A stretch of DNA of 64,000 bases from Bacteroidota bacterium. GTDB lineage: Bacteria; Bacteroidota; Bacteroidia; Chitinophagales; Chitinophagaceae. The stretch covers positions 1-64,000 of the forward strand of contig JAIUNW010000009.1 in assembly GCA_020161535.1 (NCBI GenBank), read 5' to 3'. The notes beneath the pieces are model-generated. The model was not told the DNA's origin. It did no database searches and saw nothing but the letters and a program-made list of their open reading frames with translations. A program made the translations under genes and the position numbers. How positions within the stretch are numbered: position 1 is the first letter of the stretch; each line of letters begins with the position of its first letter. This document shows, piece after piece, positions 1 to 64,000 of this stretch.

Positions 1-355
1 TTTTTTGGCCGTTGTCCATTTGTTCCGGCTGAAAACGAACAGTTTTGCCGTCAATCCACCCGAGTCCTTTTTCTGTGCCTTCTTCGCTTGACTCCATAAA
101 CATTTGTAGCCCTACACAAATACCTAGAACCGGTTTACTCCCGCCAAACGCCAACTCTTTGACAACGTCTTCTAATCCTGACTCTCGAAACTTTCGCATG
201 CAAGTATCGAAATGCCCCATACCTGGCAATATGATCTTGTCGCTACTGCTAACATCCTCAATTCTCGAACTAATTATCGAATTCGCACCAGCTTTCTTTA
301 GCATATTTTGGATAGACATAAGGTTTCCGACACCGTAGTCAATGATCGTCACCAT
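1..355 (-). CDS. hisH: HisH-type glutamine amidotransferase, partial
   Basis: This is the N-terminal 118 residues of a class I glutamine amidotransferase; the C-terminus lies beyond base 1. It begins MVTIIDYGVGNL, the usual HisH start, and contains GICVGLQ around residue 82, where the Cys is the nucleophile that takes ammonia from glutamine. The ATG follows the stop of the upstream acetyltransferase by one base, so it is translated as part of the polysaccharide operon. In such clusters HisH paralogues (HisH2/WbpZ-type sets) work with a HisF paralogue and a WbpG-like enzyme to make acetamidino sugars. A housekeeping histidine-biosynthesis role is the alternative, but the location argues against it. 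The partner genes would be outside the window. Confidence 0.85.
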   Translation of the reverse strand, partial: MVTIIDYGVGNLMSIQNMLKKAGANSIISSRIEDVSSSDKIILPGMGHFDTCMRKFRESGLEDVVKELAFGGSKPVLGICVGLQMFMESSEEGTEKGLGWIDGKTVRFQPEQMDNGQK

Positions 356-356
356 A

Positions 357-1028
357 TTAAATGTTTAGCCACTTTTGTCTAAACGCTGGAAAAGAGTTTT
401 TGGGTATAAACCCATTATACTCTTTTTCATTTCTATATTGAAGGAACTTAGCCTTGAGCTTAACATTTGTTGAATAATCTTGAACCACCTCAGCTGGATT
501 CCCTGCAACAACACAATAACCATCTGGAAAAGACTTTGAAACTATAGCACCAGCGGCAACAGTTGTAAAATCCCCCAAGACAACACCTGGCAAAATTACC
601 GAGCCCATTCCTATGCGACAGTAACGACCGATCCTTATTTCATTTTCAACATGTTTTCTAATATCTAACATGAAATGACTCGCGCTAATTAGGCCGACAT
701 TTGGCGCAATTTGGGCGTAATCGCCTATGTAAATTTTTCCTACTGCTTGAATATAACAACCAGGCGATATTCCCGGCGCTGCATCAATTCCAACTAAAAC
801 ATTTCTCCAACTTCCAGTCAATTTTGAAGTTTTATGAATTGGCCAGTAGGGCGCTCCAATTTCACCCGCAAACCTAAATTTGATCCATGACCTGAAATCA
901 TTAGGGCTTTCGTTAAATCTTGTGTCAACTATTGGCTTAAATGCCTTAAACCTGTTCATCAGCCACCAATAAAACCGACCCCTTGTCAAAAGAATATAAA
1001 TTCGGTAAAAAAAACCTAGAACTGCCAT
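357..1028 (-). CDS. Hexapeptide-repeat (LbH) acetyltransferase
   Basis: The protein of 223 residues has a C-terminal left-handed beta-helix region with hexapeptide periodicity (IRIGRYCRIGMGSVILPGVVLGDF) followed by a CVVAGNPAEVV end, typical of CysE/LacA/NodL-like O- or N-acetyltransferases. It should transfer an acetyl group from acetyl-CoA to a sugar. The reading frame could begin at a TTG at 1040 overlapping the ACP stop, but I chose the ATG at 1028, which leaves an 8-base gap. The residues before the helix are aromatic and basic and may lie at the membrane. The specific acceptor cannot be told from sequence. Confidence 0.8.
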   Translation of the reverse strand: MAVLGFFYRIYILLTRGRFYWWLMNRFKAFKPIVDTRFNESPNDFRSWIKFRFAGEIGAPYWPIHKTSKLTGSWRNVLVGIDAAPGISPGCYIQAVGKIYIGDYAQIAPNVGLISASHFMLDIRKHVENEIRIGRYCRIGMGSVILPGVVLGDFTTVAAGAIVSKSFPDGYCVVAGNPAEVVQDYSTNVKLKAKFLQYRNEKEYNGFIPKNSFPAFRQKWLNI

Positions 1029-1036
1029 TTCAAATC

Positions 1037-1279
1037 TCAAGAATGATTTTTAATGTAGTTTACCAAGTCGCCGATATTCTTTGCTTCAAATATGACTTCA
1101 AGTGGGAACGTAATTCCATAGTGATCTTCGATGCTTGAAATAATAATCAAGTTATTAATCGAATCCCATTTTTCAACCGAGTCAGCAGAAGAATCAAAAT
1201 CTAGTTTTATCGAGTCATCACTGAGTTCGTTACAAAAAATACTATTAATTTCCTTTAGTATTTCCTCTTCCCTATCCAT
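1037..1279 (-). CDS. Free-standing acyl carrier protein
   Basis: This is an 80-residue acidic protein with the phosphopantetheine site WDSINNL, Ser40 being the attachment residue, and the helix pattern of the ACP/PCP fold. Its length fits a DltC-like or NRPS-type stand-alone carrier rather than a domain. It sits six bases before the GNAT gene stop and just downstream of an amino-acid-type adenylation enzyme, so the likely chain is adenylation, loading on Ser40, then transfer to a sugar amine by the neighbouring acyltransferases. The cargo is inferred, not seen. Confidence 0.88.
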   Translation of the reverse strand: MDREEEILKEINSIFCNELSDDSIKLDFDSSADSVEKWDSINNLIIISSIEDHYGITFPLEVIFEAKNIGDLVNYIKNHS

Positions 1280-1284
1280 TTAGT

Positions 1285-2046
1285 TCATTTTAGCTTCATT
1301 AATAAATAATAATTCTGAATTACCTCAAACTTAGATTTCAAATAAAAGGGGAACCCGCTCTTTGTAGCCTGCAAAACAAGTTTGTCATATCCTTGCTTCG
1401 ACAAACGCGAAATAATCAAATCTAAAAATTCTTTGCCAAGGCCATTGCGTTGAAAAGGCTTTCGAATGCAAAACATATACAAACCTGCACAGCCCGAATG
1501 ATCAAAAAAGGTCATTGCAGCCCCGACAACCTCTTGTTCCACTTTCAACAAATACAGCTTTTGGCCTGTTGAAATCAGCGAAGCAAAGACAGATCTTTCT
1601 AAAGTCTTTCCCGAAAACAACTCAGCCGAAACAACTTCTAGAAACAAGTCAATATCACCATTGTCGCCTACTTCTTCCAAAGCAACACCAGTCATTGTTC
1701 CGGTTGACTTGTACTGCTTTGGAAGATCGAGAGTCATGCCAACCCATTTGTCAACTGGGAAAAAGCCGTTTTTTTTTAACAGTTCCAAGTTCAACTTATT
1801 TTCCTCCATGATTAAGAGAGAGGCTAATTTTCTCTCCTCAATCTCCACTTTGATACAGTCACATACTTCCTGCGAAATACCCACAACAGTAAAATCAAAA
1901 AATAAATTTGGCCACACAGATCCTTCGCAACCTACATAACTACAAAATCGGTTCTCTACAGCAAAGGCTTTGGGATTTCGCTTTGACACAGCCCGATATA
2001 GGGAAAATAGGTTTCCAAGTGATTTATCAGCAAGTACTACGCTCAC
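1285..2046 (-). CDS. GNAT-family N-acyltransferase
   Basis: The 253-residue protein has a C-terminal GNAT domain with the acetyl-CoA pyrophosphate loop seen as RKPFQRNGLGKEF (about residues 196-208), followed by an amphipathic helix and a Phe-Tyr-rich last strand. The N-terminal 110 residues look like a degenerate second GNAT half. It starts with GTG and overlaps the adenylation gene by 20 bases, indicating translational coupling. Acceptors could be acyl-ACP thioesters rather than CoA, given the adjacent carrier protein; this is inference. Confidence 0.75.
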   Translation of the reverse strand: MSVVLADKSLGNLFSLYRAVSKRNPKAFAVENRFCSYVGCEGSVWPNLFFDFTVVGISQEVCDCIKVEIEERKLASLLIMEENKLNLELLKKNGFFPVDKWVGMTLDLPKQYKSTGTMTGVALEEVGDNGDIDLFLEVVSAELFSGKTLERSVFASLISTGQKLYLLKVEQEVVGAAMTFFDHSGCAGLYMFCIRKPFQRNGLGKEFLDLIISRLSKQGYDKLVLQATKSGFPFYLKSKFEVIQNYYLLMKLK

Positions 2047-3583
2047 TTACAATAGCTTTAATTGCATTCCTATCTGTCTTCCCACTTGTTCCTAGTGGAA
2101 AGCGACTAATGGACACTATTTTTGCGGGTATCATGTAGTCAGGCAATTTCTCACGCAACAGAATAATAATGCGCTCCATTTCGCGAACTTCTTCCGCTTC
2201 AATTACCAAACATAATTCGAGAGCGCCAACCTTATTAGTCGTCGTAATTACTACATTGTTTAGATCAAATGAATTACGCACACAAGATTCTATCTCACTC
2301 AGTTCAATTCGAAAGCCTTGAATCTTAACTTGATTGTCAAGCCGACCACAATAGTACAATACGCCGTCACTTGCCTTATAACATAAATCTCCCGACTTAT
2401 AACTAACTTCACCTTCTGGCGATTTCCAAAATGAATCTTGATTTTTTTGCCTATTGTTTAAATAACCATCCGTCAACTGAGGCCCTCTAATCATCAACTC
2501 TCCCTTTCTCCCATCTTCCATCTCTACAAAGTTCTCATCAACAACAAATAAAGTAGTGTTCTCAAAAGCCGATCCAATAGCAACCATATCATTATAGCTT
2601 GCAGTATTGCCACTCAGACATTCGTAATAAGCGCAATAAATCGTTGCTTCAGTTGGCCCATAAAAATTGAACACGCGTGAATTGGGAATACATTTCTCCC
2701 ACTTTTTTAATAGATTGACATGGGTTGCTTCTCCGGTAAGTATACAATACCTAATTGAGGGAAAGGACATTCGGCTTAACAAGGACTGACCGAGTCGAAT
2801 GACTGAAGGGACAATTTGAATTACCGTCATTTCAAATTTCGACAAGATCTTCAAAACATTCAAATATTTAATACCCTCATTGGGGACTGTAAACACCGTT
2901 GCACCTTTCAACAAAGCAGGAAGAAAAGAAGAAATTGAAACATCGAATGTTAATTCAAACATCTGAAGGCACCGATCTTCCCTTTTTATCTCAATTGGCG
3001 TACTGTTAAATGCCAACAAAAACGATTGCAGATTGCCATAACTGATAGGTACACCCTTGGGCTCACCCGTGCTTCCTGAAGTAAATAAAATATATGCATA
3101 GTCAGAAAAAACTGTAGCTTGTTGTATAGCAGCTATTTGAACACCGATAGAATTGCTCAACAAGACAGTATTCACATCTGGAAAATCATATTGACCATCC
3201 AAATTTCGGGCAGTTAACAAGATATCACATTTTGCCTGCAAAAGTATGTTTTCATTACGCTGCCTCGGATTATGTAACCCAAGTGGAATGTATGTGCCTC
3301 CTTTGAGCCAAATTGCGAAGATAGCGGCATATGTTTCAATATGATCTATTGCCGCAACTGCAATACATTTGCCTCCAAGATCGTCAGGGAGCAATGATTG
3401 AATAAATCCTATCGCCCTGTTCAGATCAGAATAGCTAAAAAAAACATCCTTAATGCAGAAAGACGGATTTTCGGCATATTGTTCGAAGTTCTCGAACAAT
3501 TGATCAAAAATAGATTCTTTTCTGCCGCTCTCTTGATCAGTCAATTCAAATTTGTTCATTTCAACTTCATCTGTATGCATCAT
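2027..3583 (-). CDS. Amino-acid-type adenylation enzyme (DltA/NRPS A-domain like)
   Basis: This stand-alone AMP-forming ligase of 518 residues shows the family core motifs in order: ILFTSGSTGEPKG (about 165-177), LTFDVSISSF (A4, with the Asp that normally holds an alpha-amino group), FNFYGPTEATIY, YKSGDLCY, GRLDNQVKIQGFRIELSEIE and the catalytic Lys in TSGKTDRN near the C-terminus. The FDxS motif points to an amino acid rather than a fatty or aryl acid. It should form an aminoacyl-AMP and load the small carrier protein encoded downstream. The ATG overlaps the stop of the glycosyltransferase gene as ATGA. No DltB or DltD partner is present, so classical teichoic acid alanylation is unlikely. 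Confidence 0.85.
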   Translation of the reverse strand: MMHTDEVEMNKFELTDQESGRKESIFDQLFENFEQYAENPSFCIKDVFFSYSDLNRAIGFIQSLLPDDLGGKCIAVAAIDHIETYAAIFAIWLKGGTYIPLGLHNPRQRNENILLQAKCDILLTARNLDGQYDFPDVNTVLLSNSIGVQIAAIQQATVFSDYAYILFTSGSTGEPKGVPISYGNLQSFLLAFNSTPIEIKREDRCLQMFELTFDVSISSFLPALLKGATVFTVPNEGIKYLNVLKILSKFEMTVIQIVPSVIRLGQSLLSRMSFPSIRYCILTGEATHVNLLKKWEKCIPNSRVFNFYGPTEATIYCAYYECLSGNTASYNDMVAIGSAFENTTLFVVDENFVEMEDGRKGELMIRGPQLTDGYLNNRQKNQDSFWKSPEGEVSYKSGDLCYKASDGVLYYCGRLDNQVKIQGFRIELSEIESCVRNSFDLNNVVITTTNKVGALELCLVIEAEEVREMERIIILLREKLPDYMIPAKIVSISRFPLGTSGKTDRNAIKAIVSERSTC

Positions 3584-4518
3584 CGAAAATCTTGTCTGTA
3601 GGGACTCCCGGGTGATCTGCCATCGAATACGTCGACGTTTTTAAATTTGGTAGCGTTAATTGTATTTAGTTGACTCCATTTAACCCCTGCTCTTTTCTTA
3701 AATGACAGGGCATCCTTAAACTGACAATTTTTAATCATATGGAGCAAGTTTACCACAGCCTGCTCTTTCAAAATCATGTTAATCTCACGACATAGCTTAG
3801 CATCTGCGGCTATCATATTATCTCCTTTTAAAATGACACTTATATATTCGAAAGATTGGAGAAACCCTTTATCAACTGGAATTTTCGATGAAGCCTGCCC
3901 TGGTGTTTCTCTAGGCCAGGTCATCCATCCGGGCACAAACAATACCGGATTACTCGCTGCAAGGCGCAACCTTATTTCATCATCGCCTGAATAATATTGA
4001 GTTGCCAATTTTCCGACCCGCAAAAGCTCAGTCCGAAAGAAGTTCGAAGCAAAACTTGACATCAAAAGATTGTGTTTTCCAAAAAAATAATTCTTATATA
4101 ACTCTATAGGACCAAGCAGTATTGGCAATACTAAGTCATTGTAATAACCCTTCTGAATAGCCATACAAGCTTCCGGGTACTTTTCCATATAAATAACGAA
4201 TGTGGAAACAGCATGCGGATACATAATGTCATCCCCGTCGATAAAAATAAAGTACTTCCCTCGCGCCATGGAAAGAGCTTTATTTCGGTTGTGATATTCT
4301 CCCAGATTAGTTTCATTTCGATATGCAACAATTCTTTCATCCTTATATTCTGAAATGACCGCCCATGTTTCATCAGTCGAACTATCATCTCCTATAATAT
4401 ATTCAATGGCTGAATAATTTTGCCGCAAAACACTTCCAATTGCATCCCTTACAAATTTCGCGGAGTTATAGGTTACAGTTACAACTGTCACTAACGGCAG
4501 TTCCTCTGCGTCAAGCAT
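3580..4518 (-). CDS. Glycosyltransferase family 2
   Basis: The 312-residue protein opens with the GT-A nucleotide-binding start VTVVTVTYNSAKFVRDAIGS, followed by GDDSSTDET and the metal-binding FIDGDD (about residues 92-97). It is expected to add one sugar from a nucleotide donor to the lipid-linked repeat unit on the cytoplasmic face. Its ATG overlaps the previous gene by eight bases and its stop overlaps the adenylation gene, so translation of the block is coupled. Donor and acceptor cannot be predicted. Confidence 0.88.
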   Translation of the reverse strand: MLDAEELPLVTVVTVTYNSAKFVRDAIGSVLRQNYSAIEYIIGDDSSTDETWAVISEYKDERIVAYRNETNLGEYHNRNKALSMARGKYFIFIDGDDIMYPHAVSTFVIYMEKYPEACMAIQKGYYNDLVLPILLGPIELYKNYFFGKHNLLMSSFASNFFRTELLRVGKLATQYYSGDDEIRLRLAASNPVLFVPGWMTWPRETPGQASSKIPVDKGFLQSFEYISVILKGDNMIAADAKLCREINMILKEQAVVNLLHMIKNCQFKDALSFKKRAGVKWSQLNTINATKFKNVDVFDGRSPGSPYRQDFR

Positions 4519-5665
4519 AAGTGTAATTACCAGTGTAGAAATTCATAATATTTCTTCGATATGTCTCGTGGCTATAGTGGGAAGCACATATTTCCATAAG
4601 TCTCTGCTGTACTTGTTGATAGGCTTCTCTTTCGTCAAGCCTCTTAATATCCCCGAAAATTCTTTCAAAGAGTGTTTGCATATCAGGGTATATTGACGGA
4701 AGTCCTTCAAAATCTGAGGTAAAAAAATCCTTATTATAGGCAGCAAAACCAATCGCCCCACTAAAAACTGGTTCAATTAGATAGCCGTCCAATCCTTCCC
4801 CAAAAGTAAGTGACCATTTAGCTCGGGATATCAGCTCCTTATACTCCTGGTATTTTAAATTCTGAATAACTGTGACCGTAAGGCCCTCTATTAACTGGAG
4901 TTTCGCAAGCAACCCATCTCTTAAAGAATGCTTGTCTGGTGACACCACCATCAAGTTTTCTTTGAGGTGCCAGGGAACAAATTTGTATTGTTCAGGACTA
5001 ATCCAAACCGAAAATTTATGGATCGGGACTGCATAAAATGATCTGAAGTGGGGCGAGCAATACTGTTGGTGAGCAGTTGTTATTGTCACCTTGTTTCCGA
5101 ATCGTTTCAGCACTTGAATTTGATCTGGCGAAGGCATCAATCGAATGTTCTGATTCATTATATTGAAATGAACATTTTTCATGCTGTCAATCCATACCTT
5201 ATCCTTTTTTGATAAAGTTTCACAAAATCGGGATACCAAGAATTCGGGGATATGAATAATAATATCTTGAACGTTTTTAAAAAAACCAGCTAACTGATCA
5301 AAACGAAAAATTTTCGTTCTATTCTCGAATTGAGTGTGTTCAAGTAGCAAATGCTCCTGGTTCATTGTTACCATTATGGTCTCCGACTGGTGTATGTGTT
5401 GAACATTTGCGGTTTCTTCGCATATCGATGTAATTGACATGGCACCACCTGAAATCTTATCTTTTCCTGTTTCCCAGTCTGCCCCCTGAACAACAAACAC
5501 AATTAGCTTTTCAGCTTCACTATCAAATAAGTTACGTATATCAGTGTTTTGCGCTTTCCTGATATGTCGCTCTCGAAGGTATTTTTTCCTTTCATTTTTA
5601 TAACGTACGAGCCGGTACGTTTTTTTAATTGCCTGAGGAGATATCGTGCTTAAATACTGCTTCAT
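4511..5665 (-). CDS. Unrecognised protein, possibly a glycosyltransferase
   Basis: I do not recognise the family of this 384-residue protein. It is soluble, with a very basic N-terminus (residues 1-45) and alternating hydrophobic strands that suggest a two-Rossmann (GT-B-like) arrangement. A stretch around residues 288-310, SLTFGEGLDGYLIEPVFSGA, resembles the donor-site region of GT-B enzymes where a Glu binds the sugar nucleotide. Its position between a GT2 gene and a PglD-type gene, overlapping both by 4-8 bases, supports a role in glycan assembly. The glycosyltransferase assignment is inference. Confidence 0.5.
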   Translation of the reverse strand: MKQYLSTISPQAIKKTYRLVRYKNERKKYLRERHIRKAQNTDIRNLFDSEAEKLIVFVVQGADWETGKDKISGGAMSITSICEETANVQHIHQSETIMVTMNQEHLLLEHTQFENRTKIFRFDQLAGFFKNVQDIIIHIPEFLVSRFCETLSKKDKVWIDSMKNVHFNIMNQNIRLMPSPDQIQVLKRFGNKVTITTAHQQYCSPHFRSFYAVPIHKFSVWISPEQYKFVPWHLKENLMVVSPDKHSLRDGLLAKLQLIEGLTVTVIQNLKYQEYKELISRAKWSLTFGEGLDGYLIEPVFSGAIGFAAYNKDFFTSDFEGLPSIYPDMQTLFERIFGDIKRLDEREAYQQVQQRLMEICASHYSHETYRRNIMNFYTGNYTYA

Positions 5666-6282
5666 TTTTTTCTAGATCTGGCAGGAACACCTGTTACAAT
5701 ATCACCGGCCGGCACGTCTTTGGTGACTATAGCTCCTGCGCCAACAACTGCACCATCACCCACAGCAATTCCGGGTAGCACAACGGCGCCGCTACCAATA
5801 GACACGAGATTGCCCAACTTTGCTTTACCCAAAAGATGAACGCCTGGCGACAGTTCGCAAAATGCGCCAATTTTACAATCGTGATGAACGGTAGCATTCA
5901 TATGAATTAACGTGCCCGTCCCGACACTAATCGTATTTGTTAGGATGGACCCTGCCATGAGATTTAAACCTTCACCCAACAATATACCATCGCCGCCAAT
6001 GTGTGCGTAGGAAGAAATGACTGAGAAAGGGCTGCCACCAATTGAAATAAATTTATTATAAAAATATTCCCGCACCTGAGGTCTGCCAATACCCAACACA
6101 AATCGATTGTCGTCACGCAGGTTTCCTTTTGCTTCCTGTATACTCCGGAGTACTTTTATAGTACCCACTGTATCGGGCGCCTCCTTCGTATCATCATAGA
6201 AAAATAGCTGATCGCTAAAGTGTTGCCACATTAGTTCAGTCAAGATTTCCCGGGCATGTCCACCAGCGCCAGCAATAATCAT
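5662..6282 (-). CDS. NeuD/PglD-type sugar O- or N-acetyltransferase
   Basis: The 206-residue protein begins MIIAGAGGHAREIL, the glycine-rich N-terminal Rossmann motif of the NeuD/PglD family, and continues into a left-handed beta-helix from about residue 90. NATVHHDCKIG around 128-138 holds the catalytic His of this family. Members acetylate the 4-amino group of UDP- or dTDP-4-amino-4,6-dideoxy sugars or sialic acids. The gene overlaps the DegT aminotransferase as ATGA, so the pair probably makes an N-acetylated 4-amino-dideoxy sugar. The 4,6-dehydratase needed upstream is not in the window. Confidence 0.87.
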   Translation of the reverse strand: MIIAGAGGHAREILTELMWQHFSDQLFFYDDTKEAPDTVGTIKVLRSIQEAKGNLRDDNRFVLGIGRPQVREYFYNKFISIGGSPFSVISSYAHIGGDGILLGEGLNLMAGSILTNTISVGTGTLIHMNATVHHDCKIGAFCELSPGVHLLGKAKLGNLVSIGSGAVVLPGIAVGDGAVVGAGAIVTKDVPAGDIVTGVPARSRKK

Positions 6283-7370
6283 TTCCAGTGTTTCAAAATA
6301 TCAGCGATTATGGTTACGATCCGCTTGATATTTTCTCTTGACAAATCATGGTATAGTGGGAGGCAAACGACCCGTGACGAAACGGATTCAGCTATTGGCA
6401 TACTTGTATGATCAACGTAAGGAAGCCTGTTTAGGCTCGGATAAAAATAACGCCGCGGATAGATGTAAGAAGCATTCAGCGCATCACGCACAGCCAGCAA
6501 TTGCCTCTCCGATTCAAAAAGAACCGGGTAATATGCGAAGTTGTATTTTACCTTTTCATCAATACTGGGCCTGAACAATTCGATATTAGCTTCAGCAAAA
6601 TATTTATCATACAACTGTGATAAGTTCTTCCTTTTTTCGATGATATTTTCAATTTCGGGGTATATGCACAAACCCATTGCTGCATGAAACTCTGAACTTT
6701 TTCCATTTATACCAATGCCCCAAAAATCCTCCTGCCCCTTGTGTCCGAAGTTTCGCATATATGAAATTTGGTGGGCTATTTCATCATCGTTGGTCGCAAT
6801 GCCACCACCTTCAACTGTGTGAAACAATTTGGTGGCATGAAAGCTCAGGGTTGACACATCTCCGAAATTCAGAACGTTGGTTCCTCCATATTTAACGCCA
6901 AAGGCATGCGCCGCATCGTAGATAACCTTTAGTTGCTTTCTTTTGGCAATTTCTTCTATAGTAGTCACATTACACGGAATACCATAAACATGGGTAGCTA
7001 AAATCGCAGTAGTACTTGGCGTAATTGACGCTTCTATTTTGGATGCATCGATGGTAAGACTACTTTCATCTATATCTACAAATACAGGTTTTAGGTTCTC
7101 CCAGGCAATCGAAGAAGTTGTTGCAACATAAGAAAACGGCGTGGTAATGATTTCTCCTGATAGATCGAGGGCCTTAATAGCTATTTGAATGGCGATTGTT
7201 CCATTATTAACAAAAAAGAAATGTTTAACCCCGAGGTAAGTTTTTAGCTTTTCTTCCAGTTCATTTACCAAGGGGCCGTGATTTGTTAAATGACCCGTGT
7301 CCCAAACCTGTTGCAAGTACTTGACATAATTGTCAATGTCAGGCAAGAACGATTTTGTTACGTTTATCAA
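6279..7370 (-). CDS. DegT/DnrJ/EryC1 sugar aminotransferase
   Basis: This 363-residue PLP enzyme begins MINVTKSFLPDIDNY from a TTG codon. It has the cofactor motifs YDAAHAFG (Asp152) and SFHATKLFHTVEGGG, where Lys181 forms the Schiff base, as in VioA, PglE and PerA relatives. It should transaminate a 4-keto-6-deoxy nucleotide sugar using glutamate. The coupled PglD-type acetyltransferase downstream strengthens this. Whether the donor is UDP-, dTDP- or GDP-linked cannot be read from the sequence. Confidence 0.9.
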   Translation of the reverse strand: MINVTKSFLPDIDNYVKYLQQVWDTGHLTNHGPLVNELEEKLKTYLGVKHFFFVNNGTIAIQIAIKALDLSGEIITTPFSYVATTSSIAWENLKPVFVDIDESSLTIDASKIEASITPSTTAILATHVYGIPCNVTTIEEIAKRKQLKVIYDAAHAFGVKYGGTNVLNFGDVSTLSFHATKLFHTVEGGGIATNDDEIAHQISYMRNFGHKGQEDFWGIGINGKSSEFHAAMGLCIYPEIENIIEKRKNLSQLYDKYFAEANIELFRPSIDEKVKYNFAYYPVLFESERQLLAVRDALNASYIYPRRYFYPSLNRLPYVDHTSMPIAESVSSRVVCLPLYHDLSRENIKRIVTIIADILKHWK

Positions 7371-7378
7371 TTTAGAAG

Positions 7379-8569
7379 CTATTTAGTCTTAGGAGCGAAT
7401 TTCACCAATTCAACAAAACGCCTGCCAAAATCTTTTATCTGATTTTGATAGTTGTCGTTTGCTCTACTCTCTTTTTCAGTTTCGGGGAAGGCTGTACTAC
7501 TAGTATCGTTCCACAATTCTTCAATTTTGTCTGCCAGGCTCTGTGGGTTTAATGCGGAAAACATTAATGGATTGTTTCTGCTTTGTTCTCTATGCACATC
7601 AATGTCTGATACGAGAAGATATTTCCCAAGGCATTTAGCCTCTTCAACAGATGTGCTCCACCCTTCATTAATTGAGGGCTGAACCATCGCCGTACTCATT
7701 CTGAACATGGCTACCTGGTCATTACGATCAATTAATCCAAGCAAATGAACCTGCGAGCGGATTCCATTTTCAGTCAGCATCTTCAAAATATCATTTGCGT
7801 AAGACTGATTTCTGTAATCAACTATATTGCCAGTACATACTAAGTCAATAATAAGCCCTTTTCTTTTTAGTATGCCCAACGCGTTAAAAAGTGTAACATG
7901 GTTTTTGGTGGGAGCAAACAAGTTAGCAACAATCAGAAATTTCTCCGGTAACGAGTACTTTGCTCTAACCTCTTCAAATTTATTAAAGGCCAGCACTGAC
8001 TTATCTATATGTACAGCAAACGGCATAACAAAAGTCTTTCCTTCAGACAACGGAAACAACCGCAGACAGTCATTCTGGCAATAATTACTGCTTAAAACCA
8101 CTTTACGGGCATTGTTGGCAATATCTCCAATAAGTTGCTCAGCCTTTCTGGTTGTTTCCGAATTTGCACCATCGGGAAAATGATGGTATTGAAAGTCGGC
8201 AATCCAGGCGCCAACGTTTAATCTTCCATTGCAGTCGGACAGTCTAATTGGAAATACAAAATCGAATTTATTTTTGAGGAAGTAATTCTCGAACCTTGGT
8301 ATAAGTCGACCTTGTAGTTTTCGTTGTACGAACCATACCAGGCGATTGTATAAGCTGAAGGGTTCAAACACACTATTTACAGCCGATATTGTTAATTGAA
8401 GTCGCTTTAATTTTTCAAGTCCGGGAAAATGCTGGTGTTCATTTTTAAACAGGTGTACTTCTATGGTTTCCTCGTCTGCAATGGCGTCAAGTGCAAAAAG
8501 CAAATTGGTTATATACTGAATCCCACCTTGCCAAGCAGCATCTCCAACAGCGAAAAGAGCAATTTTCAT
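7379..8569 (-). CDS. Glycosyltransferase family 4 (GT-B)
   Basis: The 396-residue protein has an N-terminal acceptor domain beginning MKIALFAVGDAAWQGG and a C-terminal donor domain with FLIVANLFAPTKNHVTL (about 205-221) and the E-x7-E type motif in PSINEGWSTSVEEAKCLG (about 305-320). These are the retaining GT4 signatures. It likely extends the polysaccharide repeat. It is nine bases upstream of the aminotransferase and five bases after the epimerase gene. Confidence 0.88.
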   Translation of the reverse strand: MKIALFAVGDAAWQGGIQYITNLLFALDAIADEETIEVHLFKNEHQHFPGLEKLKRLQLTISAVNSVFEPFSLYNRLVWFVQRKLQGRLIPRFENYFLKNKFDFVFPIRLSDCNGRLNVGAWIADFQYHHFPDGANSETTRKAEQLIGDIANNARKVVLSSNYCQNDCLRLFPLSEGKTFVMPFAVHIDKSVLAFNKFEEVRAKYSLPEKFLIVANLFAPTKNHVTLFNALGILKRKGLIIDLVCTGNIVDYRNQSYANDILKMLTENGIRSQVHLLGLIDRNDQVAMFRMSTAMVQPSINEGWSTSVEEAKCLGKYLLVSDIDVHREQSRNNPLMFSALNPQSLADKIEELWNDTSSTAFPETEKESRANDNYQNQIKDFGRRFVELVKFAPKTK

Positions 8570-8574
8570 AAATA

Positions 8575-9474
8575 TTAGTAACCCTTAATCCAGTGGCTGA
8601 GATAATCAAGGCCTTCTGTCAGTGAGGTTTTTGGCTTAAAACCCAGCGCGGCCAATTTGGAAATATCTGCTTTCCAATTTTTGGGGTCACCTTCTCGAGT
8701 TTTGTTATTAAACGCTATTTTAGGTGCGAGTCCTAACGCCCCAACAAACGTCTCAACAGCGTGATAAATAGTTGTTTCAGTGCCTGTGGCCAAATTATAG
8801 ACATCGGCCATTAGTCGCCCCGATTTAAGAATATGGTCTATGGCCGCGACCATATCTGTAATATATATAAAGTCTCTGCTTTCATCACCTTTGCCAAACA
8901 TTTCTAATAACTGCGGCTGTAATTTCAGTCGCTGATAGATATCCCAAAACAACTGCTTCTTCAATCCAGGCCCGTAAACAGAGAAGGGTCTTACTATTCC
9001 AATTTGTAAACCAAACAAATTGGCGTATTCGCAGCAAATATTCTCGCTGATTAATTTATGCCAACCATAAGGAGATAGAGGCCCAGGTGCCATATCTTCG
9101 GTAACGGGTAACGAAACAGGGTTACCGTATACGGCGGCGCTGGATAAATGAATATACTTTGCAGTCGGCTGGTATTTCCGAATCATATCCAACACACGAA
9201 TAACATCCAGGCAATTCGCTTCGAAGTCAAGTAATGGATGCGACATGGAATAAGGTACATTTCCGCTACCAGCGGCATTGATAACTGCATTGAACGACTG
9301 TCCTGAGAAAACCTCGTCCAGTTCAGGAGAAAGCCTGGAAACCTTTCTATAAGTATACGACTGGGCAGGTTGCTCAAATAAATCGACACCAAAGACGTCA
9401 TTTCCAGCCTCTAGGAAATACTTCGCAACATGGGAGCCGATAAATCCCTCAGAACCTAATATAAGCAGCTTCAA
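8575..9474 (-). CDS. NAD-dependent sugar epimerase/dehydratase (extended SDR)
   Basis: The 299-residue protein starts at the NAD-binding strand, MKLLILGSEGFIGSHVAKYF, with the GxxGxxG motif, and has the catalytic SPYGWHK (Tyr-x3-Lys, about residues 142-146). It belongs to the GalE/WbpP-like group acting on nucleotide sugars. The start codon is TTG and overlaps the stop of the methyltransferase gene as TTGA; no in-frame ATG would preserve the first strand. The exact substrate is unknown. Confidence 0.88.
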   Translation of the reverse strand: MKLLILGSEGFIGSHVAKYFLEAGNDVFGVDLFEQPAQSYTYRKVSRLSPELDEVFSGQSFNAVINAAGSGNVPYSMSHPLLDFEANCLDVIRVLDMIRKYQPTAKYIHLSSAAVYGNPVSLPVTEDMAPGPLSPYGWHKLISENICCEYANLFGLQIGIVRPFSVYGPGLKKQLFWDIYQRLKLQPQLLEMFGKGDESRDFIYITDMVAAIDHILKSGRLMADVYNLATGTETTIYHAVETFVGALGLAPKIAFNNKTREGDPKNWKADISKLAALGFKPKTSLTEGLDYLSHWIKGY

Positions 9475-10250
9475 TTCTTAAATATTATGCCCTGACCGGT
9501 TGGTATATAGAGTATTGAAACTCCTTTCTCCTTCGCAAAACTATCAAATGCCATTTTCTGGTTAATATGGGCCGGAAAACCGTAATCATCTAAAATCATC
9601 ACTCCACCTTTAACAAGCTTATCCCAAAAAAAATTTGCTGCGGCAATTTCAGGAGCCACTACATTCATATCGATGGACAAATAACAGACTGAACTGCCAT
9701 CGAATTGCGATAAAGATTCCGGAACGATTCCCTTAATAACTTTTGTATTAAACCCGGAAAAAGTGCTTTTTACTTGATCATAAACAGGCACGTAAGTACT
9801 AAGATATTCTCCAATACCTTCTTTACGCTCGTTTTCTGTTATCTGTGCATCAACAAGTCCTTCATAAGTATCGAAAAGATAAAATGACTTCCCCGTTTCA
9901 TTAAATTCAATGTAATCAATGATAGCGCGACTGAATGCGCCGGTGTTAACACCACATTCCACAAAATCTCCTTCCAAATTCTTCACCATTTCAGCCATTG
10001 TACACACAATAAATGTTCGCCACTGCATATTAAAGCCTTTCCATGGCGATGTTTGGCTTGCCAACTCGTAGGCTCGCTTAAATTTCGGATCGGTCAAGAA
10101 GTCAGCGTTGTTACTGGTTGCAACACTATCAAAGTTGTATTTTATTGGACCCAGGAAATTATTGGCTATAAGAATATCTGACGTATTAATCCTCCTATAG
10201 TTTTCAAGAAACCAGGAAAGTCGTTTTAAAAATACTCTTATTCTTTTCAT
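9471..10250 (-). CDS. TylF/MycF-type O-methyltransferase
   Basis: This 259-residue protein has the S-adenosylmethionine site GDFVECGVNTGAFSRAI (about residues 93-108), FYLFDTYEGL, and later LSIDMNVVAPEIAAANFFWDKL and GGVMILDDYG, all usual for the macrocin-O-methyltransferase family, which methylates sugar hydroxyls. I start at ATG 10250; an upstream TTG at 10262 would only add four residues. The first 30 residues are basic and may contact the membrane. It probably caps or decorates the glycan. A gap of 160 bases precedes it, the largest inside the operon. Confidence 0.83.
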   Translation of the reverse strand: MKRIRVFLKRLSWFLENYRRINTSDILIANNFLGPIKYNFDSVATSNNADFLTDPKFKRAYELASQTSPWKGFNMQWRTFIVCTMAEMVKNLEGDFVECGVNTGAFSRAIIDYIEFNETGKSFYLFDTYEGLVDAQITENERKEGIGEYLSTYVPVYDQVKSTFSGFNTKVIKGIVPESLSQFDGSSVCYLSIDMNVVAPEIAAANFFWDKLVKGGVMILDDYGFPAHINQKMAFDSFAKEKGVSILYIPTGQGIIFKN

Positions 10251-10410
10251 AAACTCACCCAACTTTAGATAACTTGAAGCAAAGGCTATGCTACAAAATA
10301 ATCGCTATGAATTACACTCAAAGAAAGCATATATAAATTTACTTTGAATATCTCTTCTTCAATGGCTTGCAATAGATTTCAAACTAGCAAGTACACGAAG
10401 CCGCAACAAA

Positions 10411-11055
10411 TCATTTCGTTTCTATGACACTTTCTTCTGCCATTTTACGAACACATCTTAACGGATTACCCAAATTTACAGTCCACGGCTCAACATCTTT
10501 CGTCACAACTGACCCTGCTCCAATTATAGCACCTCGCCCAATTTTGACACCTCTTAAAATTGTTGCATTGAAGCCTATCCAAACATCATCTTCAATTAGA
10601 ACTTCAGCTCCCTTAATATCGACTTGAAGATGTATCCCTGTTTTCGAGAAATTACGATATTCTTCATACCTGTCTTTAGCGCTCAAAGGATGTGAAATAT
10701 TGTCATGAATATTTACATTGTGTGAAATTAAAACCCTATTCCCAACTTTGATACTGCAAACTGACCAAATTCGGGTGTCGGGTCCAACAAAGCAATCGTC
10801 ACCAATCTGTACTGAACCTGCATACTCAAAAACAAACAGATTACCCATTACTCTAGTCCTTTCCCCCACTTTTATGTTGCACCTGCGATTGGACCTATTT
10901 TCGACAATTGCATTTTCCCAAATCCACGCGCTTTGAGAGATGCATCCGGAAAGGTCAAGCATTTTCCTCCGGGATTCGTTTTCAAGCCTAATGTCCTCGA
11001 ATTTTCCGGTTCGATAGATTAAGTGAGCGACTCTTTTGAAAATGGACTTAAGCAT
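10411..11055 (-). CDS. WbbJ-like hexapeptide acyltransferase
   Basis: The 214-residue protein has hexapeptide repeats from about residue 55 to 195 (KVGERTRVMGNLFVFEYAG, then VLIEDDVWIGFNATILRGV and IIGAGSVVTKDV) and the VNLGNPLRCVRKM ending common to WbbJ/WcaF acetyltransferases. His residues in VLISHNVNIHDNISHP are the usual catalytic region. It overlaps the Wzt gene by eight bases. It is expected to O-acetylate the polysaccharide or a precursor. Confidence 0.82.
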   Translation of the reverse strand: MLKSIFKRVAHLIYRTGKFEDIRLENESRRKMLDLSGCISQSAWIWENAIVENRSNRRCNIKVGERTRVMGNLFVFEYAGSVQIGDDCFVGPDTRIWSVCSIKVGNRVLISHNVNIHDNISHPLSAKDRYEEYRNFSKTGIHLQVDIKGAEVLIEDDVWIGFNATILRGVKIGRGAIIGAGSVVTKDVEPWTVNLGNPLRCVRKMAEESVIETK

Positions 11056-12292
11056 TTGACCAAACAGGATTTACTATAACGTTTCCATAATCATATCCTT
11101 CGAAAACTGACATTTCTGTACCACTATCATGAATCTTAAAATGCAGTATACTATCCACGGAGTCATAAACTTCCACATCTCGCACCCAAAGAACTAGAAT
11201 GAAAGAATAAGCACCAGGCGCAAAAAGCCCCGATGGGAGAGATAATTTACCAGAATATAGATTGCCATCCGCTTTTGAAAAATAAACCGCATCTTTTGCA
11301 ACAGTCGCAACACGACTTTGGTACTTGTTTTGAATGCCAATACCAATTTGAATGTTTGGCACTGCATCATTCAAATAAAAGGAAAAAGACAAGAAAACGT
11401 TTTCATTGAATGCAAAATCAGTGGTCAATTCACCTTTTGAATTTAGCATCTCGACCTTGTCGAAATAATTCTTTTTATTCCTTCTTATTTGCTCAATTGC
11501 AATATAGCTACTATCTGGGCTAGAACTATTTCCAGAAATATACCGTTCAACTATTTCATCGACCCGACCTTGAAACTCAACCGTACCAGCATTTAAGAGA
11601 ATCCCTTTATTACAAAGCTGGGAAATAACACCCATGTTGTGACTAACAAATAATACCGTACGCCCAAGATTTTTACTCACATCTTCCATCTTGCCTAGGC
11701 ACTTTTTTTGAAACTGCGCATCACCTACCGCAAGCACTTCGTCAACAATTAAGATTTCAGGCTCTAAATGCGCAGCAACTGAAAATGCTAGTCGGACGTA
11801 CATGCCAGACGAATAGCGCTTAACAGGCGTATCGAGAAATTTTTCAACCTCGGCAAAACTAACTATCTCATCAAATTTTTTTCTTATTTCGCTTCTGTTC
11901 ATTCCCAAAATGGCTCCATTCAGAAAAATGTTCTCTCTACCAGTAAGTTCTGGATGAAAGCCAGTACCTACTTCTAATAAACTCGCTACCCGCCCCAAAA
12001 TTTTTACACGCCCCTTAGTAGGTTCTGTAATTCGGCTAATAACCTTTAATAAAGTGCTTTTACCAGCGCCATTTCTGCCAATAACACCAACTCTATCTCC
12101 CTGATTGATTTCAAAAGAAATGTCTTTCAAAGCCCAAAATTGCTCAACAGATTCTTTCTTACTTTTTTTACCTTTTGAAATATCTCTCAACCTTGATGAA
12201 ATCGAATCGCGAAGAGTTTGATACCGTTCCTTGTTCTCATGAGTTATTTCGAATATTTTTGACAGTCCTTCTACTTGAATAGCCTTAGCCAT
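11048..12292 (-). CDS. Wzt-like ATPase of polysaccharide ABC exporter
   Basis: The 414-residue protein carries a complete ABC ATPase: Walker A GRNGAGKST (72-80), signature YSSGMYVRL, Walker B ILIVDEVLAVGD and the switch His in FVSHN. Residues beyond about 260 form an added beta-rich domain like the carbohydrate-binding Wzt C-terminus, which recognises the cap of the finished chain before export. With the adjacent Wzm it forms the inner-membrane exporter. The Wzt_C-like domain suggests that chain-end modification, possibly by the methyltransferase or acyltransferase beside it, licenses export. Confidence 0.92.
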   Translation of the reverse strand: MAKAIQVEGLSKIFEITHENKERYQTLRDSISSRLRDISKGKKSKKESVEQFWALKDISFEINQGDRVGVIGRNGAGKSTLLKVISRITEPTKGRVKILGRVASLLEVGTGFHPELTGRENIFLNGAILGMNRSEIRKKFDEIVSFAEVEKFLDTPVKRYSSGMYVRLAFSVAAHLEPEILIVDEVLAVGDAQFQKKCLGKMEDVSKNLGRTVLFVSHNMGVISQLCNKGILLNAGTVEFQGRVDEIVERYISGNSSSPDSSYIAIEQIRRNKKNYFDKVEMLNSKGELTTDFAFNENVFLSFSFYLNDAVPNIQIGIGIQNKYQSRVATVAKDAVYFSKADGNLYSGKLSLPSGLFAPGAYSFILVLWVRDVEVYDSVDSILHFKIHDSGTEMSVFEGYDYGNVIVNPVWSNA

Positions 12293-12300
12293 AAATACAA

Positions 12301-13137
12301 TTAAATATTATCTGCGAAACTCTTTTCCGTTTTTCTGAAATACCAAAGCCCTAGCCAGAGGAATACGCATGTCACTAAAATAGAAACCGCAAGCATCCTT
12401 ACATCCAGCGGCGTGCCAAGTATACACCACCTAAACCCATCAATTACGCCAACCATAGGGTTAATCGCATATAGCAGCCTCCACTTTTCCGGGATAACAT
12501 TGCTACTGAAACCGACAGGCGTAATGTATAGGCCGAATTGTACAATAAATGGTATAATGTATCGAAAGTCTCTGTATTTGACGTTTAACGCTGTTACATA
12601 CAAGCCCACGCCAAATGCAGCTAATAGGGCTAACAATAAAAAAAGTGGCAGCGCCAATATTTGTAACGGCGGTAAAAACTTGAAGTAAATCAACATCACA
12701 ATCAAAATCCCAAACGAGATAGCAAAATCTACCAGGCTGGTAATAATTGAGCTAGCAGGTATTATCAACCTCGGAAAATAAACTTTGGTAATTAGATTGG
12801 TATTTCCAATTAAGCTATTGCTTGCTTCACTTAATGCATTCGAAAAAAACTGCCAGGGTAACATGCCACAAAATACTAGCAAAGTATAAGGCGCCGCCCC
12901 AGGCGACTGCAGTTTAGCTACCCTGTTAAAAACTACTGTAAAAATAAGGGTCGTTAAAAGTGGGCGAATTATACTCCAGGCCGCACCTATCACGGTTTGT
13001 TTGTAACGAACCTTTAAGTCCCTCCAGCTAAGAATATAAAACAACTCACGAAAGCGCCAGATGTCTTTCCAGTAGTTCTTCTCTGAAGCTCCGGCCTCAA
13101 TGACCAACACCTCATTTGCTACTTCTTCACCTTTCAT
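12301..13137 (-). CDS. Wzm-like permease of polysaccharide ABC exporter
   Basis: The 278-residue ABC-2 type membrane protein has about six hydrophobic helices, preceded by an amphipathic stretch FRELFYILSWRDLKVRYKQTVIG that marks the TagG/KpsM/Wzm family. It moves undecaprenyl-linked polysaccharide across the inner membrane using the Wzt ATPase encoded eight bases downstream. Its ATG overlaps the autokinase stop as TAATG. Confidence 0.92.
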   Translation of the reverse strand: MKGEEVANEVLVIEAGASEKNYWKDIWRFRELFYILSWRDLKVRYKQTVIGAAWSIIRPLLTTLIFTVVFNRVAKLQSPGAAPYTLLVFCGMLPWQFFSNALSEASNSLIGNTNLITKVYFPRLIIPASSIITSLVDFAISFGILIVMLIYFKFLPPLQILALPLFLLLALLAAFGVGLYVTALNVKYRDFRYIIPFIVQFGLYITPVGFSSNVIPEKWRLLYAINPMVGVIDGFRWCILGTPLDVRMLAVSILVTCVFLWLGLWYFRKTEKSFADNI

Positions 13138-15536
13138 TATTTCTTCTTTTTAAACAGCCGGCCAAGAAACCTGTACCGCTGGCGCCCAAAATCAAAGTAA
13201 GAGTTATCAGATTGGCCGCCTTTCCTATTTCCGAATCCATAGCCCCCGCCATAACCATAGCCATAGCCATAGTAACTACCATATCCTTTGTTAACCTCAA
13301 TATCGTTTATAACGATACTTAAATGCGGCAGCTTTTTTGAATTGAATAAATCATCAATGAACTGCACCTGCTTTTTTAAGGTATAACTATGTCTAACAAT
13401 ATACACACTGGTGTTTGCATAGGCGCCAAGCGAAACAGCATCACCAACCAGGCCAACAGGTGCCGAATCAATGATAATTGTATCAAATCGACGCGACAAT
13501 TCCGAAAACAGATCTGACACTTTTTCGTCGAGCAGCATCTCTGCCGGATTTGGTGGCACGGGTCCACATGGCACTACATATAACCCCTCAATCTCATTGA
13601 CTTTATAGATAATATCGTCAACCCTGATATCAGAAACAATGTAATTGGAAATACCTTTGCGTTCATTCATGCCCAAACCGCGTAGAATCTTGGGCTTTCT
13701 TATGTCCATTTCCAATACAACGGTTTTTTTCCCTGATAGCGCTATCGCTGCTCCAAGATTCGTACTAACAAAAGACTTTCCTTCGCCACTAAACGTAGAA
13801 GTGACAAGTATAATCGGTTTTTCGTTCTTTGGTAAGATATAGCGCAGGTTTGAACGAATTATCCTGAATTGTTCCGCTATATAGCTCCTGTTGCCATCTT
13901 TAACCACCAGCGTATTAAAGTCTTCAGCATGCCCTACTTCACCCAGTATCGGCGCATCTGTTATTTTCTCCAAATCAGCGCGACTTGAAATTTTGTCATT
14001 CAAATATTCCAGCAATACAATAAGACCAACCGGAATGGCTAATCCGAGAAAAATGGCTATTGTATAAAGTCCCCTTCTATTGGGAGAAACCGGGTTCATA
14101 TCAACAATAGCCGGCTCCAATATTTTTATATCTGAAATAGTAGATGCCGATGAAATCGCTGTTTCCAGTTTCTTTTGTAATAAAAAGGAGTATAACTCTT
14201 GTAGAATAGCTTGCCGACGAGTAACTTCTAATAACTGTTTTTCTTTTCCCGGAATGCTCAAAATGCTTTTCTCTGAGTTACCGCTCAACTTATTTAACTC
14301 TCCGATAGAAAGCACATATGCCCCTCTAATATTATTCAGGTTTTGAGAGATATCTGACCGAAGTTTATCCAGCGAAGCATTGTAATTCTTGATTAACTGG
14401 TTTTCTTCGGTTGTAGTTCTTAGAGCAGTTTCCTTCTGCAATTGAAGCTGATTAAAAGCAGTTACCTGTTGGGCCAGTGATGGTTCTTCTATACCAAGAT
14501 TGGAAGGAACCAGCTTGTTGTTGTTTCTGGCATCACCCACATATTGCCTCAGATAGTCGATTACTTTCAATTTCACCCCTTGCTCTGCCAGCGTTTTTTG
14601 GGTTTCTGTAATTTGAGCAAATGTTACTGACGCTTGTGTTTCCGGATTAAAGACACGATTGTCTTCCCTGAATTTTTGTAGATTTCGTTCAACTCCGCCA
14701 AGCTCTTTGTGAAGCGTATCCAATTGCTCGTCAATAAATTGGATCGTATTTAGAGCAATCTGCTTTTTGTCTTCAAGGCTACTCTGCTGATACTCCTCCA
14801 TATAAGCATTCACAATTTCAAGTCCATTTTTGAAATTGGAAGTTGAGTAAGACACGTTCAGCACCCGTGCCCCTTCCTGCTGCAATACTTTAATTCCTCC
14901 TGCTAAACCACTTGCAACTCTATCTATCGGCTGCCAAGTCATCACATATTGCATTGATTCTTCGTTAGCTTCCAACGGTTTGTTGGGTATAAGCCTAAAA
15001 GAAATAAACGGAAAGTTTACAACCTGCCCAAAATTGTACAATTTTGGGTCTTCGTTTATTTTGAATTGTGTACTGCTGGCAACAGAAACCAATAATGAAA
15101 CGGTTTGAGCCGAATCTGTCAGCTTTTCAATGAGCCACGAAAATGGCATATCAGGTTCATGCGCTTCTGATACAAGTATCTTTCCTTTAAAAGCATAACT
15201 CTGTTGAAAACCCAGCGAACGGGCTACGCGAGACGCCATCAAACGAGATTTGATGATCTCTATCTCATTATTTAGGTTCGTATTATCTTCTGACAAGCCA
15301 AGAATATTTCCAAATTTCCCGGCGCTATTATCATATGGGTTTTGGTCTTTTACCAGAATTTTACCCGTTACGTTATATATAGGGGTTGAATATCGAAGCT
15401 TAAGCCATGCAACACCCAGCGTAATAACCAACGATAAAATTACCCAGGGCACAAAGGGGAGATACCGAAATAAGAGTTCTCTCGGCGTTGGTGTTGAAAT
15501 TCGCTTTTCTGATAGAATGTTTGTATAGTCAGACAT
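13137..15536 (-). CDS. Wzc-like polysaccharide co-polymerase and tyrosine autokinase
   Basis: The 799-residue protein has the Wzz domain with one membrane helix near residues 30-50, a long periplasmic coiled-coil region, a second helix near 495-515 and a cytoplasmic BY-kinase domain. The kinase shows Walker A STFSGEGKS (about 580), Walker A' VVLEMDIRKPK and Walker B TIIIDSAPVGLVGD. The C-terminal tail has a dense tyrosine cluster, GYGSYYGYGYGYGGGYGFG, the autophosphorylation target that controls chain assembly. It is followed by a basic end RFLGRLFKKKK. Co-occurrence with an ABC exporter rather than a Wzx flippase is notable. Confidence 0.92.
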   Translation of the reverse strand: MSDYTNILSEKRISTPTPRELLFRYLPFVPWVILSLVITLGVAWLKLRYSTPIYNVTGKILVKDQNPYDNSAGKFGNILGLSEDNTNLNNEIEIIKSRLMASRVARSLGFQQSYAFKGKILVSEAHEPDMPFSWLIEKLTDSAQTVSLLVSVASSTQFKINEDPKLYNFGQVVNFPFISFRLIPNKPLEANEESMQYVMTWQPIDRVASGLAGGIKVLQQEGARVLNVSYSTSNFKNGLEIVNAYMEEYQQSSLEDKKQIALNTIQFIDEQLDTLHKELGGVERNLQKFREDNRVFNPETQASVTFAQITETQKTLAEQGVKLKVIDYLRQYVGDARNNNKLVPSNLGIEEPSLAQQVTAFNQLQLQKETALRTTTEENQLIKNYNASLDKLRSDISQNLNNIRGAYVLSIGELNKLSGNSEKSILSIPGKEKQLLEVTRRQAILQELYSFLLQKKLETAISSASTISDIKILEPAIVDMNPVSPNRRGLYTIAIFLGLAIPVGLIVLLEYLNDKISSRADLEKITDAPILGEVGHAEDFNTLVVKDGNRSYIAEQFRIIRSNLRYILPKNEKPIILVTSTFSGEGKSFVSTNLGAAIALSGKKTVVLEMDIRKPKILRGLGMNERKGISNYIVSDIRVDDIIYKVNEIEGLYVVPCGPVPPNPAEMLLDEKVSDLFSELSRRFDTIIIDSAPVGLVGDAVSLGAYANTSVYIVRHSYTLKKQVQFIDDLFNSKKLPHLSIVINDIEVNKGYGSYYGYGYGYGGGYGFGNRKGGQSDNSYFDFGRQRYRFLGRLFKKKK
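13249..13272. repeat. Hexanucleotide tandem repeat encoding the Tyr-Gly tail
   Basis: Four units of CCATAR (CCATAA then three CCATAG on the plus strand) lie in frame in the autokinase gene and encode alternating Tyr and Gly on the minus strand. Unit gain or loss by slippage would change the number of tail tyrosines without a frameshift. Confidence 0.75.
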
Positions 15537-15545
15537 TGCCTAATT

Positions 15546-16382
15546 TTATCTTCTGAAAACAGAAATCAGAATGGAAATTGTAGATGCTAATGTTGCAACT
15601 GATGCAATCATGGCAATTCTTCGCGTTGTTTCCTGGTCGGTTGCCGTTGGCTTTTTCTCCGTTGGTTCAACTACGACTATATCGTTCTGTTCAAGATAGT
15701 AATAGGGACTTTGAAATACATTGGCTTTGCGCAAATCAAGTCGGGCGAATTCTCGCTTTCCTAGCTTTTGACGAATTACTAAAACATTGTCTCTACGCGC
15801 ATACATTGTCACATCTCCAGACATGCCTAATAATTCCAAAACACTAATTTTATCGTCGGTAATATTATAGACCCCAGGCTTCATGACTTCACCTAGTATT
15901 GTTACGCGTGCATTTAAAAACCGAATGTCGGCATATGGGTTTTTCAAATACGGCGCAAGCAACTGTGCCAATGAATCCATAAGTTGCAATCTGGTCAATC
16001 CTTCCACATGAATCAGGCCGAGGGTTTGAAACCTGATATTGCCATTGCGATCAACCAGATAGCTCCCACCTGAAGAAGAGCCTCCTGACGAACCAGCAGG
16101 CACAGACATTCCCGCTGATGAGAGTTTCATATCAGCCCCGCCAGACGACTGGTTGTAGATAGCAGTTGCCTCTGGATTATCACTAAAAACAACAATCTTT
16201 AATAAGTCTTCTTTCTGTATAGTTGCCTCTTTTATCGGCACATTCAAATTCGGGAGTGTATCTAAATTTCCTTCACGCAGATATACCATTTCCTTCTTAG
16301 CCTTTTTTATTCCGCTGCAGGCGGCAAATAAAGAAAGGCAGGCAATACTCAATACAGAAAACACCAAACGAAATATTTGCAT
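15546..16382 (-). CDS. Wza-like polysaccharide export lipoprotein
   Basis: The 278-residue protein has a lipoprotein signal ending SLFAAC, so Cys22 would be lipidated, then a polysaccharide export domain with KEDLLKIVVFSDNPEA and an SLBB-like segment ARVTILGEVMKPGVYNITDD (about 160-180). A hydrophobic helix lies near the C-terminus (about 252-272), before the terminal Arg residues. It would form the outer-membrane or periplasmic part of the exporter with the Wzc-like kinase encoded ten bases downstream. Length is shorter than E. coli Wza but normal for Bacteroidota. Confidence 0.9.
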   Translation of the reverse strand: MQIFRLVFSVLSIACLSLFAACSGIKKAKKEMVYLREGNLDTLPNLNVPIKEATIQKEDLLKIVVFSDNPEATAIYNQSSGGADMKLSSAGMSVPAGSSGGSSSGGSYLVDRNGNIRFQTLGLIHVEGLTRLQLMDSLAQLLAPYLKNPYADIRFLNARVTILGEVMKPGVYNITDDKISVLELLGMSGDVTMYARRDNVLVIRQKLGKREFARLDLRKANVFQSPYYYLEQNDIVVVEPTEKKPTATDQETTRRIAMIASVATLASTISILISVFRR

Positions 16383-16395
16383 ACTTAATTAAATA

Positions 16396-16926
16396 TTATT
16401 TTTTGATTGGCTTTTCTATTAGATCAATTTGACTTTTTGAGAAATTGGCTACCAGGCGGCAACCAAGGCTTTGTATTTCGACTGTAACAGATTTTTTTCG
16501 ATCTTGTATAACCTTGCCTTTCAAGTTCATAAAAACTCCCTGATTGATCTTAACGGTAGTTCCGGACTCAACAAAATCTACGATTTCAACTTCTACGTCT
16601 GAATATTCATTTAAAAACCGCTTGATCTTCTCTATATCTTCGTTTCTGACAACCGCTGGCTTGCCAAGCCAATAGACAAAATTGACAATTCCATCTGTCA
16701 GTCTTACCGGCGTTTTTTGGGCTTCTGTTATGCGAACAAAAAGATAGCTTTTAAAAAGCGGTTCATGTACAACCTTATACCTATCACTCCATTTCTTCCG
16801 AACTTTATTCAGCGGACAATAGCATTCGAAACCCTGTTGGTCTAAAAGGCTATGAACCTTTTTTTCCCAACGAGGTTTGCTGTACACGGCATACCACCTT
16901 TTTATTTCATCACTACTTTTTTTCAT
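16396..16926 (-). CDS. UpxY-family NusG-like transcription antiterminator
   Basis: The 176-residue protein has a NusG N-terminal domain, WYAVYSKPRWEKKVHSLL to FKSYLFVRI, and a C-terminal KOW-like segment starting near VNFVYWLGKPAVV with GTTVKINQGVFMNLKGKV. In Bacteroides, UpxY proteins load on RNA polymerase in the leader of their own polysaccharide operon and prevent early termination. It is the first gene of the operon, as expected. I chose ATG 16926; the frame is open to a TTG at 17025 but the extra 33 residues do not resemble the family. A hairpin lies in the leader upstream. Confidence 0.88.
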   Translation of the reverse strand: MKKSSDEIKRWYAVYSKPRWEKKVHSLLDQQGFECYCPLNKVRKKWSDRYKVVHEPLFKSYLFVRITEAQKTPVRLTDGIVNFVYWLGKPAVVRNEDIEKIKRFLNEYSDVEVEIVDFVESGTTVKINQGVFMNLKGKVIQDRKKSVTVEIQSLGCRLVANFSKSQIDLIEKPIKK

Positions 16927-17045
16927 AATCGGACAAAGCTTCGCCACCTCAGTCACAGGATCTTTTTTTGACACTAGTTGAAAAAAAGATGTAAATAACT
17001 GATTATCAGGCTGTAATCCACTCAATCGACAACTCTAAACCTAAC

Positions 17046-17100
17046 AAAAGCGTCGAAGACATCGATGAAGCTAAAGCCCACCGTTGCCTTCGACGCTTTT
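17046..17100. promoter_or_regulatory. Long inverted repeat in the UpxY leader, possible attenuator
   Basis: The 13-base arms AAAAGCGTCGAAG (17046-17058) and CTTCGACGCTTTT (17088-17100) are perfectly complementary around a 29-base loop. On the minus strand the hairpin is followed by only TTTTG, while on the plus strand it ends in six T residues. No plus-strand gene lies upstream, so its most sensible place is the 5' leader of the polysaccharide operon, where UpxY antiterminators act. Whether it terminates transcription is not shown by sequence. Confidence 0.6.
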
Positions 17101-17417
17101 TTATTTAAAAACAATTTTAACTGCTGACTCGTTGCGAGTTTTTCTCACGGGTAAACGTTTTTACCGGCCTCGCGTTCGGGCTATCAACAAAACCATGAAT
17201 CCCGAACATTTACCGTCCAAATGCAAATATATGGCAAATCATTATTCAGTATTATCTCACTCCAACAGTCTTTTACATTGATTATCAGAATAATTGTTTA
17301 CACGCCCAGTCACAAGAAGCCCTAAAAAGATATAACCTGATAAAACGTAATATATTGATTATAAGCAATTAATATATTGCATAATGGTTGCTTTATATAA
17401 AGTGTATATTGCCCGTT
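17101..17417. other. AT-rich divergent intergenic region
   Basis: This stretch lies between the divergently read polysaccharide operon and the beta-helix gene. Apart from the candidate minus-strand -7 box it contains only AT-rich sequence with several TAATATATTG-like runs around 17350-17381 that could be part of a plus-strand promoter. I see no coding potential or RNA gene. Confidence 0.5.
17224..17231 (-). promoter_or_regulatory. Candidate -7 box for the polysaccharide operon
   Basis: The minus strand reads TATATTTG, matching the Bacteroidota TAnnTTTG box. Transcription would begin near 17217 and give a leader of about 290 bases before UpxY that includes the inverted repeat. No convincing TTG -33 element is found at the usual spacing, so confidence is low. 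Confidence 0.3.
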
Positions 17418-18758
17418 ATGGTAATCCGCATTTTCTTTCTTTTGCTATTATGGGACTCAGTCACAGCACAGAATGCTGACTGGAAGGAACTTCAGGGTAT
17501 GATCGATGCGGCCCGAAGTTCACCTACTGGCATTGTTACGGTGGCTCGAAATTACACCATAGACAAGCCATTGATTATTCACGCCTGGAATGGAGAAAAA
17601 TATGGCCACGTGTCAATCACCGTCCAAGGCTTCGCAACTATGTGGGACAATGGTAGTCGCTCCGTTATAAAAGCTACGTTTAAAGATGCACCTATTCTAT
17701 CCATCCAAACCGGAAAAGGTGTAATTATCAAAGGATTGTATTTTCTGGGTGGGGGGTCCGATGGTCGCGATTCACGATACTCTCCGTATGCAGCCATTTG
17801 CGTTGATCCTTTTAGCGGTCAGCTACCGCCTGATGGTGGTTACCCAGGTTTGAAAGAATGGTACCGTGGACCCCAAACCAGAGGAGGGTCCACGGGTCTA
17901 CGAATAGAAGATTGCAGTTTCGATAAAGTAACCACAGGATTTATTTCTTCACCAAACGGATACACACAGAATGCAGAAATCATCACCCTGCAAAATATTC
18001 GCAGTTATGATGTTAAATATGTTATAGTGGGTTGCCAGGCGCAAGAAAAAATGAACCGGGTCATTAACCTAGGCGCATGGGGTCCTAGCAATTGTGTTTT
18101 TGCCTTCAACCTGTATGGCGCACAACAGCCGGGACAGTGGATTGTAGACGGCGTCAATATTGCTGGCAGCGTTGATAGTATTATTCGTCGGTCTTCTGTT
18201 GGTTGGGGCGCTATGCTTATGAAAAATGTATTTGCAGAATCCATTAAAAGCATAGGCTGGTGGTATGCAGGCAGTGGAGATGTTTTAAGTGAATCTTTGA
18301 TCAACTTAAAGGAACCTGAAGTACTTGGGTATTTTCCTGAAGATGCGCTTCGCGGCCGATACCTTAAAATACAAGATGTCAATATCAGGTATTATGGACG
18401 CACGGAAACCCCCATGTTACTTCAATGGGTTGATACTGTAATTGGTGGCGGTTTTTACGTGCCACCTGTAGTAGGTAATTACGGTTGGGACAAATTGTAT
18501 GGTTACAGTATCGATGTACCATTTGAATTCGAGACCAAACCAAATCTTGTCAAAAATCACCAGGGTACTTTAACGATCAAACCAGGAAAACCTATTGCAC
18601 CCGGCGATCATATCTTTTTTATGCAAAATGGTGATTGGAAATACATGGGCCAGGGTGAAGTGGAAAAAGTTGAAGGCAGAAAAGTGTTTCTCAGATATAT
18701 TTCCCCTTCAATTGTAAATATGAGTACTTATCTGATTGGCGTCTACCGTAAGAAATAA
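17418..18758 (+). CDS. Secreted beta-helix (pectate-lyase-like) protein
   Basis: The 446-residue protein starts with a clean signal peptide, MVIRIFFLLLLWDSVTAQ. Residues 45-330 show turn-and-strand repeats such as VIIKGLYFLGG, LRIEDCSFDKV and ITLQNIRSYDV, typical of a right-handed parallel beta-helix of the pectin-lyase fold. The last 80 residues look like a beta-sandwich. The fold suggests a carbohydrate lyase, hydrolase or binding protein outside the cytoplasm. No catalytic residues can be named and no T9SS tail is visible. The frame is open to TTG 17388, but ATG 17418 fits the signal peptide. It is divergent from the polysaccharide operon and shares its AT-rich composition. Confidence 0.6.
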   Translation: MVIRIFFLLLLWDSVTAQNADWKELQGMIDAARSSPTGIVTVARNYTIDKPLIIHAWNGEKYGHVSITVQGFATMWDNGSRSVIKATFKDAPILSIQTGKGVIIKGLYFLGGGSDGRDSRYSPYAAICVDPFSGQLPPDGGYPGLKEWYRGPQTRGGSTGLRIEDCSFDKVTTGFISSPNGYTQNAEIITLQNIRSYDVKYVIVGCQAQEKMNRVINLGAWGPSNCVFAFNLYGAQQPGQWIVDGVNIAGSVDSIIRRSSVGWGAMLMKNVFAESIKSIGWWYAGSGDVLSESLINLKEPEVLGYFPEDALRGRYLKIQDVNIRYYGRTETPMLLQWVDTVIGGGFYVPPVVGNYGWDKLYGYSIDVPFEFETKPNLVKNHQGTLTIKPGKPIAPGDHIFFMQNGDWKYMGQGEVEKVEGRKVFLRYISPSIVNMSTYLIGVYRKK

Positions 18759-18837
18759 CCGCTTTAAGCCGTCACATGATCATTTATGATGCCTTTTTAT
18801 TTGTTATGTACTAACTTTTCCACCCTAAACACCTCCC

Positions 18838-20001
18838 TTGCAACGCTACTACTCCCTCGATGTCTTCCGCGGCGCCACTGTCTGCCTCATGATCCTGGTC
18901 AATAACCCGGGCTCCTGGTCGTTTATCTACCCGCCGCTCAGGCACGCGCCCTGGCATGGCTGCACCCCCACCGACCTGGTATTTCCGTTTTTTCTATTTG
19001 CCGTGGGCAATGCCCTCAGCTTCGTGATGCCCAAAATGGAAGCCCTACCTACCGGCCAGGCCGTGGCCAAAATCGGCAAGCGCGGCGCCCTCATCTTTGG
19101 CATCGGCCTGCTGCTGAACTGGTACCCCTTTGTGCAATGGCACGATGACCAACTCATCACTAAGTCTTTGGAGAATTTGCGCATTTTCGGCGTGCTGCAA
19201 CGCATCGGCATCGTATATAGCCTGGCTGCCCTGGTTCTCTATTTTTTCAAAACACGCGGCGCCACCTATATCGCGATGTTAATTTTGATCGGCTACTGGT
19301 TGATTACGCGCTTCGGCGGATATGCCGCTGCCGATGGCAGCATTGATCCGTATTCGCTGGAAGGCTTCTGGGGCACCCATCTCGACCGGACACTGCTGGG
19401 CGAAAACCATCTATACCACGGCGAAGGGGTTGCTTTCGATCCCGAAGGCATCGCTTCTACCCTGCCGGCCATCGCACAGGTGATTTTCGGTTTTCTCGTG
19501 GGACAATACATCCAACTCAAAGGAAAAACCGAATCGATGGTGGCCAATCTCTTTGTATCCGGACTGGTGCTTTGGATCGCCGGCATGGCCTGGGGACTCG
19601 AATTCCCCATCAACAAAAAAATTTGGAGCAGTTCGTACACGCTGTATACCTCCGGTCTCGCTACCATGCTGCTGGCCGCCTTGATTCAACTCATTGAATT
19701 CAGGAACTGGAACGGCACCTGGAGTCGCTTCTTTGCCGTATTCGGCAAAAACCCGCTTTTCATTTTTGTGATGAGCGCCCTGGTGCCGAAAACACTGGCC
19801 TTGGTTCGCATCGCCGACGGTGTCAACGCAGATGGATCGGTGAAATATTTGTCGCCCCTGAGCTGGTTTTACCAGCACATTTGCGCACCCGTGAGCAGCA
19901 AGCCTGAAAATGGTTCACTGTTGTATGCCGTCATTTTCATCTCGGTATTTTGGGCCATGGCCTGGTGGCTCGACAAACGAAAGATCTATATCAAAGTATA
20001 G
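18838..20001 (+). CDS. NagX/HGSNAT-like membrane acyltransferase (DUF5009)
   Basis: The 387-residue membrane protein begins RYYSLDVFRGATVCLMILVNNPG, the conserved opening of the heparan-alpha-glucosaminide N-acetyltransferase-like family, and has about ten hydrophobic helices, with HAPWHGCTPTDLVFPFFLFAVG early on. Bacterial relatives (NagX) are linked to uptake and modification of amino sugars. The start appears to be TTG at 18838, because the conserved motif begins two residues later and no ATG precedes it. Its stop is five bases from the stop of the convergent cytochrome gene. Confidence 0.85.
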   Translation: MQRYYSLDVFRGATVCLMILVNNPGSWSFIYPPLRHAPWHGCTPTDLVFPFFLFAVGNALSFVMPKMEALPTGQAVAKIGKRGALIFGIGLLLNWYPFVQWHDDQLITKSLENLRIFGVLQRIGIVYSLAALVLYFFKTRGATYIAMLILIGYWLITRFGGYAAADGSIDPYSLEGFWGTHLDRTLLGENHLYHGEGVAFDPEGIASTLPAIAQVIFGFLVGQYIQLKGKTESMVANLFVSGLVLWIAGMAWGLEFPINKKIWSSSYTLYTSGLATMLLAALIQLIEFRNWNGTWSRFFAVFGKNPLFIFVMSALVPKTLALVRIADGVNADGSVKYLSPLSWFYQHICAPVSSKPENGSLLYAVIFISVFWAMAWWLDKRKIYIKV

Positions 20002-20006
20002 AAGGG

Positions 20007-21440
20007 TCAATTCACTTTCACTTCGCTGGTATCACCGGGCAACATAGGCAGGCGGTAGCCGCCACTGTCGATCTTCACGGCCGGCCATTGTTCTTGCAAC
20101 ACACGCATATCGGCGCCAGCCAGACCCGTTTGGTACAAATACAATTGTTGCAAGGCTTTGAGCGATTGCAGGTTCTTCACGCCCGCAGCAGTGACAGGAT
20201 TACCCGTCAGGTTCAACGATTGTAGTTTGCTGAAAGCGCCCAGCTTTTGCAGCAGGGCATCAGTCAGTTTACAATAAGGCAACTCAAGCCTTTGTATATC
20301 GGTACAAGCCGACAGTATATCCATCCCTTTCGGCGTGAGTGGATAATGATCAAGCCGCAGGTTCAATACCTGTTTGGCGACCGGTGCCAGTAAGGCCAGG
20401 GTAACTTCGTTTTTTTCAAATGCACCCACAAAACTCAACGTTAACCAATTACTGCCCTGGGCCACCGGAATAGCGGTTACGCCTGCCCGTTGCAGGGCAT
20501 TCAACGCAGCTGTATCGGCGGCCGGTGGTTCGGGCGATGGCAGGTTGCTATTGCTGCCCGCCTCTGCATCGGTAGCGCCCGTGGCGAGTCGCACCAGCAA
20601 AGCCTTGACTTCCGCCGTTTGCTGCAGGTGCCCGATGCGCGCGGTATCAGATCCGCCGGTGGCTACCCACCAATGCAAGATTTTTATTTCGTCGGCCGTC
20701 AGTTGCGTCTTTTCGCGCGGCGGCATATGGTCTTTGTTGTCGATCGGCAATTGTATGCGACCCACCAGGCCGCTTTCTTCCGGTTTGCCCGGCGCCAATG
20801 CCACGCCATCTTCACCACCTTTTAACATATATCGAATATCGTCGAGTCGCAGTTTGCCTTTCTGCTTGTTTTCACCATGACAACTGTAACAACGCGCTTC
20901 CAAAATCGGTTGTACAAGACCGTTATAGAGTACGGCCGTATCGGGGTTCTCCAGTTTTGCGATCACCGGTCCCTTGCCGGCACCGGCCTGCAGCGCTTCC
21001 TGCAGGTAATCCTCGCCATGGGTAAGCGATCCACCCATATGCCCGGTAACGGTGACCAGCGCCAATACAGCGGCTGAAACCCCGCGCCGCCAATATTTCG
21101 GCTGGGAGGATGCGTCGCTGACAACGCTCGCCGGCTGCCGCCGCACCAGCCACCACAAAATGCCCGAGGCAACAGCCGTAGCAATGCCCATCCAACGATG
21201 CTGGTCCACCAGGTCGCCTTCGTAATCGCCACTGGCGGCCAATAACCAGCCACTACTGCAACTGAACAGCGCCGACAACATTCCCCAGAACAACATGATT
21301 TGTATGGCAGGCTTCAACTGCGCATACTTATCACCGTTAGTGAGCCATATAAAGCCTGCAGCCAGCACCAGGATGCCCACGGGAAAATGCACCAGTATCG
21401 GATGGAAGCGCGCAAAGAGATCAGCAATAGTCAGCAACAT
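20007..21440 (-). CDS. DUF2231 membrane / PSCyt1 cytochrome / leucine-rich protein
   Basis: The 477-residue protein has three parts. Residues 1-135 hold four hydrophobic helices beginning FHPILVHFPVGILVLAAGF (DUF2231-like). A planctomycete-type cytochrome c domain follows with one heme site, CYSCH at 184-188, and HMPPREKTQLTADEIKILHWWV, where the Met may be the distal ligand. Residues 330-450 contain leucine-rich repeats such as LQSLNLTGNPVTAAGVKNL. It is the last gene of the five-gene cytochrome operon, three bases after the TIM-barrel gene. It probably passes electrons at the inner membrane. The role of the LRR part is unknown. Confidence 0.85.
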   Translation of the reverse strand: MLLTIADLFARFHPILVHFPVGILVLAAGFIWLTNGDKYAQLKPAIQIMLFWGMLSALFSCSSGWLLAASGDYEGDLVDQHRWMGIATAVASGILWWLVRRQPASVVSDASSQPKYWRRGVSAAVLALVTVTGHMGGSLTHGEDYLQEALQAGAGKGPVIAKLENPDTAVLYNGLVQPILEARCYSCHGENKQKGKLRLDDIRYMLKGGEDGVALAPGKPEESGLVGRIQLPIDNKDHMPPREKTQLTADEIKILHWWVATGGSDTARIGHLQQTAEVKALLVRLATGATDAEAGSNSNLPSPEPPAADTAALNALQRAGVTAIPVAQGSNWLTLSFVGAFEKNEVTLALLAPVAKQVLNLRLDHYPLTPKGMDILSACTDIQRLELPYCKLTDALLQKLGAFSKLQSLNLTGNPVTAAGVKNLQSLKALQQLYLYQTGLAGADMRVLQEQWPAVKIDSGGYRLPMLPGDTSEVKVN

Positions 21441-21443
21441 GGA

Positions 21444-22400
21444 TCAGGAATATCTTTTTCGGAGTAATTGCATCATATACACATTCACTGCCCACTGGTC
21501 GGCCAGGGGCTTGCGGGTATAGGGTTCGGTGGGCATATAGTCCGGCGGACCAAACTCAGTGAGTATCGTGGTTGTTTTGCCGTTTGCTTTTTGGCGCTTG
21601 ATGACTTCGTCCCACCAGCCCAGGTGCTGTGCTACGATCTTCTCCCATTCGGGCGCCCGCGGATCATTCACTTGCGGCCCTTCGGGATGACCCACACGGG
21701 CATGTATATGCGCCGTTCTTTGCAGGGCAAGCTGCACGGTATCGGCCTGATCGGTCAACATGCTTTCATGCACATTGCACCAATGCGAAATATCAAGGGT
21801 GAGTTTCAACTCTTGAAATCTTTCCATATAACGGCGAGCCACATGCGCAGCAAACAGGATGCGGCTGCGATGGGTTTCATGGTAAATGGGCACGCCGCTG
21901 GCTTTTGTTTTCTCGATGGTGAACCGGATGAATTCGCTGTTTGCTTCCTCGCTGAACCAATCGCGCCCCGAATGACAATTAATATACAAGGGCTTCAACT
22001 GCGGGTGACCGGTAGCTGCATCCACTGCTTTTTTGAATGTCGCCAGGTGCTGCGTGGGGTCGGCTTCATATCCCCCGCATAAAAAACCCACTTTCAAGCC
22101 GGTTGTTTGCAGCGCTTTCAGCAACAGGTCCTGGTCTTTCTTTTCATTCGGCCACCATAACTCAATGCCATCATAACCGGCCTTTGCGGCGGCTTCACAA
22201 AATTGCAAGCTGTTGCCATCAAAGCCCCAGTTGGTGGCCAATAGCAATACCGACTTGTCGGCGGCCGCTTCTTTGTGGCCAACAGTCCGGCTGTCGTCAA
22301 CTGCCCGCGTTTTATGGTCACCTGCCAGCAGGTTCATTTCACCGAGCGCCAGCAGGGCACCGGTTAATCCGCCCGCTTTTATAAATGCTTTCCTGTTCAT
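21444..22400 (-). CDS. Exported sugar isomerase/epimerase-like TIM barrel
   Basis: The 318-residue protein has an N-terminal export signal (MNRKAFIKAGGLTGALLALGEM) without a proper twin arginine, then a xylose-isomerase-like TIM barrel. Likely metal ligands are in GYDGIELWWPNE (Glu), IYHETHRSR, LTLDISHWCNVHE and TILTEFGPPDYMP. Relatives isomerise or epimerise sugars or 3-keto-sugars. It lies in the cytochrome operon, and a homologous Tat-exported barrel is encoded at 33.0 kb. Substrate is unknown. Confidence 0.85.
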   Translation of the reverse strand: MNRKAFIKAGGLTGALLALGEMNLLAGDHKTRAVDDSRTVGHKEAAADKSVLLLATNWGFDGNSLQFCEAAAKAGYDGIELWWPNEKKDQDLLLKALQTTGLKVGFLCGGYEADPTQHLATFKKAVDAATGHPQLKPLYINCHSGRDWFSEEANSEFIRFTIEKTKASGVPIYHETHRSRILFAAHVARRYMERFQELKLTLDISHWCNVHESMLTDQADTVQLALQRTAHIHARVGHPEGPQVNDPRAPEWEKIVAQHLGWWDEVIKRQKANGKTTTILTEFGPPDYMPTEPYTRKPLADQWAVNVYMMQLLRKRYS

Positions 22401-22412
22401 CGTTCTTTTTTA

Positions 22413-22437
22413 ACCCGTCGGGTACTACCCGTCGGGT
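22413..22437. repeat. Palindromic repeat, tandem direct copy
   Basis: Two copies of ACCCGTCGGGT (22413-22423 and 22427-22437) in the same orientation are separated by ACT, in the 55-base gap between two genes of one operon. Each unit is itself a near palindrome (ACCCG-T-CGGGT). It belongs to the family seen at 28.9, 30.1 and 56.5 kb. Confidence 0.85.
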
Positions 22438-22455
22438 GAAACCTTAAACCTACTC

Positions 22456-23970
22456 TTATGCAATGATCTCCCGAATCACCCGCCCGCTCACATCCGTTAA
22501 CCGGAAGGGTCTGCCCTGGAAGGGATAGGTGAAGGCCTCATGGTCAAAACCCATCTGGTTCAAAATCGTTGCCTGGATATCAAATGCTTCCACGCGGCCA
22601 CTCACCCCATAATAACCAATCTCATCGGTTTCACCATAGGTGTACCCTTTCTTCACGCCACCGCCCGCCATCCAAATGGTAAAGGCTTCGGTATGGTGAT
22701 CGCGGCCCTTGAATGGATTCACCGCACCATTGCGATTTTCCATCATGGGCGTGCGGCCAAACTCACCACCCCATACCACCAGGGTCTCGTCGAGCAAACC
22801 ACGCTGTTTCAAATCCAGCAACAAGGCGGTTACACATTTATCCATCGACCGATATTTATTGATCATACCGATGTTCAGCGAATTACCGGCATGGTCACCG
22901 TGCGCGTCCCAGCCCCAGTCGAACAACTGTACATACCGCACGCCTTTCTCCACCAGCTTGCGGGCTAGCAACACATTGTTCGCCAGGCAGCTCTTGCCCG
23001 GCTTCGTGCCATACATCTCATGAATATAATCGGGCTCGTCATTAATGTCCATCACTTCCGGCGCCGCGATCTGCATGCGATAGGCCATTTCGTATTGCGA
23101 AATGCGCGACAATATTTCGGGATCCTTATAATCGTCGTAGCTCTGCTGGTTGGCTTTGTTGATGGCGTCGATGCTCGCTTTGCGCAGATCGCGGCTCATG
23201 CCATTGGGGTCTTTGATAAAGAGTACCGGATCGCCTTCACTGCGGCATTGCACGCCCTGGTACACCGAAGGCAAAAAGCCGCTGCCCCAAACCGATTTGC
23301 CTGCATCGGGAAAATTGCCACCACTGGTCAGCACCACAAACCCGGGAAGGTTTTGGTTTTCGGTACCGAGGCCGTAGGTGATCCAGCTACCCATGCTTGG
23401 CCGACCCAATCGGGCGCTGCCGGTATGTACCAGTAACTGCGCCGGCGCGTGGTTGAACTGATCGGTCTTTACCGCTTTCAGAAAACTGATCTCATCTACC
23501 ACCGTGCTAAGGTGCGGCAGGTGTTCGCTGATCCAGGTTCGGCTTTCACCGTGTTGCGCAAATTTGGCTTGCGGACCTAACATCTTGGGAACACCCCGGA
23601 TAAAGGCGAATTGTTTGCCGGCAAGCAGGCTCGGCGGACAATCCTGCCCGTCCATCTTTGCGAGTTCTGGTTTATAATCGAACAACTCCAGCGGCGATGG
23701 TGCGCCAGCCATATGCAAATAAATCACCGATCGCGCCTTGCCCAAAAACGGCGGCGCCTTTGGTAACAATGGCCGCGCCGGATCAAAAGCAATCAGGCCG
23801 CTGTCGGCACGTCGCGAACCTGCACCACAGCCACCCAACAAACTACCCATCGCCAATGCACCCAGCCCCATAGCCGATTCTTTCAAAAAATGCCTGCGCG
23901 ACTGCACCTGAAGCTGCGCCAAACGCGCTTCTTCGGCAAGGCGTTGGTTGATAAAATCTTGCGTTGTCAT
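22456..23970 (-). CDS. DUF1501 exported protein
   Basis: The 504-residue protein has a twin-arginine signal, RRHFLKESAMGLGAL (residues 25-39), with LLGGC ending at Cys48 that could make it a lipoprotein. The body matches the DUF1501 family, which has an alkaline-phosphatase/sulfatase-like fold, with VIYLHMAGAPSPLELFDYKP, YVQLFDWGWDAHGDHAGN, VVWGGEFGRTP and GRDHHTEAFTIWMAGGGV. DUF1501 genes almost always pair with a PSD1-type cytochrome gene, as here with the gene 37 bases upstream. The reaction is not established. Confidence 0.92.
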   Translation of the reverse strand: MTTQDFINQRLAEEARLAQLQVQSRRHFLKESAMGLGALAMGSLLGGCGAGSRRADSGLIAFDPARPLLPKAPPFLGKARSVIYLHMAGAPSPLELFDYKPELAKMDGQDCPPSLLAGKQFAFIRGVPKMLGPQAKFAQHGESRTWISEHLPHLSTVVDEISFLKAVKTDQFNHAPAQLLVHTGSARLGRPSMGSWITYGLGTENQNLPGFVVLTSGGNFPDAGKSVWGSGFLPSVYQGVQCRSEGDPVLFIKDPNGMSRDLRKASIDAINKANQQSYDDYKDPEILSRISQYEMAYRMQIAAPEVMDINDEPDYIHEMYGTKPGKSCLANNVLLARKLVEKGVRYVQLFDWGWDAHGDHAGNSLNIGMINKYRSMDKCVTALLLDLKQRGLLDETLVVWGGEFGRTPMMENRNGAVNPFKGRDHHTEAFTIWMAGGGVKKGYTYGETDEIGYYGVSGRVEAFDIQATILNQMGFDHEAFTYPFQGRPFRLTDVSGRVIREIIA

Positions 23971-24007
23971 GAAAATATTATCTGGTTAAGGCCTACGACG
24001 GTCAGCT

Positions 24008-26764
24008 TTATTTTGTTATCACTTCGTCTAAATTCATCATTGCATTTGCAACCACGGTCAGCGCGGCCAATTCGGGATTGGCGTTGTTATTGGCGGGCAG
24101 AAAAGCAATGGCTTTATCCGGATGTGATTTGAATTCGGTTAGGGATTGCCGGTAGAGATCTGTAAACACCTGCAAGGTTTTCGGCGCGATTGTTTTGTAA
24201 AGCAACAATTCGTACCCGCGACTGATTTGCTTTGCCGGATCACTACCTGCTTCGGTTGTCATCCGTTGCGCAAAATGACGCGACATATCGATAAAGGCCG
24301 AATCGTTTAATGTAGTGAGGGCCTGTAAGGGCGTATTGGTGCGGATGCGCCGCGCACTGCAAACATTTCGTTGCGCCGCATCAAAACCGATACTGCTTGG
24401 GTAAGGCGATGATCTCTTCCAATAGGTGTACACCGCGCGACGGTATTGGTCTTCGCCCTGGCTCTGGTGCCAGCGGGCACCGTTATAAGGCGATAACCAA
24501 ATACCATCCGGTTGATACGGCATTACACCCGGACCATACATTTTATAACTGATGAGTCCGCTAGCAGCCAATGCCTGGTCGCGAATTTGTTCGGCGCTTA
24601 ATCGCACCCTTGGGCCGCGTGCATACAATTTGTTGGCGGCATCTTCGGCGGCTTTGTCGTTCCAGCGCGCATCTTGCCTGTAGGTGGCACTCATCACCAT
24701 TTCCTTCAGCAATTGTTTCATGTTCCATTTATAATCGTTCATGAAACGATAGCTGAGTTGATCGAGCAGGGCCTGGTGTGTAGGACTGACACCCTGTGTA
24801 CCCATGTCTTCGAGGGTTTCCACTATGCCGGTGCCAAAGAGTTGCTCCCAGAAACGATTCACCAGGGTACGACTCAGCAGCGGATTTCTTTTATCAGTTA
24901 ACCACTGGGCAAGTCCGAGGCGATTGGCGGGTGCATTGGCCGGTTGCGCAAACCGTAACACGGCAGGTACCGCCGGCGTTACATCCTTTCCTTTCAAGTG
25001 CCGGTTGCCTCGCTCCCATACATAGGTGCTGTGTTGCCAGGCAGCAGGGTTTTCCTGCATGATGGGAATACCGCTTGTATTGGTGTTTACTAACAGTCTT
25101 GTATAGTCGCTTTTAGCCTGCTGATAACCCGGTGCATTTTTGCCCGGTAGCGAAGGTTGAAAACTGAAAAAGTCAAAAAAGACCAGCAGGGGTGGATTTT
25201 TGCCAGGTTCCGGTTTAAAAGCCGATGATTTGAAATGCATGAAAACATCGTGTATACCTGACTGTTGGGGGAAGTTAAACAGTTGGCGTTTCCACTTATC
25301 TTCTTTGGCTACCGGCACGCGTGCGAAAACCGGACCGTTCATGGAATCGAGGTGCAGGTCGATCACTGCGCCCGATTGATAACAAACCACCTGCATCATG
25401 CCTTCGTCGGCTTTTTCCAAATTCGCTTTGGGTAAGCGCGCCCAACCATCGTTGAACATCGCCAGGTTGCCATTGTTGTTGATGATGGTTGCGTTTTTCA
25501 AACTATCTGCCCGGAAGCTATTGATCGCCGGCTGAAAAGTTTGCACCAAGGTTTTCACGCGTTTGGCTTCGGTTGTGCCTGCCTGTTGTTGCACCCACTG
25601 CGTGAGCATGGTCAGGCTATTTCTATCACTGTCGCTAAATTGCCGCAAATAGGGTGCTTCTGAAGAAACATCTTCATCACGGTTATTATCGAAATAAGCC
25701 AGGAACTGGTAGTATTCGTCGTGCCGGAACGGGTCGTACGGATGGCTATGGCATTGCACGCAGGCAAATGTGGAACTCAGTAATCCTTCCCAGGTTGTAT
25801 TCACGCGATCGAGGTTACCCGAATTGCGAAACTCTTCATTATCGGTACCACCTTCGTCGTTATTCGGTGCATTGCGATGAAAGGTAGTGGCTATTAGTTG
25901 TGCATCTGTTGGATCAGGCAACAGATCGCCCGCAATTTGTTCATTGATGAATTGATCATAGGGCATGTTGTTGTTGAAAGCCCTGATCACCCAGTCGCGA
26001 TAAGCCCATACATTTCGACCCTGGTCTGATTCATATCCCTTGGTGTCGGCATAACGCGCAAGGTCCAGCCACATACTGGTCCACTTTTCACCGAATCGTT
26101 CCGACGCCAATAAACTATCCACGAGTTGTTCGTATGCGTTGGGGTCTTTGCTTTCGAGAAAATGTTTGCTCTGTTCATTGGTCGGATAGGTGCCAATGAG
26201 GTCGAGGCTGACCCTTCTCAACAGGGTTGCTTTGTCAGCTTCTTTATTGGGTTGCAGGTTGTTCGCGGCAAGTTTCTCACCAATAAAGGCGTCGATTTCA
26301 TTGACGCCCCATGGGCCGTTTTTATCGGGACTTTCAACATTTACTTTCGGTATGGTTTGTTGTTTCACCGGCAGGTAAGCCCAGTGATCGCCCCATTTTG
26401 CACCCTGTTTTACCCAACGTTTCAGCAGTGCGATCTCTTCTGCAGGCAGCGGTTCGTGTTTGTAGGGCATGCGCTGCTCGGGGTCTTTGACAGTTAATCT
26501 TCTGATGAATTCACTGTGATCGGGATCGCCGGGAATGATGGCCGGTTTACCTGATTCGGTATTGGCCAAAGCCTCTTCCCTGAACAGCAAACTGAAACCG
26601 CCTTTGGCGCGAACGCCACCATGACAGGATAAACAGTTTTTATTGAGGATGGGTTTGACCTCGGCGCTAAAATCGACCGCGTCGTCTTTGGAGAAAAAGG
26701 CAAACGACCCTGCAATGGCCGCCACCCCTGCTACCACTAACCAGGCTTTTTTATTGGCAAACAT
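24008..26764 (-). CDS. PSCyt1-DUF1549-DUF1553 (PSD1) di-heme protein
   Basis: The 918-residue protein begins with one hydrophobic export segment (residues 8-25), then the PSCyt1 cytochrome domain with CLSCH at 44-48, the DUF1549 domain with a second heme site CVQCH at about 335-339 in the family motif CHSHPYDPF, and a C-terminal DUF1553 domain (NPLLSRTLVNRFWEQLFG, RRAVYTYWKR). I start at ATG 26764; an upstream TTG would add three residues. It should act in the periplasm in electron transfer, with the DUF1501 partner. Such pairs are abundant in Planctomycetes and occur in Bacteroidota. Substrate is unknown. Confidence 0.93.
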   Translation of the reverse strand: MFANKKAWLVVAGVAAIAGSFAFFSKDDAVDFSAEVKPILNKNCLSCHGGVRAKGGFSLLFREEALANTESGKPAIIPGDPDHSEFIRRLTVKDPEQRMPYKHEPLPAEEIALLKRWVKQGAKWGDHWAYLPVKQQTIPKVNVESPDKNGPWGVNEIDAFIGEKLAANNLQPNKEADKATLLRRVSLDLIGTYPTNEQSKHFLESKDPNAYEQLVDSLLASERFGEKWTSMWLDLARYADTKGYESDQGRNVWAYRDWVIRAFNNNMPYDQFINEQIAGDLLPDPTDAQLIATTFHRNAPNNDEGGTDNEEFRNSGNLDRVNTTWEGLLSSTFACVQCHSHPYDPFRHDEYYQFLAYFDNNRDEDVSSEAPYLRQFSDSDRNSLTMLTQWVQQQAGTTEAKRVKTLVQTFQPAINSFRADSLKNATIINNNGNLAMFNDGWARLPKANLEKADEGMMQVVCYQSGAVIDLHLDSMNGPVFARVPVAKEDKWKRQLFNFPQQSGIHDVFMHFKSSAFKPEPGKNPPLLVFFDFFSFQPSLPGKNAPGYQQAKSDYTRLLVNTNTSGIPIMQENPAAWQHSTYVWERGNRHLKGKDVTPAVPAVLRFAQPANAPANRLGLAQWLTDKRNPLLSRTLVNRFWEQLFGTGIVETLEDMGTQGVSPTHQALLDQLSYRFMNDYKWNMKQLLKEMVMSATYRQDARWNDKAAEDAANKLYARGPRVRLSAEQIRDQALAASGLISYKMYGPGVMPYQPDGIWLSPYNGARWHQSQGEDQYRRAVYTYWKRSSPYPSSIGFDAAQRNVCSARRIRTNTPLQALTTLNDSAFIDMSRHFAQRMTTEAGSDPAKQISRGYELLLYKTIAPKTLQVFTDLYRQSLTEFKSHPDKAIAFLPANNNANPELAALTVVANAMMNLDEVITK

Positions 26765-26785
26765 CGTTTTCAAGATAATTCATTT

Positions 26786-28885
26786 TTAGGACACCACCCA
26801 CCAGGCATAGCCATTGGCGGGAATTTCGACCTCCACTACAACTCGGCCATGGCAATCGGGCGTAAGCATTACCGGCGCCTCGCCCGATTTTGCAAAACGA
26901 ACCTTTTTCAGGTTGGTACCATCCAGCGGCAGGCTGATCTTTCTTTTGATCGGCTGCGGCAGCGGATTAAACAACAACAGCAGGCCACGCTCCCGACCCG
27001 AGGGCGACACATGCAGCCAGCCATCCCAGTCGCGGCCATCGGCCCGACGCAGGTGAACCATCGGCGCGTTGAGGATTTCGCGGTACTTTTTATACCAATT
27101 GATGACCTTGATCACCATATTGCGCGTACTAACGGTGTCGTATAAGCGCGGACCGCGATAACAGGCCTGCACCCCCGCACCATAATATTGTACCATCAGG
27201 TTTTCGTAATCACTGAGGTGTTGAGAGAGGGGTTCGAGAATTGCTTCCGGTCCGCCGCCCTGGTATCGTGTCAACGGTACAAAACCCCAACCCATCGACG
27301 GCGTTTTGTCAAAAGTTCCGTCGTGAATATTCTGCCGGTTGAGAATGCGTTGCTCTTCGCGCGGGAGCGAAAAATTCACTTCGCGATAACCGAGTGCGAT
27401 CTTATGCGTGCCATTCAAAAAATACCAATCGGGTGCATTGATGTACACACCGCGCTGGTTGAGCCATTGGTAAAGTTCCTGCTGGATCTTCATTTGCTCC
27501 CATTGCGAATCGTTGGCATCGTGGTGACCCGGATGCGTAACTGAAGCGCAAACATCACCGGGATAGGGGCCATCGTTTTCCCAGATATCAAAACCGGTGG
27601 CCATAAAAAACTGTTTGATTTTGTCGCGATAGGCCAGCCCCCATTTGCTGCCGAAACAAGGTGCGTTGCCAAAAAATGCATGGCCGGTTTTGCCCGTGAT
27701 TGGGCTGATCACATCATCTTCTTCGCTGATGCGTCGTGAACTGAACAAACTGTAACCGCCGATCTTAATGCCTTTGGCATGTGCGATCGAACTGATTTTT
27801 TTCCACCGCGCCAGGTTGGCTTCACTATTGTCTTCCATATTCAGGTGACTCCCAAAACTCAAGATCACGGCTTCATAACCGGTAGCCTTGCATTGATCGA
27901 TGGCGTTCAATACTTCTTCGTCATTCTTACTCACGAGGTGCATGAAGATCGGGTTTTCGGTTACCCACGGTGCAACGGTCTTGTACATACGCTGAATAGC
28001 CAGGCCTCTTTGTTCACGGTCGTAATTGTTCATGAGTAATTCAAAACTGCGAACCGATTCGAGCGTGCTGCCCGGGGCGATGCGAACATCTTTCACCATA
28101 TCGGGGTAAATTTCCACCCTGCAGGGCGTGGTGAGTGCATAGTTTACCTGCGAAGTATAGCTGCTGTCGGTAAGCCAGTGCAGGGTTTGGTCGCTCAGGT
28201 TATACCGCATCGCATTGTTGAAGGCATAATTGCTTTCGAAATAAATGCCGGCCTGTTTGGCCATTTTATCTACCGTGCCCACCACCGCGCTTTCTTCTTC
28301 CACGAGCGACAAAATTTCGTTTTTGATATAACCAGCATGCAGCGTGTCGCCCGTAGTATTGGTGATGGTGATCCACTTGGAAAGCAGTGGTTCCTGGTCG
28401 TACAAAGCATAATGCACATCGATCACCACACCGGGTAAGTCGGTGCTCTTAAAACGAAACCTGATTTGTTTACCGGTGGATGTTTTTATGGCGGCGGGAT
28501 GCCAGTTGGCGGGTTTCCAGGGTAACAAAGGCTGTAACGCCGAAGTATCAAATCCCTGGTAATGAAAGGCCTGGTCGTTGGGTTTGAGCTGCTGTAGCCA
28601 TTCAGGCAGAAAATACGCTTTCTGCTGCTGCCCCTGTAAACCGCCGATAACATACTGTTTGCCATTCAGCACTACCGAGGCTTCGGGTTCGATGGCCCGC
28701 AGCAATTGTTGGCCGGTAAGCAGGTTGCTGTAGTCGTAACAGGCGAGATCGGGACCGGTAACGAATTTCCGTTGCAGGTGACCGGTGGAAAAAGCAATGC
28801 CATTGCTCGTCACCGTTATCCGGGCGGGTTGCGCCTGAACAGCAAAACCCATTGCCAACAGGCCCCCTATTACCATCATTCGCAT
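26786..28885 (-). CDS. Putative secreted glycoside hydrolase, alpha-galactosidase-like
   Basis: The 699-residue protein has a signal peptide MRMMVIGGLLAMGFAVQAQ, an N-terminal beta-sandwich (about 20-300), a catalytic-barrel-like middle and a C-terminal beta domain, an architecture like GH36/clan GH-D enzymes. YKDKIKQFF-type helix followed by GFDIWENDGPYPGDVC is the probable nucleophile region, with the Asp in WEND as candidate. I cannot assign the family firmly. It is the first gene of the operon, 21 bases before the PSD1 gene, so the operon likely releases a sugar and then oxidises it. Confidence 0.65.
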   Translation of the reverse strand: MRMMVIGGLLAMGFAVQAQPARITVTSNGIAFSTGHLQRKFVTGPDLACYDYSNLLTGQQLLRAIEPEASVVLNGKQYVIGGLQGQQQKAYFLPEWLQQLKPNDQAFHYQGFDTSALQPLLPWKPANWHPAAIKTSTGKQIRFRFKSTDLPGVVIDVHYALYDQEPLLSKWITITNTTGDTLHAGYIKNEILSLVEEESAVVGTVDKMAKQAGIYFESNYAFNNAMRYNLSDQTLHWLTDSSYTSQVNYALTTPCRVEIYPDMVKDVRIAPGSTLESVRSFELLMNNYDREQRGLAIQRMYKTVAPWVTENPIFMHLVSKNDEEVLNAIDQCKATGYEAVILSFGSHLNMEDNSEANLARWKKISSIAHAKGIKIGGYSLFSSRRISEEDDVISPITGKTGHAFFGNAPCFGSKWGLAYRDKIKQFFMATGFDIWENDGPYPGDVCASVTHPGHHDANDSQWEQMKIQQELYQWLNQRGVYINAPDWYFLNGTHKIALGYREVNFSLPREEQRILNRQNIHDGTFDKTPSMGWGFVPLTRYQGGGPEAILEPLSQHLSDYENLMVQYYGAGVQACYRGPRLYDTVSTRNMVIKVINWYKKYREILNAPMVHLRRADGRDWDGWLHVSPSGRERGLLLLFNPLPQPIKRKISLPLDGTNLKKVRFAKSGEAPVMLTPDCHGRVVVEVEIPANGYAWWVVS

Positions 28886-28894
28886 AGTCGTGGT

Positions 28895-28929
28895 TTTTTA
28901 CCCGTCGGGTGGCACCCGACGGGTAAAAA
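28895..28929. repeat. Palindromic repeat, full inverted form
   Basis: Arms TTTTTACCCGTCGGGT (28895-28910) and ACCCGACGGGTAAAAA (28914-28929) are perfect 16-base complements around GGC. The element lies ten bases upstream of the glycoside hydrolase start and ahead of the divergent dgkA gene, so it cannot be an end-of-gene terminator for either. Confidence 0.92.
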
Positions 28930-29017
28930 TATCATTCGATTAAAGGTCATGATCAAGGCGGTGAAAAAAGAGGTGGAAATAAGCAAAAACCTATTTGTCA
29001 AAAAAATCCTAAAAGGC

Positions 29018-29048
29018 TTGCCAATCTGGAAAGCAGTTGCTTACTTTG
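29018..29048 (+). promoter_or_regulatory. Candidate promoter of dgkA
   Basis: TTG at 29018-29020 is followed after 20 bases by TTACTTTG at 29041-29048, one change from the Bacteroidota TAnnTTTG box at the usual spacing. Transcription would start about 16 bases before the dgkA ATG. Confidence 0.45.
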
Positions 29049-29070
29049 CATTTCAAAGTGCTTTTAAAAC

Positions 29071-29424
29071 ATGAAACTCATTCGTTCAATTGGTTACGCC
29101 CTTGCCGGCATCGGCTGTTTCTTTAAGCAGGATCGCAACGGGCAGATCCAACTGGTCGTTGCGCTGGCCAGCATCACTGCGGGATGGTTACTGCAGATAC
29201 CACCCACGCATTGGATGATACTGATCGCCTGCATCACGGCCGTACTCAGCCTGGAAATGGTCAATGCCTCGCTGGAAAAACTATGCGACCTGGTAGAGCC
29301 GTCTATCCACCCGCAGATCAAACTGATCAAAGACCTCGCTGCCGGCGCGGTGCTTCTGGCAGCCATCGCCAGTGTCATTATTGGTTTTTTTCTTTTCCTG
29401 CCTGCGGTAAGGCATCTGCTATAA
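29071..29424 (+). CDS. dgkA: Diacylglycerol/undecaprenol kinase family protein
   Basis: The 117-residue membrane protein has three helices and the family signature EMVNASLEKLCDLV followed by HPQIKLIKDLAAGAVLL. Members phosphorylate undecaprenol (most Gram-positives) or diacylglycerol (E. coli DgkA). Here the catalytic Glu and the Asp-Lys of the signature are kept. It recycles lipid carrier or diacylglycerol at the inner membrane. It is followed 39 bases later by a DUF1361 gene on the same strand. Confidence 0.9.
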   Translation: MKLIRSIGYALAGIGCFFKQDRNGQIQLVVALASITAGWLLQIPPTHWMILIACITAVLSLEMVNASLEKLCDLVEPSIHPQIKLIKDLAAGAVLLAAIASVIIGFFLFLPAVRHLL

Positions 29425-29463
29425 ATCCCTTCAACACCGCTATGAAGCCCGCAAACACCTGGA

Positions 29464-30123
29464 ATGAAGCCTATTAACACATACTATAAAAAAATCTGGC
29501 AATCGCAACAAATTCCTGCCCTGCTGGCAGCCTTTACGTTGTTTTTGCTCGCCATCCGGGCTGGTTTTACCAAAAGGCCCGAATACCTTTTTCTGCTGTG
29601 GAATCTCTTCCTGGCCTGGGTGCCCTATGCAATCAGCGAGTTACTACCGGTTACCAATAACCGAAAATGGTATTTTATTGGCATTCCCGTCTGGCTTGCT
29701 TTTTTTCCCAACGCGCCCTATATCATCACCGATTTCTACCACTTGCGCCAGCACGATTATGCACCCATTTGGGTGGATGTTGCCTTGCTGTTCTGGACTG
29801 CTGGCAGCGGGCTGTTACTCGGTTTGTTATCGATCCGGAATATGGAGAAAATACTGAGCGGCTATTTCAGCAACAAAGTGATTGAGGCTGCCATACATGT
29901 GGTGCTGTTTGCCTCGGCCTTTGGCATTTATGCAGGTCGTTACCTGCGGTGGAACAGTTGGGACCTGGTCACCGATCCGCACAGCATTGCCCGCGACATC
30001 AAACAGTTGCTGCTGCACCCTGCAGATAATTTCCGCACGGCCGGCATCACGCTCACGTTCGGCGCCCTGATGACCACTTGTTATATCATCATGAAAAAAC
30101 TTCGTGAAAAAAGCGAAGCTTGA
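29464..30123 (+). CDS. DUF1361 membrane protein
   Basis: The 219-residue protein has about six hydrophobic helices and the motifs NLFLAWVPYAISELL, FFPNAPYIITDFYHL and GRYLRWNSWDLVTDP characteristic of DUF1361. No function is known for this family. It probably shares the dgkA transcript. Confidence 0.85.
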   Translation: MKPINTYYKKIWQSQQIPALLAAFTLFLLAIRAGFTKRPEYLFLLWNLFLAWVPYAISELLPVTNNRKWYFIGIPVWLAFFPNAPYIITDFYHLRQHDYAPIWVDVALLFWTAGSGLLLGLLSIRNMEKILSGYFSNKVIEAAIHVVLFASAFGIYAGRYLRWNSWDLVTDPHSIARDIKQLLLHPADNFRTAGITLTFGALMTTCYIIMKKLREKSEA

Positions 30124-30141
30124 ATTTGCCGCATTGGTGCT

Positions 30142-30174
30142 ACCCGACGAGTGTACTGATTCCACCCGTCGGGT
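30142..30174. repeat. Palindromic repeat, degenerate inverted form
   Basis: ACCCGACGAGT (30142-30152, one change from the family unit) and ACCCGTCGGGT (30164-30174) lie between the convergent DUF1361 and FtsX-type genes with an 11-base spacer. Here the arms are in the opposite order to those at 28.9 and 56.5 kb. In this position the hairpin could end transcription from both sides. Confidence 0.75.
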
Positions 30175-30185
30175 GCCAGCACCCA

Positions 30186-32612
30186 TCATTCCGAGCGAAG
30201 CGCATTCACCGGGTTTGCATGGGCGGCACGCAGCGCATGAAAGCCGATGGTCAACAAGGCAATCACCAATGCCAGGAGACCAGACACGGCAAACATCCAC
30301 CATTTGATGTCAATACGATAAGCGAAATCATGCAGCCATTGCTGCATACCCCACCAGGCAATGGGCGACGCAATTACCATGGCCAACAAAATCAGGCGCA
30401 AAAAATCGGTCGACAACATGGCTACCACCCCCGCTACCGAAGCGCCCAACACTTTTCGGATGCCAATCTCTTTGGTGCGCTGAAAAGAACTGATGACGGC
30501 AAGTCCGAACAACCCCAGGCAACTGATCAATATCGCCACGCCGGTAGCCAGGTTGATCAATCGCGATAAGTTTCGTTCTGCCTTATACATTTCTGCCAGC
30601 GCCTCATCGTAAAACTCGTATTTGAAACTACCCGTCGGGTAAAATTCATTCCATTTTTTTTCGAGCCGCCCGATGGTTGCCTGCCACTGGGCGGGATCCT
30701 GTGCATTCAATTTGATGTTGAACGAAGAGAGGTTTTCTTTTTCGGTTTGCAACACCATGGGGTCGATGGTTTCATGAAAATCACGCAGGTGAAAATCACG
30801 CACCACACCCACAATCGGAAAGGATTGCGACGAAGGTTGACCGATCATTTTTCCCAAAGCCTCCTGCGGCGTTTTAAACCCAAGTGCTTTGTACGCCGTT
30901 TCGTTGATCACCAATTCCCGCACAGTATCGGAAGGCAATGCTTGCCGACCCGCTACCAGCGGAATTTGAAACAACCGCATATAATTGCTGTCGATGACTT
31001 TGCGAAACAACTGCAACTTTATCGGCTCAGCCGCATCGGCCGGTTTGTATTCGTACTGGCTCGACGAATAACCCGACTCCATCGGTTTATCACCGAGCGA
31101 AAGATCGCGCACACCGGTTTCGCGCCGCCATTCTTGCGCCAATGCAAATTGTTTTCCTTCGTATTGTTTGTTGAACAGGATTTTCCAGGGAATATCCACC
31201 AACAATACCGCTTCTTTGTTGAAGCCCATATCTTTTTTCGTGGTGTACCGCAACTGCATACCCATAATCAATGCACCGATAATAAATACTTGTGCGATCA
31301 CAAACTGAAACACGATCAGCGATTTTCTGAAAGTGAGTGACTGCGGATGTGCCGTTTTACTGGCATGCCCGCGCAAAATGCTAAGCGGTCGCACACGGGT
31401 AATCAACCACGACGGATACCAGCCGGCCAGCAATACCAACAACAACAGCAAACCCGCAAAAGCCGCCAGCACCGGCCAGGGAGACGAAAATTCCCTGACC
31501 CCCGCTGGTATAAGGTCACCGAGCGACCACATAATACCGCGCGATAAAACCAGGGCCAGCACAGCGGCCAATAAAACAGTAAACAAGGTTTCGCCAAACA
31601 CCAATCCGGCGAGGTGCTTCTTATCACTACCGAGCAACTTTCGCATGCCGATTTCCTTGCTTTGTTGCGGTACCCGGGCCGTACTCAGGTTAATATAATT
31701 GATACAGGCCAACAACAGTAAAAAAGCGCCGAGCGCGATGAGCCCATACAATACTTTCTTATTTGCCTTCCGGTTTTCGTATTCATTGATATATGTAGAG
31801 AAATGGGATTCCCGCAAGGGCATCAGGTGAAACCAGCGATTAAACTTATAATCAGGTCGCACTTCCGATTCAAACTGTTGCATTTTTTTCTCGGTGATGC
31901 TGCGAACCAGGTTCATTACCGCGGCGGTATCGGCGGTTGTTTCAACATACAATTGATCGGATCCGTTGGTATTGCTCCATCGTGCAATCGGGTAGGCTTC
32001 TTTCTTCAACACGGTAAATGCTTTCGCATCAAATTCAGTGGGATAATCCAGGTCTGCCACTACCCCCGTCACCACCCGACGAACGGTATCATTTTGAAAC
32101 AAGCTGCGCCCCAATAATTGATCGGCAGCAATATTGCCGAAATAAGTTTTCGCGGCAGATGCCGTGAGCACCAGGTTCTCCGGTGCCTTCAATGCCGTTA
32201 CCGGATTGCCCGCCAACCATTGGTAATGTATCAGGTCGAAATAAGCACTATCGGTCTGCACCGTTTTGACTGGCTCCTCAAAAACGGTGCTGCCCACTTT
32301 AACCGTGCGTACATCGCCCCTGAACACCGGCACTACTTTTTGCAATTGCGGCACCTGGTCGCGCAGGGCCTGGTACATCGGCTTGGACACGCCGCCATTC
32401 CAGGATTCTTTGTTATCGAAAACAAACCCCGACACCAAACGATACACCTGGTCGCGGTTTTCCAGTTTGTTTTCATAGCTGAATTCAAAACCGACCATCT
32501 GGCAAATCACCCAGCAGGCGCTGATGCCGATGGCGAGGCCGAACACATTTAAAAAACTGAAAAGGGGCGCGCGGCGCAGCCGGCGGATGATGGTTTTGAT
32601 GGTGGATCGCAT
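30186..32612 (-). CDS. FtsX/MacB-type ABC permease (orphan, 800-residue class)
   Basis: The 808-residue protein has two FtsX units: a helix near residue 20, a periplasmic domain, three helices in IALGAFLLLLACINYINLSTAR onward, and the same pattern repeated at the C-terminus (ISCLGLFGLAVISSFQRTKEIGIRKVLGAS). The motif ARVPQQSKEIGMRKLLGSDKK links the two halves to the ATPase. No ATPase gene is adjacent, which is usual for this class in Bacteroidota. It probably exports a small peptide or drug. I start at ATG 32612 rather than TTG 32618. Confidence 0.88.
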   Translation of the reverse strand: MRSTIKTIIRRLRRAPLFSFLNVFGLAIGISACWVICQMVGFEFSYENKLENRDQVYRLVSGFVFDNKESWNGGVSKPMYQALRDQVPQLQKVVPVFRGDVRTVKVGSTVFEEPVKTVQTDSAYFDLIHYQWLAGNPVTALKAPENLVLTASAAKTYFGNIAADQLLGRSLFQNDTVRRVVTGVVADLDYPTEFDAKAFTVLKKEAYPIARWSNTNGSDQLYVETTADTAAVMNLVRSITEKKMQQFESEVRPDYKFNRWFHLMPLRESHFSTYINEYENRKANKKVLYGLIALGAFLLLLACINYINLSTARVPQQSKEIGMRKLLGSDKKHLAGLVFGETLFTVLLAAVLALVLSRGIMWSLGDLIPAGVREFSSPWPVLAAFAGLLLLLVLLAGWYPSWLITRVRPLSILRGHASKTAHPQSLTFRKSLIVFQFVIAQVFIIGALIMGMQLRYTTKKDMGFNKEAVLLVDIPWKILFNKQYEGKQFALAQEWRRETGVRDLSLGDKPMESGYSSSQYEYKPADAAEPIKLQLFRKVIDSNYMRLFQIPLVAGRQALPSDTVRELVINETAYKALGFKTPQEALGKMIGQPSSQSFPIVGVVRDFHLRDFHETIDPMVLQTEKENLSSFNIKLNAQDPAQWQATIGRLEKKWNEFYPTGSFKYEFYDEALAEMYKAERNLSRLINLATGVAILISCLGLFGLAVISSFQRTKEIGIRKVLGASVAGVVAMLSTDFLRLILLAMVIASPIAWWGMQQWLHDFAYRIDIKWWMFAVSGLLALVIALLTIGFHALRAAHANPVNALRSE
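30630..30640. repeat. Single repeat unit inside the permease gene
   Basis: One copy of ACCCGTCGGGT is read in frame as Tyr-Pro-Thr-Gly in the second periplasmic domain. On the coding strand it is preceded by TTTT, as in the intergenic copies. Confidence 0.7.
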
Positions 32613-32618
32613 GTGCAA

Positions 32619-33029
32619 GTTCCCTAAGAATCATTCCAAACTGCAAATGCATTCATTTCCAGCGAGCTATAAAAAACTGGCTGCTGTAAACTGTTCGAAA
32701 TCGTACAGTGACTGTCCGCTACCCAACGGACAAATCGGCCAAAAAAGTTAAGCGTCAAGTTTACGGCAAGAAAATACCGACCTGTCCAATTTGGGTTGAT
32801 CATCTGCTGTATACCCGTAAGCCTGCAAGCTCAAAAAATAAGCTTCTTGCAAACGTTGACCGTACGGCATTTCAACTGGAAAGACATTCGTTCGATCAGC
32901 CTCCTGGAATGTTTGCATGGTAAACGAGCTACGATCTAATTTATATTCCATACCAATTTGATTCTTCAATGTACGATTTTCTAAGTAGTGCTGCAGCAGC
33001 AAACAGTTTACTACCTTTAAACCAGTCAT
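32619..33029. other. Spacer around the small LDR gene
   Basis: Outside the small gene, 32619-32747 and 32952-33029 hold no recognisable RNA or repeat. A TACCTTTA sequence at 33012-33019 resembles a -7 box but is so close to the next start that the leader would be about five bases. Confidence 0.4.
32748..32951 (-). CDS. Small protein with paired LDR-x-x-F motifs
   Basis: This 67-residue frame begins MEYKLDRSSFTMQTFQEAD and ends PKLDRSVFSCRKLDA, so a KLDRSxF motif stands at both ends of a central RLQEAYFLSLQAYGY helix. I recall short Bacteroidota proteins of unknown function with the same layout, with LDRTAF-type repeats at each end, which is why I call it real although a longer open frame continues upstream without plausible protein sequence. 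It is divergent from the TIM-barrel gene at 33.0 kb. No function is known to me. Confidence 0.68.
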   Translation of the reverse strand: MEYKLDRSSFTMQTFQEADRTNVFPVEMPYGQRLQEAYFLSLQAYGYTADDQPKLDRSVFSCRKLDA

Positions 33030-33965
33030 ATGAAAAGAAGAATCTTTCTCCGCAATAGTTTGCTCAGCGCCGGAGCGCTGGCCATCGACCCCCTGTCTTT
33101 CTCCTCTGCCGCGCCGAAATTGAAAATTTCGCTGGCAGAATGGTCCTTGCACCGGGCGCTGCAAGCCAAACAACTGCATCACCTCGACTTTCCCATCACA
33201 GCCAAAAAAACCTATGGCATTGATGCCGTTGAATATGTTAGTGGCTTCTTTGGTCTAGACCGAAACATGACCCAGCAAGAAGCCGGCAAGAACACAGCTT
33301 ACCTGAAAGAGCTGTTGCAACGCAGCAAAGATGCCGGCGTTTACAACAACCTGATCATGGTTGACCAAGAAGGACCGCTGGCCATACCCGACGATACGAT
33401 AAGATTAAAAGCGGTGGAAGACCACAAAAAATGGGTAGACGCCGCCAGCCTGCTTGGCTGCACCATTGTCCGCGTCAACCTGCAGGGGGAGGGCGACCGC
33501 GCAGCGAAAAAAACAGCCGCTGTCGATTCCTTATCGCGACTCGGTGAATATGCCGGCACGCAACATATCAACGTCGTGGTCGAGAACCATGGTGGCGACT
33601 CCTCACGAGCCGATTGGCTGGTATCCATCATGCAACAGGTGGGCCGTAAAAACGTGGGCACCCTGCCTGATTTCGGCAATTTTTGTATTGGTCAGGCCTG
33701 GGGTAGCACGCAGGGAAATTGTCCGGAAGCCTACGACACCTATACAGGCGTGGCTGAACTGCTGCCCTTCGCCAAAGGCGTGAGTGCCAAAACCTACGAT
33801 TTCGATGCCAATGGCAACCAACCGAAGATGGACTACCAAAAACTCATTGGCCTGGTGAAAAAATCAGGTTTCAATGGCTATATCGGCATCGAATACGAAG
33901 GTGAAAACCAACCGGAAGACGAAGGCATCAAACGCACCAAGGCCTTGCTCAACAAGCTACTTTAA
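33030..33965 (+). CDS. Tat-exported sugar isomerase/epimerase-like TIM barrel
   Basis: The 311-residue protein begins with MKRRIFLRNSLLSAGALA, a twin-arginine-like signal, and continues as an AP-endonuclease-2/xylose-isomerase-type barrel. Glu in GIDAVEYVSGFF, VVENHGGDSSRADW, GTLPDFGNFCIG and YIGIEYEGENQPEDEGI are the usual metal-binding strands. It is probably a sugar or keto-sugar isomerase in the periplasm. It resembles the barrel in the cytochrome operon in class and export but not in close sequence. The stop is seven bases from that of the convergent alcohol dehydrogenase. Confidence 0.85.
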   Translation: MKRRIFLRNSLLSAGALAIDPLSFSSAAPKLKISLAEWSLHRALQAKQLHHLDFPITAKKTYGIDAVEYVSGFFGLDRNMTQQEAGKNTAYLKELLQRSKDAGVYNNLIMVDQEGPLAIPDDTIRLKAVEDHKKWVDAASLLGCTIVRVNLQGEGDRAAKKTAAVDSLSRLGEYAGTQHINVVVENHGGDSSRADWLVSIMQQVGRKNVGTLPDFGNFCIGQAWGSTQGNCPEAYDTYTGVAELLPFAKGVSAKTYDFDANGNQPKMDYQKLIGLVKKSGFNGYIGIEYEGENQPEDEGIKRTKALLNKLL

Positions 33966-33972
33966 GCATGAC

Positions 33973-35016
33973 TTACAAGGTCGCCATATCAATCACAAAG
34001 CGATACCGAACATCACCCTTTATCATCCGGTCATAGGCCGATTGTATGTCTTTCATGGCGATCAGTTCAATATCGCTTACAATACCTTTTTCCGCGCAAA
34101 AATCGAGCATCTCCTGGGTTTCGGCTATACCACCGATGGAAGAGCCTGCTACGCTCTTACGGCCACCCACAACCGAAAACGCCGGCAACGAAAAGGGTGA
34201 ACTGGGCAAGCCAACACATATCAGGGAACCGTTCACTTTCAGCAGGCTGAGGTAAAACGAAAGATCGTGTTCGGCACTCACCGTATCGAGAATAAAATCA
34301 AAACTTCCTTTCGCTTTTTTCACCTGTTCTGGATCTGTCGTCACTACAAAATGATGGGCACCGAGTTTTTTTGCATCGGCTTCTTTTTTGGGCGAGGTAC
34401 TCAATACGGTTACATCCGCACCAAATGCGACGCCGAATTTTACGGCCATATGACCCAATCCACCGAGACCCAACACAGCCAGCTTATGCCCCTTGCCCAC
34501 TTTCCAGTGTCGCAGCGGTGAATAGGTGGTGATACCGGCACACAGCAACGGCGCAGTGGCTGTGAGGTCCAGCTTGTCGCTGATATGCAACACAAAATCT
34601 TCATTCACCACAATGGTATTGGAATAGCCACCATAGGTGGGCGTTTTGTGGTCTTGCTCCCGGCTATTGTAGGTGCCGGTGGCACCATTGAGGCAATATT
34701 GTTCCAGTCCGTCGTTACAACTGCTGCAGGTACGGCAACTATCTACCAGGCAACCCACAGCTGCCAGGTCGCCCACTTTAAATTTCTTTACATGGGCACC
34801 CACTTTCACCACCTTGCCTACAATTTCATGGCCCGGCACCATGGGGAAAATCCCTTCGAACCAATCGTTTCGAATCTGGTGCAGGTCGCTGTGGCAAACA
34901 CCGCAATATTGAATATCGAATTGCACATCGTGCGCTCCCACTTCTCTTCTTTCAAATTGCCAGGGAGCAAGTTCGCTGGTGGGCGTTTGGGCAGCCCAGG
35001 CTTTTGCAGTAATCAT
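33973..35016 (-). CDS. Zinc-dependent NADP alcohol dehydrogenase (YahK/CAD type)
   Basis: The 347-residue protein has the catalytic zinc site YCGVCHSDLH (about 37-46) with GHEIVGKV, the four-Cys structural zinc lobe CRTCSSCNDGLEQYC (about 94-108), and the cofactor motif GLGGLGHMAVKFG (about 175-187). It should reduce aldehydes or oxidise primary alcohols with NADP. The protein ends ...VRYRFVIDMATL as in the cinnamyl alcohol dehydrogenase family. A candidate terminator for the preceding gene separates it from the DUF486 gene. Confidence 0.92.
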   Translation of the reverse strand: MITAKAWAAQTPTSELAPWQFERREVGAHDVQFDIQYCGVCHSDLHQIRNDWFEGIFPMVPGHEIVGKVVKVGAHVKKFKVGDLAAVGCLVDSCRTCSSCNDGLEQYCLNGATGTYNSREQDHKTPTYGGYSNTIVVNEDFVLHISDKLDLTATAPLLCAGITTYSPLRHWKVGKGHKLAVLGLGGLGHMAVKFGVAFGADVTVLSTSPKKEADAKKLGAHHFVVTTDPEQVKKAKGSFDFILDTVSAEHDLSFYLSLLKVNGSLICVGLPSSPFSLPAFSVVGGRKSVAGSSIGGIAETQEMLDFCAEKGIVSDIELIAMKDIQSAYDRMIKGDVRYRFVIDMATL

Positions 35017-35035
35017 GACTATTGGTTAATGAGTT

Positions 35036-35064
35036 AAAAGGCGCCTTCGCTGAACCCGGCGCCT
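35036..35064 (-). terminator. Candidate terminator after the DUF486 gene
   Basis: On the minus strand AGGCGCC (35064-35058) and GGCGCCT (35045-35039) form a seven-pair stem with a 12-base loop, followed by TTT. It lies about 75 bases past the DUF486 stop and 22 bases before the alcohol dehydrogenase start. Confidence 0.55.
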
Positions 35065-35136
35065 GTATTGAAATATTCTAACACAATTTCTCCCATTCTG
35101 TTCAAATCGGCAGTCGATAATTTTGCCCCCACCGCC

Positions 35137-35508
35137 TCAACCCTTAAAAATAAAATACACGGCCGCAATCAACAAAGCAAAGCCGATAAAATGATTGATC
35201 GATAATGTCAGGTTGTTAAACACCAGTTTGGAAAAAACAACAAACACCACCAGGGTAATCACTTCCTGGATCACTTTCAGTTGCACGAGCGAAAATGGCC
35301 CGCCGGTTTCCATCGACCCAATACGATTGGCCGGCACCTGGAAGCAATATTCAAAAAAAGCAATTCCCCAGCTAATCAAAATAATCACCCAAACGGGCGT
35401 GGCCGCGTGACTGCTGTCCTTGCCGAAAAATTTTAAATGTCCGTACCAGGCGGCCGTCATAAACGAGTTGGAAAGAAACAGCAATCCAATGGTGCTGATT
35501 GATTTCAT
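35137..35508 (-). CDS. DMT-like small membrane protein (DUF486)
   Basis: The 123-residue protein has four hydrophobic helices with the family sequence SNSFMTAAWYGHLKF, WVIILISWGIAFFEYCFQVPANRIG and LKVIQEVITLVVFVVFS. The frame is open upstream to a TTG at 35634, but the extra 42 residues are unlike the family and overlap the terminator of nrdJ, so I start at ATG 35508. The function of DUF486 proteins is not known. Confidence 0.85.
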   Translation of the reverse strand: MKSISTIGLLFLSNSFMTAAWYGHLKFFGKDSSHAATPVWVIILISWGIAFFEYCFQVPANRIGSMETGGPFSLVQLKVIQEVITLVVFVVFSKLVFNNLTLSINHFIGFALLIAAVYFIFKG

Positions 35509-35570
35509 AATGGGCTTTTGAGTTGGACAAATATGCCTAATATTTTCATGCTGATGGCCTGCATAAAAAC

Positions 35571-35599
35571 AAAAAGGGCAACCGTAAAAACGATCGCCC
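35571..35599 (-). terminator. Rho-independent terminator of nrdJ
   Basis: The minus strand reads GGGCGATCG, a six-base loop, then CGGTTGCCC followed by TTTTTGTTTTT. All nine stem positions pair as RNA if two G-U pairs are allowed. It lies 32 bases after the nrdJ stop. Confidence 0.8.
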
Positions 35600-35630
35600 C
35601 TGGTTTTATAGTAACCGTCCAATTTTTTCA

Positions 35631-38600
35631 TCAACTACAACCCAAACTATTGCCACAGTTCAGGCATTTATAGCAGGTACCGCTGCGAATGGTCAGGTGA
35701 CCGCATACATTACAAGCAGGCGCATCGCTTTGCATCGACTTGCTGGCAGCATTCAGGGCATCAAAATTCCCGGCAACCTGCTCGGTCCGCGCCGGCTGGG
35801 TTGGCTTCATCGCTTTTACCCCCGGGCCCGCAACGATGCGCACATCACTCAACTCGGGCGATGGGCGATCAAGTATGGAATCGTCGCCTTCTTCACTACC
35901 CGTATTCATCACTTCAGGGCGATCCAACACATGCACCAAATCAGCGCGATCAAGGTATTCATAGGCCAGCGACCGGAATATAAAATCCACAATTGAGGTG
36001 GTGCTCTTGATATTCGGGTGATCAACCATGCCCGCCGGCTCAAACCGGGTAAACACAAATTTCTCAACAAACTCTTCCAGTGGCACGCCATACTGTAAGC
36101 CGATCGATACCGCTATCGCAAAACAGTTCAACATGCTGCGCATCGTGGCCCCTTCCTTGGCCATATCAATAAATATCTCACCCAGGGTTCCATCGTTGTA
36201 TTCGCCGGTGCGCACAAACAATGCCTGGCCCGCGATTTTTGCTTTCTGGGTATAACCCCGGCGCTTGGCAGGCAGTGATCTGCGTTCCACAATCATCGCC
36301 AACCTGCGTTTCAATTTTGTATCGGGCGATGACTGCACCCGTTTCTGCACTTCTTCCAACAAATCATCGATCGTTAGCTTGCCAAGGTCAATGATATTCG
36401 ATTCAACCGCTACCGGCTCCGACAGTTTTTGTTCTTCTTTTTCCTCGGACTTCTTTTTCTTGTCGCTCTTGTTGCTCAAAGGCTGGCTCAATTTGGAGCC
36501 ATCGCGGTACAGCGCATTGGCCTTCAGCCCCAGCTTCCAACTCAGCATATAACAATCGGCGATCTCTTCCACCTTGGCTTCGTTGGGCAGGTTGATGGTT
36601 TTTGAAATCGCGCCGCTGATGAAGGGCTGCACCGCACCCATCATCCGGATATGCCCATGGGCATGGATATAGCGTTCGCCTTTTTGTCCGCATTTATTGG
36701 CACAATCAAATACCGGCAAATGGGCAGCTTTCAAATAAGGCGCTCCTTCTACCGTCATGGTTCCGCACACATAATCATTGGCCGTCGCTATCTCTTCATC
36801 ACTGAAACCCAGTGCCTCTAATAGATTAAAATTCCAATCGCCATATTGTTCGGCGGTAAAGCCCAGTCGCTCCAAACAGGCTTCGCCGAGGGTAAAGCGG
36901 TTAAACACAAACCCAATTTCAAAAGCACTCTTCACTGCCGCATCCAGCTTGCTGATCTCTTCGGCAATAAATCCTTTCTCACTCAAGGTTTGGTGGTTGA
37001 TAAAAGGAGCACCGGCAAAGCTGGCTTGACCTACCGCGTATTTGACAATGGCTTCGCTTTCTTTTTCGGTGTAACCCAGGTTCTTCAACGCAGCCGGTAC
37101 CGACTGGTTGATGATCTTGAAATAACCACCGCCACTGAGTTTCTTGAATTTAACCAACGCAAAATCAGGCTCCACGCCGGTGGTGTCGCAATCCATGACC
37201 AGGCCGATGGTGCCCGTAGGCGCTATCACGGTTGTCTGCGCATTGCGATAGCCAAATTTTTCGCCCAGTTGCACCGCTTCATCCCAGGCACGGGTGGCTG
37301 CTTTGAGCAAGTAATCGGGACAATATTTTGCTTGTATGCCCAGGGGTTTTACGGTGAGCCCTTCGTATGCATCAGCCGCATCGTAAGCAGCCGCGCGGTG
37401 GTTGCGCATCACGCGCAACATGTGATCTCTGTTCGCTGCATATTGGGGAAAAGCACCCAATACCTGCGCCATTTCGGCCGATGTTTTATACGCCACCCCG
37501 GTCATGATGGAACTGATCGCTCCCGCAATACCGCGTGCTTCTTCACTATCGTAGGGAATGCCGCTTACCATCAGCATACTGCCGAGGTTGGCAAAGCCCA
37601 ATCCCAAGGTGCGATAATCGTACGACAACTGCGCCACTTCTTTCGACGGAAACTGCGCCATCAACACCGATATCTCCAACACAACTGTCCACAGTCGGCA
37701 GTTGTACGCATACCCTTCCACATCAAAGAGTCGCGTATCGGCATCAAAAAACTTCATCAGGTTGGCCGAAGCCAGGTTGCAGGCCGTATTATCGAGGAAC
37801 ATGTACTCCGAGCAGGGATTGGATGCGTTGATGCGACCACCCTCGGGACAAGTATGCCATTCATTAATGGTGCTATCGTATTGCACGCCGGGATCGGCAC
37901 AGCGCCAGGCAGCATACGAAATTTTATTCCAGAGCTCACGCGCCGGCACGCGCTTCATGACACGTCCATCACTACGCGCCGTTAATTCCCAGTCTTCGTT
38001 GGCCTCCAGCTTCTCAAAAAAAGCATTCGGTATGCGAACGGAGTTATTGGAGTTTTGTCCGCTGACCGTGCGATACGCCTCGCCTTCATAATCGCTTGAA
38101 TAACCGGCAGCAATCAATGCCGCCACTTTTTTCTCTTCTTCTACTTTCCAGTCAACGAACTGAATGATCTCAGGGTGATCGAGGTCGAGGCAAACCATTT
38201 TCGCTGCGCGCCGCGTTGTGCCACCACTTTTAATAGCACCTGCAGCGCGATCGCCGATTTTCAAAAAGCTCATCAAACCAGAAGAAGTACCACCACCACT
38301 CAACTTCTCGCCTTCGCCACGTATATGCGAAAAATTAGTACCAACGCCCGAACCGTATTTGAAAATGCGCGCTTCCCGCAACCAAAGGTCCATGATGCCG
38401 CCTTCGTTCACCAGGTCGTCATCCACACTTAAAATGAAACAGGCATGGGGCTGCGGACGCTCATACGCCGATGTAGACTTTTTTAATTGTCCGTCGAATT
38501 GGTCAACATAATAATGGCCCTGCGGCTTTCCAGTGATGCCATAAGATTCGTAGAGACCGGTATTGAACCACTGCGGACTATTGGGCACGCAGGCCTGGTC

Positions 38601-38981
38601 GAGAATGGAGTACACCAGTTCTTCGTAAAAGATTTGGGCGTCTTTTGCAGAAGCGAAATAACCATAGCGTTCGCCCCAGGCACGCCAGCAATGGGCCATG
38701 CGGTGCGCCACCTGTTTGGAGGAGGTTTCGCGGCCCAGGCTGCCATCCGCCAACGGCACACCAGCTTTGCGAAAATATTTTTGGGCAAGGATATCAGTGG
38801 CAATCTGGCTCCATCCTTTCGGCACTTCCACATTGTTCATTTCAAACACGATTTCGCCATTGGGATTGCGAATCACCGAACTGCGGTAATCGTACTCGAA
38901 CTGATCAAACACATGCTGGTCCTCACGGGTAAAGCGACGACTAAATGGCAGCCCTTGCCGGGTGCTATCACTGTTTACCAT
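35631..38981 (-). CDS. nrdJ: Adenosylcobalamin-dependent ribonucleotide reductase (class II)
   Basis: The 1116-residue protein makes deoxyribonucleotides using vitamin B12 as radical source. It shows SPQWFNTGLYE, the active-site NxCxE sequence NPCSEYMFLDNTACNLAS (near 400), PTGTIGLVMDCDTTGVEPDFAL and a C-terminal zinc-ribbon-like Cys cluster CNVCGHLTIRSGTCYKC. Size and domains match the large bacterial NrdJ group. The frame extends to 39131, but ATG 38981 (MVNSDSTRQG) fits the family start. A possible DnaA-box palindrome lies about 100 bases upstream. No cobalamin riboswitch was recognised. Confidence 0.95.
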   Translation of the reverse strand: MVNSDSTRQGLPFSRRFTREDQHVFDQFEYDYRSSVIRNPNGEIVFEMNNVEVPKGWSQIATDILAQKYFRKAGVPLADGSLGRETSSKQVAHRMAHCWRAWGERYGYFASAKDAQIFYEELVYSILDQACVPNSPQWFNTGLYESYGITGKPQGHYYVDQFDGQLKKSTSAYERPQPHACFILSVDDDLVNEGGIMDLWLREARIFKYGSGVGTNFSHIRGEGEKLSGGGTSSGLMSFLKIGDRAAGAIKSGGTTRRAAKMVCLDLDHPEIIQFVDWKVEEEKKVAALIAAGYSSDYEGEAYRTVSGQNSNNSVRIPNAFFEKLEANEDWELTARSDGRVMKRVPARELWNKISYAAWRCADPGVQYDSTINEWHTCPEGGRINASNPCSEYMFLDNTACNLASANLMKFFDADTRLFDVEGYAYNCRLWTVVLEISVLMAQFPSKEVAQLSYDYRTLGLGFANLGSMLMVSGIPYDSEEARGIAGAISSIMTGVAYKTSAEMAQVLGAFPQYAANRDHMLRVMRNHRAAAYDAADAYEGLTVKPLGIQAKYCPDYLLKAATRAWDEAVQLGEKFGYRNAQTTVIAPTGTIGLVMDCDTTGVEPDFALVKFKKLSGGGYFKIINQSVPAALKNLGYTEKESEAIVKYAVGQASFAGAPFINHQTLSEKGFIAEEISKLDAAVKSAFEIGFVFNRFTLGEACLERLGFTAEQYGDWNFNLLEALGFSDEEIATANDYVCGTMTVEGAPYLKAAHLPVFDCANKCGQKGERYIHAHGHIRMMGAVQPFISGAISKTINLPNEAKVEEIADCYMLSWKLGLKANALYRDGSKLSQPLSNKSDKKKKSEEKEEQKLSEPVAVESNIIDLGKLTIDDLLEEVQKRVQSSPDTKLKRRLAMIVERRSLPAKRRGYTQKAKIAGQALFVRTGEYNDGTLGEIFIDMAKEGATMRSMLNCFAIAVSIGLQYGVPLEEFVEKFVFTRFEPAGMVDHPNIKSTTSIVDFIFRSLAYEYLDRADLVHVLDRPEVMNTGSEEGDDSILDRPSPELSDVRIVAGPGVKAMKPTQPARTEQVAGNFDALNAASKSMQSDAPACNVCGHLTIRSGTCYKCLNCGNSLGCS

Positions 38982-39072
38982 AGTTTCAGTTGAAAGAATG
39001 AAGAAATGGTTATTTCTACGGGTACGGGTGAAAACGAAAATAGCCGTCTGCAGGTAGAATTGGTTGTTGGAG

Positions 39073-39092
39073 ATATCCACGTTTGTGGATAA
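39073..39092. promoter_or_regulatory. DnaA-box palindrome upstream of nrdJ
   Basis: TTATCCACA on the minus strand (39092-39084) matches the 9-base DnaA box exactly. ATATCCACG on the plus strand (39073-39081) is a two-mismatch copy facing it, giving the inverted repeat ATCCAC-GTTT-GTGGAT. It lies between nrdJ and the divergent DUF2490 gene. Confidence 0.45.
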
Positions 39093-39229
39093 TGAACGGT
39101 GGAAAAATCGATCAGCAATAGGGCACTGCATTTGCGCCGAAAATGATTTTTATCAGGCTGAAAAATTTGGCGAAACCGGGATTCTTCTTTTAAGACGGCT
39201 TTAATTTGATCCTTACTTTATTTGCGGTT

Positions 39230-39970
39230 ATGAAAAAGATTAGCGCAGCGATCAAATGCCTCTTTTTAACCGGCGCCTGTATTGTATTAACTGTGTCAAC
39301 ACAGGCACAGACCGAGCATACTGGTTGGGGCGTTTTTGTGTATTCCGTTAAACTGGGCAAAAAAACCGACCTCATTGGCGATATACAAGGCAGAACGGGC
39401 GATGGGTTTTCGCATCTGCAAACCCTGTTGTTGCGCGGCGGACTACAAGTCAAACTCAAACCCAACCTGCTGGCCACCGCGGGTTATGCGTATATCATTC
39501 CGCGACGCACCATCAATGGCATCAGCGGTTATGGCCAGGAACACCGGCTTTGGCAACAGTTGATTTTTCTTCATCCGATCGGAACAGCCAGTATTCAACA
39601 TCGCCTGCGGCTGGAACAACGCTTTATCAGCAAATCGGTGGTGGAAGCCGATGCACTGAAAAACCAGGGCAATTTTTTCGCCAACCGCATTCGGTATTTT
39701 GTTCGCGGCGTTCAGCCATTGGTTACACAGAAGCCTTTTGTAAAAGGCCCTTTTCTGGCCCTGCAAAATGAAGTGATGCTGCAGTTTGGCGACAAATCAG
39801 GCGTGAACGGCAAGGTTTTCGACCAAAACCGCTTGTATTTCGCTGCAGGACGCCGTTTCAGCAAACAATTCGATCTCGAAGCCGGTTACATGAACCAATA
39901 CCTACTGGGGCGTGGTAAAGCGTTCACCAACAACCACATCGCGCAGGTTGCTGCCTATATTCGCCTCTAA
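39230..39970 (+). CDS. DUF2490 outer-membrane-like beta-barrel protein
   Basis: The 246-residue protein has a signal peptide (MKKISAAIKCLFLTGACIVLTVSTQAQ) and amphipathic beta-strands throughout, ending in VAAYIRL, as expected for a DUF2490 barrel. LLLRGGLQVKLKPNLLATAGYAY and the repeated RLRLEQRF fit the family. It probably sits in the outer membrane. Function unknown. I start at ATG 39230; TTG 39206 would extend the signal peptide awkwardly. Confidence 0.82.
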   Translation: MKKISAAIKCLFLTGACIVLTVSTQAQTEHTGWGVFVYSVKLGKKTDLIGDIQGRTGDGFSHLQTLLLRGGLQVKLKPNLLATAGYAYIIPRRTINGISGYGQEHRLWQQLIFLHPIGTASIQHRLRLEQRFISKSVVEADALKNQGNFFANRIRYFVRGVQPLVTQKPFVKGPFLALQNEVMLQFGDKSGVNGKVFDQNRLYFAAGRRFSKQFDLEAGYMNQYLLGRGKAFTNNHIAQVAAYIRL

Positions 39971-40014
39971 AGCGATTGTGTCAAACCAGTTTTTTTGCGC
40001 ATTTTTGTTTCTTG

Positions 40015-40785
40015 ATGAGCCGATGCATGCAGCCCGGAACCTACCAACATATCAGTGAGAAAAAGAGAAAGCGGCAGAAGTCCTTTGCCGTACTGATCGA
40101 TCCCGATAAAGTGCAACCTGCAGCATTGGGCCGGCTGACCGACCTTGTAAATGAAGCATCGGTCGATTACCTGTTGGTCGGTGGCAGCCTGGTGATTTCC
40201 AGCCACCTCGACGAATGTATCCTGGCCATCAAAGCGCAAACCGATATACCGGTAATACTATTTCCCGGCAGCCCTTCGCAGATTTCAAAGCACGCCGATG
40301 CCTTGCTTTATCTCTCGCTTATTTCCGGACGAAACCCCGAATTATTGATTGGTCAGCACGTGATCAGTGCGCCTTTTGTGCGCAAAAGCGGGCTCGATAT
40401 CATGAGCACCGGTTATATGGTGATCGACGGCGGCGCACCCACCACCGTATCTTATATCAGCAATGCCAGCCCCATCCCTTACGATAAAAATGAGATTGCC
40501 CTTTGCACAGCCCTGGCCGGCGAAATGCTGGGGATGAAACTGATTTATATGGATGCGGGCAGTGGCGCCAAGAGGCCCATTCCAGAGGCCATGATAGCAG
40601 CGGTGGCCGAACAGATCACCGTTCCGTTGATTGTGGGCGGCGGCATCCAAGATCCCGAAAAAGCATATCGGAATTGCCGTGCAGGCGCCGATATCGTGGT
40701 AGTGGGCAATGCGATTGAAAAAGACCCGGCGCTGATCAAAGAAATGAGCGCCGCCGTACATGCAGCGGCGCATGCTGAAGTTTGA
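40015..40785 (+). CDS. Geranylgeranylglyceryl/heptaprenylglyceryl phosphate synthase family
   Basis: The 256-residue TIM barrel has KSFAVLIDPDKVQ, VDYLLVGGSLV, PVILFPGSPSQIS, MSTGYMVIDGGAPTTVSYIS, MKLIYMDAGSGAKRPIPE and PLIVGGGIQDPEKA, the prenyl and glycerol-1-phosphate sites of the PcrB/GGGPS family. It joins a polyprenyl diphosphate to sn-glycerol-1-phosphate, an archaeal-type ether-lipid step also found in Bacteroidota. A later ATG at 40027 is also possible. Its stop is two bases from the convergent peptidase gene. Confidence 0.9.
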   Translation: MSRCMQPGTYQHISEKKRKRQKSFAVLIDPDKVQPAALGRLTDLVNEASVDYLLVGGSLVISSHLDECILAIKAQTDIPVILFPGSPSQISKHADALLYLSLISGRNPELLIGQHVISAPFVRKSGLDIMSTGYMVIDGGAPTTVSYISNASPIPYDKNEIALCTALAGEMLGMKLIYMDAGSGAKRPIPEAMIAAVAEQITVPLIVGGGIQDPEKAYRNCRAGADIVVVGNAIEKDPALIKEMSAAVHAAAHAEV

Positions 40786-40787
40786 TT

Positions 40788-42074
40788 TTAGCGACTGAGT
40801 TCGCTGGTATCAACGCGACTGGGGGTATCTTTTCCCGCAACAATGGAGGTTGAACTGATGGCAATGGCCTTGATGATGGCCGTCATGTTGACCATATCAA
40901 GTGTTTCAAATTCATCATCGGCTGTGTGGTAATATTTCTCACTGTCCATTTTCGACGTAGAAATGGTATGCGCCGGCACACCGAGGCGGGCCAGGGTGGC
41001 ATTGTCGCTGCGATAAAACAATTGCTGCGCAGGATAAGGATCGGGATGAAAACTAAAGGCCGAACCGCGCAGGTTTTTCTCCAATATTTTTCCCATATCG
41101 GTTTTTTCGTAGCCGGTGATATAGGCCGAGTTCTTGCCCCATTTGCTATCGGTGCCAATCATTTCAATATTGAACATGGCCATCACTTTCGTGGGATCAA
41201 ATTGCTGACTGAAATACCGCGCGCCGAAGCCGCCAGATTCTTCGCCGGTGAAAGCCGCAAAAACAACCGTACGTTCATTGTTCTTCAGTGCACTGAAATA
41301 CTTGGAGAGCATAATAACGGCAGTGGTGCCAGCCGCATCGTCGTTCGCGCCATTGTAAATGCTATCGCCATTCAAGGGCTTGCCGAACCCGAGGTGATCG
41401 TAGTGACCTGAAAAAATAACGTACTCGTCTTTTTTCGATTTACCTGGAATCATGCCCACCACATTCTGCAGTTTTTGTTTTTGAATGGTATGGGTGGCTT
41501 CTACATTGAATGTTTCGGGCGTTGCGTCTGTGAGCAGGAACAAAGTATTCGCCTTCGATTCCATCATGGCTCTTTTAAAATTACCGAGTCTGGGCAGATT
41601 GCCCGCAAAGCTGGGGTCTACCAATACCAGGGTATTTTTTCCGGAACCCACGGCTTTAAACGCTTCTCTGAAAAATTCGGCCCCAGCGGGTATGCGCGTT
41701 ATTTCGTAGCCTGATTTTTCGTTGATGCTTACCTGTGGTTCGGCGGTGATGAGCATCCACTTTTTGTCGTCGATCGACTGGCCATTCACTGTGGCAGTAC
41801 CGCTTTTAAATTGCGCATTGGTCACGTAAAAAACCTGCAGGTAATTGTCTGCCCCTGGTACGGTTTGCAGTCCCGCTTTCTTGAACTCGGCCGCGATAAA
41901 ATCAGCCGCTTTGTCAATGCCCTTGCTGAAGATGGCGCGTCCTTCCATATTATCGGCGCTCAGCGTTTTTTCGATGCGCGCTACTTCTTTCTGCTTAATA
42001 ACTTTCAGGGCAGGTTGTGCGTTAACAGTATTAGTAATGGCGATGGCCCCTGCCAGCAAAAGATTTTTATACAT
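40788..42074 (-). CDS. Secreted M28-family metallopeptidase
   Basis: The 428-residue protein has a signal peptide MYKNLLLAGAIAITNTVNAQ. The peptidase domain shows the two-zinc ligands in order: FSGHYDHLG (His and Asp), GANDDAAG (bridging Asp), FTGEESGGFGARYF (catalytic Glu pair), MFNIEMIG and PAHTISTSKMDSEKYYHTADD (late His). It likely acts as an aminopeptidase or glutaminyl-cyclase-like enzyme in the periplasm. It lies 13 bases downstream of the LytTR regulator gene and may share its transcript. Confidence 0.9.
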   Translation of the reverse strand: MYKNLLLAGAIAITNTVNAQPALKVIKQKEVARIEKTLSADNMEGRAIFSKGIDKAADFIAAEFKKAGLQTVPGADNYLQVFYVTNAQFKSGTATVNGQSIDDKKWMLITAEPQVSINEKSGYEITRIPAGAEFFREAFKAVGSGKNTLVLVDPSFAGNLPRLGNFKRAMMESKANTLFLLTDATPETFNVEATHTIQKQKLQNVVGMIPGKSKKDEYVIFSGHYDHLGFGKPLNGDSIYNGANDDAAGTTAVIMLSKYFSALKNNERTVVFAAFTGEESGGFGARYFSQQFDPTKVMAMFNIEMIGTDSKWGKNSAYITGYEKTDMGKILEKNLRGSAFSFHPDPYPAQQLFYRSDNATLARLGVPAHTISTSKMDSEKYYHTADDEFETLDMVNMTAIIKAIAISSTSIVAGKDTPSRVDTSELSR

Positions 42075-42087
42075 GTGTGATCGTTGA

Positions 42088-42819
42088 TTAGAGACTCATC
42101 ATTTCTTTGAACTTAACCGTTTGGCGGCGACTCACTTCAATTTTTTCGCCACCTTTCAGTTCAAGCAACAAGCCGCCATTAAAATAGGGTTCTATTTTTT
42201 CAATGAGGCGCAGGTTGACAATATGTTTGCGATTGGCGCGGAAGAAAATCTTTTCATCCAGTCTTTCTTCCAGCGCATTCAATGATTTCAGGATAAGTGG
42301 TTTGTTGGGGCCGAAAAAAACTTTCGCATAATTACCCACACTTTCAAAAAGGCGGATCTCACTCAGTTTCACAAACCAGCAACGCTCGCCGTCTTTCACA
42401 AATACCTGGTCGTTTTCGCTGAGCAGGCTGCGGTTGATGCCGATAGCGGGCGACAAGGCTTCTTTTTCTTCGGCGATTTGTAATTTATGAATGGCATCGG
42501 CAAGGCGACGTGGCTCTACCGGTTTGAGCAGGTAATCGAGTGCATTCACCTCGAAAGCTTTCAGCGCATATTCATCATAGGCGGTGGTGAAAATAACATG
42601 TGGTGTTTTCTCCAATTCACTCAACATATCAAAACCGGTTTTGCCCGGCATTTGAATGTCGAGAAATACCAGGTCGGGTTGTAAAGCATCAATGGCTTCA
42701 ATGCCTTCGTTGGCATTGGCCGCTTCGCCAATCACTTCCACTTCGGGAAATTCAACCAATAACTTTCTGAGTTCTGTGCGCGCCAGTCGTTCGTCGTCGA
42801 TCAATAATGCCTTTATCAT
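42088..42819 (-). CDS. LytTR-family response regulator
   Basis: The 243-residue protein has a receiver domain with the acidic pair in LLIDDERLAR, phosphoacceptor Asp54 in LVFLDIQMPG and Lys in YLLKPVEP, then a LytTR DNA-binding domain (about 140-243) with FVKDGERCWFVKLSEIRLFESVGNYAKVFF and FFRANRKHIVNL. It should be phosphorylated by the histidine kinase encoded eight bases upstream. Targets cannot be named. Confidence 0.94.
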   Translation of the reverse strand: MIKALLIDDERLARTELRKLLVEFPEVEVIGEAANANEGIEAIDALQPDLVFLDIQMPGKTGFDMLSELEKTPHVIFTTAYDEYALKAFEVNALDYLLKPVEPRRLADAIHKLQIAEEKEALSPAIGINRSLLSENDQVFVKDGERCWFVKLSEIRLFESVGNYAKVFFGPNKPLILKSLNALEERLDEKIFFRANRKHIVNLRLIEKIEPYFNGGLLLELKGGEKIEVSRRQTVKFKEMMSL

Positions 42820-42827
42820 ACACTTGT

Positions 42828-43895
42828 TTATGCTGGAATAGAAACCGGGATCTTCACCCGGGCTTCAACCATATTTCCATTGAATTCGCGGATGCTGAAA
42901 TCAGCGTTGTACCCAAACAATAAATGCAGCCGGTTGCGGGTGCTGCTGATACCAAATCCGTCGGTGGCGGGCATCGAAGAGGGTTCTTTCAGCCGGCCCG
43001 TATTCTGTACCATCAGTTCGTGGTAATTGTCGTGAAAATCGGAGATGATGCGCACCACGCCGCCAGTCATCTGCTGTCCGATGCCGTGCTTGATGGCATT
43101 TTCTACCAGGGTCTGCAACATCATGGGCGGCACGGGCAGGTCGAGGGTGTCTTCATCCACTTTGTACTCCACCTGCAACCGGTCTTCAAAACGAATATGT
43201 TCGAGCGCGAGGTAATCGCGCACAATGTTCAATTCTTTTTCGAGCGGCACCGTTTCCGACTTTTCAGATTGCATACTGCTGCGCAGAATATTACTCAGTT
43301 CGGTGATGGCCGTGCGGGCGCGTTCGGGGTTTTCATCTACCAGCGCGCGAATGCCGTTCAACGCATTGAAAATAAAATGCGGGTTGATATGCGCTTTGAT
43401 GGTTTTCAGTTCCAACTCCTTCACCATTGCCTCGAGCTTCAGCGTATCAATTTCCTGTTTGCGGCTCTTGGCTACATAGTGGTAGATAAAATAGATCAAT
43501 ACCCAGGGCACGATGTAAAAGCCAAGATCTAGGGTGGCCATCAGGGTGCGGGTCCAGATGTCGAGCTTCCGGGGGTTATCGGGCAGTACATCAAAAAGCG
43601 TGGTCATCGACAGGTACAATACACTGCAAAAAAGACTGGTGCATACAACGCCGATGATCATGCGCGGAATCATTTTTTCGATCGGCATCATCAACACGCT
43701 CGACCGTTTTATCACCAAACGCAAGAGATGTGTGCTCAGAATACCCGACGCAAACATCAGTAGCAGTTTCACAATAAAACGGCCGTCGATCCGGTCGGGC
43801 GTGAGTGAAAGCACCATGATCAGCATAGAGCAGATCACGAAGAGCCAGCCCGAAACCTGGCAGAGCCAATAGTATTTAGTACCGCGAGGAAGCAT
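42828..43895 (-). CDS. LytS/YehU-type sensor histidine kinase
   Basis: The 355-residue protein has four to five hydrophobic helices (residues 10-140), a short coiled coil, then the His_kinase domain with HINPHFIFNALNGIRALVDENP, where His173 is the phosphoacceptor, and an HATPase region with PPMMLQTLVENAIKHG and GFGISSTRNRL. It transfers phosphate to the LytTR regulator next to it. I use ATG 43895 rather than TTG 43901. Confidence 0.93.
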   Translation of the reverse strand: MLPRGTKYYWLCQVSGWLFVICSMLIMVLSLTPDRIDGRFIVKLLLMFASGILSTHLLRLVIKRSSVLMMPIEKMIPRMIIGVVCTSLFCSVLYLSMTTLFDVLPDNPRKLDIWTRTLMATLDLGFYIVPWVLIYFIYHYVAKSRKQEIDTLKLEAMVKELELKTIKAHINPHFIFNALNGIRALVDENPERARTAITELSNILRSSMQSEKSETVPLEKELNIVRDYLALEHIRFEDRLQVEYKVDEDTLDLPVPPMMLQTLVENAIKHGIGQQMTGGVVRIISDFHDNYHELMVQNTGRLKEPSSMPATDGFGISSTRNRLHLLFGYNADFSIREFNGNMVEARVKIPVSIPA

Positions 43896-43987
43896 AGTCA
43901 AATCTAGTGGTTTGCATTTGACCGAAAATAGGGTTTTGTATTAAAGGTGAAATAGCCGGAAAACCGGTGTTATCCCGGTCTTATTAG

Positions 43988-43995
43988 TATCTTTG
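43988..43995 (+). promoter_or_regulatory. Candidate -7 box of dxs
   Basis: TATCTTTG matches TAnnTTTG exactly and would start transcription about 14 bases before the dxs ATG. The -33 region is weak (GGTG at 43966-43969). Confidence 0.5.
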
Positions 43996-44015
43996 ATCAA
44001 CTTATCTGAAACTAC

Positions 44016-45944
44016 ATGGAAATCAAACCCGGACCGCTATTGCAGCAGATCGACGAGCCGGCTGATCTGAAGAAGCTCGGCAAGGAACAATTGCACCAGG
44101 TTTGTGATGAACTGCGACAGTTTATCATTGATGTGGTGAGTGTGCATGGCGGCCATTTTGCCGCCAGTCTGGGGGTGGTAGAATTGACCACCGCGCTTCA
44201 TTACGTGTACAATACACCTTATGATCAATTGGTATGGGATGTGGGTCACCAGGCTTATGGCCATAAAATATTGACCGGCCGTCGCGATAATTTTCACAGC
44301 AACCGCAAATACCATGGCATCAGCGGTTTTCCCAAGCGAACAGAAAGCGAATACGATACATTTGGCGTGGGCCATTCCTCTACTTCCATTTCGGCTGCCC
44401 TGGGCATGGCCATTGCGGCCAAGTACAAGGGCGAAGACCGTAAATCGGTTGCCGTAATTGGGGATGGCTCCATGACCGCCGGGATGGCTTTTGAAGCCAT
44501 GAACCATGCGGGCGTGGCCGATGCCGATATGCTGATCATCCTGAACGACAACTGCATGAGCATTGATCCCAATGTGGGCGCGCTCAAAGAATACCTCACC
44601 GATATCACCACCTCGCAGACCTACAATAAGTTCAAAGACGATGTGTGGAAACTATTGGGCAAACTGCCGGTGGGTAAGAATTTCACCCGCGAAATGGCCA
44701 GCAAACTGGAGCATTCGGTGAAAGGGGCCATTAGCAAGAGCAGTAATTTGTTTGAGGCCTTGAATATTCGGTATTTCGGGCCCATCGACGGTCATAATAT
44801 CACCAAACTCGTTGATACCCTGCAAGACCTGCGCAATATTCCCGGCCCGAAATTGCTGCATGTGATTACCGTGAAAGGAAAAGGCTATTCGCTGGCCGAA
44901 CAGGACCAAACCAAGTGGCATGCACCCGGGCTTTTCGACAAAATTACCGGTGAGATTTACAAAAAGAAATACAGCACGCCGCAACCGCCCAAATACCAGG
45001 ATGTATTTGGCCACACGCTGTTGGAACTGGCCGAGACCAATCCCCTGATTTTTGGCGTTACTCCGGCTATGCCCTCAGGCTCTTCCATGAAGATCATGAT
45101 GGATAAAATGCCAGATCGCAGCATGGATGTGGGCATTTGCGAACAACACGCAGTAACCGTTAGTGCCGGCATGGCTACACAGGGGCTACGGGTTTTTTGC
45201 AATATCTATTCTTCGTTTATGCAACGCGCTTTCGACCAGGTGGTACATGACGTGGCTATCCAGAAATTACCCGTGATAATGTGTCTCGATCGCGCGGGAT
45301 TGGTGGGTGAAGACGGCCCAACGCACCACGGTGCTTATGATATTGCGTACATGCGCTGCATTCCCCATATGGTGATCAGTGCGCCGATGAACGAGGCTGA
45401 ATTGCGCAACCTGATGTACACCGCGCAATTACCCAAAACCGATTTCCCGATGGTAATACGTTATCCGCGGGGCGAAGGGGTCATGGCCGATTGGCGCAAA
45501 CCGATGGAAGAGATCACCATCGGCAAAGGCCGGGAGTTGAAAAAAGGCGAAGAGATTGCGGTATTGTCGTTCGGACATCCGGGCAATTTTGCCGCAGCAG
45601 CTATTCGGGAAGTTAAAGCGGTTGGCATCAATGCCGGGCATTATGATATGCGTTTCGCCAAACCGCTCGATGAAGAATTATTGCACCAGATAGCGCAGCA
45701 ATATTCGAAAATCATCACGGTAGAAGATGGCACGGTGCTCGGCGGCTTTGGATCGGCGGTACTTGAGTTTATGGCCCGCCACCAGTACACGCCCACCGTA
45801 AAAATACTTGGTATACCTGACCGTATTGTAGAGCACGGTACGGTGAAAGAACTACTTAGTGAATCACACTATGATGCCCCTGCTATTGCGGAAATGCTGA
45901 AAGAAATGATGGTAGATAAAGTAAGCGTTAAAATTCTTCAATAA
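44016..45944 (+). CDS. dxs: 1-deoxy-D-xylulose-5-phosphate synthase
   Basis: The 642-residue protein joins pyruvate and glyceraldehyde-3-phosphate in the first step of the MEP isoprenoid pathway. It has the thiamine-binding motif GDGSMTAGMAFEAMNHAG with NDN (about 150-180), VWDVGHQAYGHKILTGRR, the transketolase-like middle domain ICEQHAVTVSAGMA and DRAGLVGEDGPTHHGAYD, and a complete C-terminal domain. Length is normal. The GGGP-synthase gene nearby uses a product of this pathway, but the genes are not in one operon. Confidence 0.96.
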   Translation: MEIKPGPLLQQIDEPADLKKLGKEQLHQVCDELRQFIIDVVSVHGGHFAASLGVVELTTALHYVYNTPYDQLVWDVGHQAYGHKILTGRRDNFHSNRKYHGISGFPKRTESEYDTFGVGHSSTSISAALGMAIAAKYKGEDRKSVAVIGDGSMTAGMAFEAMNHAGVADADMLIILNDNCMSIDPNVGALKEYLTDITTSQTYNKFKDDVWKLLGKLPVGKNFTREMASKLEHSVKGAISKSSNLFEALNIRYFGPIDGHNITKLVDTLQDLRNIPGPKLLHVITVKGKGYSLAEQDQTKWHAPGLFDKITGEIYKKKYSTPQPPKYQDVFGHTLLELAETNPLIFGVTPAMPSGSSMKIMMDKMPDRSMDVGICEQHAVTVSAGMATQGLRVFCNIYSSFMQRAFDQVVHDVAIQKLPVIMCLDRAGLVGEDGPTHHGAYDIAYMRCIPHMVISAPMNEAELRNLMYTAQLPKTDFPMVIRYPRGEGVMADWRKPMEEITIGKGRELKKGEEIAVLSFGHPGNFAAAAIREVKAVGINAGHYDMRFAKPLDEELLHQIAQQYSKIITVEDGTVLGGFGSAVLEFMARHQYTPTVKILGIPDRIVEHGTVKELLSESHYDAPAIAEMLKEMMVDKVSVKILQ

Positions 45945-46006
45945 TTTTAACAATACCGGTATACTAAAATGCCGAGTTTTACGTAGGGGAATAAAGTCCA
46001 TCACCT

Positions 46007-46624
46007 ATGTTACAGTGGAGCATCCTAGCCATATTGGTCAGCTTCGGAAATCTACGATCAGCAGATAACAATTCTGCAGAAGCCATCCTATTGCAAAGTC
46101 TGCACCTGCGCGCCTCTTCGCTGCAATCCTACACGATTGAGCACGGCATGGATAATCAATTGTTTTTCCTGATCGACATGACCCAGCCTTCGGGCAAAAA
46201 GCGGTTCTACGTTTACAACTACGCAAAAGATTCTATTGTTTATTCTGGCCTGGTATCTCATGGTCGCTGCAACCTGAACTGGTTGAATGGGCGCCGGTAT
46301 TCCAATAATCCCGGCAGTGGTTGCACTTCATTGGGTCGATATAAAATCGGATCTGCCTACAACGGACAATTCGGAAAATCGTATCGCTTATACGGGCTTG
46401 ATTCAACCAATAATAAAGCGGCTGAGCGCGCGATTGTTTTGCATTCTGCAACGACCATTCCCGACAAGGAAGTGGCGCCGGGACAGATTGCACAAAGTGA
46501 TGGTTGCCCGGCGGTATCACCGGCCATGCTCAAGAAGCTGGACCAGGTAATCAAGGCCCGCAAAAAACCGATCATGCTGTACATCTATGAAGAAGACGAT
46601 ACCAGCTTGACGGCTGCCAACTAG
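46007..46624 (+). CDS. L,D-transpeptidase-like murein catalytic-domain protein
   Basis: The 205-residue protein has a short hydrophobic start (MLQWSILAILVSFGN) and the YkuD-like core with SHGRCNLNWLNGRRYSNNPGSGCTSLG and the active-site sequence QSDGCPAVSP, the Cys being the likely nucleophile. Relatives remodel peptidoglycan cross-links in the periplasm. It follows dxs by 62 bases on the same strand. Its last four bases overlap the convergent scpA gene. Confidence 0.85.
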   Translation: MLQWSILAILVSFGNLRSADNNSAEAILLQSLHLRASSLQSYTIEHGMDNQLFFLIDMTQPSGKKRFYVYNYAKDSIVYSGLVSHGRCNLNWLNGRRYSNNPGSGCTSLGRYKIGSAYNGQFGKSYRLYGLDSTNNKAAERAIVLHSATTIPDKEVAPGQIAQSDGCPAVSPAMLKKLDQVIKARKKPIMLYIYEEDDTSLTAAN

Positions 46625-47412
46625 TTTTGTTTAAATAGAAAATCGGCTGGCTCTTCTTCTCTGTCGTCGTTCCATTCAACAATGAAATTGTTTCGGCCTT
46701 CACCGGTCATGATCACCATGTATTTCTGTTGAACCAGTTCCAGCATGCCCAGAAAAGTGAAGATGGCATGAATGCGATTTTCGCAATGCTCGAACAATCG
46801 TTCGAAACTCAGGGTCTTTTGTTCACGACATAAATCAAGTACCGAAGCCCGGCTCGACTCCATCGTATAATTGTATTGCACCACCGTGTGCACCGGCTTG
46901 TTGTTGCGGTCGTACACACGTTGCATGACCTTTTCAAACGCCTTCATCAATTTGAAGAGGGTAATCTGCTGAATTTCGGTTCCTTCCGAACTCTCCTCGC
47001 CAATCACACCCAATTCGCGGTTAACATTACCGCGTTTTACCATCAACATCCGCACGGCTTCCATATCGGCCATTTCAGCGGCGGCCTGTTTGTATTTTTT
47101 GTATTCCAGCAGTTTGTCGATCAGTTCCTGGCGCGGATCTATTTCATTGCCTTCTGCATCGATTTCTTTGCGGGGCAAAAGCATTTTCGCCTTGATGCGC
47201 ATCAGCGTACTCACAAAAAGAATAAACTCGCTCGACAGCTCAATATTCAGTTGTTCTTCGCCGTGGATATAGTTCAGAAAGTCGTTGATGATACGGGTGA
47301 TCGGGATATTGTAAATATCCAGTTCATCCCTTTCGATAAAGAAGAGTAAAAGATCAAAAGGCCCCTCAAATTGAGGGAGCCTTATCTGATAATTTATTGA
47401 ATTCGCCGCCAT
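46621..47412 (-). CDS. scpA: Segregation and condensation protein A
   Basis: The 263-residue protein begins YQIRLPQFEGPFDLLLFFIERDELDIYNIPITRI, the kleisin N-terminal motif that binds the SMC neck, and ends with a winged-helix-like region (LLELVQQKYMVIMTGEGRNNFIVEW). It works with SMC and ScpB in chromosome condensation. No scpB is in the window. Its end overlaps the convergent transpeptidase-like gene. Confidence 0.93.
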   Translation of the reverse strand: MAANSINYQIRLPQFEGPFDLLLFFIERDELDIYNIPITRIINDFLNYIHGEEQLNIELSSEFILFVSTLMRIKAKMLLPRKEIDAEGNEIDPRQELIDKLLEYKKYKQAAAEMADMEAVRMLMVKRGNVNRELGVIGEESSEGTEIQQITLFKLMKAFEKVMQRVYDRNNKPVHTVVQYNYTMESSRASVLDLCREQKTLSFERLFEHCENRIHAIFTFLGMLELVQQKYMVIMTGEGRNNFIVEWNDDREEEPADFLFKQN

Positions 47413-47443
47413 GGCGCGAAAATAAAGGTTTCGTGGCGGATGG

Positions 47444-48481
47444 CTAGAATTTAGCCGTAATACCTACACCCAACAGCGAGCGCACCTGGGTACCGGGCGA
47501 GCTGTGGTTTGGACCAAACTGCTTTACGTCGTCGTCGTAGATCAGGTCGAGGTTATAGGTTACACCCAACCATTTGTTCACTTTCATGACAAGGGCGTTG
47601 GTCCAGAATACGTCGATGTTCTGCGGCTTGGCCGACCTTTTGACATCGGTGATCGGATCATGTGTACCCAGGTAATTAGAGAACAGGTCGAGTCGGCTTT
47701 TATACGTCACATTTTTAACCACTTCTTTGAAGAAAGTGGCCGACAAATAAGCGCCTGCCTGGAAAGAAACCTTACGGCCCGGATTCACGCCATAATTGGC
47801 TGCCAGGGGTGTTTCAGGATCCAAGGTGGTGGGGTCGACTCCACTCGCAAAATAATAGCTGTAGGGATCACTCGATACAATCACCCAACGGGCTGAGATC
47901 GGTGAAAACAATACATTGAAGTAAGAAGTGGGTTTCCACTCAATGCCTGGCGACACCAACAGGTAAGCCGGTGCAAACAGACCAGATATCCGACGCTTCA
48001 AACCCTTGTTCAGGTAATTGTAGTCGTATCCATCAGTCATTTGCGTACGCAGGTTCACCACGCCGGCAATGGCCCATTTTGCATTCAGGTCCTTGCCCAT
48101 TTTGCTGTAGAAATCGAGCTTGTCGTCGGTTTTACGGGTACCCAGTGAACTGGTGCGCTGCATGGCATAGCCCAAATCAAGGCTGTTGTTCCAAAAGAAA
48201 GCGCCTTTTTTCTGGTTGGCAAAAAGCGTCGCAAAGCCGGCCACTGAAAAAGATGATTTTTCAGCACCTGCTGCCCAATTGGCACTATTACCCTGGGCAA
48301 AATTAAGGGAGAATACCCCGCCTTTGCGCCAGCCGCGTGCATTGTACTTAATGGTGGTGTCATCTACGCTGGTACGCTCTCTTTCCGATTTCATGTTTGA
48401 AACCGCTTCGTCCTGCGCCATCGACGCCAGGGGGGCTACTGCCAGCATTGCATAGGTCAGAATTCCGGTGATTTTCTTCAT
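47444..48481 (-). CDS. DUF3078 outer-membrane protein
   Basis: The 345-residue protein has a signal peptide ending SMAQ (residues 1-22) and a beta-rich body. GWRKGGVFSLNFAQGNSANWAAGAEKSSFSV is the DUF3078 opening, and the chain ends in the barrel-like LLGVGITAKF. Members are found across Bacteroidota and have no assigned function. It follows the mscL gene by 42 bases on the same strand. Confidence 0.88.
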   Translation of the reverse strand: MKKITGILTYAMLAVAPLASMAQDEAVSNMKSERERTSVDDTTIKYNARGWRKGGVFSLNFAQGNSANWAAGAEKSSFSVAGFATLFANQKKGAFFWNNSLDLGYAMQRTSSLGTRKTDDKLDFYSKMGKDLNAKWAIAGVVNLRTQMTDGYDYNYLNKGLKRRISGLFAPAYLLVSPGIEWKPTSYFNVLFSPISARWVIVSSDPYSYYFASGVDPTTLDPETPLAANYGVNPGRKVSFQAGAYLSATFFKEVVKNVTYKSRLDLFSNYLGTHDPITDVKRSAKPQNIDVFWTNALVMKVNKWLGVTYNLDLIYDDDVKQFGPNHSSPGTQVRSLLGVGITAKF

Positions 48482-48523
48482 ACGATCATTTTTGTGTTCA
48501 AAAGGGCAGCAATCGTCGGGATA

Positions 48524-48922
48524 TTATTTTTTCAACTCGTCTCTGATCTCAGTCAGGAGTTTCTCAGTTGGTGTAGGACCTGCAGCAGCATTGGGATCTT
48601 TGCGAAGCACTGCTTTGATAAACAGGTAACAAACAAGGGCAACGATCAAAAAGTCAAGTACACTTGTCAGAAAGAGGCCATATTTAAAAGTAACTGCCTC
48701 AGTAATCACTTTGTTGCTGGCGTCAACCTCCGCCGGCTTCATAACATATTCCATGTGGGAAAAATCTTTACCACCGGTCAGCAGTCCGAGAATCGGTGCT
48801 ACCAGTCCGTCGGTGAAAGAGCTCACCAACTTAGTAAAAGCAGAGCCGATCAGAAAACCGATGGCTACATCAACCAGATTGCCCTTAGTGGCAAATGCTT
48901 TGAAATCTGATAAGAATCCCAT
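48524..48922 (-). CDS. mscL: Large-conductance mechanosensitive channel
   Basis: The 132-residue protein has the MscL pattern: MGFLSDFKAFATKGNLVDVAIGFLIGSAFTKLVSSFTDGLVAPILG (TM1), a periplasmic loop, and TM2 SVLDFLIVALVCYLFIKAV, then the cytoplasmic helix TEKLLTEIRDELKK. It opens under membrane tension to release solutes. The frame extends to 48946, but ATG 48922 is the family start. Confidence 0.96.
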   Translation of the reverse strand: MGFLSDFKAFATKGNLVDVAIGFLIGSAFTKLVSSFTDGLVAPILGLLTGGKDFSHMEYVMKPAEVDASNKVITEAVTFKYGLFLTSVLDFLIVALVCYLFIKAVLRKDPNAAAGPTPTEKLLTEIRDELKK

Positions 48923-48943
48923 GTGTAATAGTTTTAATTTTAG

Positions 48944-48971
48944 CAATACTACAACATTTTGGTATTGTCAA
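48944..48971 (-). promoter_or_regulatory. Candidate promoter of mscL
   Basis: On the minus strand TTGAC (48971-48967) stands 17 bases (counted from its TTG) upstream of TAGTATTG (48951-48944), one change from TAnnTTTG. Spacing is slightly short. Confidence 0.35.
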
Positions 48972-49037
48972 TACGCAGACTGTACCAATTGATGGTCGAT
49001 TCAAGGAAGCTGGGTAAAATGCGTCGGGAAAAAATTT

Positions 49038-49601
49038 TCACACCGACATTATTTCTTTCTCTTTTGCTGCCAGCAGTTTATCAATCAACGTGATATTGCG
49101 GTCGGTAAGTGCCTGCGCTTCATTTTCAGCGTCTTTACTGGCATCTTCGCTCAGTCCGTCTTTCTGGCATTTTTTGATTTGCTCGATGGCATCGCGGCGA
49201 ATGCTGCGCACCGCCACCTTGGCTTGTTCACCTTCGGCATTGCATCGTTTTACCAGCTCTTTACGCCGTTCTTCGGTCATGGGTGGCAGGAACATGCGAA
49301 TAATGGCACCATCGTTTTGGGGATTGATCCCAATATTGGAATTGATGATGGCCCGTTCAATGGGTTGTAGCATATTTTTTTCCCAGGGTTGCACGGTGAT
49401 AGTGCGCGCGTCGATCGCGGCGATATTGGCTACCTGGTTCAGGGGCGTGGGGTTTCCGTAATAATCGACCGAGATACCATCCAACATTTGCGGGTTTGCT
49501 TTTCCGGCCCTGATCTTTACCAGTTCCTGTTCGAAATGGCTGATGGCCTTCTTCATTCCTTCGGTTGCATCCTCCAGAATCAACGATACTTCTTCTGACA
49601 T
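49038..49601 (-). CDS. frr: Ribosome recycling factor
   Basis: The 187-residue protein has the RRF sequence FEQELVKIRAGKANPQMLDGISVDYYGNPTPLNQVANI, QPWEKNMLQPIERAI and the long helix ending LIDKLLAAKEKEIMSV. It splits the post-termination ribosome with EF-G. No pyrH is adjacent in the window. Confidence 0.97.
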   Translation of the reverse strand: MSEEVSLILEDATEGMKKAISHFEQELVKIRAGKANPQMLDGISVDYYGNPTPLNQVANIAAIDARTITVQPWEKNMLQPIERAIINSNIGINPQNDGAIIRMFLPPMTEERRKELVKRCNAEGEQAKVAVRSIRRDAIEQIKKCQKDGLSEDASKDAENEAQALTDRNITLIDKLLAAKEKEIMSV

Positions 49602-49621
49602 TTTTATGCTGATTAACCGCG

Positions 49622-49629
49622 CAAAACTA
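49622..49629 (-). promoter_or_regulatory. Candidate -7 box of frr
   Basis: The minus strand reads TAGTTTTG, an exact TAnnTTTG match, placing the transcript start about 14 bases before the frr ATG. It lies in the 40-base gap after the WecA-like gene. No clear -33 element is seen. Confidence 0.45.
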
Positions 49630-49641
49630 CAAAAAATGAGA

Positions 49642-50772
49642 TCATTTCTGTTGTAAAACAGCGTCTCCCGGCAGCGGTACTATTTTGCCATGCGTGTCGG
49701 TGGCTTTCAATTGGCTCGCGGGCGTAACAAACAAGCGGGGGCGCTGTCGGCGCAGGTAAAACAACACACCGATAATGCCAAAAAACAATGCCGACAACGC
49801 AGCGATCACCCAATTGCAACCGGCCTTGTTCAACATGAAGGCGATGGCAATGGCAACGGCATTGAGCGACAACAATGAAATGGCGATGGTGCGATGGCTG
49901 AGCCCGAGGTCGAGCAGCAAGTGGTGTATATGGTTGCGATCTGGTGAAAAAGGCGAACGACGCTGGAACATTCGGATGGCAAAAACCCGCAGGGTATCAA
50001 ACAGGGGCACCATCAAAATACTGAAGCCCACCGCCGGCGCGGCAGAAATTGGAAAACTGGTGGTGGGATCAGCCGCCACATTCATGAATTTAATCACGAG
50101 GATGGCGTTGAGCAGCCCAATCAACAGCGATCCGGTATCGCCCATAAAAATGCGGGCGGGTTGAAAATTGAAAATCAGGAAGGCCAGGATGGCACCACTC
50201 ATCGAGAAGGCCAGCACCGCATCGGGCGTATCGCCCACACTGATAAAATAGAGTCCGAATACCGAGGTCGACAACAAGCCCAGGCTGCCCGCTAAACCAT
50301 CCACCCCATCAATCAGGTTAAAAGAGTTGATGATAACAATCACTGTCAGGTAGGTGAACAACAGGCTGAACGTTTCGGGCAGGTGTGTGATACCGAGAAA
50401 ACCGCCCATACTGCTGATCTGCAGGTTGCCATAATAGATGACCACAAATGCAGCCAACACCTGGCCGATAAACTTCATGATGGGCGAAATCACCACGATA
50501 TCGTCTTTCAAGCCCAGGTAAAACACCACCACGGCCGAAGCCAGAAAATATTGTAATTCCTTTCCTTCCTGGAAATTGGCAATCAGTAAAGTAGCAAAGG
50601 CAAAACCGGCGAAAAGACCTAATCCGCCCAGGGCGGGGATGGGTGCCTGGTGAACTTTTCTTTCATCGGGAATATCGTACAGCTTTTTGAGGGCAGCCAC
50701 ACGGATGATAACCGGTATCGCCAAAAAGGCAACAGTGAAAGAAATGGTAAGCGCAAGGATTACGTCAAACAT
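49642..50772 (-). CDS. WecA/MraY-family phospho-GlcNAc transferase
   Basis: The 376-residue polytopic protein has about ten helices and the catalytic loops of the family: GLKDDIVVISPIMKF, NSFNLIDGVDGLAGSLG, FMGDTGSLLIG and the C-terminal HIHHLLLDLGLSHR. WecA-like enzymes transfer a hexosamine phosphate to undecaprenyl phosphate to start polysaccharide synthesis. It is far from the 1-17 kb cluster but could serve as its initiator, since no initiating transferase lies in that part of the cluster. The exact sugar is inferred. Confidence 0.88.
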   Translation of the reverse strand: MFDVILALTISFTVAFLAIPVIIRVAALKKLYDIPDERKVHQAPIPALGGLGLFAGFAFATLLIANFQEGKELQYFLASAVVVFYLGLKDDIVVISPIMKFIGQVLAAFVVIYYGNLQISSMGGFLGITHLPETFSLLFTYLTVIVIINSFNLIDGVDGLAGSLGLLSTSVFGLYFISVGDTPDAVLAFSMSGAILAFLIFNFQPARIFMGDTGSLLIGLLNAILVIKFMNVAADPTTSFPISAAPAVGFSILMVPLFDTLRVFAIRMFQRRSPFSPDRNHIHHLLLDLGLSHRTIAISLLSLNAVAIAIAFMLNKAGCNWVIAALSALFFGIIGVLFYLRRQRPRLFVTPASQLKATDTHGKIVPLPGDAVLQQK

Positions 50773-50928
50773 GGAACTGCTTTCTTGATTTCATAAAAAT
50801 TCATTCCGGCGCAGGGTCCTAACAGCGGGCAATTTACTTCAAATGCGGCTAGAATGTGCAGATATCATAGATTAAAACGATAAGTGCGGCTTTTTAGTCT
50901 CATGTGACCCAACTGACTTGAAATGATT

Positions 50929-50936
50929 TAGATTTG
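50929..50936 (+). promoter_or_regulatory. Candidate -7 box of the transketolase gene
   Basis: TAGATTTG matches TAnnTTTG exactly, 17 bases before the ATG. A -33 TTG is not present at the normal distance. Confidence 0.4.
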
Positions 50937-50953
50937 CTCCACAAATTTTGATT

Positions 50954-51790
50954 ATGGCTAGTTTACCGGAAATAGCTTCACAGATACGCCGCGATATTGT
51001 AAGAATGGTACATGGTGTGGCCAGTGGTCACCCAGGCGGTTCCTTGGGTTGCGCTGATTTCTTCACCGCGCTTTATTTCAAGGTGATGAAGCACAACCCG
51101 AAGTTTTCGATGGATGGCATTGGCGAAGACCTCTTCTTTCTGTCGAACGGGCATATCTCGCCGGTATTCTATTCTACCCTGGCCCGCGCCGGGTATTTCG
51201 ATATCAAAGAACTGGCTACTTTCCGCCGGTTGAACAGCCGCCTGCAGGGCCACCCCGCCACCCACGAGCACCTGCCGGGTATCAGGGTAGCCAGCGGATC
51301 ATTGGGCCAGGGCATGAGTGTGGCCATTGGCGCTGCCCTTGCTAAAAAGCTGAACAACGATCCGAATATTATCTATTCCCTGCACGGAGATGGTGAACTG
51401 GACGAAGGCCAGAACTGGGAAGCCGCGATGTTTGCCGCGCACCACCAGGTGGATAACCTTATATCTACGATCGACTGGAATGGCCAGCAGATCGATGGCC
51501 CCACGGTTAAAGTGATGAACCTGGGCAACCTGCGGGAGAAGTTCCTGGCTTTTGGTTGGGAAGTGATCATTCTGGAAGAAGGCAATAATATCGACAAAAT
51601 AGTTGCGACCCTCGAGCATGCCAAAACCTTTGTTGGCAATGGCAAACCCATTATGATATTGATGCGCACAGTGATGGGCGCCGGTGTTGATTTTATGGAA
51701 GGCCACCACGAATGGCATGGTATTGCGCCCAATGACGAGCAACTGGCGAGGGCCCTGGCACAATTGCCGGAGACCCTGGGCGATTATTGA
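50954..51790 (+). CDS. Transketolase, N-terminal (TPP-binding) subunit
   Basis: The 278-residue protein is the first half of transketolase: IRRDIVRMVHGVASGHPGGSLGCADFF, SGSLGQGMSVAIGAALAKK, GDGELDEGQNWEAAMFAAHH and the TPP-site end DWNGQQIDGPT. It needs a C-terminal half for catalysis in the pentose phosphate pathway. In many split systems the second gene follows directly, but here the next gene is a convergent permease. The partner must be elsewhere. Confidence 0.93.
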   Translation: MASLPEIASQIRRDIVRMVHGVASGHPGGSLGCADFFTALYFKVMKHNPKFSMDGIGEDLFFLSNGHISPVFYSTLARAGYFDIKELATFRRLNSRLQGHPATHEHLPGIRVASGSLGQGMSVAIGAALAKKLNNDPNIIYSLHGDGELDEGQNWEAAMFAAHHQVDNLISTIDWNGQQIDGPTVKVMNLGNLREKFLAFGWEVIILEEGNNIDKIVATLEHAKTFVGNGKPIMILMRTVMGAGVDFMEGHHEWHGIAPNDEQLARALAQLPETLGDY

Positions 51791-51803
51791 TTACCGTTAG
51801 TTC

Positions 51804-53027
51804 CTAACTCTTCAATTCAATCTGTTCACCCGCTGCTTTGCGGGCCGGCATCCAGGCGGCAAGAAAGGATACCAGCACCACCGTGCCCAGTACCAGCAGA
51901 AAATCTTTGGCCATAAACTTGACGGGATAGTGGTCGATCACAAAACTTTCGCCCTGCAATTTGACCAGTTTGTAGCGCATTTGTGCCCAGCCGATCAGCA
52001 GGGCCAGTAAGCAGCCCGATAAGGCGCCCACGCCTGCCAGCAGAAATCCTTCGCTGACGAAAATGGCTTGTATTCTTTTCTTCGATGCGCCCAGCGCTTT
52101 GAGTACCTGGATGTCTTTTTGTTTTTCGAGCACCAGCATGGTGAGCGACCCGATCATGGTGAATGCAGCCACCACCAAAATGAGCGACAACAAACAATAG
52201 ATCACCCATTTCTCCAATTGCATCACACTGTAAAGGCTTTGGTTCTGCTCAAAGCGCGTTAATACTTTGTATTGCTTGCCGAATTTTTGCTGAAGCAATT
52301 GCTGCATTTTGGCTGCATCGTCGGGTTTGTTGAGCGCAATCTCTACCGCGCTGAATTCATCGGGCGATAAATCCATCAACCGTTTCATGAACGCCAGGTT
52401 GGTAATCACATATTGGTTATCGAACTCCTGCTGTATGGCCAGTGAGCCGGCAGTATATATGTTTTCTGCACGCAGTGATTGCATCGGGTCAGCCAGATCC
52501 ACGCCGGCACCACGCCGGGGTATGTACACGGTTAATGGCAGAATCTCGCGGTCGCTGTACAAACGCAACACATTCTCTACGCCAACACCCAACATAGCGA
52601 GCGGCTTGTCAGCATCACCCAATTCATAACTCCCCGATTTAACCGCTTTGTCGATCGTTGACACCTTGGTGTACGCACTGTCCACCCCTTTGAGATAAAC
52701 GATGGCCTGGGCTTCGCCGTTTTTCATCAAAGCCTTTTCTTCGGTTACGAGTGAAAATGAACGAACACCGGCCACACCTGCCAATTGTCTTCTTTGCGAA
52801 TCGGTTAGCTGTAACACTTTGCCTTCGGCCGGCACTATTTTCAAATCTGTGTAGTAGGTCGCATACAATGATTTCACGAGGTCTTCGAAACCATTGAAAA
52901 CACTCAATACAACGATGAGTGAAGCTGTGCCAACCAATACTGCGGCTACGCTGACCCAGGCGATGATATTGATCGCATTGGTTGTTTTTTTAGACCGGAA
53001 ATAACGCCAGGCAAAAAGAAAGTTCAC
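51804..53027 (-). CDS. LolC/E-like FtsX permease
   Basis: The 407-residue protein begins with the LolC/E motif NFLFAWRYFRSKKTTNAINIIAWVS, has one helix, a periplasmic domain (about 45-265) and three C-terminal helices with VLKALGASKKRIQAIFVSEGFLLAG. It likely extracts lipoproteins from the inner membrane with an ATPase encoded elsewhere. Its start is GTG and overlaps the rbfA stop as GTGA. Confidence 0.87.
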   Translation of the reverse strand: MNFLFAWRYFRSKKTTNAINIIAWVSVAAVLVGTASLIVVLSVFNGFEDLVKSLYATYYTDLKIVPAEGKVLQLTDSQRRQLAGVAGVRSFSLVTEEKALMKNGEAQAIVYLKGVDSAYTKVSTIDKAVKSGSYELGDADKPLAMLGVGVENVLRLYSDREILPLTVYIPRRGAGVDLADPMQSLRAENIYTAGSLAIQQEFDNQYVITNLAFMKRLMDLSPDEFSAVEIALNKPDDAAKMQQLLQQKFGKQYKVLTRFEQNQSLYSVMQLEKWVIYCLLSLILVVAAFTMIGSLTMLVLEKQKDIQVLKALGASKKRIQAIFVSEGFLLAGVGALSGCLLALLIGWAQMRYKLVKLQGESFVIDHYPVKFMAKDFLLVLGTVVLVSFLAAWMPARKAAGEQIELKS

Positions 53028-53419
53028 GCGTCGCTTTTTTGGTTATTGGCGGTACCGCCGGCTCCGTCTTCGTGAATCTTTTTAAACAGTTCTTCCATCT
53101 TGTACACCTGGTCGAGGGTTTCATCTAAGTGAAATTGGAGTATCGGTATGCGTCGAACCTGGTGTTTGATCGATGCGGCCAGTTCACGTTTGATTTCCCA
53201 GGCCCGGTCTTCCAGTTTCTTCATCGCTGCTTCCCGGTCTTTGACCTGGAAAAGACTAATATAAACACGGGCTTCGAGCAGGTCAGGTGTCATCTTGACA
53301 GACGAAATGGATACCATACCGCCATCGATCATGGTGAGCCCCAATTTCTGAAAAGCCTCGTTCAACACTTCCTGTACCTCGCCAGCTACCTGTTTCTGTC
53401 GTTTTGTTTCCTGTTGCAT
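53024..53419 (-). CDS. rbfA: Ribosome-binding factor A
   Basis: The 131-residue KH-fold protein has KRQKQVAGEVQEVLNEAFQKLG, VSISSVKMTPDLLEARVYISLF and the end RRIPILQFHLDETLDQVYKMEELFKKI, as in RbfA, which matures the 30S subunit. The frame is open to 53536 but ATG 53419 is the family start, and the upstream part would overlap the promoter of the divergent exporter gene. Confidence 0.92.
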   Translation of the reverse strand: MQQETKRQKQVAGEVQEVLNEAFQKLGLTMIDGGMVSISSVKMTPDLLEARVYISLFQVKDREAAMKKLEDRAWEIKRELAASIKHQVRRIPILQFHLDETLDQVYKMEELFKKIHEDGAGGTANNQKSDA

Positions 53420-53466
53420 GAACTTCGTTTCGGCAAAGATGCAAAGAGTTTCACGAAAATTGGCCG

Positions 53467-53474
53467 TAGGTTTG
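53467..53474 (+). promoter_or_regulatory. Candidate -7 box of the ABC exporter gene
   Basis: TAGGTTTG matches TAnnTTTG and lies 21 bases before the ATG at 53496. No proper -33 element is seen. Confidence 0.4.
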
Positions 53475-53495
53475 TAGCTTCTTATGTGCTGATAT

Positions 53496-55340
53496 ATGAA
53501 GAATTTCTCGCGCATCTTTAAATATCTCTCCAACAAGAAAGGAGAAATCGCCCTTTATTTCCTTTTTAACCTGTTGTCGATTGTTTTCTCGCTGGTTTCG
53601 CTGGCCATGCTGGCGCCTTTCCTGCAACTCTTGTTTGGCAGCCATGTGGAACCCATTGCGGCAAAGCCGGCGGTTGGTTTTTCTGCCAGCGGCCTGCTCG
53701 ACCTGATGAAATATTATTTCAACGAAATGATCATCAGCCACAGCACACCCGGCAGTCCCAATGCCGGCAAACTCTATGCGCTGTCGGTTATCTGCGTGGT
53801 ACTGATTGTGACGATCTTTCTGAAAAATCTTTTTTTATACCTCACATTTCGTATCCAGTCGCCGCTGCGCAACTATGTACTCACGCGACTGCGGTCAGAA
53901 CTCTATGCGAAAATCCTGCTGTTGCCCATTGGCTTCTTTACCGAGAAACGAAAGGGCGATATCATCAGCCGGATGAGCAACGACACCAACGAGATTGAAT
54001 GGAGTGTGATCTCGGCCCTCGAATCATTGATCAAAGAACCACTGACGATTCTGATCATCCTGGTATCGCTGGTGACGCTGAGCCCTACCCTCTCTTTGTT
54101 CCTGCTGGTATTGCTGCCACTCACCGGATTCATCATTGGTCGCATCAGCCGCGCGTTGCGCAAACAATCAAATGTTGCGCAAGAGCAACAGGGTTTGTTG
54201 TTGAGTGTGCTCGATGAAACCCTCGGCGGGCTTCGGGTGATCAAAGCTTTCAATGCAGAGAAACTAATTGGCAATCGGTTCTTTGGCATTAATAGCAAGC
54301 TCAACAATATCCGGAATGCGATGAATTTCAAACGCGACCTGGCTTCGCCGATTTCTGAATTCATGGGTGTGCTGGTGTTGGCGATCCTGCTCTGGTTTGG
54401 CGGCCGGCTGGTACTCAAATACGATGTGCTTACCGGCGATACCTTTATCACGTATATCGTTTTCTTTACCCAGATCATCAACCCGGCCAAGTCGTTCTCC
54501 AGTGCTTTTTACAATGTGCAGCGGGGCAGTGCAGCGGTGGCGCGGATTGAAGAAATTCTGGCGGCACCGGTAATGGTGGAAGAAGCACCAGATGCCTTAA
54601 AACTGGATACATTCCGCGACAAGATTGAGTTTCGAAATGTGTCGTTCGCTTATGAGGACAAAACCATTTTACACAATATCAACCTGGTGATTGAAAAAGG
54701 CAAAACGGTGGCCTTGGTGGGTTCATCCGGCTCGGGAAAATCGACCCTGGCCGACCTGATCCCCCGCTTTCACGATGTAACCAGCGGCGAGATACTGATT
54801 GATGGAAAAGACATTCGCAGCTATAGCCTTTCTTCTATCCGCAACCAACTCAGTATCGTTACGCAAGAACCCATCTTGTTCAACGACAGTATTCGCAATA
54901 ATATCCTGGTGGCAAAGCCTGAGGCCAGCCAGGCAGCGGTGGAGAATGCCGCCAAAGTAGCCAATGCCCATCGTTTTATTGAGCAGAAAGAAGAAGGCTA
55001 TGAAACCAATATCGGCGATCGCGGTAGTAAGCTTAGTGGTGGCGAAAGGCAAAGACTCACCATTGCGCGTGCCTTGTTGAAAAATCCACCGATCCTGATT
55101 TTGGACGAAGCCACTTCTTCGCTCGATACAGAAAGCGAGAAGTTGGTGCAAGACGCGATTGATCGCTCGATGCAAGACCGTACCAGTATTGTCATCGCAC
55201 ATCGCCTGAGTACCATTCGCCATGCCGATGAAATTGTGGTATTGCAGGAAGGGAGGATAGTGGAGCGCGGCACCCACGATGCACTGATGGAGAACCCGGG
55301 CTTTTACAAGCGGCTGGTGGACATGCAGGAAGTAAAATAA
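53496..55340 (+). CDS. MsbA-like ABC exporter
   Basis: The 614-residue protein fuses a six-helix membrane domain (about 1-340) with an ATPase: Walker A ALVGSSGSGKST, signature KLSGGERQRL, Walker B ILILDEATSSLDTES and switch VIAHRLST. It has the size and layout of lipid A or drug flippases of the MsbA/BmrA group, forming a homodimer. An insert of about 50 residues between the first two helices (after residue 45) is longer than usual. Substrate is not predictable. Confidence 0.93.
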   Translation: MKNFSRIFKYLSNKKGEIALYFLFNLLSIVFSLVSLAMLAPFLQLLFGSHVEPIAAKPAVGFSASGLLDLMKYYFNEMIISHSTPGSPNAGKLYALSVICVVLIVTIFLKNLFLYLTFRIQSPLRNYVLTRLRSELYAKILLLPIGFFTEKRKGDIISRMSNDTNEIEWSVISALESLIKEPLTILIILVSLVTLSPTLSLFLLVLLPLTGFIIGRISRALRKQSNVAQEQQGLLLSVLDETLGGLRVIKAFNAEKLIGNRFFGINSKLNNIRNAMNFKRDLASPISEFMGVLVLAILLWFGGRLVLKYDVLTGDTFITYIVFFTQIINPAKSFSSAFYNVQRGSAAVARIEEILAAPVMVEEAPDALKLDTFRDKIEFRNVSFAYEDKTILHNINLVIEKGKTVALVGSSGSGKSTLADLIPRFHDVTSGEILIDGKDIRSYSLSSIRNQLSIVTQEPILFNDSIRNNILVAKPEASQAAVENAAKVANAHRFIEQKEEGYETNIGDRGSKLSGGERQRLTIARALLKNPPILILDEATSSLDTESEKLVQDAIDRSMQDRTSIVIAHRLSTIRHADEIVVLQEGRIVERGTHDALMENPGFYKRLVDMQEVK

Positions 55341-55358
55341 ACGAAAAAACGCTGTTAC

Positions 55359-56459
55359 ATGATAACCGCTTTGCACCTGAAACGCCTGACTCCTTTGTTT
55401 GCAGGCGTTGTCCTCTTTCATAACAGTCATGCACAAACGATGAACGGGAAAATCGACAAGGTAGATCAGTATCTGCAGAAAAATTATCCGGCTAGCGAGC
55501 CGGGTTTGGCCATCGGCCTTGTAGCAGATGGAAAACTTGTTTTTAAGAAAGGGTACGGCATGGCCGATCTAGCCAGCACCGAAAAGATTACCCCGGCCAC
55601 GCTTTTCAACATCGCATCGATGACCAAGCAGTTCACGGGGATGGCTATCCGAAAACTCGCCGACAGTGGACAAATTTCATTGTCAGATACCATTGGCGCC
55701 TACCTGCCTGGCTTGTCGCCCGTTATCGGCAGCCATATAACCATCGCACAATTGCTTTCACACCAGTCGGGTATCCCTGATCATTACAACTATGTAGAAG
55801 CGGGCACGCTCAAACATGCTTACGACGAGCAGGTGCTGGCGGCGGTGATGAAAATGGATAGCCTGACGGCTACTCCCGGCACGCGGTACCATTATAGCAA
55901 TACGGCCTTCTGTTTGCTGGGCATGGTCGTCGAAAAAAGAACGGGGCAATTGTATGCTGATTATTTGAAAAAAGAACTGCTATTGCCGGCCGGCATGAAG
56001 CATAGTTTTATCTGGCGCGAAGACCGGCCTATTCCGGTTGTTGCTGCCGGTTATGACAAAAGCAAGAATGGTTTCGCGCGGTCAGGGCCCGATGAAAATG
56101 TATTCTTTAGCACCGAGGCCGATGGGGGTTTGTACACCAGTGTTGATGATTACCTGCACTGGGTACAATACATGTTGCCGCAAATGCCGCCGGCACAATT
56201 TACGATCAACGCGCAATCGGGACTGCAGTATGGCTATGGTTGGTTTATCAGGAAGCTGGCCGATAAGACCATGTATCTACACAGTGGTTCCAACGGCGGA
56301 TTTAGGTCGTACGTGATCGTAGTGCCCGCCTCGCATTTTGCGTTGTTTCTGTTCAGTAACCGGTCAGATAAAAATATTGAAGAACAGGCGCAGCGTGTAT
56401 TTGAGTTGCTATTACCGGAGTCAGGAGTTTTACCCTTGGTGCAGGGTATGACGAATTAG
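55359..56459 (+). CDS. Beta-lactamase-fold serine hydrolase
   Basis: The 366-residue protein has a signal peptide ending NSHAQ (about residue 26), the serine motif SMTK (Ser87 and Lys90), YSN at 179-181 and LHSGSNGG near 305 in place of KTG. This is the class C/esterase/D-peptidase group. It probably hydrolyses a peptide or ester in the periplasm. It follows the exporter gene by 18 bases and likely shares its transcript, which ends at the palindrome downstream. Confidence 0.9.
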   Translation: MITALHLKRLTPLFAGVVLFHNSHAQTMNGKIDKVDQYLQKNYPASEPGLAIGLVADGKLVFKKGYGMADLASTEKITPATLFNIASMTKQFTGMAIRKLADSGQISLSDTIGAYLPGLSPVIGSHITIAQLLSHQSGIPDHYNYVEAGTLKHAYDEQVLAAVMKMDSLTATPGTRYHYSNTAFCLLGMVVEKRTGQLYADYLKKELLLPAGMKHSFIWREDRPIPVVAAGYDKSKNGFARSGPDENVFFSTEADGGLYTSVDDYLHWVQYMLPQMPPAQFTINAQSGLQYGYGWFIRKLADKTMYLHSGSNGGFRSYVIVVPASHFALFLFSNRSDKNIEEQAQRVFELLLPESGVLPLVQGMTN

Positions 56460-56464
56460 GGTGA

Positions 56465-56497
56465 TTTTACCCGTCGGGTGGCACCCGACGGGTAAAA
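56465..56497. repeat. Palindromic repeat, full inverted form between convergent genes
   Basis: Arms TTTTACCCGTCGGGT (56465-56479) and ACCCGACGGGTAAAA (56483-56497) flank GGC exactly as at 28.9 kb. The element fills the gap between the stops at 56459 and 56501 and, with A-tracts and T-tracts at both ends, would be a good bidirectional terminator. Confidence 0.92.
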
Positions 56498-56500
56498 GAA

Positions 56501-57583
56501 TTATTTATTCATCATGTTCTTGGCCTCGATGCTGAGAGTAGCATGGGGCACAGCACGCAGACGTGCTTTGTCGATGAGTTTACCGGTAACCCGGCAAACA
56601 CCGTAGGTTTTGTTCTCGATGCGCATCAACGCTTTTTCGAGGTGATCGATAAACGTAATCTGGCGACTGGCCATTTGTGCCAATTGTTCTCTTTCCATGC
56701 TCACACTGCCGTCTTCCATGGTCATGTAACGGCTCTCGCTTTCGTCGCCACCCATCTCGTCTTTCCGGGTGATCAGGCCTTGCAAATAGGCCAGCTCTTT
56801 TTTGGCAGCGTCGAGTTTCTTATTGATGAGGTCTCTGAATTCTTGTAGTTCGTTATCACTGTATCGCATAGTAGGGCCTGGATTTTCAATTCCACCTTGG
56901 TCAAGCACACTCTTGGTGAAATCTGGATTATAGGGTTGAGACGTTTTCGTCTTTATCTCGGGCATTTCGACCTTTGCCGGCCTTTTTTCTGGCGGCGGCG
57001 CCGGTTTTTTAATCGGAATGGGCGTGGTCTGTTTTGAATCATCCTTCACCGTGGCCTGTTTCATGTTATTGGGACGAAATCCCTGGCGGATGATCTTCTT
57101 AACCGGCTCTTTTTTCGGCTTTTCTTTTTTGACTGGTGCTGCTTTCACCGGCTTTACCGCTTCGGGCGCTTTTACTTCGGGCACCTTAACCTCCGGCGCT
57201 TTTTTGGCCGGGGCTGCTTTGGCAGCAGGTTTGGCTGGGGCAGCGGGTTTTGTCGCAACTGGTTTTGCTGCAACAACCGTTTTAGCCGCCGGCGCTTTGG
57301 CAGCGGGTTTGGCAGGTGCTTTGGCCGCTGGCGCTTTCGACGTCGCCGTTGCTTTCGCAGCCGGTGCCGATTTATGGACTGGGGCTTTGGCCACTGGCTT
57401 AGCAGGTGCTTTGGCAGCGGGCTTGGCAGCTTTCGCAGCAGGCTTGGCGACCGGCTTAGCCACTTTTTTGGCTGGTGCCGCTTTTGCAGCGGGTTTAGCA
57501 GCGGCCTTCTTGGCTGGTGCTGCTTTTTTTGCCGGAGCAACTTTTTTGGCGGCTGGTTTTGCGGCCTTTTTTTTGGTTGCCAT
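56501..57583 (-). CDS. Histone-H1-like tail fused to a DksA/TraR-like domain
   Basis: The 360-residue protein has two parts. Residues 1-165 are a low-complexity Ala-Lys-Pro chain (PAKKA and AAKPA repeats) like bacterial histone H1 homologues and bind DNA by charge. Residues 230-360 resemble DksA/TraR: a coiled coil LQEFRDLINKKLDAAKKELAYLQ, then LMRIENKTYGVCRVTG and PHATLSIEAKN. Of the four zinc Cys, only Cys330 remains; the others are Thr333, Ser351 and Ala354. The second part may bind RNA polymerase. The gene directly follows ileS on the strand. Confidence 0.88.
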   Translation of the reverse strand: MATKKKAAKPAAKKVAPAKKAAPAKKAAAKPAAKAAPAKKVAKPVAKPAAKAAKPAAKAPAKPVAKAPVHKSAPAAKATATSKAPAAKAPAKPAAKAPAAKTVVAAKPVATKPAAPAKPAAKAAPAKKAPEVKVPEVKAPEAVKPVKAAPVKKEKPKKEPVKKIIRQGFRPNNMKQATVKDDSKQTTPIPIKKPAPPPEKRPAKVEMPEIKTKTSQPYNPDFTKSVLDQGGIENPGPTMRYSDNELQEFRDLINKKLDAAKKELAYLQGLITRKDEMGGDESESRYMTMEDGSVSMEREQLAQMASRQITFIDHLEKALMRIENKTYGVCRVTGKLIDKARLRAVPHATLSIEAKNMMNK

Positions 57584-57625
57584 CTTGGTTCCTTTTATCC
57601 GATGATGAATATCTATTAAAACCTG

Positions 57626-60600
57626 TCAGGCCGATTTCTCGACTTTGACAGTAACAGGTTGCTCGTTTATATCAATTTCAATACCGTCGCTCAGGTTGTT
57701 GTCCACCTCCAGTTCATCTGCCAGCACTTCCGCTTTAATATAAGGCGCAAACTGCCGGATAGAGGTTTCCAGTAGGCCTGCCTGGCCAAACCTGACCCTG
57801 ATGCGATCGGTCAGTTCATAACCATTGTCTTTCCTGATCTTTTGGATTCTGTTCACCAATTCCCGGGCATTGCCCTCCTGCTCCAATTCGGGAGTCAGGG
57901 TAACGTCGAGAGCTACGGTCAAAGCGCCTTTTGAACTAACCATCCAGCCGGGTATATCCTCACTGGTGATTTCAACCTCCTGGATTTGTAATATTAAGGG
58001 TTCGCTATCAATTTCCAAAGAATAAGAACCTTCTTTTTCCAGTCTCGAAATATCTGCCTGGCTGAAGCCGGCAATAGCATTGGATACCGCTTTCATTTTG
58101 GCACCCAGTCGCTTGCCAAGGGCCTGGAAATTGGGTTTGATTTTCTTCTTGATAAAGCCATCCGCATCGGTCAGGTATTCCACCGCCTTCACATTCACTT
58201 CCGACTTAATCAGGTCTTCCACCTTCTCCAACCGGCTTTTCATGGCCGGGTCGAGCACGGGGATGAGTATCTTCTGCAGCGGCTGCCGCACTTTGATGTT
58301 CACTTTTTTGCGAAGCGACAACACGAGCGACGAAGCATCCTGCGCCAGGCGCATTCGTTCCTCCAGGTCGGCATCGATGCGACTGGTATCTGCCTTGGGA
58401 TACAGTGTATGGTGCACCGAAGCTACTTCGTGCCGATGGGTTACGTTGTTCAGGTTGCTGAACAGCCAATCGGCAAAGAAGGGCGCCACGGGTGCAATCA
58501 AACCACTGATGGTTTCCAGGCACTCGTACAAAGTTTGATAGGCACTGATCTTGTCAACACTGTAGTCGCCTTTCCAGAACCGCCGCCGGCAAAGCCGTAC
58601 ATACCAGTTACTCAGTTGTTCGTCTACAAAGCTGTCGATCAATCGGCCGGCCGTGGTTGGTTCGTAATCATCGAATGCCGCTGTTACCTGTTGCACCAGG
58701 GTTTGCAGGCTCGATAAAATCCAGCGATCGATCTCGGGCCGGTCTTCCCATTTCACGGGCGGCTCTGCAAAAGAAAAACCGTCTACATTGGCATACAGCA
58801 CAAAAAACTGGTAGGTATTATAGAGCGTTCCGAAGAACTTGCGTTGCACTTCTTTGATGCCTTCGATATCAAATTTCAGGCTATCCCAGGGCGAAGCGTT
58901 GGTGATAAGGTACCAGCGTGTTGCATCGGCGCCAAACTGGTTGATGGTTTGAAAGGGATCCACCACATTGCCCAGGCGCTTACTCATTTTATTGCCATTC
59001 CGGTCGAGCACCAATCCGTTCGACACCACCGTTTTATAGGCTACATCGTCATAGAGCAGCGAAGCCAGGGCATGCAGGGTATAAAACCAGCCGCGGGTTT
59101 GGTCAACGCCTTCGCAAATAAAATCAGCGGGGAAGTTTTGGTCAAACGGCGCTTTGAAAGGCCGGTCACTGCCGGCTGCTAGTTTTTCATAGTCGAGTCC
59201 CCATTGCGCATAAGGCATGGCACCACTGTCAAACCACACATCAATCAGATCGGGCTCTCTGCGCATAGGCTTGCCCGTTGGGCTCACCAATACCACTTCA
59301 TCTACATAGGGTTTATGCAAATCAAGTATACCATCGTGCAGGTAATTTTTGTTTACCTCAGCACCCAATACTTCATTGGCTTTGCGGATTTCAGCATTCA
59401 GTTCAGCGATGGAACCGATGCAGATTTCTTCGCTGCCATCTTCGGTGCGCCAGATGGGCAGGGGTGTTCCCCAGAAACGACTGCGACTCAGGTTCCAATC
59501 AACCATATTCTCCAGCCAGTTGCCAAAGCGGCCTTCGCCGGTGGCTTTCGGTTTCCAGTTGATGGTTTTGTTGAGGGCTACCATCCTGTCTTTGATGGCC
59601 GTGGTCTTGATGAACCAGGCATCGAGCGGATAATACAGTACGGGTTTATCAGTGCGCCAGCAATGCGGATAACTGTGTTCATATTTCTCCACCTTGAAAG
59701 CACGGTTCTCTTTTTTCAGCTTTACACTGATATCAACATTGACGTCTACATAGTCTTTCTCGTCTTTGTAATTCTTTACATACCGACCACTGAACTCACC
59801 CACCCCGTCTACAAATTTTCCTTCGCGATCAACCAGGGTGAGAATGCCGATACCATACTTGCGACCAACTTTATAGTCGTCGGCACCAAAGGCCGGCGCG
59901 GTATGCACGATACCTGTACCATCTTCAACCGTTACAAATCCATCGAGCAATACGCGAAACGGATCGCCACCGGTTTTTTCGGGCGTGCTCGCTGCATAAG
60001 GCAACAGTTGCTCATAGCGCAGGCCTTCGAGGTCTTTGCCTTTAAAGGCCGTGAGTATGCGCCAGGGCAATTGTTTGGCATCGGGGCCATAGCCGGTTTC
60101 GTCGGCGTTTTCGTTTTCGGCCTTGAAATATTTTGGCAGCAGGGCCTTGGCCAGCACCACGTTTATGGGCAGGTGGGTATACGGATTGAAAGTGCGCACC
60201 AGCACATAATCGATCGAAGGCCCCACGGTTAGGCCGAGGTTCGAGGGAAGGGTCCACGGGGTGGTAGTCCAGGCCAGGAAGAAAACTTCTTCGCCGCCAG
60301 GAAGGCCCGCCCGCGGGTTATTATCCGCGGCAGCGAATAAAAATTCACTGTCACTGTTGCGGATTGCTTTGAACATGGCCACCGCACTGGTGTCTTTCAC
60401 GTCTTTATAGGTACCGGGCTGGTTGAGTTCATGCGAGCTCAGGCCGGTGCCGGCGGCTGGAGAATAGGGCTGGATGCTGACACTTTTATAGAGCAGTCCT
60501 TTTTTGTACAGGCGCTGCAACAACCACCAGAGGGTTTCTATATAGGTGTTTTCAAACGTGATATACGGATCCTGGAGGTCAACCCAATAGCCCATTTGCT

Positions 60601-61012
60601 GGGTCAGGCTGTCCCACTTGTCTTTGAAACGCAACACGGCCTCGCGGCATTTCTGGTTGTATTCTTCGACCGTGATTTTTTTACCGATATCTTCTTTGGT
60701 GATGCCCAGTTCTTTTTCTACCCCCAGTTCGATGGGCAGGCCATGGGTATCCCATCCGCCTTTGCGTTTCACCTGGAAGCCCTGCATGGTTTTGTAGCGG
60801 CAAACCAGGTCTTTTAAGGTACGGGAGATGACGTGGTGAATACCGGGCATGCCGTTGGCGCTTGGCGGGCCTTCGTAAAACACAAAGGGTGGGGCGCCAT
60901 CGCGCAGTGAAACGCTTTTCTCGAAAGCCTTTTCCTGGTTCCAGCGATCAAGTATTGCTGACCCGATGCCGGGAAGATCTAAGTGGCTGAACTCACGATA
61001 CTTGGCTGCCAT
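57626..61012 (-). CDS. ileS: Isoleucyl-tRNA synthetase
   Basis: The 1128-residue class I synthetase has the ATP motif PSANGMPGIHHVISRTLKD (HIGH-like, near 55-70), the editing domain in the middle (TTPWTLPSNLGL, GTGIVHTAPAFGADDY), WFDSGAMPYAQWG, the KMSKR loop GNKMSKRLGN (about 670) and the anticodon-binding C-terminus. Size fits the longer eukaryotic-like IleS type. It charges tRNA-Ile. A 42-base gap separates it from the H1/DksA gene. Confidence 0.97.
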   Translation of the reverse strand: MAAKYREFSHLDLPGIGSAILDRWNQEKAFEKSVSLRDGAPPFVFYEGPPSANGMPGIHHVISRTLKDLVCRYKTMQGFQVKRKGGWDTHGLPIELGVEKELGITKEDIGKKITVEEYNQKCREAVLRFKDKWDSLTQQMGYWVDLQDPYITFENTYIETLWWLLQRLYKKGLLYKSVSIQPYSPAAGTGLSSHELNQPGTYKDVKDTSAVAMFKAIRNSDSEFLFAAADNNPRAGLPGGEEVFFLAWTTTPWTLPSNLGLTVGPSIDYVLVRTFNPYTHLPINVVLAKALLPKYFKAENENADETGYGPDAKQLPWRILTAFKGKDLEGLRYEQLLPYAASTPEKTGGDPFRVLLDGFVTVEDGTGIVHTAPAFGADDYKVGRKYGIGILTLVDREGKFVDGVGEFSGRYVKNYKDEKDYVDVNVDISVKLKKENRAFKVEKYEHSYPHCWRTDKPVLYYPLDAWFIKTTAIKDRMVALNKTINWKPKATGEGRFGNWLENMVDWNLSRSRFWGTPLPIWRTEDGSEEICIGSIAELNAEIRKANEVLGAEVNKNYLHDGILDLHKPYVDEVVLVSPTGKPMRREPDLIDVWFDSGAMPYAQWGLDYEKLAAGSDRPFKAPFDQNFPADFICEGVDQTRGWFYTLHALASLLYDDVAYKTVVSNGLVLDRNGNKMSKRLGNVVDPFQTINQFGADATRWYLITNASPWDSLKFDIEGIKEVQRKFFGTLYNTYQFFVLYANVDGFSFAEPPVKWEDRPEIDRWILSSLQTLVQQVTAAFDDYEPTTAGRLIDSFVDEQLSNWYVRLCRRRFWKGDYSVDKISAYQTLYECLETISGLIAPVAPFFADWLFSNLNNVTHRHEVASVHHTLYPKADTSRIDADLEERMRLAQDASSLVLSLRKKVNIKVRQPLQKILIPVLDPAMKSRLEKVEDLIKSEVNVKAVEYLTDADGFIKKKIKPNFQALGKRLGAKMKAVSNAIAGFSQADISRLEKEGSYSLEIDSEPLILQIQEVEITSEDIPGWMVSSKGALTVALDVTLTPELEQEGNARELVNRIQKIRKDNGYELTDRIRVRFGQAGLLETSIRQFAPYIKAEVLADELEVDNNLSDGIEIDINEQPVTVKVEKSA

Positions 61013-61154
61013 ACAAAACTAGCTGATAATTAATAACTTATGAAAAATTGTCGGCGAAATGCACGCGAAGTTACGAAAATTCGATGGCATGCATCAGTAA
61101 GAAGGCGTCCTTATAGGCTGTAATATTGAGGTGTTGCTGACAACTTATTAGACC

Positions 61155-61628
61155 ATGAAACGAAGAAATTTTCTGAAAGCGGGATGGGTAACCGGCACCG
61201 TGCTGTTGAACAGCAAGCCGGGAAATGCATTTTCGTTACTAAAGCCCGAAAAAAAACTCCGGGTGGCCTTGTGCGGACTTGGTCGTTATGCCGGCTACCT
61301 GGCCGATGGCATAGCCGAAAGCAAGTACTGTGAACTGGCTGGCATCATTACCGGCACACCTGCTAAAAAAGTCAGTTGGCAACTGCGTTTCCCCTCGGGT
61401 GCCATTGCCGAATCAAAAACATCTTATAGTGAAAACGAAGACCGCGTGTATGCGAAAGCAAAAAATGGTTTTTTTGAATTGAGTCCGGCGATCAGCTACG
61501 GGCCCTTCAAAGGGCGCAGCAGTGCCGGCCCCTTTCAATTTCCTGAAACCAACCAACAAGCGGTGCAGATGGATGCCATCTATAAGGCCGCATCGACAGG
61601 TGAAAAAATAGTGCTATCCCGAACGTAA
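61155..61628 (+). pseudogene. Gfo/Idh/MocA oxidoreductase remnant with two in-frame deletions
   Basis: The open frame of 157 residues has a Tat signal (MKRRNFLKAGWVTG) and the start of an NAD-binding fold (LRVALCGLGRYAGYLADGI to LAGIITGTPAK). At about residue 72 it jumps to a segment that, in full-length relatives, belongs to the late substrate domain (VSWQLRFPSGAIAESKTSY, ... NGFFELSPAISYGPFKG). At about residue 140 a second jump joins QQAVQMD to the normal C-terminal AIYKAASTGEKIVLS. Relatives are about 350 residues. The NAD-binding core is lost, so it cannot be an active dehydrogenase. The reading frame is intact through both joins. Confidence 0.75.
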
Positions 61629-61811
61629 ACGGAGAATAGCAGCGTGCTTTTGCTTCGCTAAAATGCTGAAGAAATGTGGTGATTTTTACCCGGTTCAGAA
61701 GGGTCTTTTACGGCCACCCGCGCGTATTCATTCTACCCAAATACACGATACCTGTTAAAATTTGATTTTTTTAGTTAAATTTTTGATTTTCAGGGCCTAA
61801 CAGCCGCGCAC

Positions 61812-61820
61812 TTATCCACA
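61812..61820 (+). promoter_or_regulatory. Exact DnaA-box sequence
   Basis: TTATCCACA is the consensus 9-base DnaA box. It stands alone here apart from a weak GTATCGACA at 61881-61889, so an origin is not supported. Confidence 0.3.
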
Positions 61821-61865
61821 TAATTGAGTTTTGGCACAGTTTCTGAAATTATCAATTTGATTCAG

Positions 61866-62002
61866 TTTATTCATCGAAATGTATCGACACAACTATACAA
61901 TATTGGACGGGTTAGACGTTGAAGTGGTCTAACCGTGATCTATTTCTACGGTTTAGGGTTTAGGGGTTAAAATAGGGGGTAGTCTTGCCCCCTTCCTCTT
62001 TT
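61866..62002 (+). ncRNA. Candidate small RNA
   Basis: TTTG at 61830-61833 and TCAATTTG at 61852-61859 (spacer 18, one change from TAnnTTTG) form a possible promoter. About 40 bases further come a ten-pair stem with one bulged G (61907-61936), then the six-pair stem AGGGGG/CCCCCT (61974-61993) followed by TCCTCTTTTT. This arrangement of promoter, stems and terminator-like end suggests an RNA of about 135 bases, but no known RNA family was recognised. Confidence 0.35.
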
Positions 62003-62055
62003 TATATACCGGCTGAATATTTGTGAAAACGTAGCGGCGCATGTAGGTCTACCGA

Positions 62056-62634
62056 TTACTTGGTGTTTGCATTCGATGTCGGCTCGCCAGCCCGCTCCCG
62101 CTTTCTTTTGTACCATTTAATCGCCATCATCAACAGTATGCCGAGGCCAACCAGGCCCAATGTACCATACAACCAACTCATGGTTTGTTTCACCGTTGCC
62201 ACAAACACGATGGCAAATAACAGCAGGGTCGATACTTCGTTCCAACCCCGCAGTTGCCCCGAACTGTACCGAAATTCGCCCCGTTCCTCTTGTTTGAACA
62301 GGCGGTGCAGGCTCCAGTGATACGCAAATAGCAGTAATACAAAACAGAGTTTGATCAGCAACCATTTTCCCGCCGGGTCTGTCAATAAGCGATCCCATCC
62401 GCCCATAACCATCACCGTTAGTCCCAGTACCAGGGTGATGATCGCCGATGGCCAGGTAATGATGTACCAAAGCCGTTTCATCATGGTGTACAATTGGTTT
62501 CGAATGATGGCCTTTTCCGGTTCGGGCTTATCCCCCGCTTCTGTATTGTAAATGAAAAAGCGCGGCATGTAGAAGAGTCCGGCGAACCAGGTCACCACAA
62601 AAATGATGTGCAGGGCTTTCAGGTAGAGATACAT
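62056..62634 (-). CDS. hemJ: HemJ-type protoporphyrinogen IX oxidase
   Basis: The 192-residue membrane protein has the HemJ pattern MYLYLKALHIIFVVTWFAGLFYMPRFFIY, where His9 is the conserved heme ligand, and LWYIITWPSAIITLVLGL, with four helices in all. It oxidises protoporphyrinogen before iron insertion. Its ATG overlaps the hemH stop as ATGA, linking the last two steps of heme synthesis. The tail is hydrophilic and variable. Confidence 0.9.
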   Translation of the reverse strand: MYLYLKALHIIFVVTWFAGLFYMPRFFIYNTEAGDKPEPEKAIIRNQLYTMMKRLWYIITWPSAIITLVLGLTVMVMGGWDRLLTDPAGKWLLIKLCFVLLLFAYHWSLHRLFKQEERGEFRYSSGQLRGWNEVSTLLLFAIVFVATVKQTMSWLYGTLGLVGLGILLMMAIKWYKRKRERAGEPTSNANTK

Positions 62635-63659
62635 CAGCTTACAATTTCCGGTTGCAGGCTATAAGCACGCAAGGTTTCCACCCATGGCGGCTGTACATTC
62701 AAACAAGGGATCATGGTAAACGATTCGCCACCGGCATGTAAGAAACTTTCTTTTCCCTCAACAGCAATTTCTTCGAGTGTTTCGAGGCAGTCGCTCACAA
62801 ACGCCGGACAAGCCACCAGCAATTTCTTAATGCCTTCGCCCGGCATTTCTTCCAGCCGTTTGGCGGTATAGGGTTTTAACCATTCTTCGCGCCCCAGCCG
62901 CGATTGAAACGACATGCTGAAACTGCCCGGCGCCAGGCCCAGCCGTTTTGCCACTTCTTGCGTGGTGTAAATACATTGGTACCGATAACAGGTGGCCTGG
63001 TCGCTTTCTGTTGCACAACAGGCATCAGCTAGCTGCAGGTTATGGGTGCCGGCCGGGTCCTTTTTAAGGATATGCCTTTCGGGCACACCATGGTAACTGA
63101 ATAAGAGATGATCGTGATCGCCGGTTAAATATGGCCGGAAACTGTCGGCCAGCGCATCGAGATAAGCCGGTTCATTGTAATAAGCCGGCAAAATTGTCAA
63201 GCGGAAGGGGTATTGCCCTTCGTCATATTGTTCTTTGGCGTATTCGGCGGCCGTTTCATAACTACTCATCGCATAGTGGGGATACAGTGGAATTACCAGT
63301 ACTTCTTCTACACCAGGCTCGCGGCGAAGCAATTCTTCATAGGCTTGTTTGGGCGATGGTGTTCCATAACGCATCGCGATGGTAACCGGATAATCCATAC
63401 TCGCTTGCAGCGCTGCTTCCAGTTGGCGGGTCAGCACAATCAGGGGCGAGCCTTCTGCTGTCCAGATACTCTTATAGGCATTGGCCGATTTGGGTGCCCG
63501 AAAAGGCACGATGATGCCACGCACCAGCAATAACCTCGACAACCAGGGTATATCAATCACCCGCTTGTCCATCAGAAATTCATTCAGGTACTTTCGTACA
63601 TCCTTAACCGAAGTTGAATCGGGTGAACCCAGGTTCATGAGCACAATTCCGCGTTTCAT
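62634..63659 (-). CDS. hemH: Ferrochelatase
   Basis: The 341-residue protein inserts ferrous iron into protoporphyrin IX. It has KRGIVLMNLGSPDS at the start, IAMRYGTPSPKQA, VIPLYPHYAMSSYETA, LLFSYHGVPERH with the catalytic His, and SMSFQSRLGREEWLKPYT. The Cys-rich CCATESDQATC segment is present, as in bacterial types. It is divergent from hemA. Confidence 0.95.
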   Translation of the reverse strand: MKRGIVLMNLGSPDSTSVKDVRKYLNEFLMDKRVIDIPWLSRLLLVRGIIVPFRAPKSANAYKSIWTAEGSPLIVLTRQLEAALQASMDYPVTIAMRYGTPSPKQAYEELLRREPGVEEVLVIPLYPHYAMSSYETAAEYAKEQYDEGQYPFRLTILPAYYNEPAYLDALADSFRPYLTGDHDHLLFSYHGVPERHILKKDPAGTHNLQLADACCATESDQATCYRYQCIYTTQEVAKRLGLAPGSFSMSFQSRLGREEWLKPYTAKRLEEMPGEGIKKLLVACPAFVSDCLETLEEIAVEGKESFLHAGGESFTMIPCLNVQPPWVETLRAYSLQPEIVS

Positions 63660-63747
63660 GCCGACGAAATAACATTAAAAAATGATATGTTTAAACAATA
63701 TGACAGTTGCCTGACAGTTCAGACTAGCACCTTAACCAGGTACCAAG

Positions 63748-63755
63748 TATTTTTG
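63748..63755 (+). promoter_or_regulatory. Candidate -7 box of hemA
   Basis: TATTTTTG matches TAnnTTTG and lies 20 bases before the hemA ATG. A -33 TTG is absent at the normal spacing. Confidence 0.4.
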
Positions 63756-63775
63756 TGTCGGCATTACAAAGATAT

Positions 63776-64000
63776 ATGGGAGATTATCCAAAAGACTTGC
63801 AGCATTTTTTCCTGGCCGGCATTAGTTATAAAAAATCAGATGCAGCAACCCGTTCCCGATTTGCTATTCAGGCCGATCAATACCAATCCATGCTGCAACT
63901 CGCGGCTCAATTTCCCATCGCTGAAATCTTCGTTCTCTCTACCTGCAACCGCACTGAAATTTATGGCATCGCCCGCGACGCTGATCAACTGATCAACCTC
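63776..64000 (+). CDS. hemA: Glutamyl-tRNA reductase, partial
   Basis: The first 75 residues are present before the window ends. They begin MGDYPKDLQHFFLAGISYKKSDAATR and reach IFVLSTCNRTEIYGI, which holds the catalytic Cys of the HemA family that forms the thioester with glutamate. It makes glutamate-1-semialdehyde, the first committed step of heme synthesis. The divergent hemH/hemJ operon completes the pathway at this locus. Confidence 0.9.
   Translation, partial: MGDYPKDLQHFFLAGISYKKSDAATRSRFAIQADQYQSMLQLAAQFPIAEIFVLSTCNRTEIYGIARDADQLINL

Follow-up and report, generated by a model that had tools for sequence, protein, structure and literature searches.

Pairs of PSD1 and DUF1501 genes are plentiful in planctomycete and verrucomicrobial genomes, and searching the literature by domain names we found few papers and, among those listed, no functional study or assay of the proteins of such a pair. 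The window analysed here, a stretch of 64,000 nucleotides from a Bacteroidota genome of the family Chitinophagaceae, carries one of these pairs within a run of five genes and raises the question of which of the five belong together and what they might do. All are long ORFs lying head-to-tail on the minus strand: a gene for a glycoside hydrolase-like (GH-like) protein of 699 aa (28885-26786), a PSD1-type diheme cytochrome gene (26773-24008), a DUF1501 gene (504 aa, 23970-22456), a gene for a TIM barrel of the AP_endonuc_2 type (318 aa, 22400-21444) and a gene for a membrane LRR cytochrome (21440-20007). The gaps along this run are 12, 37, 55 and 3 bp, in order, in keeping with the single-strand packing that an earlier note on this DNA had described. 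A repeat found genome-wide, ACCCGWCGGGT, occurs as a double copy between the DUF1501 and TIM genes (22413-22437) and as an inverted double copy directly upstream of the GH-like start (28900-28924).

To define the unit, we used a sample of 64 Bacteroidota PSD1 loci whose sequence extends far enough downstream. DUF1501 was found downstream of PSD1 in 57 of them, which argues for a joint function of the two, the LRR cytochrome in 46 and the whole set in 31; the TIM gene was present in these 31 loci, each time together with DUF1501 and the LRR cytochrome. Chitinophagaceae, Pedobacter, Cytophagales and Flavobacteriaceae all share the gene order PSD1-DUF1501-TIM-LRR cytochrome, with PSD1 proteins that are ~40-60% identical. 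By contrast, the GH-like gene adjoins this core in 6/33 loci and lies apart from it in 27/33 (two of the latter on contigs too short to tell). The conserved functional unit is therefore these four genes and is smaller than five, and the GH-like gene is an occasional neighbour, a passenger that does not belong to the core. This removes the five-gene unit of the earlier note, which the neighbourhood survey rules out as a conserved unit; of the possibility, also raised there, that both the GH-like and the TIM gene part from the cytochrome pair elsewhere, the first half was observed, whereas TIM stays linked. That these five genes nevertheless form one dedicated glycan-oxidation operon is very unlikely. 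The shared strand and short gaps would suit it, as would the adjacency of GH-like gene and core in G010, G009, G041, G017 and G077, but apart from the 27 loci mentioned, three genomes (G023, G032 and G044) have a GH-like gene and no PSD1 match, and in G012 and G013 the GH-like gene stays in its syntenic block with the core located elsewhere.

The label 'glycoside hydrolase-like' holds at the level of the family but not for the window protein alone, which has no Pfam match. The GH36 N-terminal domain PF16875 was detected in 20/30 of its relatives (best E 1.9e-4), and profile comparison of the family with the solved GH36 alpha-galactosidase 2xn0 gave E = 6.7e-8. The window member is an exported protein with a probable TIM-barrel catalytic part following a GH36-type N-terminal domain. 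This catalytic part matches neither GH36 nor any other Pfam family; candidate acidic residues are E436, D438 and D444, and D438, within an invariant E-N-D-G, is a candidate for one of the catalytic Asp pair of clan GH-D. The preferred neighbour of the gene is a GH29 fucosidase (11/33 loci, against ~1 expected).

Turning to the core, export or membrane signals are indicated in all four proteins by sequence and model, and Pfam returned none of the domains for classic redox cofactors (flavin, PQQ, molybdopterin) among them. The PSD1 protein consists, in order, of a membrane anchor, PSCyt1 with heme site 1, PSCyt2 with heme site 2, a CBM6 insert and PSD1/DUF1553, and the PSCyt1, PSCyt2 and PSD1 domains all exceed their Pfam cut-offs (53.1, 273.3 and 295.6 bits). 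Two CxxCH motifs, CLSCH at residues 47-51 (26621-26635, minus strand) and CVQCH at residues 338-342 (25748-25762, minus), the latter followed by a conserved S-H-P-Y-D-P, predict two heme-c sites, which we regard as real. CxxCH occurs twice in 82/82 PSD1 relatives of the window type and once in 29/29 LRR cytochromes, where the window protein has CYSCH at residues 184-188 (20877-20891, minus); conservation on this scale indicates that the motifs are not accidental and upholds all three heme sites listed in the earlier note. Between PSCyt2 and PSD1 lies a CBM6-fold module (residues ~415-541; 25151-25531, minus). Its CBM_6 Pfam match is under the cut-off (23.9 vs 28.9 bits), and the segment reaches 3e-4 by profile against the PDB; in fold searches the beta-sandwich was recovered at Z 16-17 over 112-122 residues with ~2 A rmsd and at a Foldseek E of ~1e-6, this module, rather than the other ~790 residues, taking up the matches for PSD1. 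What is new here is that the window-type PSD1 carries a CBM6 module and, in 82/82 sequences, two heme sites.

DUF1501 itself exceeds its Pfam cut-off and carries the twin-arginine signal RRHFLK; a twin-arginine motif is present in 65/73 DUF1501 sequences. Its predicted model (pLDDT 85) has the alkaline-phosphatase/sulfatase fold, matching NPP, alkaline phosphatase and sulfatases at Z ~20 over ~250 residues, and sulfatases also align with its C-terminal half by profile (93.5%). H174, D355, H357, E403, R406 and H425 are invariant. In the C-terminal metal motif, elsewhere Asp and then His/Asn-Gly, DUF1501 lacks the Asp and has an invariant E403-F404 in its place (73/73). A88 falls opposite the metal Asp that closes strand 1 of NPP, where the local match is weak, and column 88 contains no Asp in 73 sequences. 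In profile alignments, whose local match is also weak at this point, the invariant H174 stands where sulfatases of the C-x-P-x-R type have their Cys/Ser/Thr nucleophile. The second new element is a DUF1501 that, judged from the model, adopts the alkaline-phosphatase/sulfatase fold, with the usual Asp ligand replaced in the C-terminal metal motif and probably on strand 1 as well, and with the place of the nucleophile probably taken by an invariant His.

The third protein of the core matches AP_endonuc_2 (xylose-isomerase-like) at 44.6 bits, against a cut-off of 31.1, with no solved relatives under E = 0.01. Five of its residues are invariant (E175, D203, H206, H231 and E282), and we take these to be the putative metal ligands of the AP_endonuc_2 family; an R[RK]xF motif was found in 24/24 TIM proteins. 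The gene is missing from about half of the operons, its place being taken at certain sister loci by an NHL beta-propeller that is exported through Tat, which indicates that the TIM step is dispensable to the core. The fourth protein is ordered as a DUF2231 four-helix domain, a PSCyt1 heme-c domain and an LRR tail, the first two over their Pfam cut-offs and the tail sub-threshold in Pfam and clear in profile comparison with solved LRR proteins. Five His residues of DUF2231 are invariant (H13, H18, H81, H134 and H141). By topology, with outer loops poor in K/R, they lie on the same side as the heme c, a side predicted to be periplasmic; this set of histidines is the third new element.

Taken together, we propose with moderate confidence that the four-gene core works outside the cytoplasm as a redox module aimed at carbohydrates and in electron exchange with the membrane. 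The CBM6 of PSD1 would bind a glycan or oligosaccharide, PSD1 and DUF1501 would form one complex with a metal and/or heme site at which the redox step on the bound sugar takes place, and the LRR cytochrome would relay electrons between PSD1 and the quinone pool. A metal-dependent TIM barrel might then isomerise, epimerise or cleave the oxidised sugar in the periplasm. Where present, the GH-like enzyme, whose gene has a GH29 fucosidase gene as its partner at other loci, may release the sugar or oligosaccharide. Sugar oxidation with electrons passing to the membrane, as the earlier note had suggested, is the most likely direction; the exported heme set, the CBM6, the metal-site residues of TIM and a cytochrome in the membrane through which electrons could be exchanged all support such a module, but its anatomy fits either direction. 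A more far-reaching version, which we consider doubtful, would make DUF1501 a redox metalloenzyme whose alkaline-phosphatase fold carries a new site of His, Asp and Glu residues. Together with the diheme PSD1 and its CBM6, it would then represent a new class of oxidoreductases that act on glycans in the periplasm and are connected with the membrane via the DUF2231/heme-c/LRR protein. If true, this chemistry would also account for the large sets of PSD1/DUF1501 genes seen in Planctomycetes and Verrucomicrobia.

Were electrons to flow outward, from quinol through the LRR cytochrome to PSD1/DUF1501, the pair could activate O2 or H2O2 against a glycan in the manner of an oxygenase or peroxygenase. 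A diheme CBM protein beside a membrane quinone-type domain suits both directions and the invariant His-rich residue set of DUF1501 would be in line with this chemistry, but neither Pfam nor profile comparison gave a sequence match to known diheme peroxidases or LPMOs, and we consider outward flow unlikely. It is likewise improbable that DUF1501 is an ordinary sulfatase or phosphodiesterase, with cytochromes that are electron carriers or redox sensors merely sharing its operon. Such a hydrolase would agree with the fold and with the C-terminal sulfatase alignment, but not with the E403-F404 replacement, the probable placement of H174, the lack of Asp at the weakly aligned position 88 or the regular position of the gene next to PSD1.

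The earlier note had also ventured a keto-sugar route. In the form considered here, PSD1/DUF1501 would be a glycoside 3-dehydrogenase and TIM, with Gfo/Idh and PF06439 enzymes, would handle 3-keto-glycosides. PMC9007349 links PF06439 (DUF1080) proteins to the hydrolysis of 3-ketoglycosides, nine PF06439 genes are present in the genome, and in six loci of the genus one lies ~8 kb or less from DUF1501. At a sister locus of the same genome, the row PSD1-DUF1501-propeller-LRR cytochrome continues with PF06439 (158.5 bits) and Gfo/Idh. Neither Gfo/Idh nor the 3-keto-disaccharide hydrolase PF06439, however, is present at the window locus, from whose operon the nearest PF06439 is 48 kb off, and none occurs within 10 kb of window-type loci of the genus among the matches listed. 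Moreover, GMC + Gluconate_2-dh3 pairs are already encoded elsewhere in the genome (C8 220 kb, C8 226 kb and C11 146-148 kb), that at C8 226 kb ~3 kb from a PF06439 gene; these could be LacABC-type 3-dehydrogenases and thus the makers of 3-keto sugars. Gfo/Idh is a minority among operon neighbours (8/124, in raw Pfam counts taken without a background set). We assign this route a low probability.

Returning to the preferred reading of a redox module directed at carbohydrates, the SusD-type genes present in some operons and the GH29/GH95 genes that adjoin several Chitinophagaceae cores speak for it, but many unrelated families appear in the same counts. A GH29 gene lies beside the core in 8/38 of the Chitinophagaceae sample vs 3/80 of the wider set, and a link to GH29 fucosidases as a general rule was dropped. 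Given such heterogeneous neighbours, the substrate is not fixed by genomic context. On a practical matter, the Bacteroidota operon narrows the PSD1/DUF1501 problem to four genes that occur in named strains amenable to culture, such as those of Pedobacter caeni, Chitinophaga polysaccharea and the genus Dyadobacter, and these, together with a membrane electron partner, a sugar-binding module and pinpointed DUF1501 residues, make the reaction testable by genetics and biochemistry.

Among known systems, the LacABC-type glycoside 3-dehydrogenases with a PF06439 hydrolase of Caulobacter and Pedobacter (PMC9007349) would share with the core, as proposed here, a periplasmic sugar oxidation at the membrane and downstream sugar enzymes. 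The window operon differs in having no PF06439 and neither a GMC flavoprotein nor a Gluconate_2-dh3 subunit, both absent from the five proteins by Pfam. The alkaline phosphatase/NPP/sulfatase superfamily has its fold in common with DUF1501, where the C-terminal Asp metal ligand, and probably that of strand 1, is not kept, an invariant His/Asp/Glu set is found instead and the nucleophile is probably replaced. GH36 alpha-galactosidases (2xn0, 2yfn) resemble the GH-like protein in the N-terminal domain, its catalytic part being unmatched. There is also a likeness in layout to the planctomycete-type PSCyt2/PSD1 (DUF1549/DUF1553) and DUF1501 pairs of Rhodopirellula and freshwater Verrucomicrobia (He et al. 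2017, PMC5615132), which have the same PSCyt1-PSCyt2-PSD1 architecture, a conserved adjacent gene and a CBM insert; that paper independently notes CBMs in PSCyt proteins, CBM_6 among those listed, and suggests a carbohydrate role. The Bacteroidota version goes beyond these pairs in two recurrent genes, the third encoding an exported AP_endonuc_2 TIM barrel or else a beta-propeller and the fourth the DUF2231/PSCyt1/LRR membrane cytochrome.

The 4.03-Mb genome carrying the window has, as the earlier note described, five genes head-to-tail on the minus strand at 28885-20007: a GH-like gene (699-aa product), followed by genes for a PSD1 protein (921 aa; PSCyt1, PSCyt2 and PSD1 by Pfam), a DUF1501 protein (504 aa), an AP_endonuc_2 TIM barrel (318 aa) and an LRR cytochrome (477 aa; DUF2231 and PSCyt1). 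Pfam bore out the families read for the last four, and the LRR tail was also found, while the GH-like protein of the window has no Pfam match when taken alone, its link to the GH36 N-terminal domain coming from family-level matches. None of the three heme sites is ever lost: two are present in 82/82 PSD1 proteins and the third in 29/29 LRR cytochromes. At 18838-20001, an HGSNAT/NagX-like acetyltransferase gene (PF07786) converges with the operon end, and it adjoins the LRR cytochrome again in several genomes of the genus, inside a syntenic block. Another AP_endonuc_2 TIM barrel gene lies outside the operon on the opposite strand (33030-33965).

Surveying, in relatives, the neighbourhoods of PSD1 and of the GH-like gene, together with 80 more loci with 10-kb flanks, we found the order PSD1-DUF1501-TIM-LRR cytochrome in Chitinophagaceae, Pedobacter, Cytophagales and Flavobacteriaceae; some Dyadobacter loci have the last two genes exchanged. 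Sequence of 5.5 kb or more downstream of PSD1 was available in 64 loci; of these, at least 57 have DUF1501 after it, at least 46 the LRR cytochrome and at least 31 the TIM barrel. These are minimum counts, since some runs are interrupted by spurious ORFs on the opposite strand. All 31 TIM-bearing loci of this sample also carry DUF1501 and the LRR cytochrome. A unit of five genes, as first proposed, did not hold up: the GH-like gene adjoins the core in only 6 of 33 loci (the window, G010, G009, G041, G017 and G077), although 2 of the other 27 lie on contigs too short to decide, and the four-gene order recurs without it. The conserved unit is thus the four genes, and the GH-like gene is their passenger. 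A contig labelled Beijerinckiaceae carries a Bacteroidota-type core with 54% PSD1 identity (L103), reflecting either mis-binning or transfer, and in Niabella defluvii (L176) both PSD1 and DUF1501 are fragmented.

The GH-like gene is present in 35/151 genomes, source genome counted, and in 2/80 loci of the wider set, one being the G077 contig already counted. In two genomes (G012, G013) it sits in a syntenic block by HGSNAT and capsule-type genes, with the core elsewhere. A GH29 alpha-L-fucosidase gene lies within about 20 kb of it in 11/33 loci against 1.0 expected (Poisson p ~1e-8, treating as independent loci from related genomes that are not). As this is far above chance, a role on fucose-containing glycans is a fair guess, and the protein may represent a glycosidase, as yet unclassified, that acts on fucosylated glycans. 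The two genes directly adjoin each other in L034, L038, L039, L043, L047, L055, L056 and L061. Association of the core itself with GH29 is confined to the Chitinophagaceae sample (8/38 loci versus 3/80 in the wide set).

Apparently intergenic at the sites seen is a near-palindromic repeat, ACCCGWCGGGT-NNN-ACCCGWCGGGT, with a 14-bp period and direct or inverted copies (window 22413-22437, 28900-28924, 30142-30174, 30630-30640 and 56469-56493). The source genome has 95 double copies and none of the reversed control pattern; it looks like a REP-type or terminator-like repeat family.

The AlphaFold2 model of PSD1 (82 sequences, pLDDT 90.8) shows an anchor helix at the N-terminus, heme regions of helical build and a beta-sandwich at residues about 415-541 that matches CBM6 domains (Z 16-17, ~2 A), in agreement with sequence profiles. 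The rest of the helical body gave no match comparable to CBM6 in a search dominated by CBM, so this is no sign of a new fold. The DUF1501 model (73 sequences, pLDDT 85) resembles NPPs, PafA alkaline phosphatase and sulfatases (Z ~20 across ~250 residues). In profile comparison its C-terminal metal motif has a clear alignment to sulfatases (93.5%), with invariant E403-F404 in place of the sulfatase Asp and His/Asn. A weak local match sets A88, at the end of strand 1, against the metal-binding Asp of NPP, and no sequence of the 73 has Asp in that column; invariant H174 falls opposite the sulfatase nucleophile Cys in a global profile alignment, though that segment by itself gives no significant match. 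Judging from conservation, H174, D355, H357, E403, R406 and H425, all invariant, are candidate site residues. A twin-arginine motif in 65/73 sequences would fit export after folding or cofactor insertion.

In the TIM barrel, E175, D203, H206, H231 and E282 are invariant (n=24) and are presumably the metal-holding residues expected of AP_endonuc_2. The LRR cytochrome has four hydrophobic segments, and its loops 34-46 and 100-114 are rich in K/R; this predicts an outer-face position for loop 66-84, the N-terminus and all residues beyond 137, so that invariant H13, H18, H81, H134 and H141 would share a side with the heme-c domain. This suggests a b-heme, metal or quinone site on that side.

The core, which stays together across large distances, thus comprises exported heme-motif proteins, a fold of sugar-binding type, a remodelled form of a hydrolase fold, a membrane heme protein and a TIM barrel whose metal-site residues are those expected of its family. 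We propose that PSD1/DUF1501 would perform a redox step on a sugar, the TIM barrel would process the product, and the LRR cytochrome would exchange electrons with the quinone pool. We favour sugar oxidation with electron flow into the membrane over the reverse direction, since the analysis recognised no O2-activating family.

The earlier note's idea of a keto-sugar route finds support in a sister locus of the source genome (L065, G000:C12:437000-456500), its second PSD1-DUF1501 locus, where a PF06439 3-keto-disaccharide hydrolase and Gfo/Idh follow, and in six loci of the genus in which DUF1501 has PF06439 at most about 8 kb away; passages of PMC9007349 associate PF06439 proteins with periplasmic 3-ketoglycoside hydrolysis. 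We consider it improbable, however, as window-type loci lack PF06439 nearby (the nearest in the source genome is 48 kb off), Gfo/Idh occurs in only 8/124 operon neighbours, and GMC/Gluconate_2-dh3 pairs of the source genome are better 3-dehydrogenase candidates, one lying ~3 kb from a PF06439 gene (C8 226-230 kb). The surrounding G000:C8:220074-230499, with two such pairs near a PF06439 gene, is a candidate LacABC-type 3-keto-sugar locus. About 13 kb past the window end (G000:C13:76975-78666), a PF06439 gene and a short, divergent DUF1501-like gene (~400 aa) form an opposite-strand pair, kept in most genomes of the genus.

L065 itself has a shorter PSD1 (781 aa) without a CBM_6 match, and a Tat-exported NHL/DUF5128 beta-propeller in the TIM barrel's position; downstream of the propeller, besides PF06439 and Gfo/Idh, come a putative beta-carbonic anhydrase and a putative exported TIM barrel of 279 aa, both assigned by reading.

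The closest known match to the core is the planctomycete and verrucomicrobial pair of PSCyt2/PSD1 and a neighbour gene, which He et al. 2017 describe as having CBMs and a conserved neighbour gene, with no known function; text searches across 5.39 million open-access papers found no functional study of such pairs. The Bacteroidota form has four genes, among them a recurrent membrane cytochrome and either a TIM barrel or a propeller as partner, and is a novel version of that pair.
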